Virus record (IMG/VR): IMGVR_UViG_3300042924_005820
Location: 1-34,391 of that record
Length of the DNA: 34,391 nt
Origin: a virus
Reading direction: 5' to 3' (one strand)
The notes under the pieces are model-generated. The model had not been told where the DNA came from and made no database searches. It saw only the letters and a list, made by a program, of their open reading frames with translations. The translations under genes and the position numbers were made by a program. This document shows, one piece after another, positions 1-34,391 of this stretch. Each line of letters begins with the position of its first letter. Position 1 is the stretch's first letter.

Positions 1-201
1 GATGTCGTGCATGAGCTCGGTCTCAATGTCTGAGGCGCGAACGGAGATGATACGGGAGGCCATCATGTAGCCCCGTGACGTACCAAGGATGAAAGCGTGT
101 TCCGTGTCGTCGTTGACGAACGCGTCGGCTTTCTCGTGGGTATGTATTGCTAGGTTGCGCAGGCGCTCGGCGAGCTCCCGCAAAAGGGTTATTTCATTCA
201 T
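1..201 (-). CDS. Hypothetical protein, C-terminus cut by window edge
   Basis: An open frame runs leftward from an ATG at 201 to the first base of the window without a stop, giving at least 67 residues. The visible part begins MNEITLLRELAERLRN and is helical and rich in Glu, Arg and Leu. I recognise no family. It reads away from the regulator at 352, so the 150 bases between them must hold its promoter. A weak GAGA ribosome site precedes the ATG. The coherent amphipathic composition and the lack of stops support a real gene, but its full length and role cannot be judged from this fragment. Confidence 0.6.
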   Translation of the reverse strand, partial: MNEITLLRELAERLRNLAIHTHEKADAFVNDDTEHAFILGTSRGYMMASRIISVRASDIETELMHDI

Positions 202-351
202 GTCATTCTCGCTGTTTTTAGTCCGTATCTAGTCGCTAGTCAGGCTTTCGATACGTATCGTTTACTTCTTGTCACTGACGGTAGTCATTCGTCGGTGCTA
301 GTACGATGAGGACTGTATCGTAAGAGATGCGTTTACGGTAGACTCTTTTTT
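202..351. promoter_or_regulatory. Divergent control region with palindrome and repeats
   Basis: This gene-free stretch separates a leftward gene from the rightward regulator. It holds a perfect 12-bp palindrome CGATACGTATCG (249-260), an inverted repeat TACGAT/ATCGTA (302-307 and 317-322), and a tandem CTAGTCG-CTAGTCA near 226-240. A -10-like TAGACT lies at 339-344, only seven bases before the ATG at 352. No ribosome site precedes that ATG, so the message may be leaderless. The 302-322 repeat would overlap the expected -35 region, as an autoregulatory operator would. Promoter strength is inferred, not shown. Confidence 0.45.
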
Positions 352-594
352 ATGTCGGACAAAAAAAAACAGGATAAGCCCAAAACCTCGTTATACGAGG
401 CGATTCGTGAGGAGCTCGGGCTCGAGAAGTATCAACTAGCGCACATGCTAGGTCACCCGCGCCAATGGTACACGCGAAAGAAGAGCCCAACCTGTCAAAT
501 GACCGTTATCGATCTGTGGAGCCTCTACAACGTTTCTGAGATGACGCCGGAGGAGTTTGTCAGAGCTATAGCAAAGGCAAACGGGAAGCGCTGA
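352..594 (+). CDS. Small helix-turn-helix-like regulator (Cro/CI type candidate)
   Basis: This 80-residue basic protein has a Lys-rich start, then a segment around residues 15-40 (REELGLEKYQLAHMLGHP) that reads like the first helices of a Xre/Cro-type helix-turn-helix. The later part (MTPEEFVRAIAKANGKR) resembles the last helices of small phage repressors. Its single-gene position opposite a leftward gene, with palindromes in the shared promoter region, fits a lysogeny or early-gene switch. No ribosome site is seen before the ATG. The domain assignment is by eye and moderate; it could also be a transcriptional activator or an antirepressor-like DNA binder. It meets its convergent neighbour without a gap. 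Confidence 0.55.
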   Translation: MSDKKKQDKPKTSLYEAIREELGLEKYQLAHMLGHPRQWYTRKKSPTCQMTVIDLWSLYNVSEMTPEEFVRAIAKANGKR

Positions 595-1044
595 TCACTT
601 CTTTAGCTTGATGGTGAGAATGTCGTAGGCCTTGACCGTGCCGACATCATCGTCGCATGCCAGCTGCACGTAGCGCGCAAACGATCCGGTTTTTCCGGAG
701 AGTTTCAGGATTACGTATCCGCTCATCTCGCAGTAGTAAAAATTGGAGTTTGAAGGGGGTGGAATCTCAAAAGGTGTAATTGTACTCATCCAGCCGCCCT
801 TAGCCTTCTTCAGTATCGAGGTAGCGCTCTTGCCGTCAATTAGTCGAAAATTGATTGTTACAGATGAGCCCGATTGGGTTATACTCACCGGCGTTGTCCA
901 TGCGTCGTTTGACTGGACACCCTTAAGGCTGATGGCCGTCTCTTTGGCAGTACCTTTCATTTTGATGCGCTTGACTGGCGCAGCGAAGGCGAGGGAGGGC
1001 AAGAGGAGAAGGGCGCACAGAATTGTTACAGCTCGTTTGTTCAT
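595..1044 (-). CDS. Secreted hypothetical protein, moron-like
   Basis: The frame begins upstream, but I place the start at the ATG at 1044, which is preceded by GGAG at proper distance and opens directly into a classic signal peptide (MNKRAVTILCALLLLPSLAFA, cleavage after residue 21). The mature part is about 128 residues, beta-rich with Ser/Thr and Lys, and has two cysteines that could form one disulphide in the periplasm. No family is recognised. It is a lone leftward gene between a rightward regulator and the replication region, which is the usual setting for a moron (a gene expressed from the prophage for host benefit or superinfection immunity). That role is inference. Confidence 0.65.
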   Translation of the reverse strand: MNKRAVTILCALLLLPSLAFAAPVKRIKMKGTAKETAISLKGVQSNDAWTTPVSITQSGSSVTINFRLIDGKSATSILKKAKGGWMSTITPFEIPPPSNSNFYYCEMSGYVILKLSGKTGSFARYVQLACDDDVGTVKAYDILTIKLKK

Positions 1045-1087
1045 GTCTCCATGATTACGGGCTGTGGGGGTCAAAAGTCAAATAGAG

Positions 1088-1138
1088 AAAAAATGCCGCG
1101 GTGAACGAGACCGACATGAACCGGAAAACACCGCGGCA
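1088..1138 (-). terminator. Intrinsic terminator-like hairpin, leftward
   Basis: TGCCGCGGTG (1094-1103) and CACCGCGGCA (1129-1138) form a perfect 10-bp stem with a 25-base loop. On the minus strand the hairpin is followed directly by six T residues (1088-1093). It would stop leftward transcripts coming across the 1173-2372 gene before they reach the secreted-protein gene. The long loop is unusual for a terminator, so a role in the leader of the rightward gene or in the origin is also possible. Confidence 0.6.
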
Positions 1139-1172
1139 CTAAAGATAAGGAACTCGCATCATAGCGTGAACT

Positions 1173-2372
1173 ATGACCACAAATCCCCGAGGGAACCCAT
1201 CACGGTTGACTAGACCGCTGTCGAGTAAACTCGACGAGCCCCCTCACTCTTATACCCACAAACTACCAGTAGATCCCGAATCAGTCACTAGAAATTTACC
1301 TAGTGATTCAGGGGAGTTACAATCAGCGTTCCAAACGGTCGATATTCCATGGGTGGAACACTGTTACAAAGCCAGATTCAACCTAGAATATCAGTCACTT
1401 GGCCGCGAGCATCGCTACATTACGAGAACTAGAAGAAAATCGGCTCTTATTTGTAAGCTTTCGGACATACTGAAGCTTCTCTACTTAGCGAGAACTCGTA
1501 AAATTTCGGCCCTTAGATCGCGTCTTGCGCTGTTGGAAATATCCCACAGGAGGCGCTGCGCGGGGACCGTCGGCAGCTTCTCGATGCGTGAATTTCGCGC
1601 GCTTGTCGGCACTACGAGAATCACCGATCAAGAGGTGAGGGCGCTCCTCCTAAACCCAAAGATCCCCGTACACGAAGAGGCGCTCGAGAGCATGGCGCAG
1701 ACCCTCGGACAAGACCGCCTAGATCGCCCCGTGTGGCTTCCTCGTCGCCTTGTTCGACACCTCGCCGCCCACGGCTCACGGCTTGAGATAGCAGCCGCCT
1801 TGACCCTTGCAGCGCGCCGCATGGTGAACCGTTTCGGGCGTGCTCGAGTATCGGCTCGCATGGTGGCGGAGCTGGTAGGGGCAAACGAGAAACACGTACG
1901 AACCGCGCTTCAGTCGCTCGCTTCCAAACGCCTTATCATAAAAAACAAGCAGGCCGAGCGGTGGTCGGTTAATCGTTGGGGCTCCCTCTACGACTTCCCC
2001 GAGGACCTCTCTATCGACCCCTTCAACGAACAAAAGCCCCTACGAGCTCCCCCTAAGCGGCGCACCCCAAGGGGCTTCTCCCCCCGTAGTTACGGCGCTG
2101 TCCTTCTTCTCTTAACGCAAAAAGGGGCCAATCTTATAAACAGAGACCCTAGCTCTTTGCTAGAGCAGCAGGAAAGCTTAGGCAAACCCCTCCAAATGGC
2201 GCCGCCCAACCCCGAATTTCAGGCAGTGCGCGGGCGGCTAGGCTTGCTGGCTGGCAATTTTAGGTTTGAGAGGGAGGAAGCGCAGGCTCCCGACCCATTC
2301 GCCTACCACCGAATCCGTTCTCAGTACCCGCCCCACATTCCACGCCAAGCCCCATGGAGGAAAGCCGCATGA
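1173..2372 (+). CDS. Winged-helix protein, putative replication initiator
   Basis: This 399-residue basic protein is not a confident match to any family I know. Residues ~215-265 (MVNRFGRARVSARMVAELV followed by a recognition-like helix and KRLIIKNKQ) look like a winged helix-turn-helix. The N-terminal ~120 residues are encoded by AT-richer DNA and contain an internal duplication (RTRRKSAL and ARTRKISAL, 22 residues apart). The C-terminus is Pro/Arg-rich. It is one of only two rightward genes in a leftward region and is preceded by a strong hairpin. With inverted and direct repeats inside its 5' half, the arrangement recalls lambda O, whose gene contains the origin. A replication-initiator role is inference; a transcription factor is the main alternative. 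The start is uncertain: AAGGAA lies some 20 bases upstream. Confidence 0.6.
   Translation: MTTNPRGNPSRLTRPLSSKLDEPPHSYTHKLPVDPESVTRNLPSDSGELQSAFQTVDIPWVEHCYKARFNLEYQSLGREHRYITRTRRKSALICKLSDILKLLYLARTRKISALRSRLALLEISHRRRCAGTVGSFSMREFRALVGTTRITDQEVRALLLNPKIPVHEEALESMAQTLGQDRLDRPVWLPRRLVRHLAAHGSRLEIAAALTLAARRMVNRFGRARVSARMVAELVGANEKHVRTALQSLASKRLIIKNKQAERWSVNRWGSLYDFPEDLSIDPFNEQKPLRAPPKRRTPRGFSPRSYGAVLLLLTQKGANLINRDPSSLLEQQESLGKPLQMAPPNPEFQAVRGRLGLLAGNFRFEREEAQAPDPFAYHRIRSQYPPHIPRQAPWRKAA
1220..1515. repeat. Cluster of inverted and direct repeats inside the initiator-like gene
   Basis: Within 300 bases I see GTCGAG-TAAA-CTCGAC (1220-1235), TCACTAG/CTAGTGA (1285-1291 and 1300-1306), a repeated TCAGTCACT (1281-1289 and 1391-1399), and a 27-bp imperfect direct repeat (1423-1449 and 1489-1515, 21 of 27 bases equal, starting CGAGAACT). 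The stretch is AT-richer than its surroundings. Iteron-like repeats in the 5' half of an initiator gene are a known origin layout, but some similarity could simply reflect the protein-level duplication. Confidence 0.4.
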
Positions 2373-2716
2373 AGAGCCAGAAGAACTATCTCGATGACCA
2401 GACCCTCCACGGGATTATGAGCGAGCAAACGAACCTACAGCCTGAGCGCCGCTTGCTATGGGCTATGCTTAAGCGCTGGATCTTGGATTACACAGGCGCT
2501 TGCTCAAGGACGAATCGAGAAGCCTACCCCCTCGATGCCCGCTTCGACGCCGTAGAGTGGGCATGGAGCGATAACATTGATCCCTTTAGTTACCTATGGG
2601 TTTGTGACGTCCTCGGCCTCGACGCCGGATGGCTGCGCCGCAGCGCGGACAAAACCGCCACTCGAGCGGAGCTTTTGGGCCCTCTTCTTGGCAGAATTGG
2701 CAGCCTTGAGATTTAA
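2369..2716 (+). CDS. Small conserved phage protein of unknown function
   Basis: I choose the ATG at 2369, which overlaps the previous stop as ATGA and has AGGAAAG upstream; the product is 115 residues. The central and C-terminal parts (LLWAMLKRWILDYTG, then AVEWAWSDN and PFSYLWVCDVLGLD) have the look of a small family often found in phages, with a leucine/tryptophan-rich helix followed by a W-S-D-x(6)-PFSY-type motif. Its function is not known to me. It is translationally coupled to the initiator-like protein and may assist it. The last ~130 bases overlap, on the other strand, a zinc-ribbon gene that also looks genuine. Confidence 0.65.
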   Translation: MKSQKNYLDDQTLHGIMSEQTNLQPERRLLWAMLKRWILDYTGACSRTNREAYPLDARFDAVEWAWSDNIDPFSYLWVCDVLGLDAGWLRRSADKTATRAELLGPLLGRIGSLEI

Positions 2717-2930
2717 AGAGATCAGGGACGGAGGCGTCGGATACGTGGTACTCCCGTTCAACGACCCACTGGTTCTTAACAAGGAGCTCGTGAACCACGT
2801 CGCCTTTTTCAGATACCCAGACCCGCTGCATGTCCCCGTTAATTTTAAGCCATAGCTTTTGGCGCCCTCGCTTGCTTGTCGCAAGGGTGGGGAACTCAAA
2901 GATCTCTGTGCTGTATCGGGTTTGCGTCAT
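2586..2930 (-). CDS. Zinc-ribbon protein antisense to its convergent neighbour
   Basis: The frame could start at 2987, 2930 or 2831. I list the ATG at 2930 (MTQTRYSTEIFEF), which overlaps the end of the HNH gene by 35 bases; no start has a strong ribosome site. The 114-residue product ends with a clear two-knuckle zinc ribbon: CQFC, about 14 residues, then CPRCG, followed by a basic tail (RRRGRGRHK). Such small zinc ribbons are common phage accessory or DNA/RNA-binding proteins. Its 3' end overlaps the convergent gene 2369-2716 by 131 bases. Both frames carry recognisable motifs in the shared DNA, so I keep both. Confidence 0.55.
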   Translation of the reverse strand: MTQTRYSTEIFEFPTLATSKRGRQKLWLKINGDMQRVWVSEKGDVVHELLVKNQWVVEREYHVSDASVPDLFKSQGCQFCQEEGPKAPLEWRFCPRCGAAIRRRGRGRHKPIGN

Positions 2931-3342
2931 GTTTAAGGTGCTGGCAGATCTTTCGGATCGTGCCCTCTTTCCACCCGTTTTTACCATGCTTGGTGGGGAT
3001 TTCCAGCCGATTTAAGATGCGGCAGATACCCCACAACGATACCCCGCCCCGTCTCCATACGGTTATGAGCTGGCGCACCGCTAGCTCTTTAGGGGAGGGG
3101 AGAAGCCACCCGTCGCGCACCTTCCACCCAAAAGGTACGGCACCGCCGCAGAACTTCCCTTGCGCTTTTAAGGTCTGAAGCCCTCGTTTGGTAAGCTCGC
3201 TCGTATTCCAGTGTCCGCTTTTGCCATGCGCTTTCGGGTGGCAGGTCTCGCACAACCCAACGGTTTTCCTCCCGCCTAGAACGCGGGGAACTACGTGGTG
3301 GCGATGTTTGGCGGGTCTCCCGCACTCAAAGCACGGTGTCAC
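2896..3342 (-). CDS. HNH endonuclease fused to serine-recombinase DNA-binding domain
   Basis: This 148-residue protein starts at a GTG and goes straight into an HNH fold: C4-x2-C7, H15-H16 in HRHHVVPR, and C31-x2-C34-H35. From about residue 54 it continues as the 'Recombinase' domain that normally follows the catalytic domain of large serine recombinases: GGAVPFGWKV, an LPSPKELAVRQLI helix, ILNRLEIPT and a final GTIRKICQ. The serine resolvase catalytic domain is absent. Known logic of the two families suggests a nuclease targeted to DNA by a recombinase-type binding domain, possibly a free-standing homing endonuclease. It lies in the accessory cluster downstream of a ribbon-helix-helix gene. 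Functional use is inference. Confidence 0.75.
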   Translation of the reverse strand: MTPCFECGRPAKHRHHVVPRVLGGRKTVGLCETCHPKAHGKSGHWNTSELTKRGLQTLKAQGKFCGGAVPFGWKVRDGWLLPSPKELAVRQLITVWRRGGVSLWGICRILNRLEIPTKHGKNGWKEGTIRKICQHLKHDANPIQHRDL

Positions 3343-3355
3343 CCTTTAGAGGGTG
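3340..3355 (-). promoter_or_regulatory. Hairpin covering the start codon of the HNH gene
   Basis: CACCCT (3340-3345) and AGGGTG (3350-3355) pair around TTAG. On the minus strand this hairpin contains the GTG start codon and the only GGG-type ribosome site. It could hide the start from ribosomes unless the upstream gene (stop at 3358) is being translated, a control seen for some phage homing endonucleases. Confidence 0.35.
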
Positions 3356-3357
3356 CC

Positions 3358-3513
3358 TTACTTAGACGCTTCGAGAATGAGCATCTCGATGGTTCGGCTC
3401 ATGCTTAAGTTACGCTTAAGAGCGATCTTCCTGAGCTTTTCATGGATGTCAGGCCGCATAGCAAGCATGATTCGTTTGCGTTTCTCGCCTTCCTTCGCTT
3501 TTGGTCGCGGCAT
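3358..3513 (-). CDS. Ribbon-helix-helix (Arc/CopG-like) DNA-binding protein
   Basis: This is a 51-residue frame between the HNH gene and the 3582 gene. It starts MPRPKAKEGEKRKR, then has IMLAMRPDIHEKLRKIA as beta strand plus first helix, and NLSMSRTIEMLILEAS as second helix. This is the expected ribbon-helix-helix pattern: short strand, helix, S-x-S-R-T turn, helix. An AAGGA motif lies ~14 bases upstream. Proteins of this size act as dimeric repressors of nearby genes or partition/antitoxin partners. It ends 15 bases before the HNH gene and is probably co-transcribed. The target is unknown; the palindromes around 3541-3573 upstream are candidates. Confidence 0.7.
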   Translation of the reverse strand: MPRPKAKEGEKRKRIMLAMRPDIHEKLRKIALKRNLSMSRTIEMLILEASK

Positions 3514-3540
3514 CTCTAAGCTTCCTTGGTAAGTAAATCC

Positions 3541-3573
3541 TCACCCCGCCACGCGGTGAGCGCAGCGGGGTGA
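3541..3573. repeat. 9-bp inverted repeat between two small genes
   Basis: TCACCCCGC (3541-3549) pairs perfectly with GCGGGGTGA (3565-3573). An alternative pairing of CCGC/GCGG and TCACC/GGTGA inside the same stretch would form a competing stem. No T-run follows on either strand, so it is not a standard terminator. It lies just upstream of the ribbon-helix-helix gene and could be its operator or an RNA switch. Confidence 0.4.
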
Positions 3574-3581
3574 AGGGGTAT

Positions 3582-3851
3582 TCACTTGTTATATACCGTT
3601 TCAGCCTTACCCACGACAAGCCCCTTCAGGAGCTCGTGAGGATCGCTCTCCGCGCTCTTGAGTTTGTGGCGCACGGCCCACGCCTCAAATTGTTCAAGCG
3701 GCATCTCCTTTAAAAGCTTCCACACAGAGGAATAGGTACACGACCACACGCGAGCTTTGTCGCCTTTGCTTGTCACTCGGTACACTACCCCCGACGCGTC
3801 GGCGCCTTTGGTTCTAAAGATCACTCGGTCTGATGGTTGTCTTGTCGGCAT
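3582..3851 (-). CDS. Hypothetical protein
   Basis: The 89-residue product starts at an ATG preceded by ACGGAG at good spacing. It is basic at first (MPTRQPSDRVIFRTKG), contains likely beta strands (VVYRVTSKGDKARVWSC) and then an amphipathic helical half with WKLLKEM and EAWAVRHKLKSAE. No domain or motif is recognised. It sits in a run of small leftward accessory genes between the integrase and the HNH gene and has its own 5' hairpin (3864-3880). Coding status is supported by the ribosome site and by the lack of a better frame. Confidence 0.55.
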   Translation of the reverse strand: MPTRQPSDRVIFRTKGADASGVVYRVTSKGDKARVWSCTYSSVWKLLKEMPLEQFEAWAVRHKLKSAESDPHELLKGLVVGKAETVYNK

Positions 3852-3863
3852 AACTTCTCCGTA

Positions 3864-3880
3864 GGGGCGCCCTGCGCCCC
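3864..3880 (-). promoter_or_regulatory. Stable leader hairpin before the 3851 start
   Basis: GGGGCGC (3864-3870) and GCGCCCC (3874-3880) make a perfect 7-bp GC stem with a three-base loop, ending about ten bases upstream of the start codon and next to the ribosome site. There is no T-run, so modulation of translation or mRNA stability is more likely than termination. Confidence 0.35.
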
Positions 3881-3907
3881 GTTAATCGTTTGTTTTGTGT
3901 GAGAGAA

Positions 3908-3923
3908 GAGGGGCTTTCGCCCC
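3908..3923 (-). terminator. GAAA-tetraloop hairpin after the 3933 gene
   Basis: On the minus strand, GGGGC-GAAA-GCCCC (3910-3923) follows the 3933 stop and is trailed by the pyrimidine tract TCTTCTCTC. It is preceded by a run of ten G residues on that strand (3920-3929 read as C on plus). It is probably a weak intrinsic terminator; the homopolymer is also a site where sequencing errors or length variation are likely. Confidence 0.4.
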
Positions 3924-3932
3924 CCCCCCTAT

Positions 3933-4220
3933 TTACGCTGCGATCTCGCGGAAGTGGTAGGTCGGACCTCCGCAGGTATACAGGGAGATCTCGCCGTTAT
4001 CATTCAACAGCGCTGAGCCGTAGCGACCTTTGAAGTGTCGCTCTGGAACGTTCCAAAAGCCTTGCTTTGTATCATCTGGATCTGCGTGGACGTGGACCAC
4101 AAGGTTGATGTCCTTTTCGTTTATGTATTCGCACTCTGAGGAATACGAATACCGAACGATCTGAAGCTTTCCGGCTTTGGCTTTCTTAAGGATGCTGTCT
4201 CGTCTCATTGTCTTTTCCAT
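3933..4220 (-). CDS. Hypothetical protein with own promoter
   Basis: This 95-residue product starts at an ATG preceded by GGAG nine bases upstream; a second ATG four codons in is possible. The N-terminus is basic (MRRDSILKKAKAGKLQIVRYSYSSE) and the rest alternates short strands with charged turns, ending GGPTYHFREIAA. It includes the short VVHVHAD strand with two histidines, but no known metal site can be claimed. No family is recognised. It follows the integrase in the leftward direction and is separated from it by an AT-rich stretch with promoter-like boxes, so it may be expressed separately from the integrase. Confidence 0.5.
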   Translation of the reverse strand: MEKTMRRDSILKKAKAGKLQIVRYSYSSECEYINEKDINLVVHVHADPDDTKQGFWNVPERHFKGRYGSALLNDNGEISLYTCGGPTYHFREIAA

Positions 4221-4263
4221 GGTTAGTCACTCCATTTTATCGGCGCCGTTCATCAGCGCCTTG

Positions 4264-4301
4264 TATAAATATTATATAACTAAATAGATGCAGAAACGCA
4301 A
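4264..4301 (-). promoter_or_regulatory. Leftward promoter candidate in AT-rich gap
   Basis: The gap between the integrase stop and the 4220 start is sharply AT-rich. On the minus strand TTGCGT (4296-4301) and a perfect TATAAT (4271-4276) lie 19 bases apart, a wide but usable spacing. A second palindromic ATTATATAAT lies at 4309-4318, and a GGTAG/CTACC inverted repeat sits near 4326-4338. Confidence 0.4.
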
Positions 4302-4342
4302 GGGAAAGATTATATAATTTTATAGGGTAGCAACTACCTGTA

Positions 4343-5398
4343 TTAGGCCGCTTTTTTCTTGGAATTAGGGAAGGCAAGCCCTTTCGCTGGGCTCTTATCG
4401 ACGCCAAAACGGCGCTTATCGTACCACTCGACCATCTGAACCGACTTATGACGGCTAAACTCCTGCACCTCACGATAGGGCGTCCCATCGGCAAGGAGCT
4501 TAGTTATGGCGGTGGCCCTTGCGGAGTGGGGCGTAAAGGCCCCTGAGAGCCCCGCAGCCTCGCACGCGCGCTTAAATATCAGGTATACCGACGCATCGTT
4601 CATCGGCCTATCCGTCTGCACCCGTCCTCCCTTGCCCGTCCACGTGACAAAGAGGGGCTCGTCCTCAGCGGCTCCGCGCTCGAGGCGCTCATCAACCAGC
4701 GCCCACATGGCCTCCGCAGCCCACTCAGGGATCGCCTGTTGATGGTCTTGCCCGTCCTTCGTGCTTCTCAAAAGGAGGTACGAGGTCCCCGCAGCGCTTC
4801 GGCACACGTCCCCTATGAGGAGCTTCACTACTTCGCTACGGCGCAACCCACCCCCAAACAACACACAGAGGATTGCTCTGTCGCGCGTCGCTCGAGGGCT
4901 CTCCTCTAACGCCTCAAGAACGCTTGGCACTTCGTCGAAATCAAGCGCCTCGGTGTCGCGCTTCCTGCCTCCCCTCGGGTTTGGCACTGGCAGCAGGTGA
5001 GGGCTAAACGGGTTCACCCCCGTATAACACCCGTGCGCGATGAGAACCTCGTAGAGCTTACGCAGGCACATAATCTTCTTTGCGATGGTAGCAGGACTAT
5101 GTGCGCTTCTACCTTGCAGCGGTGCCGGCTTGCCAGCTCTTCGCGCAAGCCTATTGATCCGCGGTGTTTGTCCCCGCTGTTGCTTCAGCTGTTGCACATA
5201 CGACAGCGCATGAACCGCAACCGCCTGAGCCATGAGCTCAGCGGCAACCTTTGTTCCGGCGTTCCCGCCTAGAAAGGCGCAATATTCACGAATGATAGAG
5301 ACGTACGTGCGTTGCGTCGTCGGCGCCAAATGGGCGAGCCATGCGGCTACCTTAAGCCACAGAATGTGGCGTTCTGTCACGTCTCTTATTAAACCCAT
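4343..5398 (-). CDS. int: Tyrosine recombinase / phage integrase
   Basis: This enzyme breaks and rejoins DNA through a covalent tyrosine intermediate to insert the phage genome into the host or excise it. Numbering from the furthest possible start at 5413, the catalytic set is complete: R191 in GGGLRRSE, K219 in RSTKDG, H296 and R299 in PHSAR, H322 in SRHKS and Y331 in EWYDKRR. The N-terminal SAM-like core-binding domain covers about residues 20-135. I prefer the ATG at 5398, giving 351 residues, because the further start lies inside the 30-bp inverted repeat 5411-5440; a GTG at 5380 is also possible. A divergent late operon starts on its other side. A XerC/D-like role is less likely than integration given the phage context. 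Confidence 0.9.
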   Translation of the reverse strand: MGLIRDVTERHILWLKVAAWLAHLAPTTQRTYVSIIREYCAFLGGNAGTKVAAELMAQAVAVHALSYVQQLKQQRGQTPRINRLARRAGKPAPLQGRSAHSPATIAKKIMCLRKLYEVLIAHGCYTGVNPFSPHLLPVPNPRGGRKRDTEALDFDEVPSVLEALEESPRATRDRAILCVLFGGGLRRSEVVKLLIGDVCRSAAGTSYLLLRSTKDGQDHQQAIPEWAAEAMWALVDERLERGAAEDEPLFVTWTGKGGRVQTDRPMNDASVYLIFKRACEAAGLSGAFTPHSARATAITKLLADGTPYREVQEFSRHKSVQMVEWYDKRRFGVDKSPAKGLAFPNSKKKAA

Positions 5399-5410
5399 CC
5401 ATCCCACGCG

Positions 5411-5440
5411 CACGATATGGGTCGGCAGACCGATATCGTG
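5411..5440. repeat. Near-perfect 30-bp inverted repeat by int: att core or operator candidate
   Basis: CACGATATGGGTC (5411-5423) and GACCGATATCGTG (5428-5440) are inverted copies matching at 12 of 13 positions, separated by GGCA. It lies 13 bases upstream of the preferred integrase start. Tyrosine recombinase core sites are inverted arms of 10-13 bp around a 6-8 bp overlap, and phage attP sites often lie next to int. An integrase operator or RNA hairpin is the alternative. Confidence 0.5.
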
Positions 5441-5528
5441 TCCTAAGAAAATGCAGCGAAAAATTCAGAACAACCAACGGCGGAAGAATCCGCAAAAATG
5501 GGTAGAAACCCCTTCTCGAAGTAGCACA

Positions 5529-5558
5529 TACAGCCAAAATGCCGATAACGTGTATCAT
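5529..5558 (+). promoter_or_regulatory. Possible late rightward promoter
   Basis: The late operon must begin between the integrase and the holin-like gene. TATCAT (5553-5558) is a fair -10 box, with the poor -35 candidate TACAGC near 5529. A phage-specific activator or antiterminator may be needed. The remaining bases of this gap show no other gene. Confidence 0.25.
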
Positions 5559-5574
5559 AGAGAGAGACACCAAT

Positions 5575-5799
5575 ATGACACTTTTAGTGGAAAAAAGCCC
5601 CCTAAAAAGCCTCACAATATGGGGGTCCTTGCTCAGTTTGGGGTCCTGTTTAGAGGCGCTCAACCAAGCCCTTCAGCTCATCCCAATAGAGGCCTTACCA
5701 CCTCAAGCAGGCGCCGCCGTAGCCGCAACTGTGGGAATTACCGGCGCAATCCTGTCGATTATAGGCCGCGTCAAAGCATCAACGAAAATCAGAGTTTAG
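5575..5799 (+). CDS. Holin-like small membrane protein
   Basis: I start at the inner ATG at 5575 (MTLLVEKSPLKSLTIWGSLL), giving 74 residues; an upstream ATG at 5539 would add a polar stretch. The protein has two hydrophobic stretches, roughly residues 13-31 and 47-66 (AAVAATVGITGAILSIIGRV), followed by the ending GRVKASTKIRV. The SLTIWGS opening and the GRVKA-T-KI ending are typical of a widespread class of small phage holin/membrane proteins. It ends three bases before the small terminase, so it would be the first gene of the late operon. Holin function (timed pores in the inner membrane) is inferred from topology and motif. Confidence 0.6.
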   Translation: MTLLVEKSPLKSLTIWGSLLSLGSCLEALNQALQLIPIEALPPQAGAAVAATVGITGAILSIIGRVKASTKIRV

Positions 5800-5802
5800 A
5801 CC

Positions 5803-6300
5803 GTGGAAAAAAAGAAAAGGCGCGAAGGACGCCCCAGCAAGCTTGATGACGCAGAGGTTATTGAGCAGGCAGGATCACTTTGCAGGCTTTTCGGCGCAAC
5901 CGACGAGCAACTAGCTGAGTTTTTTAAGGTAACTGGGGAAACTATACGAAACTGGAAAGCCCGCAAGCCGGAGTTTTTTGGGGCCTTAAAAGATTCCAAA
6001 GCAGTGGCCGACGATAAGGTCGAGCTGAGCCTGTTTAAGCGTGCGTGCGGCTACACGCGCACCGTGGAGCGGCTGGGCCCTGGGGGCGTCGTCGTCCCGT
6101 GCGTGGAAGAGATGCCGCCCGATCCGGTCTCGTGCATCTTTTGGCTTAAGAACCGCAGGCCCAAACAGTGGCGCGATAAGCAAGAGGTGGAGCAGATAAA
6201 TACACAGCCGGTCACGTTGCAGTTTGTGGACGCTCCGAAGCAGGAATCGATGGCCGAATGGCTTAAGCGTAGGGGAGCAGATGACAAACCCACCTCGTGA
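5803..6300 (+). CDS. terS: Terminase small subunit
   Basis: The small subunit recognises phage DNA and hands it to the large subunit for packaging. The 165-residue product starts at a GTG three bases after the holin-like gene. After a basic start (KKKRREGRPSKLD), residues ~15-58 form a helix-turn-helix typical of terminase small subunits: ATDEQLAEFFKVTGETIRNWKARKPEF. The following helix has SLFKRACGYTR, and then CIFWLKNRRPKQWRDKQ, which is a hallmark of this family. The C-terminus probably binds the large subunit. Another small zinc protein is inserted between it and the large subunit, overlapping by 20 bases. Confidence 0.85.
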   Translation: MEKKKRREGRPSKLDDAEVIEQAGSLCRLFGATDEQLAEFFKVTGETIRNWKARKPEFFGALKDSKAVADDKVELSLFKRACGYTRTVERLGPGGVVVPCVEEMPPDPVSCIFWLKNRRPKQWRDKQEVEQINTQPVTLQFVDAPKQESMAEWLKRRGADDKPTS

Positions 6301-6595
6301 CTTTGACGACGCGCAGGTTCTATTCAAGGCAGCGCTATCCGACGCCTACAAGCTCCTAAGCTCAAGCGGCGATCCTCTTTGGCTTGAGGCCGACACCGCA
6401 ACGCGCAAGCACCTTGCCCGCATGGTGGCAGAAAACAAGATGATTGCTCTGGGCTATGTTCCGTCAAGCTGGACCCATACAGGCACGTGCCGCAAGTGTG
6501 GCACCGTACCGCTTGAGGAACCCACGCAAGGGGAGCTTGTCGGCTGCCCGTGGTGCGCGGCTGGGTCAGCTCCTCACGTTTACACTTTCGTATGA
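6281..6595 (+). CDS. Zinc-finger protein between terminase genes
   Basis: The preferred ATG at 6281 has GGGGAG upstream and lies inside the end of the small terminase gene; the product is 104 residues. The N-terminal half is helical (FKAALSDAYKLLSS, RKHLARMVAENKMIALGYV). The C-terminal half has CRKCG and, 16 residues on, CPWC, a likely four-cysteine zinc site. It ends in an ATGA overlap with the large terminase. I do not know a named family. Its position suggests a packaging accessory or a nuclease-like cofactor such as the HNH proteins some phages carry here, but no HNH histidines are present. Confidence 0.65.
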   Translation: MTNPPRDFDDAQVLFKAALSDAYKLLSSSGDPLWLEADTATRKHLARMVAENKMIALGYVPSSWTHTGTCRKCGTVPLEEPTQGELVGCPWCAAGSAPHVYTFV

Positions 6596-8007
6596 TAAAC
6601 ACATGGGCACCGCAGGCAGGACCGCAGGCCGAGGCTATCACCGCCACGTGGTGCGATGAGCTATTCTTCGGTGGCGCTCGAGGGGGAGGGAAGAGCGACT
6701 TTCTCCTTAATGACTTCGCCCAAGACATCAACCGCTATGGGAAGCACTGGCAGGGTATCTTGTTCCGTAAGAGCTACCCTGAACTGTCGGGACTGGTGCA
6801 ACGCTCTCACTCCCTTTGGTCTCAGAGTGGTGCCGAGTGGAAGGAAGCGAAGCACGAGTGGCAATTTCCAAACGGTGCTATCTTGCGTTTTCGCCACCTC
6901 GAGCGAGACCTCACCGCGGGCCGGTATCAGGGGCATCAGTACCCGTGGATCGGCTTTGACGAGCTAACCAACTGGGCGAGCCCTACCGCATACGACATGC
7001 TAAAAGCGTGCCGACGCTGGGCTGATGCGGAGCTCCCGACAAAGCGGGTTCGCGCCTCTGGTAACCCTGGGGGAGCTGGGCACCAATGGGTGAAGAGCCG
7101 CTTTATTGACCCCGCACCGGCTGGCTTCCACCCCATGCAGGACGAGGAGTCGAAGTGGTGGAGGATGTTCATCCCGTCCAAGGTAAGCGACAACCGCATC
7201 CTTTTGCAGAATGACCCCAACTACATCAACACCTTGCGCGGTATCGGGTCGAAAGAACTCGTTCGAAGCTGGCTCGAGGGTGACTGGTCGGTAATCACCG
7301 GCGCTTACTTTGACACCTTTGAGACTACCCGCAACGGCAAGCCATGGCACGTAATTCCACCGTTTGAGATCCCTGAGTACTGGACCCGTTTTACCGCATA
7401 CGACCACGGCTTCGCCTCCCCGTTCTGTAATCTGTGGTTCGCCGTGTCTGATGGCACGATGCCCCACATCCCCAAGAACGCTCTTGTGGTCTATCGCGAG
7501 GTTTACGGAGCGGTGGGGCCTAATGAAGGGATGCGCCTAACCATGCGCGGCATAGCTGACATGATACGGGCTCACGAGCTGCCAGATGAGAAAATAGAGT
7601 ACAGGCGGGCCGACCCCTCTATCTTCAAGAACGAGGGAGGGCCCACGATCGCTGAGGAGTTTAGCCGCTTTAATGTCCATTTCCTCAAAGCCGACAACAA
7701 CCGGCCCGCTGGCTGGCAGCAAGTACGCCTCCGGCTTGAAGAATATGAAGGCGCTCCGCTTCTCCAAATCTTTAGCACCTGTAAACACCTGATCAGAACT
7801 CTACCTGCGCTTCAGCACGATCCGGTGAAAGCCGAGGATCTGGACACGACGGGTGAGGACCATGCGGCCGACGCTCTGAGGTACGGGTTAATGTCTCGCC
7901 CATACTTCAGAGCTGCGCCGCGCCAACAGGAGCCTATACGCGGAATTGAGCGCGCGAGCTTAGAGGAACTTTGGAAAACACAGCCGACCAAGAAGAGAGT
8001 GTGGTAG
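6592..8007 (+). CDS. terL: Terminase large subunit (ATPase and nuclease)
   Basis: This is the DNA packaging motor that translocates DNA into the prohead and cuts it. I use the ATG at 6592, coupled by ATGA to the preceding gene, giving 471 residues. Walker A is GGARGGGKS (residues 27-35), and Walker B is WIGFDE with D123 and E124. The RNase H-like nuclease domain has D271 in TAYDHG, and D423/D427 in GEDHAADALRYG. These are the standard active-site acids. Length and motif order are normal for large terminases. The portal frame starts inside its last 40 bases. The packaging mode (headful or cohesive end) cannot be told from the sequence alone. Confidence 0.95.
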   Translation: MINTWAPQAGPQAEAITATWCDELFFGGARGGGKSDFLLNDFAQDINRYGKHWQGILFRKSYPELSGLVQRSHSLWSQSGAEWKEAKHEWQFPNGAILRFRHLERDLTAGRYQGHQYPWIGFDELTNWASPTAYDMLKACRRWADAELPTKRVRASGNPGGAGHQWVKSRFIDPAPAGFHPMQDEESKWWRMFIPSKVSDNRILLQNDPNYINTLRGIGSKELVRSWLEGDWSVITGAYFDTFETTRNGKPWHVIPPFEIPEYWTRFTAYDHGFASPFCNLWFAVSDGTMPHIPKNALVVYREVYGAVGPNEGMRLTMRGIADMIRAHELPDEKIEYRRADPSIFKNEGGPTIAEEFSRFNVHFLKADNNRPAGWQQVRLRLEEYEGAPLLQIFSTCKHLIRTLPALQHDPVKAEDLDTTGEDHAADALRYGLMSRPYFRAAPRQQEPIRGIERASLEELWKTQPTKKRVW

Positions 8008-10181
8008 CCAGTGGCGCTGAGCTTGTTCGTAAGCTGCAAGGGCTTGGAAAGCTCTACGACAAGGAATTCGAGAAATGGGTTACCGAGTGTAAGCGTATCA
8101 CCCGCCGCTACCGCTCGGAGCGTGGCACGGGGATGGACTACGACGAGGACCCGACTGCGTGGTTCAACCTCTTTTGGGCATCCTTACAGACCGCAGCCCC
8201 CGCACTTTACGCGCGAACACCCGTCCCGCAAGTAGACCGCCGCTATAAGGACCGAGACCCCGTTGCTCGCGTAGCAGCTGAGATACTCGAGCGCGCCATC
8301 CGGTTTGAGGTTAAGAACTTTGATTTCGACGGCGCCGTTAATGCCGCCGTGCTTGACCGCCTTCTCTACGGTCGAGGCGTTGCTCGCGTGTACTACGAGC
8401 CGAAGATCGCTGTGGTGGATGGCGTAGAGGTTAAGCAGTCTGAGAGCGTGCGGATTGGCTACGTACAGCTTCAGGACTTTAAGCACTCAAGCGCCCGCAC
8501 ATGGGACGAGGTGACGCAGGTTCGCTTCCGTTCCTACATGTCGCGCGAGGAAGCCGCTGAGCGCTTTGGTAAAGAGAAGGCCGCAAAGCTTAAATTTACC
8601 CACGTGCCTGAGACCATGGAGGACGAGAAAACCTTCTCGAATGGGGAGCAGGGCGACTTTAAGAAGGCCGAAGTGTGGGAGGTCTGGGATAGACCAACCC
8701 GCATGGTTATCTGGGTGAGCGATGAGCTAAAAGACGAGCCGCTTGATATGCTGCCCGATCCGCTTGGCCTCGAGGGCTTTTTCCCGATACCAAAGCCCCT
8801 CTACGGTACCATCACAAACGACAGCCTGATCCCCGTACCCGACGCTCGCCAATGCAAGAAGCTCTACAACCTTCTCGACGACATCGAAGCCAAGATCGGA
8901 GCCCTTACTACTGACCTTCGCGTGGCTGGCCTCTACGACGCATCGATGGAGGAGATCCCACGCATTGTTCAGGGTGGGGATAAGCTTGTGCCCGTGCGCA
9001 ATTACGCAGCCCTTAAAGCTCAAGGCGGGCTTGTGCAGGCGATAGAGTGGTGGCCCCTTGATCAGGTGGTTGGTGCCTTGCAGGTGCTTTACCAACAAAA
9101 GGAACAGACCAAGTCAGACATCTACGAGATCACCGGCTGGGCCGACATTATGCGGGGCACGACGGACCCCAACGAGACGGCAGCCGCGCAGCAACTCAAG
9201 GGCCGGTTTGCTTCTATCCGTCTCACTAACTCACAGAACGACGTGCAAAGGTTTTGCCGTGACCTCATCGCCTTAATGGGGGAGATCATCGCTGAGCTGT
9301 TTGAGCCCGCGCAGCTCCTCGCTATGACGGGGCCGGAATTTGTCCCTGGGGCGAGCCCCGAGGAGAAACAACAGAACTATCTGACGGCTGTGGAGCTTCT
9401 ACGACAGGAGCCGACCCGCCGTTTCCGTATTGAGATCGAGACGGACAGCACCCTCGCCATGAATGAGGCGCTAGATCAGCAATCGCGTACCGACTTTATG
9501 CAAAGCCTTGTTGGGGCGTTGCAGACCATGGGCCCGCTTATGGAGCAGATGCCGGCGTTTGTGCCGGTACTTGGCGAGGCCCTCGGCTTCGTCGCGCGCA
9601 CCTACAAAGCAGGCCGTGGGCTTGAGGGAACCGTCGAGCAGGCCGTGGAGTCTACCAAGGAGATGATAGCGAAGAAGAGCGAAAGCCCAACGCCACCAGA
9701 TCCGAAGATGGTGGAGCTTGAGGGCAAGATGAAGTTGGAGCAGTTCAAGGCTGAGCAGCAAATGAACATCTTCCAAGTGAAAGCAGAGCAAGATATGGCC
9801 ATTGGTCAGCAGAAGGCTCAGCTTGAGTTTGAGAAGGCGCAGCTTAAATCGGTGCAAGAGCTTGAGGAGACCCGCAACGCTATCGCTCTTGAGCGTGCTC
9901 GGCTCGATGCGGATATCCGCGTACAAGAGGCTCAGGCCAACGCTGATATCGCTTTGAAGAGTATGCAGCTCAGAATGGACGCCGCTATCGCCGCGCGCAA
10001 GGAAGCGCTCAAGAGGTCTGGCCTCGAGGATGACGACGACAAGAAAGAGCAGGAGCCTCCTAAGCGCAAGAAGCGGAAGGTTATTCCGCGCGTTGACGAC
10101 ATGGGGCAGCGCTACTTTGAGGTAGAGGACATTGAGGAGCTCAACGAGCCCCAACAAACTGAACAGGGTGAGGTAATTTAA
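7971..10181 (+). CDS. Portal protein, P22-like large type
   Basis: The portal is the ring through which DNA enters and leaves the head. At about 736 residues it is close to the size of the P22 portal. The N-terminal part has the expected features: RKLQGLGKLYDKEFEKW, then RTRRYRSE-type charged residues and the WFNLFWASLQT segment. The middle has KKLYNLLDDIEAKIG and TGWADIMRGTTDPNETA, typical of this group. Residues ~570-680 are a long Gln/Glu/Lys coiled coil like the P22 barrel. The first start is a TTG at 7971 with AGAGGA close by; a GTG at 8001 is possible. The C-terminal tail is acidic with one basic cluster. Confidence 0.9.
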   Translation: MENTADQEESVVASGAELVRKLQGLGKLYDKEFEKWVTECKRITRRYRSERGTGMDYDEDPTAWFNLFWASLQTAAPALYARTPVPQVDRRYKDRDPVARVAAEILERAIRFEVKNFDFDGAVNAAVLDRLLYGRGVARVYYEPKIAVVDGVEVKQSESVRIGYVQLQDFKHSSARTWDEVTQVRFRSYMSREEAAERFGKEKAAKLKFTHVPETMEDEKTFSNGEQGDFKKAEVWEVWDRPTRMVIWVSDELKDEPLDMLPDPLGLEGFFPIPKPLYGTITNDSLIPVPDARQCKKLYNLLDDIEAKIGALTTDLRVAGLYDASMEEIPRIVQGGDKLVPVRNYAALKAQGGLVQAIEWWPLDQVVGALQVLYQQKEQTKSDIYEITGWADIMRGTTDPNETAAAQQLKGRFASIRLTNSQNDVQRFCRDLIALMGEIIAELFEPAQLLAMTGPEFVPGASPEEKQQNYLTAVELLRQEPTRRFRIEIETDSTLAMNEALDQQSRTDFMQSLVGALQTMGPLMEQMPAFVPVLGEALGFVARTYKAGRGLEGTVEQAVESTKEMIAKKSESPTPPDPKMVELEGKMKLEQFKAEQQMNIFQVKAEQDMAIGQQKAQLEFEKAQLKSVQELEETRNAIALERARLDADIRVQEAQANADIALKSMQLRMDAAIAARKEALKRSGLEDDDDKKEQEPPKRKKRKVIPRVDDMGQRYFEVEDIEELNEPQQTEQGEVI

Positions 10182-10183
10182 TT

Positions 10184-10582
10184 ATGACCAACGCATTATA
10201 CCCAAAAGCGAAAGAGAAGTTTCTCAACTCCTTGATCGATATGCCGACGGACACCGTCAAGATTGCGCTTATCGACACCGGTGTTTATACCTACAGTGCA
10301 AGCGATGAGTTTTTTTCCTCGGCCTCCGCAGCCGTAATCGGTACAGCGGTAACGCTTACCACAAAGAGCATCACAAACGGAGTGTTTGACGCAGCCGACG
10401 TAACGTTTACCTCCGTGGCTGGGGCTTCGGTCGAGGCGCTTATCATTTATAAGGATACCGGAACGGCAAGCACCTCTCCGCTTATCCTCTACATCGACGT
10501 AGCGGCAAGCGGGCTACCTGTAACGCCCAACGGTAATAATATCGACGTGCAGTTTAACGCTTCTGGGATATTTGCGCTTTAG
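10184..10582 (+). CDS. Phage structural protein, conserved small type
   Basis: The 132-residue product begins MTNALYPKAKEKFLNSLIDM and continues TDTVKIALIDTGVYTYS, then VFDAADVTFTSVAG, EALIIYKDTGT and SGLPVTPNGNNIDVQFNASG. This pattern is shared by a common family of small beta-rich proteins found next to head or tail genes in many phages, where it is usually only called structural. It follows the portal by two bases. A decoration, neck or receptor-contact role is possible. It starts a short cassette (10184-12146) that looks compositionally unlike its surroundings. Confidence 0.7.
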   Translation: MTNALYPKAKEKFLNSLIDMPTDTVKIALIDTGVYTYSASDEFFSSASAAVIGTAVTLTTKSITNGVFDAADVTFTSVAGASVEALIIYKDTGTASTSPLILYIDVAASGLPVTPNGNNIDVQFNASGIFAL

Positions 10583-10591
10583 AGGAGAATT

Positions 10592-11023
10592 ATGGCCGAT
10601 AATTTAGGATATACAGAAGGCTCTGGTAAGTCGGTTGCAGCTGATGACATCAGCAATGTTTTCTACCAGCGAGTCAAAATATCAGAAGGTGCTGACGGTA
10701 GTGCTACCGATGTTTCTGCTGCTAATCCAATGCCAAGCTCAGTACCTGGGGCTGTATCGGCAACCATTCTTAGCTTAACTACGGCAGCAACAGGAGCAAA
10801 CTACACTACCTTTGCTACTACGACTTGCCAATCGCTCGACATTGTAAACACCTCGTCCGTTGCTATCGAGTACCGTAGAGGTGGAGCTGGTAACGCGATG
10901 ACCATCCTCAGCGGCTCTTCCAGACTTGTTGTCGGCATTACCGATGCAAATCAGATCGCTGTCAGGCGAGTAGACCAAAGCAACACGCAGATCACTATTC
11001 CGGCTGAGGCGATCGTTATATGA
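10592..11023 (+). CDS. Hypothetical virion protein
   Basis: This is a 143-residue, Ser/Thr/Ala-rich protein with an AGGAG ribosome site. The first part (NVFYQRVKISEGADGSATDVSAANPMP) resembles the N-terminal region of small phage proteins associated with the neck or tail that carry the VKIS-G-DGS motif. The second half is beta-rich (TTFATTTCQSLDIVNTS, SSRLVVGITDANQIAVRRVD). It overlaps the start of the glycine-rich protein by four bases, so the two are translated together. It could provide the attachment base for that adhesin; this is inference from coupling. Confidence 0.6.
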   Translation: MADNLGYTEGSGKSVAADDISNVFYQRVKISEGADGSATDVSAANPMPSSVPGAVSATILSLTTAATGANYTTFATTTCQSLDIVNTSSVAIEYRRGGAGNAMTILSGSSRLVVGITDANQIAVRRVDQSNTQITIPAEAIVI

Positions 11024-11955
11024 CGGGAACACTGACGCGGCTTCCTGGGGGTGGCATTCGCATCATTAGGGAATACACTTCATCCGCTACTTGGACTAAA
11101 CAGGCGGGTCTACAATCAGCTTACGTTGTTTGCGTAGGTGCTGGCGGTGGTGGAGGTTCTGGCGCACGAAATGCATCAGGTTCTCTTAAAACTGGGGGAG
11201 CTGGTGGCGGTAGCGGCGCTATTTCCTCTCGTTTGTTAATGACTTCCGAAATTGGCGCTACTGAATCAATAACGGTTGGTGGAGCAGGTACAGGTGGCGC
11301 AGCTATAACAGTAGATAGCACTGCTGGCAATCCTGGCGGTGCTGGCACATCTTCATCGTTTGGAACTCTTGTTGTTGGTCGATTAGGCGCTGGTGGAAAC
11401 GCTGGCAGTCTTACCGCAACTCCAACTGGAGGTGCTGGTGGCGCTGTAGCAAACTGTACTCCGCCTCAATATCCAGCTATCCCTGGAATTATAGGCGGCT
11501 CAGGAGGAAATGCCAACGCAACAGCAGCATCGGCAGTTTCAATGCAAACTGTAGGCGTTTCAAGCGGAGCTGGTGGCGGCGGTATTACCGCTGCTAACGG
11601 AACTGGTGCAGGTGGTAATGGTGGCAGAGCTTACAGCATAAGCGGCGCTTTATCTGCTATTCGTGCAGGTGGAGCTGCTGCAACTGGAGTTGCTGGTCTT
11701 GCTGGCTTAGATAACTACGCTCTGCAACTTTTGAATGATTATCTGACCAGCGCACAACTTACTAATGGCGTTGGTACATCTGGAGCAGGTGGCGGTAGTG
11801 GCAACACAACTGGCACTGTAGCAGGTGGCGATGGTGGGAAAGGCGGTAATTGCGGTAGTGGTGGTGGAGGCGGTGGAGCTTCTTCAAATGGTGCCAACAG
11901 TGGGAAAGGTGGTGACGGTGGTAACGGCTTAGTAATTGTAGTGGAGTATTACTAA
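11020..11955 (+). CDS. Glycine-rich adhesin-like protein
   Basis: The 311-residue product has a short N-terminal globular segment (LPGGGIRIIREYTSSATWTK) and then long runs of Gly, Ala, Ser, Thr and Asn, with motifs such as GAGGGGGSG and GGNGG, ending in the hydrophobic GLVIVVEYY. Glycine-rich phage proteins of this type can fold as stacked polyglycine-II helices and act at tail-fibre tips to bind host surface receptors (for example the S16 gp38 adhesin). Here the gene sits in the head block between portal and scaffold, away from the fibre gene. Gly codons are mostly GGT/GGC and the third positions differ from neighbours, consistent with acquisition. Receptor binding is inferred. Confidence 0.7.
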   Translation: MTGTLTRLPGGGIRIIREYTSSATWTKQAGLQSAYVVCVGAGGGGGSGARNASGSLKTGGAGGGSGAISSRLLMTSEIGATESITVGGAGTGGAAITVDSTAGNPGGAGTSSSFGTLVVGRLGAGGNAGSLTATPTGGAGGAVANCTPPQYPAIPGIIGGSGGNANATAASAVSMQTVGVSSGAGGGGITAANGTGAGGNGGRAYSISGALSAIRAGGAAATGVAGLAGLDNYALQLLNDYLTSAQLTNGVGTSGAGGGSGNTTGTVAGGDGGKGGNCGSGGGGGGASSNGANSGKGGDGGNGLVIVVEYY

Positions 11956-12146
11956 TGTCTATTTACGCCGTATATTATCAAGGAAAATGCGTTGCCAAGT
12001 TTGTGTGGGATGGCGTATCGGAATACTCGTGTCCATTTCTTTATGACATGATAGTTTCAGATCCAGATAACAAAATCCCAGTTCATAATGGAGATGAGCC
12101 AGTCTATCCCCCTGAGTCGGAAGAGCCTGCACTTGGAGGAGAATGA
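11955..12146 (+). CDS. Small hypothetical protein coupled to the adhesin
   Basis: The 63-residue product starts in a one-base TAATG overlap with the glycine-rich gene and ends in an ATGA overlap with the next gene. It is acidic at the C-terminus (PVYPPESEEPALGGE), with an N-terminal part SIYAVYYQGKCVAKFVWDG that looks like a small beta hairpin. No family is recognised. The direct coupling to an adhesin suggests a chaperone or capping partner, but no known chaperone motif is visible. Its AT-richer base use matches the cassette upstream. Confidence 0.55.
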   Translation: MSIYAVYYQGKCVAKFVWDGVSEYSCPFLYDMIVSDPDNKIPVHNGDEPVYPPESEEPALGGE

Positions 12147-12820
12147 GCTTTTTTACGCTCCTACAAACCCAAGGCACGCCTAGTTCGCAAACGATAACCC
12201 TCAACAGGGTAGAATCGACCGCTACCGTTTACAACCCGACGGTCTCTCTCCAGCCTTCTAGCACTGTTGCGTTAAACCTTGTCGGCTCTACTACGCAAAT
12301 CTTCCCGCCCACGGTAGTTCAAGCCGGCGGGGTTCAAACCGTTACCTTAAATCGGGTTGAATCTTCGGCCTCTATATTTGCGCTGACGGTACGACAAGAG
12401 CAGGACGTAGAGACCCAGTTAGGCGGTTTCGTAGTTCCTCGAGAGGAGAAGAAGCGCAAGCCCACTAAAAAGCGATTAACCCCTAAGAGGTTGACCACGG
12501 GACCTCTTACACCGGCGAAGGTTGTTGAGGCTGTACGCGTTGACGAGCTTGAAGAGATGCAGCGCCGCCTTAGCGCTTTGGCCTCCGACGTTGAGCTCCA
12601 AATGCTTCGGGATGCGGAGGCTCAAATTGAAAGTACCGTGGCCCGCCTTCTTAAGAAGCAGCGAGACCGAGACGAGCAGCAAGCGCAAAAGCTTCTTGCC
12701 ATGGAGCAGCGCGCAGCCGCTACGATTCAATCCCTCCTCGAGCAGGCGGAAAGACGCGCCCGTGAGGAGCTTCTTGAGGTGGAGGAGCTCCTCGACGCGA
12801 TGGACGCCCTCGGCTACTAG
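12143..12820 (+). CDS. Virion protein with three beta repeats and a coiled coil
   Basis: This 225-residue protein is in two halves. Residues ~15-85 hold three repeats of about 25-30 residues of the type TITLNRVESTATVYNPTV, VALNLVGSTTQIFPPTV and TVTLNRVESSASIFALTV. Similar short beta repeats occur in many phage structural proteins. After a Lys/Arg/Pro linker, residues ~130-220 form a long charged coiled coil (ELEEMQRRLSALAS to EELLEVEELLDAMDALGY). A fibrous or head-to-adhesin connecting role is plausible. No enzymatic motif is present. It is coupled by ATGA to the preceding small gene. Confidence 0.6.
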   Translation: MSFFTLLQTQGTPSSQTITLNRVESTATVYNPTVSLQPSSTVALNLVGSTTQIFPPTVVQAGGVQTVTLNRVESSASIFALTVRQEQDVETQLGGFVVPREEKKRKPTKKRLTPKRLTTGPLTPAKVVEAVRVDELEEMQRRLSALASDVELQMLRDAEAQIESTVARLLKKQRDRDEQQAQKLLAMEQRAAATIQSLLEQAERRAREELLEVEELLDAMDALGY

Positions 12821-12874
12821 CAAAATTATAAAGGGGCCTCTTCTCCAAACCCTAAAAGCCGCCACGCTCACCAT

Positions 12875-13162
12875 GTGGCAAGGCGTTTTTTCCAATGGCG
12901 TGAAGGTAAGTTTGTAGAGCTGGGGGCACAAGGGCCCCTCGAGCCAACTACGACCATTATCACCGACTCGCTCCCGCCTGGGGGCCTCCTGCACCCAGCC
13001 ACAGGCACCTTCGTCGATTCTAAGAGCCGCTTCCGCGAAATAACCAAGGCGGCTGGCTGTATTGAGATCGGCAACGAGGTGCAACGAGACACGCGGAGCT
13101 GGGGCGTCCCTGATTTAAAGGGCGACATCCTCCGCACTATGGAGAGACAGAGACGTGGTTGA
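12875..13162 (+). CDS. Small conserved phage head-module protein
   Basis: The frame opens with a GTG at 12875; no ribosome site is clear and no upstream ATG exists in frame, so the start is uncertain. The 95-residue basic product (RRFFQWREGKFVEL, then IITDSLPPGGLLHPATG, then DSKSRFREITKAAGCIEIGNE) matches in pattern a small phage protein often found just before scaffold and capsid genes: a proline/glycine turn, an S-R-x-x-RE-type basic helix and a GC-x-E-x-GN motif. Function is unknown. It overlaps the scaffold-like gene by eight bases. About 50 non-coding bases precede it. Confidence 0.6.
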   Translation: MARRFFQWREGKFVELGAQGPLEPTTTIITDSLPPGGLLHPATGTFVDSKSRFREITKAAGCIEIGNEVQRDTRSWGVPDLKGDILRTMERQRRG

Positions 13163-14246
13163 TACCGAGACAGAAGAGATCCAAGAATCAACAGAAACCG
13201 AATCCGAGCCCATTGAGGCAGAACAACCGCAGGAGGACAGCCTTCGAGCTACCTTAGAGGCAGCGGTGCAAAAGCATGAGGGGGAAGGGGAGGAGTTGCA
13301 GGAAGCGGCAACTTCGTCCCGCGTGCGCGATGAGAGGGGGCGCTTCGCCTCATCCTCTCAAACAACCCAAGTATCAGATCAAGCGCCACAAGTGGAGGCC
13401 AGCGAAGCTCACGAGCCCATCGCTCCCCCTTACTCGTGGTCTGCTGACAACAAAGAGCTATTCGGCAAGCTCCCACGCGAAATTCAGGATTACCTGAGCA
13501 AGCGAGAGCAAGAGCGGGAAAGCTTTGTAGGTCGGAAGGCGCAAGAAGTATCAGCGGTACGTGAAAAGTACGCACCTGTAGAGCGGATCGTCACGCAGTA
13601 CGGCGACACGTTCAAACGGGCCAACATCGACCCCTATCAAGGTATTGAAAGCCTCGTTTTGGCTCAGCAGTACCTCGACAAGGATCCTGTTGGTGCCCTG
13701 CGCTTAATGGCGCAGAGCTACGGGCTTGACCTATCGCAGCTTGCTAACGGCACGGAACAAACCGAGACCGCACAACCGCAAGCGTATCCCCAAATGCACT
13801 ACCTGACGAATGAGCTTGAAACCATTCGCGGCAAGCTTGCAGCTATCGAACAAGAGAAGGTAGCCCAGCACCAGCGCGCAGCGGTATCGGAAGTTGAGTC
13901 ATTCGCAAATGAGATGGACAGCAGCGGTAAGCTTGTTCGGCCTTTCATGGCTGATGTTCACGAGCAGATGATGGACGAGGTTCGCCTTCTCCGCTCGCGC
14001 AATCCTGAGCTTCCCGCGCGGCAGATCCTACAGCAAGCCTACGAGACGAGCTGTTGGAAAAACCCACACGTGCGAGGCCGTCTCATTGAACAGCAGCGAG
14101 CACCGCAAGTGCAAGCTCAGAGAGTGCAACAGGCAAAGCTCGCCGGCTCATCGGTACGCGGCGCCCCTGGGGCTTCAACGCTCGGCAGTACAAACGGAAA
14201 TTCGGTGAGAGACGCGCTGATGGCGGCATTTGATTCGCACTCATAA
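13155..14246 (+). CDS. Putative scaffolding protein
   Basis: Scaffolds guide capsid assembly and leave before or during packaging. This 363-residue protein lies just before the capsid gene, is strongly Glu/Gln-rich, and begins (from a GTG) with an acidic low-complexity segment. Residues ~95-215 contain PPYSWSADNKELFGKLPREIQDYL and the helix KAQEVSAVREKYAP, a pattern common in scaffold-like proteins encoded next to the capsid in P22-like and related phages. The C-terminus has helices and the ending VRDALMAAFD. Assignment rests on position, composition and these segments. A minor head protein is the alternative. Confidence 0.7.
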   Translation: MVDTETEEIQESTETESEPIEAEQPQEDSLRATLEAAVQKHEGEGEELQEAATSSRVRDERGRFASSSQTTQVSDQAPQVEASEAHEPIAPPYSWSADNKELFGKLPREIQDYLSKREQERESFVGRKAQEVSAVREKYAPVERIVTQYGDTFKRANIDPYQGIESLVLAQQYLDKDPVGALRLMAQSYGLDLSQLANGTEQTETAQPQAYPQMHYLTNELETIRGKLAAIEQEKVAQHQRAAVSEVESFANEMDSSGKLVRPFMADVHEQMMDEVRLLRSRNPELPARQILQQAYETSCWKNPHVRGRLIEQQRAPQVQAQRVQQAKLAGSSVRGAPGASTLGSTNGNSVRDALMAAFDSHS

Positions 14247-14264
14247 ACCTTTAAGGGGGAATAA

Positions 14265-15242
14265 ATGGCTACACCTAATAGTTCGATCAGCGAGATAATC
14301 GCTACGACGATCCAAAACCGCAGCAAGAAGCTTGCGGATAACGTAACAAACAATACAGCACTTCTCTACAAGCTAAAGGAGAAGGGCCGCGTTCGTCCAT
14401 TCTCGGGCGGATCTTCAATTCTTGAAGAGCTTACCTTTGCAGAGAACGGAACCTTTGGCTGGTACAACGGGTATGAGACGCTCAATATCTCGCCATCCGA
14501 AGTGGTATCGGCGGCTGAGTACGCGATGAAGCAGTGCGTTGTCGCTGTCTCCATCTCTGGAACTGAGCGCCTTCAGAATTCTGGCCCCGAGGCTCTTATT
14601 GACCTCCTCGAGGCTCGTATTCAGAACGCTGAGCAAACCATGATCAATAACATCTCTGTAGGTTGCTACTCAGATGGAACCGGAAACGGTGGAAAGCAGA
14701 TCGGTGGCTTGCAGGCTCTTATCGCTGACACTCCAACTTCTGGAACTGTTGGTGGTATCAACCGCGCTACGTACAACTGGTGGAGAAACGTAAGCTACGA
14801 CGCAACCACAGACGGTGGCGCAGCAGCTACAACCGCCAATATCCAAAGCTACATGAACAACGTATGGGTTCAGCTCGTTCGTGGAACTGATCGCCCAGAC
14901 CTCATCGTGGCTGACAACAACTACTACAAGCTCTACCTTGGATCGCTTCAGGCAATTCAGCGTATTGCTTCGGATAAGATGGCGCAGGCTGGCTTCACCA
15001 GCTTGAAATTCATGGATGCCGACGTAGTGCTCGACGGAGGATACGGTGGCGATGCTCCTGCTAACCACATGTACTTCATCAACACTGACTACCTCTCGTT
15101 CCGTCCTCACAAGGATCGCAACATGGTGGTTATCGGTGGAGATCGTCAGTCTGTAAATCAGGATGCTACGGTTCGCTTGCTCGGATGGGCAGGAAACCTC
15201 ACGCTTCGCTGTGCGTTCCTTCAGGGCGTTCTTAAGGACTAA
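14265..15242 (+). CDS. Major capsid protein
   Basis: This 325-residue protein has the strongest ribosome site of the head block (AAGGGGG before the ATG) and the codon use of a highly expressed gene. It begins SSISEIIATTIQNRSKKLAD, with N-terminal helices, then FSGGSSILEELTF and the beta-rich AVSISGTERLQN. The end has FRPHKDRNMVVIGG and a hydrophobic tail. The place after the scaffold, the length and the overall look fit an HK97-fold coat protein, although I cannot verify the fold by alignment here. A decoration-type gene follows, and transcription is then partly stopped by the hairpin at 15767. Confidence 0.8.
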   Translation: MATPNSSISEIIATTIQNRSKKLADNVTNNTALLYKLKEKGRVRPFSGGSSILEELTFAENGTFGWYNGYETLNISPSEVVSAAEYAMKQCVVAVSISGTERLQNSGPEALIDLLEARIQNAEQTMINNISVGCYSDGTGNGGKQIGGLQALIADTPTSGTVGGINRATYNWWRNVSYDATTDGGAAATTANIQSYMNNVWVQLVRGTDRPDLIVADNNYYKLYLGSLQAIQRIASDKMAQAGFTSLKFMDADVVLDGGYGGDAPANHMYFINTDYLSFRPHKDRNMVVIGGDRQSVNQDATVRLLGWAGNLTLRCAFLQGVLKD

Positions 15243-15269
15243 CTTTTTAACGACTAGGAGGATCAGTAT

Positions 15270-15752
15270 ATGACGTTCATATCAGTAGAAGCACGCTCAG
15301 GTGTTCAGGCTATCGCCGACACCAGCACAACCCAACAGCACGCTTTGGGCACACTTATTCGCGCAGTAGACGAGGTCTACGGCGAGGGTGAGTTTGTTTA
15401 CCTCAAGGGTGTAGCGTCCACAGTAGTAGGATCCGTTGTTATCTTCGACTCGAAGCTTGCAACGACGACCCTCTCGGTGGCTGGATCCCGTGGCCCAGCC
15501 GCTGTGGCTATGTCTGCTAACGTGGCTAACCAGTTTGGTTGGTACCAAGTAAGCGGCTCGGCTGTGGCTAAGGCCGGAACCGTCGTGAATAACGCTTCGC
15601 CGTATGTTACCGCAACAGCGGGAACCATCGACGATGCAGTGGTTTCCGGCGACAAGATCGACGGCGCACGCTTCAAGACCGCAGACGGCACTCCGTCGGC
15701 TGGCTTTGCAGTATTGCAGCTTGCTCGTCCTTCGCTTAACGGCAACGGATAA
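15270..15752 (+). CDS. Head decoration / stabilisation protein candidate
   Basis: The 160-residue product follows the capsid gene with an AGGAGGAT ribosome site. It is rich in Ala, Val, Gly and Thr (ALGTLIRAVDEVYGEGEFVYLKG, AGSRGPAAVAMSANVANQFGWYQ), with the GEGEFVYLKGV and G-x-V-A segments found in small head proteins that sit beside capsid genes in podoviruses. It has no catalytic motif or signal peptide. I infer a decoration or head-fibre role because of the gene order and beta-rich composition. It is followed immediately by an intrinsic terminator, so it belongs to the high-expression capsid segment. Confidence 0.6.
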   Translation: MTFISVEARSGVQAIADTSTTQQHALGTLIRAVDEVYGEGEFVYLKGVASTVVGSVVIFDSKLATTTLSVAGSRGPAAVAMSANVANQFGWYQVSGSAVAKAGTVVNNASPYVTATAGTIDDAVVSGDKIDGARFKTADGTPSAGFAVLQLARPSLNGNG

Positions 15753-15766
15753 GCAGATAATTTGAC

Positions 15767-15799
15767 AGGGGGGCGCTAGTACGGGCCCCCCTACTTTTT
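15767..15799 (+). terminator. Intrinsic terminator after the capsid genes
   Basis: AGGGGGGC (15767-15774) and GCCCCCCT (15785-15792) form a perfect 8-bp GC stem around a ten-base loop, followed by AC and five T residues (15795-15799). It lies between the decoration gene and the tail genes, so it probably lowers downstream expression relative to capsid. Confidence 0.75.
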
Positions 15800-15820
15800 A
15801 AAAAGAGATAGAGACAGACC

Positions 15821-16492
15821 ATGGAATTTGACCTTTCAGGAATAGAGATCCCCGATAACGTGTACCAAAACGGCTTTGGATCCGTGCGCGAAAAAGGCGC
15901 TCGACCCCTCGTTCGTTTTGAGTGGAAGCCTGTGGAGCTTAAGAGCAAGAGCCTTGACGAGGGCCGGCCTATATTTGAGCAGCGGCTCTTTGCAGAGCGG
16001 CGGCTTCCTGGGTCAAAAGATTACCAGCCCGCTGACGTGGAGGTGAAGTTTATCACCAACTCGCGCGGCCTTAAGGTGCCCGACCCAATGAACAAGATCG
16101 TGCGGGAGTACGGCGTAGAACTAAAACGTTTCCTTGAGCTTGGCGAAAAGCCCCTCGATGGTACACCACTGGAAGAGTGGAGACAGATCACGAAGGACCG
16201 GATCGCAGCGTGCCACTGGCTTGATATTCGCACCGTTGAAGAGCTTGCCAGTATGGAGAACAACGATGCGGTTATTCAGAAGCTCGGCCCTGGGGGTCGC
16301 GAGCTTGTAGCGCAGGCGAACGCCTACCTACAGGTTCGAGAGGACAGCGCCTACGCTGAAAAGCTTGCGGCAGAGAAGGAAGCGATTAAGCGCGAAAGCG
16401 AGCTCCGCATCTCTCAGCTTCAGGCTCAGCTTGAGGCGATGGCTGAAAAGATCGACGGGCTAGTGAGTAAGAGAGAAGCGAAGGCGAAATGA
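15821..16492 (+). CDS. Hypothetical virion-module protein
   Basis: The 223-residue product follows the terminator, with AGAGATAGAGA as a loose ribosome site. The first half has mixed strands and basic residues (NVYQNGFGSVREKGARPLVRFEWKPVE), the middle has DRIAACHWLDIRTVEELASM, and the C-terminal ~60 residues form a coiled coil (AEKLAAEKEAIKRESELRISQLQAQLEAM, here given as one helix). DIRTVEELA resembles a short helix-hairpin-helix-like helical turn. No family name can be given. It may be an accessory head-completion or neck protein. It overlaps the next gene by four bases. Confidence 0.55.
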   Translation: MEFDLSGIEIPDNVYQNGFGSVREKGARPLVRFEWKPVELKSKSLDEGRPIFEQRLFAERRLPGSKDYQPADVEVKFITNSRGLKVPDPMNKIVREYGVELKRFLELGEKPLDGTPLEEWRQITKDRIAACHWLDIRTVEELASMENNDAVIQKLGPGGRELVAQANAYLQVREDSAYAEKLAAEKEAIKRESELRISQLQAQLEAMAEKIDGLVSKREAKAK

Positions 16493-17346
16493 ATGTCTTA
16501 ACCCTCATCCAAGATGCTTGCCGCGAGCTTAAGCTTCCTGTCCCTGCCTCCGCTTATGGGAGCCCAGACAGAGAGATTCAGCTTCTCATCGGCTTGCTCA
16601 ACCTTGAGGGTTCAGAGCTTCGATCTAAGTACGTTTGGCCGGTGCTGAATAAAGAGTACCTCTTTAACACATCGGCCAACGTTCAAGGCTATCCACTCCC
16701 CACCGACTTTGATTTCGAGTGTTTCCAAACCCATTGGGACAGGACGAGCCACTGGTCCCTTAGAGGGCCTCTCTCGCCGCAGGAATGGCAGCAACGCAAG
16801 AGCGGCATCACCCTTGTTCTTCCTCGCTTTGGCTTTCGGGTAAAGGGTGCAACGTCTACCCCGTTTCTCGTAGAGCCAACCCCGACCGACACTCACCAGC
16901 TCGTGTTCGAGTACCAGTCGGAGAACTGGCTTCGTCCCTCTACCGAGTGGGCAGCTTCAACCGTGTACGCGGCGGGCGCCTACTGTTTTAGCGCCGGAAA
17001 CGTCTACCAAACGACAGCGGGCGGCACGAGCGGCAGCACCGCACCGACCCACAGCACCGGTTCCGCTTCAGATGGCGGGGTCACATGGACCTTTGCCGAG
17101 TACAGCCGTGTAGCCTCTGACTCTGACGTCCTTGTGCTCCCGTGGCAGACGCTCAAGGCGGGCGTTAAATGGCGATGGAAGCGCGAGAACGGGCTCGAGT
17201 GGGAGACGTATTACGAGGAGGCAGTAGCTTCCGCGCGTCGGTCCATTCAATCGGGACGCTCTGCTCGAGAGGTATCACTTACGCCAAGCAGGGGCACGGC
17301 GCTCATCAACTACTGGTCTATACCTGACGGGGGCTTCGGAAACTAA
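16489..17346 (+). CDS. Head-tail adaptor (P22 gp4-like candidate) with inserted domain
   Basis: The start MNVLTLIQDACRELKLPVP, followed by helices (REIQLLIGLLNLEGSELRSK) and a C-terminal VASARRSIQSGRSAR stretch, fits the small adaptor that joins portal to tail in podoviruses. About residues 153-203 appear inserted: W-x4-TVYAAGAYCF, VYQTTAGGTSGSTAPTHS, then DGGVTWTF. This W/Y/G pattern resembles the small beta modules found in phage fibre and carbohydrate-binding proteins. The total of 285 residues is longer than a plain adaptor. A surface-exposed insert on an adaptor would be unusual. Adaptor function is inferred from order and helical framework. Confidence 0.65.
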   Translation: MNVLTLIQDACRELKLPVPASAYGSPDREIQLLIGLLNLEGSELRSKYVWPVLNKEYLFNTSANVQGYPLPTDFDFECFQTHWDRTSHWSLRGPLSPQEWQQRKSGITLVLPRFGFRVKGATSTPFLVEPTPTDTHQLVFEYQSENWLRPSTEWAASTVYAAGAYCFSAGNVYQTTAGGTSGSTAPTHSTGSASDGGVTWTFAEYSRVASDSDVLVLPWQTLKAGVKWRWKRENGLEWETYYEEAVASARRSIQSGRSAREVSLTPSRGTALINYWSIPDGGFGN

Positions 17347-18776
17347 TGGCAGCGCTTTCACCTGAAGAGAAGCAAAAAATGCTTATCATCCTTACGCTCC
17401 TGTCACAGGGGCAGGCAGGCCGAAACACGCTCTCAGCGCTTCAACCGCTCCTTCAGATGTGGGAGCAGAGGCAGGCTGAGAGCAAGGCGCGAAAGGACGC
17501 GAAGCGAGCTCAGTGGAATGGCATCGCTGCGCAGGCTGGCTCCATAGGCGGGCAGCTTGGCGGTATGTACCTGATCGGTCAAGCTCTGGCACCTGCGGCA
17601 GCTACAGCCCCAGTGGCGGCCTCAGCACCAGCGGTGGCTGCTCCCAAAATCCTCGGCGCAAAGCTAGTCAGCACAGCGCCAGCCGCACAGGGAACGACCT
17701 TGAGCAGCCTTGGAAGTTTTGGCCTGCCCGCCGCAGCTATCATCGCGGGCCTTTCCGAAACATGGGAGGGCGGCGGAAAAGACATCCTTCGCGGTAGGGG
17801 TAACAGACAAGATTGGACAAACATGGGCGTGAACGCAGTCACTGGCGTTCTGCCGAATCTTGTTCTTCGATGGATGGGCAAGCCTTCCATTGGCCGCAAG
17901 ATGACCACCGGCAAGTCAGACGCTCAGATGATGCGCGATGACTTCCGAGGTATGCTCAAAGAAAAGGGAATTGTTGATAAAGACTACAACGTGACCCTTG
18001 CCAACGGGCAGAAGTTTAACCTCGGGCTCGACGGCAAAACGAAGTATACAAACGCAGACGGCAAGACAACGCGAAACGCGTATGACGTGGACCTTAATGA
18101 TCCGCTTTCGATGTATGCGGTATCAAAGATCGACCCTTACATCCGCAAGATGTACGGGGCAGGAGACCCGAAGAACGGACTGAACCCTGAGCAGTACACT
18201 GCCATGGTGGTTAATGCGGTGAGAAGCGGAGCAAAGACCAAAGAGGAGATCGACGCAAACATCGCCTCTGTCCTTGGAAGCAAGCCGTTTGAGGGGAACG
18301 CTCCTGTGCGGGCGGCAGCGGCAACGCCTCCTCAGACCCCCCAACCGACACCACAGGCCCCAACGGTTTCAGCGGGCCCTGCACCTGCACCTGCTCCAGC
18401 GCCCGCAGCAGCACCAGCAGCAGCAGCGCCCGCACCGGTATTGGCTGCGAATCCTCAAAAGCTCTCAATTCAGGATGTGCTGAGACCCCCAGCGCCTCAA
18501 GCCGCGCCAGCCGCGGCACCCGCACCCGCCCCAACACCTGCACCCGCACCAGCGCCGCAACAGAATGTTGCTCCTGCGACGAGACCACCGGCACCAATGC
18601 CGAGCTCGTTCTCTGGGCCTTTGCCGATGACGCCCCCGCCGCAAGCTAAGCAAGCAGGTGCTCAGGGGCTTCTCAGCTTGAAAGACCAACTGAGTCAGCA
18701 GGGCGGGAACATGGACCTAAACGGGATCCTAAACATGCTCAAGAACTTGCAGCAGCAGGGCGGCGTTAAATCTTAA
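17346..18776 (+). CDS. Putative ejection (internal virion) protein with Ala/Pro linker
   Basis: The 476-residue product begins with helices (SPEEKQKMLIILTLLSQGQ), then has a small Gly/Ala-rich hydrophobic stretch (NGIAAQAGSIGGQLGGMYLIG). Residues ~180-310 look globular, with NVTLANGQKFNLGLDG. Residues ~320-425 are almost wholly Ala, Pro and Gln (for example APAPAPAPAAAPAAA), a long flexible linker. The end is helical (LNGILNMLKNLQQQGG). Ejection proteins of P22-like phages are elongated, low-complexity and encoded in this place. It is preceded by the adaptor without a gap. I rate the role as likely but unproved. Confidence 0.55.
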   Translation: MAALSPEEKQKMLIILTLLSQGQAGRNTLSALQPLLQMWEQRQAESKARKDAKRAQWNGIAAQAGSIGGQLGGMYLIGQALAPAAATAPVAASAPAVAAPKILGAKLVSTAPAAQGTTLSSLGSFGLPAAAIIAGLSETWEGGGKDILRGRGNRQDWTNMGVNAVTGVLPNLVLRWMGKPSIGRKMTTGKSDAQMMRDDFRGMLKEKGIVDKDYNVTLANGQKFNLGLDGKTKYTNADGKTTRNAYDVDLNDPLSMYAVSKIDPYIRKMYGAGDPKNGLNPEQYTAMVVNAVRSGAKTKEEIDANIASVLGSKPFEGNAPVRAAAATPPQTPQPTPQAPTVSAGPAPAPAPAPAAAPAAAAPAPVLAANPQKLSIQDVLRPPAPQAAPAAAPAPAPTPAPAPAPQQNVAPATRPPAPMPSSFSGPLPMTPPPQAKQAGAQGLLSLKDQLSQQGGNMDLNGILNMLKNLQQQGGVKS

Positions 18777-18788
18777 GGAGGTGCGCGA

Positions 18789-20309
18789 GTGCAAGCCCAG
18801 AAGAGCCAGCCCTTTGTGATACCGGCGCCCGTAGGCGGCTGGAACGCTCGAGATGCGCTCCCAGTCATGGATCCGCAGGATGCTCTTACCCTTGATAATG
18901 TGTTCCCAGAAGCGAACCTGTGCCGCGTAATAGGCCGTGGCACCGTGACTGATTCCGTTGCGGTCACTGACGGGGCGTTGCAGACCTTTGCGGAGTACTT
19001 TCCTCCCGATGGCGGAAGCTTCGGCATTGTGGCCGATGGGGACAGCTTTCGGCTTGTGACGAGTGCGGGGAGCTTTACCGGCTCGCCCCGAGTGCATGGA
19101 GGAGCGGCTCGCTGGGAGTCGGTCAACTTTAACGGCTCGATCGTGTTTGTTAGCGGTATCTGCGCTCCTGAAGCCTACAACGGCACCACATGGTCAAACC
19201 CTGTCTATACCGGAGTGCCGGATCCCACCAAGCTTGCGCACATTGACGCCTACAAGAGCCGTCTGTACTTGGTGGAGGGGAATACCCTAAAGATCTGGTA
19301 TGGCGGGATCCGAAACATCTCGGGCGCTCTTACCGAGTACGACGTGGCGGGAATCGTCCGACGCGGTGGCTACATCGTTTTCGCTGGTTCTCTCACCAAG
19401 GACACGCGGAGCGGAGTTACTGACTTCTTTGTCATCGTCACGAATCAGGGGGAGGTGCTCTACTTTACGGGCGACAACCCTGGGGCCTCCAACTGGCAGA
19501 TTGCGGGCCGTGCTTACATCGGCGCCCCCATGGGTAAGCGGGCTTTCTGTGGCTACAAGAGCGACCTGCTCGTGGCCACCACCGACGGCGTTGTGTCCTT
19601 AAGCAACGTACTCGAGACGGGGGACACCGAATACCTCTCTACTAAAATCCAAAACGCGTACAACCTTGCGGCAACATCGGCGACAAGCTTTGACGGCTGG
19701 GAGCTGAAGTACTGGCCCAGCGGCCACATGCTGATCCTAAACGTACCGCAAAGCTATCCGACTGACGTTCACCAGTATGTGATGAACACCTTTACCGGCG
19801 CATGGTGTCGATTTAAGGGGATACAGGCGGCAGCGCTTTGCCCGCTGAAAAACAAGCTTTTCTACACGCAGCGCGGTGCTAGCGCGAACTCGATCGTTGA
19901 GTTTGGGACAGGAGCGCAGCCGCCGGCGGACATAGAGATTCAGAGCGCCTTCCTTCCGCTGGCCGACCGGTTCACGATTAAACAGGTGAAACGGATCCGC
20001 CCATTCTGGAATACGCCGCGAGGCTTTCGCTATTACCTCGAGTGCCCAACCGACTTTGAGGAGGTGCGGCTTAATAACCTCGTGCGGGCTAATAACGCAG
20101 GCAGCACGCCGTGGGGCTCCCCGTGGGGCAGCCCGTGGGCGCTTGGTCCGACCACCAACCCCGCCTTCTTTTCGGTGGACTGCAAAACTGGAATCTTTTT
20201 CAGCTATCGAATCAAAACAGCGCAGGCAAACGGCGGGGACTACGTGCCCCCAGCAGGAGCAACGCTCAGCGCTGTATCGCTTATTTATGAACAGGGAGGA
20301 ATCGTATAA
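18789..20309 (+). CDS. Tail stabilisation protein, P22 gp10-like
   Basis: It starts at a GTG with AGGAGGTG just upstream. The 506-residue protein opens PAPVGGWNARDALPVMDPQDALTLDN, a signature of podoviral gp10-type packaged-DNA stabilisation / tail hub proteins, which plug the tail and carry the needle or spikes. The rest is rich in beta strands with propeller-like repeats (YKSRLYLVEGNTLKIWY, GYKSDLLVATTDGVVSL). Near the C-terminus is a curious tandem tripeptide GSPWGSPWG. The next gene begins at the stop in a one-base overlap. Assignment is by motif and order. Confidence 0.8.
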   Translation: MQAQKSQPFVIPAPVGGWNARDALPVMDPQDALTLDNVFPEANLCRVIGRGTVTDSVAVTDGALQTFAEYFPPDGGSFGIVADGDSFRLVTSAGSFTGSPRVHGGAARWESVNFNGSIVFVSGICAPEAYNGTTWSNPVYTGVPDPTKLAHIDAYKSRLYLVEGNTLKIWYGGIRNISGALTEYDVAGIVRRGGYIVFAGSLTKDTRSGVTDFFVIVTNQGEVLYFTGDNPGASNWQIAGRAYIGAPMGKRAFCGYKSDLLVATTDGVVSLSNVLETGDTEYLSTKIQNAYNLAATSATSFDGWELKYWPSGHMLILNVPQSYPTDVHQYVMNTFTGAWCRFKGIQAAALCPLKNKLFYTQRGASANSIVEFGTGAQPPADIEIQSAFLPLADRFTIKQVKRIRPFWNTPRGFRYYLECPTDFEEVRLNNLVRANNAGSTPWGSPWGSPWALGPTTNPAFFSVDCKTGIFFSYRIKTAQANGGDYVPPAGATLSAVSLIYEQGGIV

Positions 20310-21133
20310 TGGCTATGTTTTCAATTCAACCGGCAAACGGAGCGGCACCGCAGGGTATGTTCTCAGCTGGCAACGCGTTTGGGCAGGGGGCGAGCGATGC
20401 CTACAAGAAAGCACAAGACCGCCTTGCTAACCCTCTCAGCTACGACAACGCGCCAAAGCTCCCTGGGGTCGACGACTTCTCCGCTGACCGGCAGCGTATT
20501 GAGCAAGCTATGCTTGGACGAGCCAAGGGGGAGCTTGATACCCGCTACTCTCAGGAAGTGCAGGACTTTGAGCAGCAGATGGCCAATCAGGGAGTGGACA
20601 TCGGATCCGAGAAGTACAAGAGAGAGCGCACACTGTTCGACAAGAGCCGAAATGAGGCTTACAACGATGCAGGCTTTAGAGCCATGATCGCTGGAGGCGA
20701 CGAGCAAACCCGTCTCTTCAACATGGGAATGTCGGCACGCAAGCAATCCGTAGACGAGGCCGACTCTTTACGCGCGAGCAACATCGCCGATTTAGCAGCG
20801 CTCCTCAACCCCGCTCTTAAGATGGAAGAGATCGTTAGTGCTCGCGATACCGCTAACCTCGATCGAACTTCGCGCGAGAACATTGCGACGAAACAAGACG
20901 AGACACAGCGCTACGGGTATGACAAATCGTTCCTTACCGGACAACTCGATCGCGACCAGCGCACGAAGCTTCAGGATGACGATCAGGACTTCCGACGAAA
21001 GGAGAGCAAGGAGGATCGCAAGGTTCAGCGGGAGCAAATCCGCCGATCCAGTGCAGGAAATGGAGGAACATTAGATATGAATGCCCTCCTAGCTATTTTC
21101 GAAAAACTTACAGGTGAGAAGCTTTCGGGCTAA
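20309..21133 (+). CDS. Putative ejection protein
   Basis: The 274-residue product is mostly helical and highly charged. After a short Gly/Ala start (MFSIQPANGAAPQGMFSAGN), helices run through RIEQAMLGRAKGELDTRYSQEVQDFEQQ, MANQGVDIGSEKYKRER and NEAYNDAGFRAM. The phrase ANQGVDIGSEKY is typical of a phage family of internal virion proteins with long helices. The C-terminal ~80 residues are very basic/acidic (KEDRKVQREQIRR). It sits between gp10-like and the other ejection proteins. A role in forming the trans-envelope tube is inferred. Confidence 0.6.
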   Translation: MAMFSIQPANGAAPQGMFSAGNAFGQGASDAYKKAQDRLANPLSYDNAPKLPGVDDFSADRQRIEQAMLGRAKGELDTRYSQEVQDFEQQMANQGVDIGSEKYKRERTLFDKSRNEAYNDAGFRAMIAGGDEQTRLFNMGMSARKQSVDEADSLRASNIADLAALLNPALKMEEIVSARDTANLDRTSRENIATKQDETQRYGYDKSFLTGQLDRDQRTKLQDDDQDFRRKESKEDRKVQREQIRRSSAGNGGTLDMNALLAIFEKLTGEKLSG

Positions 21134-21147
21134 CGGGGGGCAGTAAT

Positions 21148-22227
21148 ATGGCAGGCTACGCAGACGCACTCGCATCGGTGCTTTATCCGAACTCGGCAGC
21201 GGATTCGATGTACACGCTAGGCGGGCAGGGGCTTGCCAAGATGCAGCTCCCTACCTTTGAGAGCCCGTGGCAGAACGCTCTTGCAAACGCTATGCAGGGG
21301 CTCGGCGCAGCGGGTCTGCAAGCCTACGGTATTTACTCCACGAACAAAGCCAACGCGGAGAACGCGGCTGCGATGATCCCTGAAATGTCAAAGATGGGGG
21401 TGAACGTATCGCCTGAAGTGGCGGGGGGGCTCTCGAGCGAAAACCCCCAGACTCGCGCGCTTGCGCTTGCCCTCACCGAGCAGAGGATGAAAGCGCAGGA
21501 AACAGCAGCAGCACAAGAGGCTGAGTTTGCGAAGTTTAAGCGGCAGGAGGAGCTTAAGAAGGGCCTCGATGCTCCGCAAAAGAATTACGACAACGAGTCG
21601 AAGCTACGCGGAGAGCTCGAGAAGCCGCTTGCCCAGTTCCAAACTAGCACGCGCATCTTCGGTACGATGATCGACGCAGCCGGCAAGGACGACAAGATTG
21701 CAGACATCTCGCTGATCTCGGGAATCGCTAAAATGCGAGACCCAGAGAGCGCGGTAATGCAAGGCGAGTTTAACGTGAACACCGACACGGCCAGCTGGCT
21801 TGAGAAGCAGTTTGGAAACGTGCGTTCTGTGGTCGATGGTAAGGGGCGACTCTCACCTGAGACTCGCGCCAAGATGCTTGCAGCGGCTCAGGACTACTGG
21901 GAGAACTCACGCCAGCAGTATGAATTCGCCGCGGTTCCACGCGTCGACATGGCGCGCCGTCAGCAGATGAACCCAGACAACGTGCTGATGGTGCCCTATG
22001 AAAAGAGCGCCTACGAGAGCATCCTGTCTAAGATGCCGAACGTGGGAGCGCCAGCCGCTTCGCCGACCATGCCACCAGCCGTCGCAGGTCCGTCCCCTGA
22101 TGGCTCATCGGTTCGGATGGCTCCGCCTCCCTCCGACAACGTAGGTCTCCCGTACAACTTGCCACCTCTTCCAGCTGGGCAAGAGTACCGCATGAGCCCC
22201 GAGGGTATCGTTATTGTGAGGAAATAG
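21148..22227 (+). CDS. Putative ejection protein
   Basis: The 359-residue product starts at an ATG preceded by GGGGGG-type purines (GGGGGGCAGTAAT). It has a helical, Ala/Gln-rich N-terminal half (LANAMQGLGAAGLQAYGIYS, AQEAEFAKFKRQEELKKG) and a Pro-rich C-terminus (PAVAGPSPDG, GLPYNLPPLPAGQ). Soluble helical proteins with a proline tail in this place, just before a large transglycosylase-bearing virion protein, fit a member of the three-protein ejection set (as gp7, gp20 and gp16 of P22). There are no enzymatic motifs. The next gene starts directly after its stop. Confidence 0.55.
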   Translation: MAGYADALASVLYPNSAADSMYTLGGQGLAKMQLPTFESPWQNALANAMQGLGAAGLQAYGIYSTNKANAENAAAMIPEMSKMGVNVSPEVAGGLSSENPQTRALALALTEQRMKAQETAAAQEAEFAKFKRQEELKKGLDAPQKNYDNESKLRGELEKPLAQFQTSTRIFGTMIDAAGKDDKIADISLISGIAKMRDPESAVMQGEFNVNTDTASWLEKQFGNVRSVVDGKGRLSPETRAKMLAAAQDYWENSRQQYEFAAVPRVDMARRQQMNPDNVLMVPYEKSAYESILSKMPNVGAPAASPTMPPAVAGPSPDGSSVRMAPPPSDNVGLPYNLPPLPAGQEYRMSPEGIVIVRK

Positions 22228-25200
22228 ATGGCACCGATTCCGGTCATGACCGAGGACGAATATCAGGCACGTTACGGTGCAACCGGAACTTCGATCCCAT
22301 CGCTTCCACCTGCGATGACTCCCGCAATCCCCATGGCGCAACCTCAGCTCAACATCCCTGTGATGGATGAAGCCGAGTACACAAGGCGCTACGGCTCGAT
22401 GGGCGACAACGCCATTCGGGCAATTAAGGACATCCCTGCGGGTATTTACAACGCCCCGCAAGCTCTGGTGAGCACCGGTATCGGCGCCGTTGGAGCTGCC
22501 GATGCCATGCTTAGCGGTGAGCAGCTCGCGCCCGAAGAGCGGCAAGCGGTCCGAAACGTGGGTTCCATTGCGGCGGCTACGGCTGGAGGTCTAGCAGGAG
22601 CAAAGGGCGGAGCTCTCCTTGGAGCACCCCTTGGACCTATCGGCGCAGGTGCCGGCGGACTTATCGGTGGCGCTATCGGCGGAGGTCTCGGCCTCCTTGG
22701 TGTGGACTACTTCGCAGAGCAGCAGGGAGTGGATGCACCCCGCACGGGCCAAGAGCGCATGAACGAGCTCGCCTACAACGTGACTGGCGGCGTTGGTGGA
22801 GACCTTGCGCTTCGTGGCGTAGGCACCGCAGCAAAGGGTGTAGTGAACCCCATCCGACGAACTTTCACCGAAGCAGGACGCACCGAAGCCGCTGCAAACG
22901 TCGCGCGGCAGGTATACGGCGAGGATGCCGTGATCAACCTCTTGGATAACGAGGGCATACTTCTCAAACAGGAGCCCCTCTCTCAGTACAAGACCACAGC
23001 CGACGTACTAGGCACTGAGGGCGCCGCCCAGCTACAAAAGCAGCTACAGATGGAGCAGTTCGGCGACCCTATCGGCGAGAAGCTCGTAGGGCGCGAAGGC
23101 GCGCGGAAGGAGATGCTTCAGAGCCTTGCACCAGAGGATGCAAGCATCGCCCGCGTGCAGCAGAACCTGTCAGACCAGATGGATGCGCTACGCTTCACAG
23201 CAGGAGCCGCAGACCGGCAGCTTGGCTCAAGCATCGATCCGACATCGGCAGGGGCAGGTATACGAGAGATTGCGGAACTCTTATACGGCAGGAACCGCGA
23301 AGGTGTGCGGGAAAACTTCCAAAGTATCCCCCAGTCTGAGGTCAAGCGATTCGCTCCCACGAGCGAGCTCCTCACCGCCACCGACCGCTTAAAGGAGCTT
23401 TTTGGCCCTGGGTCCGAAGGAGCGCCCAATGAGCTTAAGCGCATGGTCGAGACCCTCAACCCTGAACTGAAAGCCGCTCCCGATGTTGATCCAACCACTC
23501 GGATGCTCCAAGAGATCCGCGGGCAAGCTGCAAAAGAGGTGGATCCTCGGCTCTCTCTCGACTACCTCCAACGGCTCAGACGCTGGGGTGGGGAAGCGGC
23601 CACCAAATACTTCAACAAGGGAGAGAACCGCTCGGGCTCCGTCGCTCAGGCTGTCGTCAAAGATATCGACGAGGGGCTTAATCAGGCGGTCGAGAACGGG
23701 ACGATGCCAGCGGATCAGGCGGCAGCCTACAAGAGTGCTCTCAAATCTCATAAGGATATGGCGCAAACCTTTGAGCGTGGCCCTATGGGGCGGATCCTTC
23801 GCCGTGGAGAGGGCGTGGAGGGCTACAACATAGAACCCAGCTCAGTAGGCCGTCAGTTCTGGAACTCGAGCCCCGAGTCGATGAAGAGCTTCACTAAGGC
23901 GCTCGGCGGCAACATGGAGGCGCGCGAGCTCCTCGTGCGCGATGCCGTGACCGACTTTCGCGGAGCCACCCGCGACGTCGATGGAGGCTTTAAGTCAAAA
24001 GATGTCAAACGGTGGATGACCGAGCACGAGCCGCTTCTCAACACGTTCCCAGAGATGAAGAAGGCCGTAAACGAGATTTACGTGAACGAAGCCAAGCGGG
24101 CGCTCAAGACCAAGAACTTCTCTAAGTTTGTGGAGGCTAACCCAGAGCAAGCGGCCTCTGTTCTTTTGAGCGGTAAAGATTCCGCGCGAACCGCGGATCT
24201 CCTCCTGCGAGATATCAAGGACCGCCCCGATCTCGTTCAAGGCGTGCGCAGAGGTATCATCGACAAGCTCCACGATGACCTTTACAGCATAGCTGACCTG
24301 AGCGCCAAGCCTGCAACCTTTAAGCGCTTCATGGATAAGAACGGCAGCGTTCTCAATAAGTATTTCGACAAGGACCAAATGACCGCCCTTGAGCGGATCT
24401 ACTCGGATATGGCCTCAGAGGTCCGCACCGAGGAGCTCGCGCGTCGTGGGTCTATCGGCAACTCGGTAACAGCACAAAAGGGGGCCCTCAAGGCAGAGCT
24501 TCAAGAGCTGATCCAAGATGAGTTTGGCACGGTTGGCAGCATCCTCAGAAACGGCGGGAAAGTCGGCACGGCGCTTGGCGCGGCGGCTGGCTTCTCAAAC
24601 TTCGGCATCTTCGGGAGCATGGTGGGCGCCTCCGCTGGTGGCTCCCTCGGCGCCAAGGTTACGAATATGATCTCCCGCGCTGAGAACGCAGCCATGCGAG
24701 AGCTTGCCAAGGCGGCAGCCGACCCCGCTGTCGCGTTGCAGCTTCTTTCTAAGTCGAGCACGACCCGTAAGGGCGTCATCCGGCAGGTGCTTGAGAAGAA
24801 GATCAACCCGCTTCGGCAGCTTGTAGTCTCGGGCTATATCGGAACCCGAGAGGACGACAACAAAGCGGCAGAGGACTTGGCGGCGCTCCTCCCCGAGAAC
24901 CGGCTTATGGCTACACCTACCGCAGCCCCAACCCCCAGCCCCTCACAGGCGGCGGATCTGGCTGGGGCTCTTCTCCAACCGGCTTCACTCCGTACTATGG
25001 CAGGGGGGCAGGATATGAGCACAACCAAGCCAAAAGCACAGCCAGCAAAGCAAGCACCCGTGGGCGACGTGGAGCTTACCCCGCGACGGGTAGACCCTGC
25101 CTTGGTTAACGCCGTGGTTATGCAAGAGAGCGCAGGCAAGGCAAACGCCGTGGGCCCTCGCACTAAATACGGCAACGCAAAGGGTTTAATGCAGCTCCTC

Positions 25201-25626
25201 GACTCAACAGGGAGAGAGATGCACAAAAAGCTCGGCATTAAAGAGGCATACGACCCCTTTAACGCAGAACAAAACAAGAAGATCGGCACCGCCTACCTCG
25301 GGGAGCTTGTGGGCCGCTATCAAAACAACGTGCCCCTCGGTCTTGCAGCGTATAACTGGGGCATGGGCAACCTCGAAAAGGCTTTTGACAAATTAGGAGC
25401 GAAAGGCCCGATGCCCGTGCAGGCTCTTATGGAAGAAGCGGTCATCGAGGGAATGAGCAGCGGCCTTTCTGAAAAGCAGGCCAAGCGGGCAGCGGCGGCC
25501 AAGGTGGTTGATACCTTCGGCATCGAAGTGTTGAATCCCTATATGCCAGACGAGACGCGCAACTACGTGCGAAAGATCATGACTAATTACAACAAGAAAA
25601 GAGGCACCGGCCTCGTAGAGGTGTGA
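22228..25626 (+). CDS. Large internal virion protein with lytic transglycosylase domain
   Basis: At 1132 residues this is the largest gene. It is probably ejected into the cell envelope at infection. The C-terminal domain (about residues 955-1060) is a soluble lytic transglycosylase: catalytic E967 in VVMQESAGK, then NAKGLMQL, an NAEQNKKIGTAYL helix and AAYNWGMG. This would open peptidoglycan locally. Two Gly/Ala-rich hydrophobic stretches (residues ~112-160 and ~778-811) could enter a membrane. The long middle is helical. A Pro/Ala linker precedes the enzymatic domain. The order after two smaller ejection proteins and before the fibre is normal for podoviruses; P22 gp16 is shorter, so this is closer in plan to T7-like large core proteins. 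Confidence 0.85.
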   Translation: MAPIPVMTEDEYQARYGATGTSIPSLPPAMTPAIPMAQPQLNIPVMDEAEYTRRYGSMGDNAIRAIKDIPAGIYNAPQALVSTGIGAVGAADAMLSGEQLAPEERQAVRNVGSIAAATAGGLAGAKGGALLGAPLGPIGAGAGGLIGGAIGGGLGLLGVDYFAEQQGVDAPRTGQERMNELAYNVTGGVGGDLALRGVGTAAKGVVNPIRRTFTEAGRTEAAANVARQVYGEDAVINLLDNEGILLKQEPLSQYKTTADVLGTEGAAQLQKQLQMEQFGDPIGEKLVGREGARKEMLQSLAPEDASIARVQQNLSDQMDALRFTAGAADRQLGSSIDPTSAGAGIREIAELLYGRNREGVRENFQSIPQSEVKRFAPTSELLTATDRLKELFGPGSEGAPNELKRMVETLNPELKAAPDVDPTTRMLQEIRGQAAKEVDPRLSLDYLQRLRRWGGEAATKYFNKGENRSGSVAQAVVKDIDEGLNQAVENGTMPADQAAAYKSALKSHKDMAQTFERGPMGRILRRGEGVEGYNIEPSSVGRQFWNSSPESMKSFTKALGGNMEARELLVRDAVTDFRGATRDVDGGFKSKDVKRWMTEHEPLLNTFPEMKKAVNEIYVNEAKRALKTKNFSKFVEANPEQAASVLLSGKDSARTADLLLRDIKDRPDLVQGVRRGIIDKLHDDLYSIADLSAKPATFKRFMDKNGSVLNKYFDKDQMTALERIYSDMASEVRTEELARRGSIGNSVTAQKGALKAELQELIQDEFGTVGSILRNGGKVGTALGAAAGFSNFGIFGSMVGASAGGSLGAKVTNMISRAENAAMRELAKAAADPAVALQLLSKSSTTRKGVIRQVLEKKINPLRQLVVSGYIGTREDDNKAAEDLAALLPENRLMATPTAAPTPSPSQAADLAGALLQPASLRTMAGGQDMSTTKPKAQPAKQAPVGDVELTPRRVDPALVNAVVMQESAGKANAVGPRTKYGNAKGLMQLLDSTGREMHKKLGIKEAYDPFNAEQNKKIGTAYLGELVGRYQNNVPLGLAAYNWGMGNLEKAFDKLGAKGPMPVQALMEEAVIEGMSSGLSEKQAKRAAAAKVVDTFGIEVLNPYMPDETRNYVRKIMTNYNKKRGTGLVEV

Positions 25627-25627
25627 G

Positions 25628-26875
25628 ATGGGATGGAACGGGGCGGGAAATTTTCAGCGCACAAACGGCTCCTTTTCGGGCTCTGAGGTCTGGCAAGACG
25701 ATTCCAGCGCCGGATATGACATCGTAGACGCTCGCCACGACTCGCACGACCAAGACCTTGCGCAGGGAATTAACAACTGCCTGACTAAGGACGGGCAGAA
25801 CTCCCCAACCGCTAACCTTTCGATGAACAGCTACAAGCACACGAACGTGGGAGATGGTACCGCGCGCAATCAGTACGCAACCGTGGGACAGCTTCAGGAT
25901 CAGGGCGTGCAAGCTTTAAGCGTTGGCGGCACCGCTAACGCTATCACCGCAAGCATGAGCCCCGTGATCTCGTCGTACGTTACAGGAGGGCGCTACACCT
26001 TTAAAGCGATCAGCAACTCAAGCAGCACCGTCACTCTCAAGATCGATTCGGCCCCAGCCGTAGCGGTTCAGTACAACGGCGCCGCGCTTGTAAACGGAGA
26101 GATCGCCGCTAATCAGTGGCACACAGTAGTTTATGACGGCTCGGTTTTCCAACTCCTCAACCCTGCGATGAGCGCAAGCACTCGCACGCTTCCCGCCTCC
26201 GTGGCTCAGGTTCAGGACGGAGACTACATCTGGCTTGGCACGACCGGCGGCACCGCGACAGCGCAAACAGCAACGGCAAGCCCCGCTATTACCGCTTACA
26301 AGGCAGGACAGAAATTCAGAATGAAGGTAGGCGCTGGTCTTGCATCCACTGGAAACGCAGAAACGACCCACACGCTTAATATCAACGGGATCGGCGCAAA
26401 GGAATTTCGCGACAACGGAACAGGCTCTAAGCCAACGCTCGGCACATGGGGAGCCGGATCGATTGTTGAGGCCCTCTATGACGGGACCTACTTTTTCATC
26501 ATAAACGATCCTGGGCTTTGGCTTAGCTACACCCCAACCATCACGGCCTCTGGGAGCATGACCATCTCAAGCGTTGTCGTGAACGATGCGGTTTTCAGGA
26601 AAAGCGGCACAAACGTGACGCTGTGGCTGAATGTCTCGTTTACAACCGGTGGAACAGCTTCGAACTCGGTCTATATCACCTTACCGGTGAATCAGATCGG
26701 TTATGCCGGTACGACTGGGTTTTCAACTTTGAATTTTGACGGAGTAACGGTGCAGGGCTTTGGGACGTTCTTTAGCGCAACGCAGGTTCAGGTCTCTAAG
26801 GATTTAGCCAGCACGAATTTCAACCTTGGAGCCTCGAAGTTTGTTCGGTTCAATATCTCCTACGATGCGGTGTAA
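25628..26875 (+). CDS. Tail fibre protein
   Basis: The 415-residue product starts one base after the previous stop. The N-terminus (GWNGAGNFQRTNGSF, DSHDQDLAQGINNCLTKDG) matches the pattern of podoviral fibres that attach to the tail: a G-W-N/G-x-GNF start and a D-I-x-A-x-x-HD-x-HDQD-like segment. Next come two related beta modules of about 80-90 residues, roughly residues 97-178 and 205-297, each with a SPVI/SPAI-x-x-Y start, a GG/GQ-x-F-K strand and ending in YDG-x-x-F. The C-terminal ~110 residues may contact the receptor. A small assembly chaperone follows. Confidence 0.75.
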   Translation: MGWNGAGNFQRTNGSFSGSEVWQDDSSAGYDIVDARHDSHDQDLAQGINNCLTKDGQNSPTANLSMNSYKHTNVGDGTARNQYATVGQLQDQGVQALSVGGTANAITASMSPVISSYVTGGRYTFKAISNSSSTVTLKIDSAPAVAVQYNGAALVNGEIAANQWHTVVYDGSVFQLLNPAMSASTRTLPASVAQVQDGDYIWLGTTGGTATAQTATASPAITAYKAGQKFRMKVGAGLASTGNAETTHTLNINGIGAKEFRDNGTGSKPTLGTWGAGSIVEALYDGTYFFIINDPGLWLSYTPTITASGSMTISSVVVNDAVFRKSGTNVTLWLNVSFTTGGTASNSVYITLPVNQIGYAGTTGFSTLNFDGVTVQGFGTFFSATQVQVSKDLASTNFNLGASKFVRFNISYDAV

Positions 26876-26877
26876 CT

Positions 26878-27117
26878 ATGAACTACGTTGATGTGTGCCC
26901 TATAGGGTTTCAGGCTAATGATTGCTCGGATGATTTCATCCGAGATTATGTTAAGGCGTGGCGCAATCAAGAGCTTGCATCTTGCGACTGGACCCAGTTG
27001 TCTGACTCGCCGGTTTCAAATAAATCAGAGTGGGCCGCGTATCGGCAGGAGCTTCGCGACCTTCCCGAGCAGGGGCCCGATCCGAAGCTTTGGGTTTTTC
27101 CGGTGAGGCCAGCATAA
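26878..27117 (+). CDS. Tail fibre assembly chaperone-like protein
   Basis: The 79-residue product follows the fibre gene by two bases. Its core (RDYVKAWRNQELASCDWTQLSDSP, here two helices, then WAAYRQELRDLP) matches the usual pattern of phage tail assembly chaperones: a helix ending with DW-x-x-L-x-D-x-P, then W-x-x-YR-x-x-LR-D-x-P, followed by a short WVFP-like tail. These proteins help fibres fold or join. Length and position are normal for the family, so confidence is fairly high. Confidence 0.75.
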   Translation: MNYVDVCPIGFQANDCSDDFIRDYVKAWRNQELASCDWTQLSDSPVSNKSEWAAYRQELRDLPEQGPDPKLWVFPVRPA

Positions 27118-27120
27118 GCC

Positions 27121-27381
27121 ATGACAGACAAGCAAAAAGCCATGATGAACGCACTTGCGCCAGCTCTGAGCTTGTTGCTTTTCGGCTTCTTTGTCTTTGT
27201 CTCCCGTGAATTTATCGAATCCGTGCGAGCGGATCAGGCAGTACACGCACAACAGATCCGGCACCTTGAGCAGATGGTCGCTGAAAAGAGTATGCAGCTG
27301 CAATTCATTGAATCTCAAATGCACGACCTAAAAGACACGCTTCGCCGCATAGAGGCGAAGATCGACGAGATCCACAAATGA
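27121..27381 (+). CDS. Inner-membrane protein with coiled coil (i-spanin or holin-like)
   Basis: The 86-residue product has one N-terminal transmembrane segment (about residues 10-28, ALAPALSLLLFGFFVFVS) and a charged helical remainder with coiled-coil periodicity (HLEQMVAEKSMQLQFIESQ to RRIEAKIDEIHK). This is the topology of an inner-membrane spanin or of a one-TM holin. It overlaps by ATGA the exported Cys-rich gene, which suggests a lysis pair. No o-spanin lipoprotein is nested here. Holin versus spanin cannot be decided; a second holin-like gene is present at 5575. Confidence 0.6.
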   Translation: MTDKQKAMMNALAPALSLLLFGFFVFVSREFIESVRADQAVHAQQIRHLEQMVAEKSMQLQFIESQMHDLKDTLRRIEAKIDEIHK

Positions 27382-28196
27382 ATGTTAAAGCCCTCCTCCT
27401 CGCCGCTTCCATCCTCACGACGGGGACCGCAAGCGCCGAGAATGTGGGCCTAAGCTACCTCGGGATCTGTAACCCCACGTGGCCCTGCGAGCGCTCGCTG
27501 AACGCTTTCCGTCATAGTGAGACAATACGCACCGGCTGGCTCGAGCAGAGCTTCGGCGTTGCGTGCCCGTGTGCGGATAAGCTCCTGCGCGACAAGCGGC
27601 CCAAAGAGGTGCGGATCCACCTTGCAAACGGGCCCTGCCTTCGGAATCGCCGATGTAGTAGGGGGGAGGTCTTCCACGGGTTTACTGTTGCGAAAGCGAA
27701 CCGAGACCTTAAGCGAGAAGGCAGCAAGATAGCGCAGCGCGTGGCAAAGATAGCGCAGCGGGTGAGGGAGCGCCTATCTCGGGCCCGTGGCGCCCTTGTG
27801 TGCTACATTTCGCCGGTCTTGGAGGCTGACATAGGGGAACAGCAAAGGCGGGCCCTGCATCGCATAGCGGGCGCATATCTGCCCCACTGTACGCTGGTCG
27901 ATAGCCCGCACAAACGCCCATGTTTGCCCGATACAGTATGCGAGGCGCATGGTGACACCCCCACGCTCAAAAGCCCCTGCATCGCCGATCTCGATGGTGT
28001 ATCAGCCCATGATACACACGTGCCGAGCTACTTGCGCCGGTTTGCGAAATGCGACATCGCCTATCTCTGGGCGCATGGCTTCAACTGCAACGAAAAGGGA
28101 GCAAGCTTCTCAGGCCCTCCCGCCGCGCGTAATTGCGCAGGAGCCACGCAGGACATCGATAAGCTCGTGAAGTGGCTGAGAGCCACCTATAGGTAA
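27378..28196 (+). CDS. Exported Cys-rich protein, candidate novel lysin
   Basis: The 272-residue product has a Sec signal (MNVKALLLAASILTTGTASA, cleavage after residue 20) and 14 cysteines (31, 37, 63, 65, 87, 93, 142, 171, 182, 188, 201, 225, 237, 253), pointing to a disulphide-rich periplasmic protein. Strand-like segments with acids at their ends occur in order: KEVRIHLANGPC, GALVCYISPVLEAD, CIADLDG and CDIAYLWAHGFNC. This is reminiscent of a TIM-barrel glycosidase, with E149, D151, D204 and D206 as candidate catalytic residues. A tandem KIAQRVA/KIAQRVR occurs at 118-130. It occupies the lysis position after the fibre genes and overlaps a membrane protein gene, and no other free endolysin is visible. 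The lysin role is inference; no family is recognised. Confidence 0.55.
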   Translation: MNVKALLLAASILTTGTASAENVGLSYLGICNPTWPCERSLNAFRHSETIRTGWLEQSFGVACPCADKLLRDKRPKEVRIHLANGPCLRNRRCSRGEVFHGFTVAKANRDLKREGSKIAQRVAKIAQRVRERLSRARGALVCYISPVLEADIGEQQRRALHRIAGAYLPHCTLVDSPHKRPCLPDTVCEAHGDTPTLKSPCIADLDGVSAHDTHVPSYLRRFAKCDIAYLWAHGFNCNEKGASFSGPPAARNCAGATQDIDKLVKWLRATYR

Positions 28197-28197
28197 G

Positions 28198-28273
28198 TGG
28201 CTCCACGGGAGGGACTCGAACCCCCGACAAGGCGGTTAACAGCCGCCTGCTCTACCAACTGAGCTACCGTGGA
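28198..28273 (-). tRNA. tRNA-Asn (anticodon GTT)
   Basis: A complete 76-base tRNA reads on the minus strand: acceptor TCCACGG pairs with CCGTGGA, D stem GCTC/GAGC with AGTTGGTA loop, anticodon stem GGCGG/CCGCC with loop CTGTTAA (anticodon GTT), T arm with TTCGAGT and one G-T pair, discriminator G and encoded CCA. The starting T matches bacterial tRNA-Asn. It is the last gene of the leftward early operon, and its CCA ends one base from the convergent stop codon at 28196. Confidence 0.95.
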
Positions 28274-28285
28274 GCATGAAATCAT

Positions 28286-28597
28286 TTAGAAGGGTATCTC
28301 ATCCTTAGAGAGATCGTACTTCTTCACCTCAAACGTAGGAGGAGGCGGGCCGTCCTCGGTCGCTGCCTCTCCCTTCGCTGCGCGGCGGCGCTCAGCATTA
28401 AACTCAGCAGCTTGAGCTACGAGGCTTGCGATAGCGGAAAGATCCCAGTCATTCAGGTATTTCGACTCCTTCCACTCGCCGGTCTCTTTGTCTTTGTATC
28501 GCTTGCTTAGGTTCCAACTGATACTGTGCGCACCTTGCCAACCGGTCAACTTCACGCCGCTGATCTGGCTTTTAAATTCCACTAACGGTTTATTCAT
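28286..28597 (-). CDS. SSB-like protein with DEIPF tail
   Basis: I start at the ATG at 28597, which overlaps the previous stop as ATGAATAA; the product is 103 residues. The core (VEFKSQISGVKLTGWQGAHSISWNLSKRYKDK, then SKYLNDWDLSAIASLV) looks like a small beta-sheet plus helix nucleic-acid protein. It then has an acidic/proline linker and ends KYDLSKDEIPF. A D-E/D-I-P-F terminus is the interaction tip of bacterial single-strand DNA-binding proteins, which recruits repair and replication proteins. I infer single-strand binding or mimicry of the host SSB tip, in line with the recombination genes upstream in the same operon. Confidence 0.6.
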   Translation of the reverse strand: MNKPLVEFKSQISGVKLTGWQGAHSISWNLSKRYKDKETGEWKESKYLNDWDLSAIASLVAQAAEFNAERRRAAKGEAATEDGPPPPTFEVKKYDLSKDEIPF

Positions 28598-28913
28598 CTT
28601 TTCCATCCCATAAAAGCGGCCCCACGCTATGCGCGAGAGGCCAGTATCTACATATTTCCCGAGCGAGAGCGCACTTCCCAGCGTAGCTCTGCTCAGCCTT
28701 TGCAATCAGCACCCAGCGGTAGAAGAGCTCCCAGTCTACCTGCTGAATCCCTTTGTCTCCTCGTCCCTGATGAGCCTCTCCGAACTCGAAATCGTGGATA
28801 CTGCACCCACGCGTAAACGGGTGGTTTGCGGGAAGCTTAAACGGCCCGTACCCACAGCCGACCTCCTCGTCCTCTGGTAGGAGGTGCTTAAAAATCGACC
28901 GTATCCAACTCAT
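28590..28913 (-). CDS. Hypothetical protein with C-x-x-HD motif
   Basis: The 107-residue product has a GCGYGPFKLPANHPFTRGC segment followed by SIHDFEFGEA, then helices (DWELFYRWVLIAKAEQ, LAREICRYWPL). The order GC-x-GPF, C-x-x-HD recalls the calcium loop and HD active site of phospholipase A2-type folds, but the usual CC-x-x-HD-x-C is not fully met (a single C, with F where C would be). No signal peptide is seen. It is part of the tight leftward operon, overlapping its upstream neighbour by 26 bases and its downstream one by eight. Function is unproved. Confidence 0.5.
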   Translation of the reverse strand: MSWIRSIFKHLLPEDEEVGCGYGPFKLPANHPFTRGCSIHDFEFGEAHQGRGDKGIQQVDWELFYRWVLIAKAEQSYAGKCALAREICRYWPLAHSVGPLLWDGKDE

Positions 28914-29355
28914 CTCTCACCCTTGCAATCACTCGCAGCCTACTTGCGTCTATCTCCACCACCGGCCCGTCTGGGTGAGTCTCTCGCTCGGTCTTACGAG
29001 CGGCCCAAACGAGCGGCGCGTGGTTCATCTCATGGATCGCAGTATAGGCGATCACCCCGTCACCATCGAACCGTAGGACGAAAAAATAGGGGCGCCCCGT
29101 TGCTTGCCATGTAGCCCGAGCCCATAAGAGCTTATGCAGCGGCATGAAGATCGTGCGGTAGGTATCACTAGCGCAGCTCCTACAGCGGATCTCGATGAAG
29201 GCCGTAACGCGCCCGTCCTTAATAGCTGCGTAGTCTGCAAGGTAGAGCTTATCTTCTACCAATTTCTTGAGGTCTGCCTTCCACGCGCGAGCGAGCAGGG
29301 CGGCTACTTGCCGCTCGTTCTCTAAATCCTCCTCTGTCTCGTTGCGTGGTGTCAT
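28888..29355 (-). CDS. Possible PD-(D/E)XK-type nuclease-like protein
   Basis: I start at the ATG at 29355, coupled by ATGA to the HNH gene; the product is 155 residues. After helices (NERQVAALLARAWKADLKKL) comes DYAAIKDGRVTAFIEIRCRS. A D followed ~13 residues later by E-I-R in a strand looks like the core of a PD-(D/E)XK nuclease, with R in place of the usual K. Then comes a helix-rich segment (TIFMPLHKLLWARATWQATG) and the strand PYFFVLRFD. Holliday-junction or VRR-type nucleases have this general look. The EIR variation makes activity uncertain, so I label it as possible. Confidence 0.5.
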   Translation of the reverse strand: MTPRNETEEDLENERQVAALLARAWKADLKKLVEDKLYLADYAAIKDGRVTAFIEIRCRSCASDTYRTIFMPLHKLLWARATWQATGRPYFFVLRFDGDGVIAYTAIHEMNHAPLVWAARKTERETHPDGPVVEIDASRLRVIARVRDELDTVDF

Positions 29356-29762
29356 TTGCTTTTTGACGTGCCCGAACCATTGCAAAACGTGCCCCAAAGG
29401 TTTAAGCCACCCCTTGCGGCTTTGCTCAGCAGGCGATCCATGAACGTGCGTTCTCTTAGCCACTTCCAGTAATCCTCACCACTGAGGCGCTCACTATCCT
29501 TGTGACAGATGCTACAAAGGCAGTGAAGGTTTTCCGGTCGATTGCTGCCTCCATGGCACAAAGCAGTAATGTGCGCCCGCTCCGTAGCCACTCCTTGATT
29601 GTCAAATCCGCACGCAAAGCAGGGATCACCGGAAAGGAACTCCGTCATGCTGTCAAACCCTTTTACTTCCCATAAGCGTGGAGCCCAGAACTCTCGGATA
29701 GCTTTATGAGAGGGCATGGTGCTTCGCTTTTCAATCTGCCTGCGCTTGCTCCTGTGTGTCAT
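29352..29762 (-). CDS. HNH endonuclease
   Basis: The 136-residue product shows a full HNH/zinc layout: C48-F-A-C51, ERAHI with H64, GGSNRPENLH with N78 and H80, and C83-S-I-C86-H87. The basic N-terminus (THRSKRRQIEKRS) may bind DNA. The cysteine pairs hold a zinc and the histidines make the nicking or cutting metal site. It overlaps both neighbours by ATGA. HNH nucleases in phages may act in homing, or help terminase when encoded nearby; here it lies in the early operon, so a homing or host-DNA role is more likely. Confidence 0.8.
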   Translation of the reverse strand: MTHRSKRRQIEKRSTMPSHKAIREFWAPRLWEVKGFDSMTEFLSGDPCFACGFDNQGVATERAHITALCHGGSNRPENLHCLCSICHKDSERLSGEDYWKWLRERTFMDRLLSKAARGGLNLWGTFCNGSGTSKSK

Positions 29763-30088
29763 ACTTCCTCCTTCGGCGGCTGGGGTAGCGGCATCCAGTG
29801 AGTCGCTTCCTTTAGCTTAAAAAAACAAGAATCAATAAAAATTCCTTGCTGATTAGGATCGAAAGAACCAATTGCCATGAGATTATCTTTCAAACACCAA
29901 ATGACCCCTTTGTGCGGCTCCGGCAACCGATCCTTCACCGAGATCCACTGCGGCACTGCGGCTTTGTAGCCAGCGAGAAAATTCTCTCGTGCTGACTTCC
30001 TCATACCCTCAGCTTCTGGGAGATTTCCCCACCAGTCCTTTGTGTACTCCTCTGCCAACTCTTCAGGTGTTTTCATTGTCACACTCAT
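29759..30088 (-). CDS. Two-module protein: AEE-helix module plus DUF551-like domain
   Basis: The 109-residue product starts at an ATGA overlap at 30088. Residues 5-45 (MKTPEELAEEYTKDWWG, then SARENFLAGYKAAV) closely match the separate small protein encoded next door at 30085-30267. Residues 46-105 (QWISVKDRLPEPHKGVIWCL, FFKLKEATHWMPLPQPP) match the DUF551 pattern (W-I-x-V-x-DRLP, HW-x-P-LP-x-PP). A DUF551-like domain also stands as its own gene at 30264-30545. So this gene is either the fused or the ancestral form of those two. Function of DUF551 is unknown. Confidence 0.7.
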   Translation of the reverse strand: MSVTMKTPEELAEEYTKDWWGNLPEAEGMRKSARENFLAGYKAAVPQWISVKDRLPEPHKGVIWCLKDNLMAIGSFDPNQQGIFIDSCFFKLKEATHWMPLPQPPKEEV

Positions 30089-30267
30089 TTCTCTTCTTCA
30101 TCCAAAAGCTCATACTTTGGCGTGGTAGCCCAATACTTCTTAGCTTCGTCATATCCAGCTTGGTAGCCAGCCAGAAAGCTCTGACGCGTCGCAAGAGTCA
30201 GATTGTCCTTTCTCGGTCCCCACCACGCTTGCACAAACTCCTCTGCTAACTGTTCAGGTGTTTTCAT
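30085..30267 (-). CDS. Small helical protein, single-module relative of its neighbour
   Basis: With the ATG at 30267 (ATGA overlap with the previous stop), the product is 60 residues: MKTPEQLAEEFVQAWWG, then TRQSFLAGYQAGYDEAKKYW and an acidic end. It is clearly paralogous to the first 45 residues of the 29759-30088 gene, with identical spacing of MKTPE-LAEE, WWG and FLAGY. Probably a helical hairpin. No function is known. The upstream ATG at 30306 is less likely because it lies deep inside the neighbouring frame. Confidence 0.65.
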   Translation of the reverse strand: MKTPEQLAEEFVQAWWGPRKDNLTLATRQSFLAGYQAGYDEAKKYWATTPKYELLDEEEK

Positions 30268-30545
30268 TTCTCCTCCCTCGGCACTTTCGGCAACTCCATC
30301 CAACATGACACCAGATCCTCAAGCCCCACATGAAGCGTGTCGCTCAAATCCCAGCCACGCCCCGCGATATAAAGGCCCACCACGGGCTCATAGCTCCGCA
30401 CCGAAACGAGATAGTTTCCCGTCTCACTCGGCGCTTGCTTGGCATCGTTCCAGTTACTCGCGAACACCCCACGACTTCCGTCTATAAGCTCCGCGTCGGA
30501 CGCGTGGCTGAGGTCTGGAAATGCTCGTGAGGCTCCGTGTCTCAT
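30264..30545 (-). CDS. DUF551-like protein
   Basis: The 93-residue product starts one base after the previous stop, with GGGGAT upstream. The region from about residue 32 (WNDAKQAPSETGNYLVSVRS, EPVVGLYIAGRGW, CWMELPKVP) fits the DUF551-type layout: a tryptophan, a P-x-x-G-turn, strands, then a W-M-x-LP ending. Phage genomes often carry several such small proteins, with unknown roles. It lies just upstream of a single-module relative and a fused copy, so this local cluster seems to have arisen by duplication and recombination. Confidence 0.6.
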   Translation of the reverse strand: MRHGASRAFPDLSHASDAELIDGSRGVFASNWNDAKQAPSETGNYLVSVRSYEPVVGLYIAGRGWDLSDTLHVGLEDLVSCWMELPKVPREEK

Positions 30546-30546
30546 C

Positions 30547-30675
30547 TTATCCCCACGCGAAACGCACGATCTTTACCACCGCATAAATCAGGCCGGCCAT
30601 CGCCGCCAAGTAAAGCACGATTCCCGCAACTACTAGCGCAACGGTGGCACGCACTCCTATATATTGCTTTTTCAT
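30547..30675 (-). CDS. 42-residue membrane protein
   Basis: This short frame starts at the ATG at 30675, in an ATGA overlap with the previous gene. It encodes MKKQYIGVRA followed by one or two hydrophobic stretches (TVALVVAGIVLYLAAMAGLI, YAVVKIV) and the ending RFAWG. Positive residues at the start put the N-terminus in the cytoplasm. It ends one base before the next start, so it is embedded in the operon without spare bases, which supports its reality. Small early membrane proteins of phages can block superinfection or alter the host membrane; its function is unknown. Confidence 0.6.
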   Translation of the reverse strand: MKKQYIGVRATVALVVAGIVLYLAAMAGLIYAVVKIVRFAWG

Positions 30676-30845
30676 TTTAACGCCCTACACCACACACTGA
30701 ACTCTTCCCACGTAGCCTCATGGTCACTAGGGAGATACATGTCCTCACAGTTTTCACACGTCTGAAGGTCCTCAGCCGGTATCTCCTCGAGAACGGTATT
30801 AACGCAGCCGCAAGCGGGGCAGCTCCAAAATCGCTCACTCTTCAT
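30672..30845 (-). CDS. 57-residue zinc-ribbon protein
   Basis: This frame is short but strongly patterned: MKSERFWSCPACGCVNTVL, then PAEDLQTCENCEDMY. Two pairs, CPAC and CENC, about 17 residues apart form a plausible zinc ribbon. The rest is acidic (SDHEATWEEFSVW). It overlaps the preceding gene by 11 bases and the following membrane gene by four. It probably binds zinc for nucleic-acid or protein contact. There is no better-fitting frame in this stretch, and without it the operon would have a 160-base hole. Confidence 0.65.
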   Translation of the reverse strand: MKSERFWSCPACGCVNTVLEEIPAEDLQTCENCEDMYLPSDHEATWEEFSVWCRALK

Positions 30846-31047
30846 TGGAGTCTGACCCCGATACCACCGCCGCTCCGCTTATCATCACGGCGTTCTCACC
30901 GTAGATCCGCTCAACGTCACAGAGAGGGTTCTGGCAGTAAAAATACCGGTCCTTCCCATCCTCCGTGAACGCGATGCTGACATGCATACACCACGGGCAA
31001 CGCCGGCTTGCTTCGGGTTCATCCTTGTATCTGTGCTCAATTCCCAT
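30835..31047 (-). CDS. Zinc-finger hypothetical protein
   Basis: The ATG at 31047 has GAGGTAGAG upstream and gives 70 residues (the longer frame from 31110 runs inside its neighbour). MGIEHRYKDEPEASRR is followed by CPWC, and about 20 residues later by CQNPLC, then EYG-type charged residues and a Ser/Gly/Ala tail. The two cysteine pairs suggest a small zinc-ribbon-like fold. Together with the adjacent 57-residue zinc protein this makes two zinc proteins in tandem. Function unknown. Confidence 0.6.
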   Translation of the reverse strand: MGIEHRYKDEPEASRRCPWCMHVSIAFTEDGKDRYFYCQNPLCDVERIYGENAVMISGAAVVSGSDSNEE

Positions 31048-31054
31048 CTCTACC

Positions 31055-31306
31055 TCACGGCCAGTTACGATACAGAACAACCCCGCAGCCATCCCACCCG
31101 AGGATCTCAACGGCGTTCACGTCGTCAACCCCGACGATGAGCCCTGCAAGCTCATGCATCGGAAGGTCTTGGTTATGGTGTGCAAGAAGCTCAAGCTCGC
31201 TAATGCCGGCTTGCTTGTGCTGATACTCTGGCGCCTCTTGCTTCCACACGCGGATCACGTACTTTGGGACTGTTATGCGGTGCATACTTTCGACTAAAAC
31301 GCTCAT
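31055..31306 (-). CDS. Hypothetical protein
   Basis: The 83-residue product starts at an ATG with GGAGG about eight bases upstream, so it is well supported as a gene. It contains strands (HRITVPKYVIRVWKQEAPEY) and HHNQDLPMHELAGLIVGVDD, a segment that might bind a metal through its histidines, but I have no evidence. The end is hydrophobic and Gly-rich (VEILGWDGCGVVLYRNWP). No family is recognised. It lies seven bases ahead of the next gene. Confidence 0.55.
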   Translation of the reverse strand: MSVLVESMHRITVPKYVIRVWKQEAPEYQHKQAGISELELLAHHNQDLPMHELAGLIVGVDDVNAVEILGWDGCGVVLYRNWP

Positions 31307-31318
31307 TCTTCACGCCTC

Positions 31319-31558
31319 CTAGTTTTTTACCTGTTTCCAAAAAAGCAGCTCTCTTTGAAGCTCGTTTACCGCCACCTTCACCGCGTCGGCTACCTTCCCC
31401 TCGCGCTCATCGAGGATCCCCATAAGCTCACGGGCTCCCGATTCGACCGTCATGTCGGCGTGCTTTACGGCGCGAAGAACCGCGCGCACTTTGAGGGCAA
31501 CGGCTGTGTCTGTGTTTTCTGGGCTTGTCATTGTTAAGAACTTGTCGACGTTATTCAT
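31319..31558 (-). CDS. Hypothetical helical protein
   Basis: The 79-residue product starts in an ATGAATAA overlap with the previous stop, the same eight-base arrangement used between the 28590 and 28286 genes. It is helical with mixed charge (ALKVRAVLRAVKHADMTVESG, ARELMGILDEREGKVADAVK and ELQRELLFWKQVKN), without a domain I can name. Reality is supported by tight coupling and by the lack of competing frames. Confidence 0.55.
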   Translation of the reverse strand: MNNVDKFLTMTSPENTDTAVALKVRAVLRAVKHADMTVESGARELMGILDEREGKVADAVKVAVNELQRELLFWKQVKN

Positions 31559-31781
31559 CTCTTTTCTCTTTCGTTAGTCTCGGCGGTGGATCTATGACCA
31601 AGTAGTCTGACACCTCCCGCCAATGAATGATGGTCCCCGCGTTGGTCCCGCTTAGAATCGTGAATTGATGGCCTGCAAGCGCAGCCAACTCCCACGACGC
31701 TAAGCGGGGGATCCAAACGATCAGGCGCTTCTTAGGGGGTGGGATGCGTTGCCGGAATGTTCGCCAACTCAAACCCACCAC
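31551..31781 (-). CDS. Hypothetical protein, possibly divergent DUF551-like
   Basis: It starts at a GTG with AGGAGGAAAT about eight bases before it, inside the end of the upstream gene; the product is 76 residues. The pattern W-x-T-F-x-QRIPPPKKRLIVW, then IIHWREVSDYLVIDPPP, is loosely like the W...DR-P-x-x...HW...PP order of DUF551 and of the three genes near 29759-30545. If so, it would be a fourth relative. The similarity is weak, so I also allow that it is unrelated. Confidence 0.55.
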   Translation of the reverse strand: MVGLSWRTFRQRIPPPKKRLIVWIPRLASWELAALAGHQFTILSGTNAGTIIHWREVSDYLVIDPPPRLTKEKRDE

Positions 31782-31783
31782 GA

Positions 31784-31972
31784 CTATTTCCTCCTGTACG
31801 ATTGAACCGCTTCGGATGAAGGCAAGCTAAGCGCCACCTCGTTTCCAAGCACTTCCACGTTAATGAAGATCCACGATCCGAGAAGCCCGATGATAATCAG
31901 GTCGGTGAGGACCGTAACGGCGAGGCCCTTAATCGTGAACAGGTCTTGTTTCACTTCGTTGATGAGGCTCAT
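31784..31972 (-). CDS. Small single-TM protein coupled to a lipoprotein gene
   Basis: The longer frame from 32095 would cover most of the lipoprotein gene, so I choose the ATG at 31972, in a one-base TAATG overlap with the lipoprotein stop; the product is 62 residues. MSLINEVKQDLFTIKG is followed by a transmembrane stretch (about residues 15-38, VTVLTDLIIIGLLGSWIFI) and a polar tail that ends QSYRRK. Together with the lipoprotein it could form an envelope complex spanning from inner membrane to outer membrane. The function is not known. Confidence 0.6.
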   Translation of the reverse strand: MSLINEVKQDLFTIKGLAVTVLTDLIIIGLLGSWIFINVEVLGNEVALSLPSSEAVQSYRRK

Positions 31973-32178
31973 TACTTTACCGCCTCCTCTGCGCTCGTTT
32001 CGGCCGTTGCGGCACAGTTTACGAAAAGGCACTTGAGCGGTGGCTGCGCATACGTGCGTTGCGAGCTTTGCGACTCGTCGATCTTTTGAATCCATGCCTT
32101 ACCGCCGATCTCTATTCCTGAGCAGCCGCTTACTAGCAAAGCAAGCGCCGCTAAAATTACTGCGTTTAATTGTCTCAT
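31972..32178 (-). CDS. Small lipoprotein
   Basis: The 68-residue precursor has an AAGGAG ribosome site eight bases before its ATG. The signal MRQLNAVILAALALLVSGC ends in a good lipobox (V-S-G-C19) followed by Ser, which does not signal inner-membrane retention, so the mature 50-residue lipoprotein would go to the outer membrane. It carries two more cysteines (CLFVNC). It lies in the early operon, far from the lysis genes, so an o-spanin role is less natural than superinfection exclusion (as with phage-encoded Llp-type lipoproteins). That is inference. Confidence 0.7.
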   Translation of the reverse strand: MRQLNAVILAALALLVSGCSGIEIGGKAWIQKIDESQSSQRTYAQPPLKCLFVNCAATAETSAEEAVK

Positions 32179-32237
32179 TTGTCTGTCTCCTTTTTATGTT
32201 GTCTCAGCGCCGCTTAGTCAGGGCGGCACCAAAAACC

Positions 32238-32459
32238 TTAATTGTACTCACCTTCAAAACCACTACTTTCGATCTCCTCTCTCACGACGCGCTCAAGAGC
32301 ATTAAAAAAGCCCTCTTGCCGATGGAGTAAGAGCTGGATCCCTTTGCGCGATACTTGCCGCAGTAGACCTTTCTCCGTGTACTTACTAACGAGCCTCGAA
32401 TTGAGCGTTGCGCCCATTATGAAACCCATCAGAAATTTCGTCGCATCGTTCTTCGTCAT
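32238..32459 (-). CDS. Hypothetical protein
   Basis: I choose the ATG at 32459, which overlaps the DUF1064 stop as ATGA, giving 73 residues (a start at 32471 is possible). The product MTKNDATKFLMGFIMGATLN has a modestly hydrophobic start that could be a short membrane helix, then a basic helical segment (SRLVSKYTEKGLLRQVSRKG) and the acidic C-terminal helix RVVREEIESSGFEGEYN. No family is recognised. About 60 bases of gap follow, containing a weak GCCGC/GCGGC inverted repeat and the ribosome site of the lipoprotein. Confidence 0.5.
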   Translation of the reverse strand: MTKNDATKFLMGFIMGATLNSRLVSKYTEKGLLRQVSRKGIQLLLHRQEGFFNALERVVREEIESSGFEGEYN

Positions 32460-32779
32460 GAAATCACCCATTTATAGAGCGGAAAGAGGGCTTGGCCGAT
32501 CTTCCACTTCAATTTAAAAACGTCCGTCTGGTAGCCCTTTGCGTCCTCGACGACCACGGCTCCGTCCATCTCGTACATAAAATCCGCGCGGTAGGTGCAG
32601 ACCTTTACGCCTGCCACATAAAGAGGGATCGATACTTGTCTCTCAAGCTTGTTAATCACCCCGATCCCTTCCAACTTTTTAAGCTCCAACCACCGCGCCG
32701 CTTCTTTCTTTGAGTCAAACCGGAGCCCGTCTACTACCGTTTTCTGGGCCCCGTACTTATTCCTAGAACTCCAACGCAT
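32456..32779 (-). CDS. DUF1064-family nuclease-like protein
   Basis: I use the ATG at 32779, with AAGGGG five bases upstream, inside the end of the preceding gene; a TTG at 32800 is possible. The 107-residue product has RNKYGAQKTVVDGLRFDSKKEA, then ERQVSIPLYV, VCTYRADFMYEMDGAVVVEDAKG and FKLKWKIGQAL. This is the DUF1064 layout, in which YRADF, VVED-x-KG and the N-terminal D-G-x-x-F-D-S-x-x-E form a restriction-endonuclease-like core with E and K as likely active residues. Phages use such proteins in recombination or DNA processing. It follows an OB-like protein in the operon. Confidence 0.8.
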   Translation of the reverse strand: MRWSSRNKYGAQKTVVDGLRFDSKKEAARWLELKKLEGIGVINKLERQVSIPLYVAGVKVCTYRADFMYEMDGAVVVEDAKGYQTDVFKLKWKIGQALFPLYKWVIS

Positions 32780-33380
32780 CCAACCCCTTCGCCTCTTCAA
32801 CTAGCTGGTCGAGCATCTCAAGGTAGAGCGTCTCGAAATTTCCCGCGATGCGTGCGTTCCCTCTGTTGAGCTGCACAAAGCGCCCTGCGCGAAGCTTTTC
32901 GCTCACGTGCTTTGCTCCGAGCTTTTCGATGCACCACTCAACCTTGAGCCGATACTTCCCCCCGTCCTTAACGGTGTAGGCGAGGGGGTACCAACCGATC
33001 CCCGTTGTTTCAGCGACCGGTACCACGCCCCGCTTTGCCATCTCAGCGACGCGTGCCCGAAACTCCTTTCGCGCGTCCTCGGCACTCACTCCGTTGTAGG
33101 CAAGGTGCTTCGTAACGGCTGGCTTGCCTGGGTCTCGCGCAAGCTTCACGCGGAGCTGGCCGCCTGAGATATAGCCAAACAGCGCAATTTTCTTGCCGGC
33201 CTGTATCACGCTACTTGCGGCCTCGTAGACCTCTTGAAACACACGGCAGGGGAGAACCGCCCCGTCGTCGCTTTCGAGCATAAAGTCTAGGTACCAGCCA
33301 TTCTTTGACTCACGCCTACGGTCAGGATTGAAGGGAGGCAAGATAGTCCCGTGGTACTCTTTCGCTTGGTAGTTGTTCAT
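32763..33380 (-). CDS. Putative OB-fold single-strand DNA-binding protein
   Basis: The 205-residue product lies between the recombinase and the DUF1064 gene. Residues ~1-85 (GTILPPFNPDRRRESKNGWYLDFML, VFQEVYEAASSVIQAGKKI, LFGYISGGQLRVKLA) suggest strand, strand, helix-like loop and strand in OB order, as in SSB-type proteins. The second half is helical and basic with GIGWYPLAYTVKDGGKYRLKVEW and LRAGRFVQLNRGNARI. With a Sak4-like partner upstream this would act in recombination. The fold guess is by pattern only; no characteristic SSB tail is present at its C-terminus. Confidence 0.5.
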   Translation of the reverse strand: MNNYQAKEYHGTILPPFNPDRRRESKNGWYLDFMLESDDGAVLPCRVFQEVYEAASSVIQAGKKIALFGYISGGQLRVKLARDPGKPAVTKHLAYNGVSAEDARKEFRARVAEMAKRGVVPVAETTGIGWYPLAYTVKDGGKYRLKVEWCIEKLGAKHVSEKLRAGRFVQLNRGNARIAGNFETLYLEMLDQLVEEAKGLDALEF

Positions 33381-33395
33381 GTTGTCCCCTGTGTT

Positions 33396-33430
33396 AAAAA
33401 TGCGGCGCTGTGCCTATCGCCCGCGCCGCA
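33396..33430 (-). terminator. Intrinsic terminator inside the early operon
   Basis: TGCGGCGC (33401-33408) and GCGCCGCA (33423-33430) form a perfect 8-bp stem with a 14-base loop, and on the minus strand it is followed by five T residues (33396-33400). It lies between the Sak4-like gene and the next gene. It would lower expression of the distal early genes, or be bypassed by antitermination. Confidence 0.65.
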
Positions 33431-33447
33431 AGGCGATGAACTACGGT

Positions 33448-34391
33448 CTAGGCACTAACAGGAGCGACATCATCAGGGACACTTGCTGCCATAAGCGCAT
33501 CGAGGGCAACGCGATCCGTGGCTGCAAGCTCGCGGGTAAGCGCTTTCTGCACCCACTCGCGCTCATTCAGCACTAGATCGCCGGCTCGCTCGCCGTGCTT
33601 AGAGCAGCGGGTCTCGAGAAGGTGCGCGCTGAGCGTGTCTAAGTCGCCCGCAGCGGCAGCACTCTTGAGGAGCTCGAGGACGGAAGGCCTCTTCTCCTCT
33701 ACGGCGCCGCCCGCAAGCCACGCACCTATCTCGGAACCCACTTTGAAATCAGGTTTCAGGATCACACGATCCGCAAACTGGGGAAGGCGGCTCTTCTCAA
33801 CCACCAGCCGGTGCTCAAGGTCCATGGAGCCCATCCAGTCGAACTCGTACTCACCGCCCTGACGGAATACAGGAGCAAGGCCGACCTTCTTCGGCACGCT
33901 TCGAGTCTTACCGTCTGCGCCCGTGACCTCTTCCATCACATAGTCGGTCTTAGACCGCATGGTGGCGATGATATGAAGAGGGGCCTTCACTATCGCCTCA
34001 ACCAGCTGTTTGTAGATCGGCGTTACGTTCTTCCATGCCGTAAAGCTATTGCCACGCTGGCGAGCTTGTACGTTATCCACCTCCTCGAGGAGGTACTCCC
34101 AAGCGTGGGAGAGCGAATCGATAACAAGCACGGAGTAGCCAGCCTTGCCAGCCGCCTCTATAACCTCGATGTAGCTTTTGACCGCCTTGCTCGGAAGGTC
34201 CACATGGTCAAAGGCGAAGTTGTCAGCGTAGAGCGCCGCAGAGCTCTCCTCTGTATCGGCAAAAGCGATCGTGCCGCCTTGACCCGCTAAGCCCTTCGCA
34301 ATCTCCAAAGCCGTCCATGTTTTGCCGCTTCCCGATGGTCCCGCGATGCAGCCCTTAAATTTACGTTGTATGCGTTGTGCGCGTTTGAATT
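33448..34391 (-). CDS. Sak4-like RecA-type ATPase, N-terminus cut by window edge
   Basis: The frame is open to the window's right edge and has no start in view; at least 314 residues are visible. The Walker A motif GPSGSGKTW appears about 14 codons from the edge, and Walker B is in SVLVIDSLSHAWEYL. The order (Walker A, FADTEE-like strand, Walker B, then KTDYVMEE and the basic/acidic C-terminus) fits the AAA_24/Sak4 family of phage single-strand annealing or RecA-like proteins. It probably starts only a few residues beyond the window. The internal segments (THIIATMRSKTDY-type, VFRQGGEYEFDW) also agree. It is the most upstream gene visible in the leftward operon. Confidence 0.8.
   Translation of the reverse strand, partial: FKRAQRIQRKFKGCIAGPSGSGKTWTALEIAKGLAGQGGTIAFADTEESSAALYADNFAFDHVDLPSKAVKSYIEVIEAAGKAGYSVLVIDSLSHAWEYLLEEVDNVQARQRGNSFTAWKNVTPIYKQLVEAIVKAPLHIIATMRSKTDYVMEEVTGADGKTRSVPKKVGLAPVFRQGGEYEFDWMGSMDLEHRLVVEKSRLPQFADRVILKPDFKVGSEIGAWLAGGAVEEKRPSVLELLKSAAAAGDLDTLSAHLLETRCSKHGERAGDLVLNEREWVQKALTRELAATDRVALDALMAASVPDDVAPVSA

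Follow-up and report, generated by a model that had tools for sequence, protein, structure and literature searches.

A Family of Exported, Cysteine-Rich Proteins with a Predicted TIM Barrel in Phage Lysis Cassettes

The last late-operon gene in the DNA of a virus encodes a Sec-exported, cysteine-rich protein, a TIM barrel by structure prediction, of a new, undescribed family that is tied to phage lysis cassettes. The DNA is IMG/VR virus record IMGVR_UViG_3300042924_005820, all 34,391 nucleotides of which were analyzed and are called the window here. The late-operon lysis position and the Sec signal are the ordinary parts of this finding; the family itself is new, as is, judging from sequence, a putative open reading frame (ORF) nested within the family gene in other clades. 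The protein is probably an enzyme that helps to break the host envelope, and an accessory role suits it better than that of just another type of endolysin. The reading that we favor, with about even confidence, is that of a late-expressed, disulfide-stabilized lysis-cassette protein that cuts envelope glycan and in most relatives helps a lysin.

Lysis by phages of Gram-negative bacteria is usually described in terms of a holin, a lysin, and spanins. A strictly conserved, exported, cysteine-rich extra that is kept through lysin exchange would point to an unrecognized lysis step or to a new class of wall-cutting enzymes.

Results

The Gene and Its Surroundings

The ORF that closes the late operon (Table 1) is a real gene. 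Its pairwise dN/dS ratios of 0.08–0.32 (0.15 against the related genome L003) indicate a selected protein and rule out a chance ORF. As the initial annotation had noted, the gene stands in a lysis position and overlaps a gene for a small protein with one transmembrane segment followed by a coiled coil (TM/CC), the overlap being the 4 bases that its ATG shares with the TGA of the latter; the position is borne out by a fixed cassette order in relatives. Matches of the TM/CC protein to Rz-like spanins are weak (E = 0.04–0.08). Upstream lie genes for a tail fiber assembly chaperone, a fiber, and a virion-type protein with an SLT domain, the size and place of which mark it as an entry-type enzyme rather than a free endolysin. 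The tRNA gene directly downstream occupies the spot of the relatives' holin gene, wedged between the late operon and the genes on the opposite strand.

The major capsid protein of the window is 51–59% identical to those of Bradyrhizobium phage ppBjS10J-1, Stenotrophomonas phage BUCT555, and Myxococcus phages Mx8 and Mx9, all of which have Gram-negative hosts, and the phage group shows both capsid and portal kinship with Mx8, BUCT555, and ppBjS10J-1. The late operon of ppBjS10J-1 ends with a gene for a peptidoglycan-binding protein, followed by genes for small membrane-type proteins. Two further exported products are encoded on the minus strand of the window. One (31972–32178) is a small lipoprotein of 68 amino acids with an LLVSGC motif and a conserved cysteine pair, a possible o-spanin or moron with homologues in L003, L011, L100, and many loci of the DUF5675 group described below. 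The other (598–1074) belongs to no known family, carries the signal MNKRAVTILCALLLLPSLAFA, and has a 59% identical copy in L003.

Table 1. Features of the window and of two related loci
Feature	Coordinates	Strand or frame	Remarks
Virion-type protein, 1132 aa	22228..25626	+	SLT transglycosylase domain at 25084-25404
Tail fiber assembly chaperone	26878..27117	+	Upstream neighbor; PF16778, E = 1.3e-17
Small TM/CC protein, 86 aa	27121..27381	+	One TM segment, then coiled coil; 4-bp overlap with the 27378 gene
Cysteine-rich exported protein, predicted TIM barrel, 272 aa plus stop	27378..28196	+	ORF, conservation, model
Sec signal peptide, residues 1-20	27378..27437	+	Predicted cleavage between TASA and ENV; from sequence
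Codon of E56	27543..27545	+	Immediately beyond strand 2; Glu in 98% of the 48 members
Codons 149-151 (E149, D151)	27822..27830	+	E149 directly after strand 4; invariant (n = 48); candidate catalytic acids
Codons 204-206 (D204, D206)	27987..27995	+	D204 at end of strand 7; invariant (n = 48)
tRNA-Asn(GTT)	28198..28273	-	Directly after the 27378-28196 gene
Putative nested ORF, example	L086:6446-6595	+1 in family gene	MDAQERSFIASQLLISLAVLSLIILFAVTAYGESSVRDTDQIQVLLPRV
Putative nested ORF, homologue	L087:6443-6592	+1 in family gene	

Export Signal, Cysteines, and Family

The N-terminus, MNVKALLLAASILTTGTASA followed by ENV, is a typical Sec/SPase I signal, and a signal-like N-terminus was found by a simple rule (hydrophobicity plus A-x-A) in 83/83 testable relatives. 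The mature part contains 14 cysteines (precursor positions 31, 37, 63, 65, 87, 93, 142, 171, 182, 188, 201, 225, 237, and 253), each of them present in 86–89 of 89 relatives; the signal and the cysteine count are thus as first annotated. In the majority of the other members the count is 16 or 18; the numbers are mostly even (14, 16, 18), with pairwise loss: C142 goes with C171 (L121, L154) and C237 with C253 (L100), and C147 and C150 are both missing in the window and SLT clades. Co-loss of this kind was the sole basis on which likely disulfide pairs were assigned.

No recognized family had been named for the protein at the outset, and searches bear this out: Pfam, NCBIfam, and PDB sequences hold no relative, the one PHROG match is at chance level, and neither a lysis PHROG nor a recognized peptidoglycan-hydrolase domain (Pfam, NCBIfam) was found. 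Weak PDB and Pfam sequence matches (exotoxin, CbiK, PapB, and others; E = 0.01–0.8) were dismissed as chance. A pattern-based count gives 179 related stretches in viral contigs (170 in an earlier round); close relatives were taken from these contigs, distant ones were reached via the neighboring chaperone gene, and the set was extended from alignments of these. A tblastn search of 50,697 phage records with three family members found nothing; a search of plasmids gave a single match (E = 0.3), put down to chance; and two scans of about 85,000 prokaryote genomes, made with short, strict peptide patterns that distant relatives could escape, returned no relative. Conservation was assessed in 48 members less than 93% identical to one another and 35–77% identical to the window protein. 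The residues invariant across them are C, W, R, H, and D/E residues, among them E149, D151, D175, E189, H191, D204, D206, W231, and most cysteines, together with N236. All four acids initially singled out (E149, D151, D204, and D206) are in this list.

Predicted Fold and Candidate Active Site

An initial AlphaFold model, built from four close relatives, had a pLDDT of 57 and was set aside. Run on the mature protein with 48 sequences, AlphaFold produced a model with a mean pLDDT of 95.0 and a pTM of 0.93, in which eight strands follow one another in barrel order and helices are missing between strands 5–7. Comparison of this model with the PDB gave no match reaching E = 0.001 and TM-scores of at most 0.54, so that its likeness to glycosidases is one of class only. 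Among the 50 matches listed, every one with a probability of at least 0.98 is a glycoside hydrolase; the glycoside hydrolases listed include CtCel5E (the best, E = 1.4e-3), mannanases, tomato beta-galactosidase, and endoglycoceramidase II. The initial annotation had proposed a TIM-barrel glycosidase from acid-ending strands and had suggested structure prediction with a fold search, and the outcome, a hydrolase-like barrel matched at class level with marginal E-values, agrees with it. The same fold was found in three unannotated phage proteins in BFVD (A0A6J5M538, A0A6J5SYH0, and A0A6J5MYV4; E = 9e-17 to 1e-10, 19–24% identity), two of which are longer (375 and 451 amino acids).

The acids of the model lie where an active site would be expected. 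In addition to the pairs in Table 1, E56, H81, D175, H191, and W231 lie at the ends of other strands or close to them. E149 occupies the position of the clan GH-A acid/base, at the end of strand 4. The strand-7 acid here is Asp rather than Glu, for which reason we do not claim membership of that clan; the residue before E149 is, moreover, not Asn. A GDPD/phospholipase-D barrel was rejected, GDPD acids lying on early strands, unlike those of the 272-aa protein; NodB deacetylase and xylose-isomerase-like metal barrels were set aside, having ranked below glycosidases in the fold search. A metal enzyme is a possible alternative barrel type.

Lysis Cassettes of Relatives

Eighty-nine loci, a few of them repeats of one contig, were fetched for comparison. 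In 72 the order is DUF5675, TM/CC, family gene, usually with an overlap of 4 bp, the TM/CC genes of this DUF5675 group being homologues of that in the window. Nearly all loci of the group that reach far enough continue with a Pam3-gp28-type holin gene, the start of which overlaps the 3′ end of the family gene (Pfam matches: PF18925 for DUF5675, E = 7.6e-35; PF23987 for the holin, E = 4.6e-08). The loci without DUF5675 are those of the window clade, the SLT clade, L100, and four that are cut off upstream. In the SLT clade (L086–L091), a gene for a canonical SLT lysin (PF01464, E = 3e-14; 157 amino acids in five of six) overlaps the start of the family gene, which is followed by a gene for a membrane-type protein of 56–57 amino acids. 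In L100, a GH24 lysozyme gene (PF00959, E = 4e-7) lies directly upstream. The family gene thus stays in place as one lysin replaces another; this is how a companion behaves, rather than the lysin itself.

The L100 family member (L100:5809-7113) has an extra C-terminal domain, a proline-containing linker, and a lipobox (LLAAC), the only canonical one in the family; the window protein has an SPase I-type signal. In several family-bearing contigs (G005, G010, G020–G022, G029, and G031–G033), an additional free SLT protein of about 160–220 amino acids is encoded on the opposite strand, well away from the cassette.

DUF5675 is probably a lysin itself, by analogy of position: in the Mu-like Vibrio phage martha 12B12 its gene follows the late activator and precedes the DksA-like and DUF2730 genes, and the lysis genes of Mu lie between the late activator and the DksA-like/DUF2730 genes. 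Where it is present, DUF5675 is a likelier lysin than the family protein. Members such as L007:6177-6620 and its homologues carry an H...THGC motif like that of L,D-transpeptidases, with a sub-threshold YkuD match (E = 0.16). DUF5675 occurs in lysis cassettes and also turns up in Microviridae records, and it is possibly an undescribed lysin type.

The Window Clade

The window groups with L003 and L004/L005 in a single clade (support 100/99), in which DUF5675, a separate lysin, and a recognized holin adjoining the family gene are all missing, and the cassette genes seen are those of the TM/CC protein and the family protein. L003 has an exact 127-bp terminal repeat and is therefore read as a complete genome; scans of its genes for protein families found no other free lysin family, the virion SLT protein excepted. 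The earlier statement that no known free endolysin is present accordingly holds for the window and L003 at the sensitivity of Pfam, leaving aside the virion SLT domain. Of 34 contigs, 28 carry that domain within a long virion-type frame, the other six being those of the SLT-lysin clade and L100, so that by itself it does not explain the missing lysin; it was rejected as a substitute lysin peculiar to the window clade, since all contigs of the DUF5675 group carry it too. The window clade retains all candidate catalytic residues and, from the gene content, the 272-aa protein may be its working endolysin.

A Putative ORF Nested within the Family Gene

Codons 153–198 of the family gene contain, in the +1 frame, 4 stops where 106.5 (standard deviation 7.7) were expected; the expectation comes from 300 shuffles of synonymous codons, none of which was as low, in sequences reaching down to about 40% identity, related ones being counted several times. 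The start of the ORF (ATG at aligned codon 153) is shared by 77 of 88 loci and its stop (codon 202) by 71, and its predicted product, of about 49 amino acids, has one strongly hydrophobic segment (a single TM). It occurs in the DUF5675 and SLT clades. It is absent from the window clade, which retains E149 and D151 nevertheless, so that the nested start is not the sole cause of their conservation. A lipoprotein was considered and rejected, most members having no canonical lipobox and some not even the Cys. The nested ORF would be another example, in a lysis cassette, of one gene packed inside another as Rz1 is in Rz.

Discussion

On the reading that we favor, the protein would be made together with the lysis cassette and carried to the periplasm by its cleavable signal, where about seven disulfides would form as it folds in oxidizing surroundings. 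It would then hydrolyze envelope glycan, most likely peptidoglycan, by means of E149/D151 at the end of strand 4 and D204/D206 at the end of strand 7. In most relatives it would assist a separate lysin (SLT, GH24, or DUF5675); the window clade lacks such a lysin gene, and most of the wall cutting there may fall to the family protein. Peptidoglycan cutting by the family protein is not obviously needed, because canonical lysins coexist with it. A bolder version, which we hold tentatively and doubt in its full extent, describes a phage-only family of exported, disulfide-dependent TIM-barrel wall glycosidases that act as a second lysin in most phages and as the sole endolysin in the window clade, with the gene in other clades also encoding the membrane lysis protein of about 49 amino acids in the +1 frame.

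The new endolysin class initially proposed is not supported for most of the family, where the protein is a companion of SLT, GH24, or DUF5675, and may hold only for the window clade, where it is the sole cassette enzyme. There it might be a true endolysin, a signal- and disulfide-dependent glycosidase released or activated when the TM/CC protein collapses the membrane potential, as with a pinholin and a secreted endolysin. The two-gene cassettes of the window, L003, and L004/L005, the lack of another free lysin family in complete L003, and the retained catalytic residues argue for such a system; we still consider it rather unlikely, since lysins adjoin the family gene elsewhere, the virion SLT protein or an unrecognized gene could lyse, and no holin was identified in the clade. 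A target other than peptidoglycan, such as an outer-membrane glycan or capsule, cut as the last lysis step in place of spanins, would fit the coexistence with several lysin types, the lipobox and proline-containing linker of the L100 protein, and a simple motif scan that found no convincing lipobox o-spanin gene within 1.5 kb in the family loci. The weak Rz-like matches of the TM/CC protein and the conserved small lipoprotein elsewhere, however, leave room for a split spanin pair, and we judge this account unlikely.

Late-operon ends often carry moron-type cargo, and the window has a second exported protein (598–1074); a secreted protein acting in superinfection exclusion or host interaction, unrelated to lysis, is nevertheless improbable, given that order and overlaps with lysis genes are fixed over 72 loci and that the family gene persists through lysin exchange with a conserved ORF nested inside it. 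Least credible to us, and very improbable, is a barrel without catalytic activity that would serve a partner lysin as regulator or scaffold. Such a protein would suit the constant presence of a partner enzyme outside the window clade and the non-canonical acid pair, but the invariant E149, D151, D175, E189, H191, D204, and D206 lie at or near strand ends, as would be expected of an active site, and the window clade has no partner lysin.

Comparison with Known Systems

The secretory endolysins with a signal peptide or SAR sequence, such as P1 Lyz, phage 21 R, and M4Lys (PMC7143992), resemble the family protein as envelope proteins of phage lysis cassettes that reach the periplasm unaided, through an N-terminal export signal. 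The family protein differs from them in having no known muralytic domain, in being very cysteine-rich, and in usually standing beside another lysin: it would be the sole cassette lysin in the window clade, is not in L086–L091 and L100, and probably is not in the DUF5675 group. DUF5675 (PF18925) shares the cassette in 72 loci and is a separate protein of about 140 amino acids with an H...(T/S)xGC motif. An o-spanin is a small tethered lipoprotein, whereas the window protein is a predicted 252-aa barrel without lipobox.

Among the enzymes, GH25 (Chalaropsis-type) muramidases are likewise small TIM barrels with few helices in the second half and with acids on strand 4. The family protein, however, has E-x-D after strand 4 where GH25 has D-x-E, none of its 48 members matches GH25 in Pfam, and no GH25 structure is among the 50 PDB matches listed. 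Clan GH-A (the GH5, GH26, GH35, and GH2 barrels) supplies the best Foldseek matches and shares with the model of the family protein the eight-strand barrel, a Glu directly after strand 4 (E149), an acid ending strand 7, a His near strand 6, and a Trp at strand 8. It differs in showing no sequence relationship and in having a strand-7 Glu nucleophile where the family has the invariant D204/D206; the family protein, moreover, has 14–18 conserved cysteines in only about 250 residues. The three BFVD phage proteins, themselves uncharacterized, share its predicted fold.
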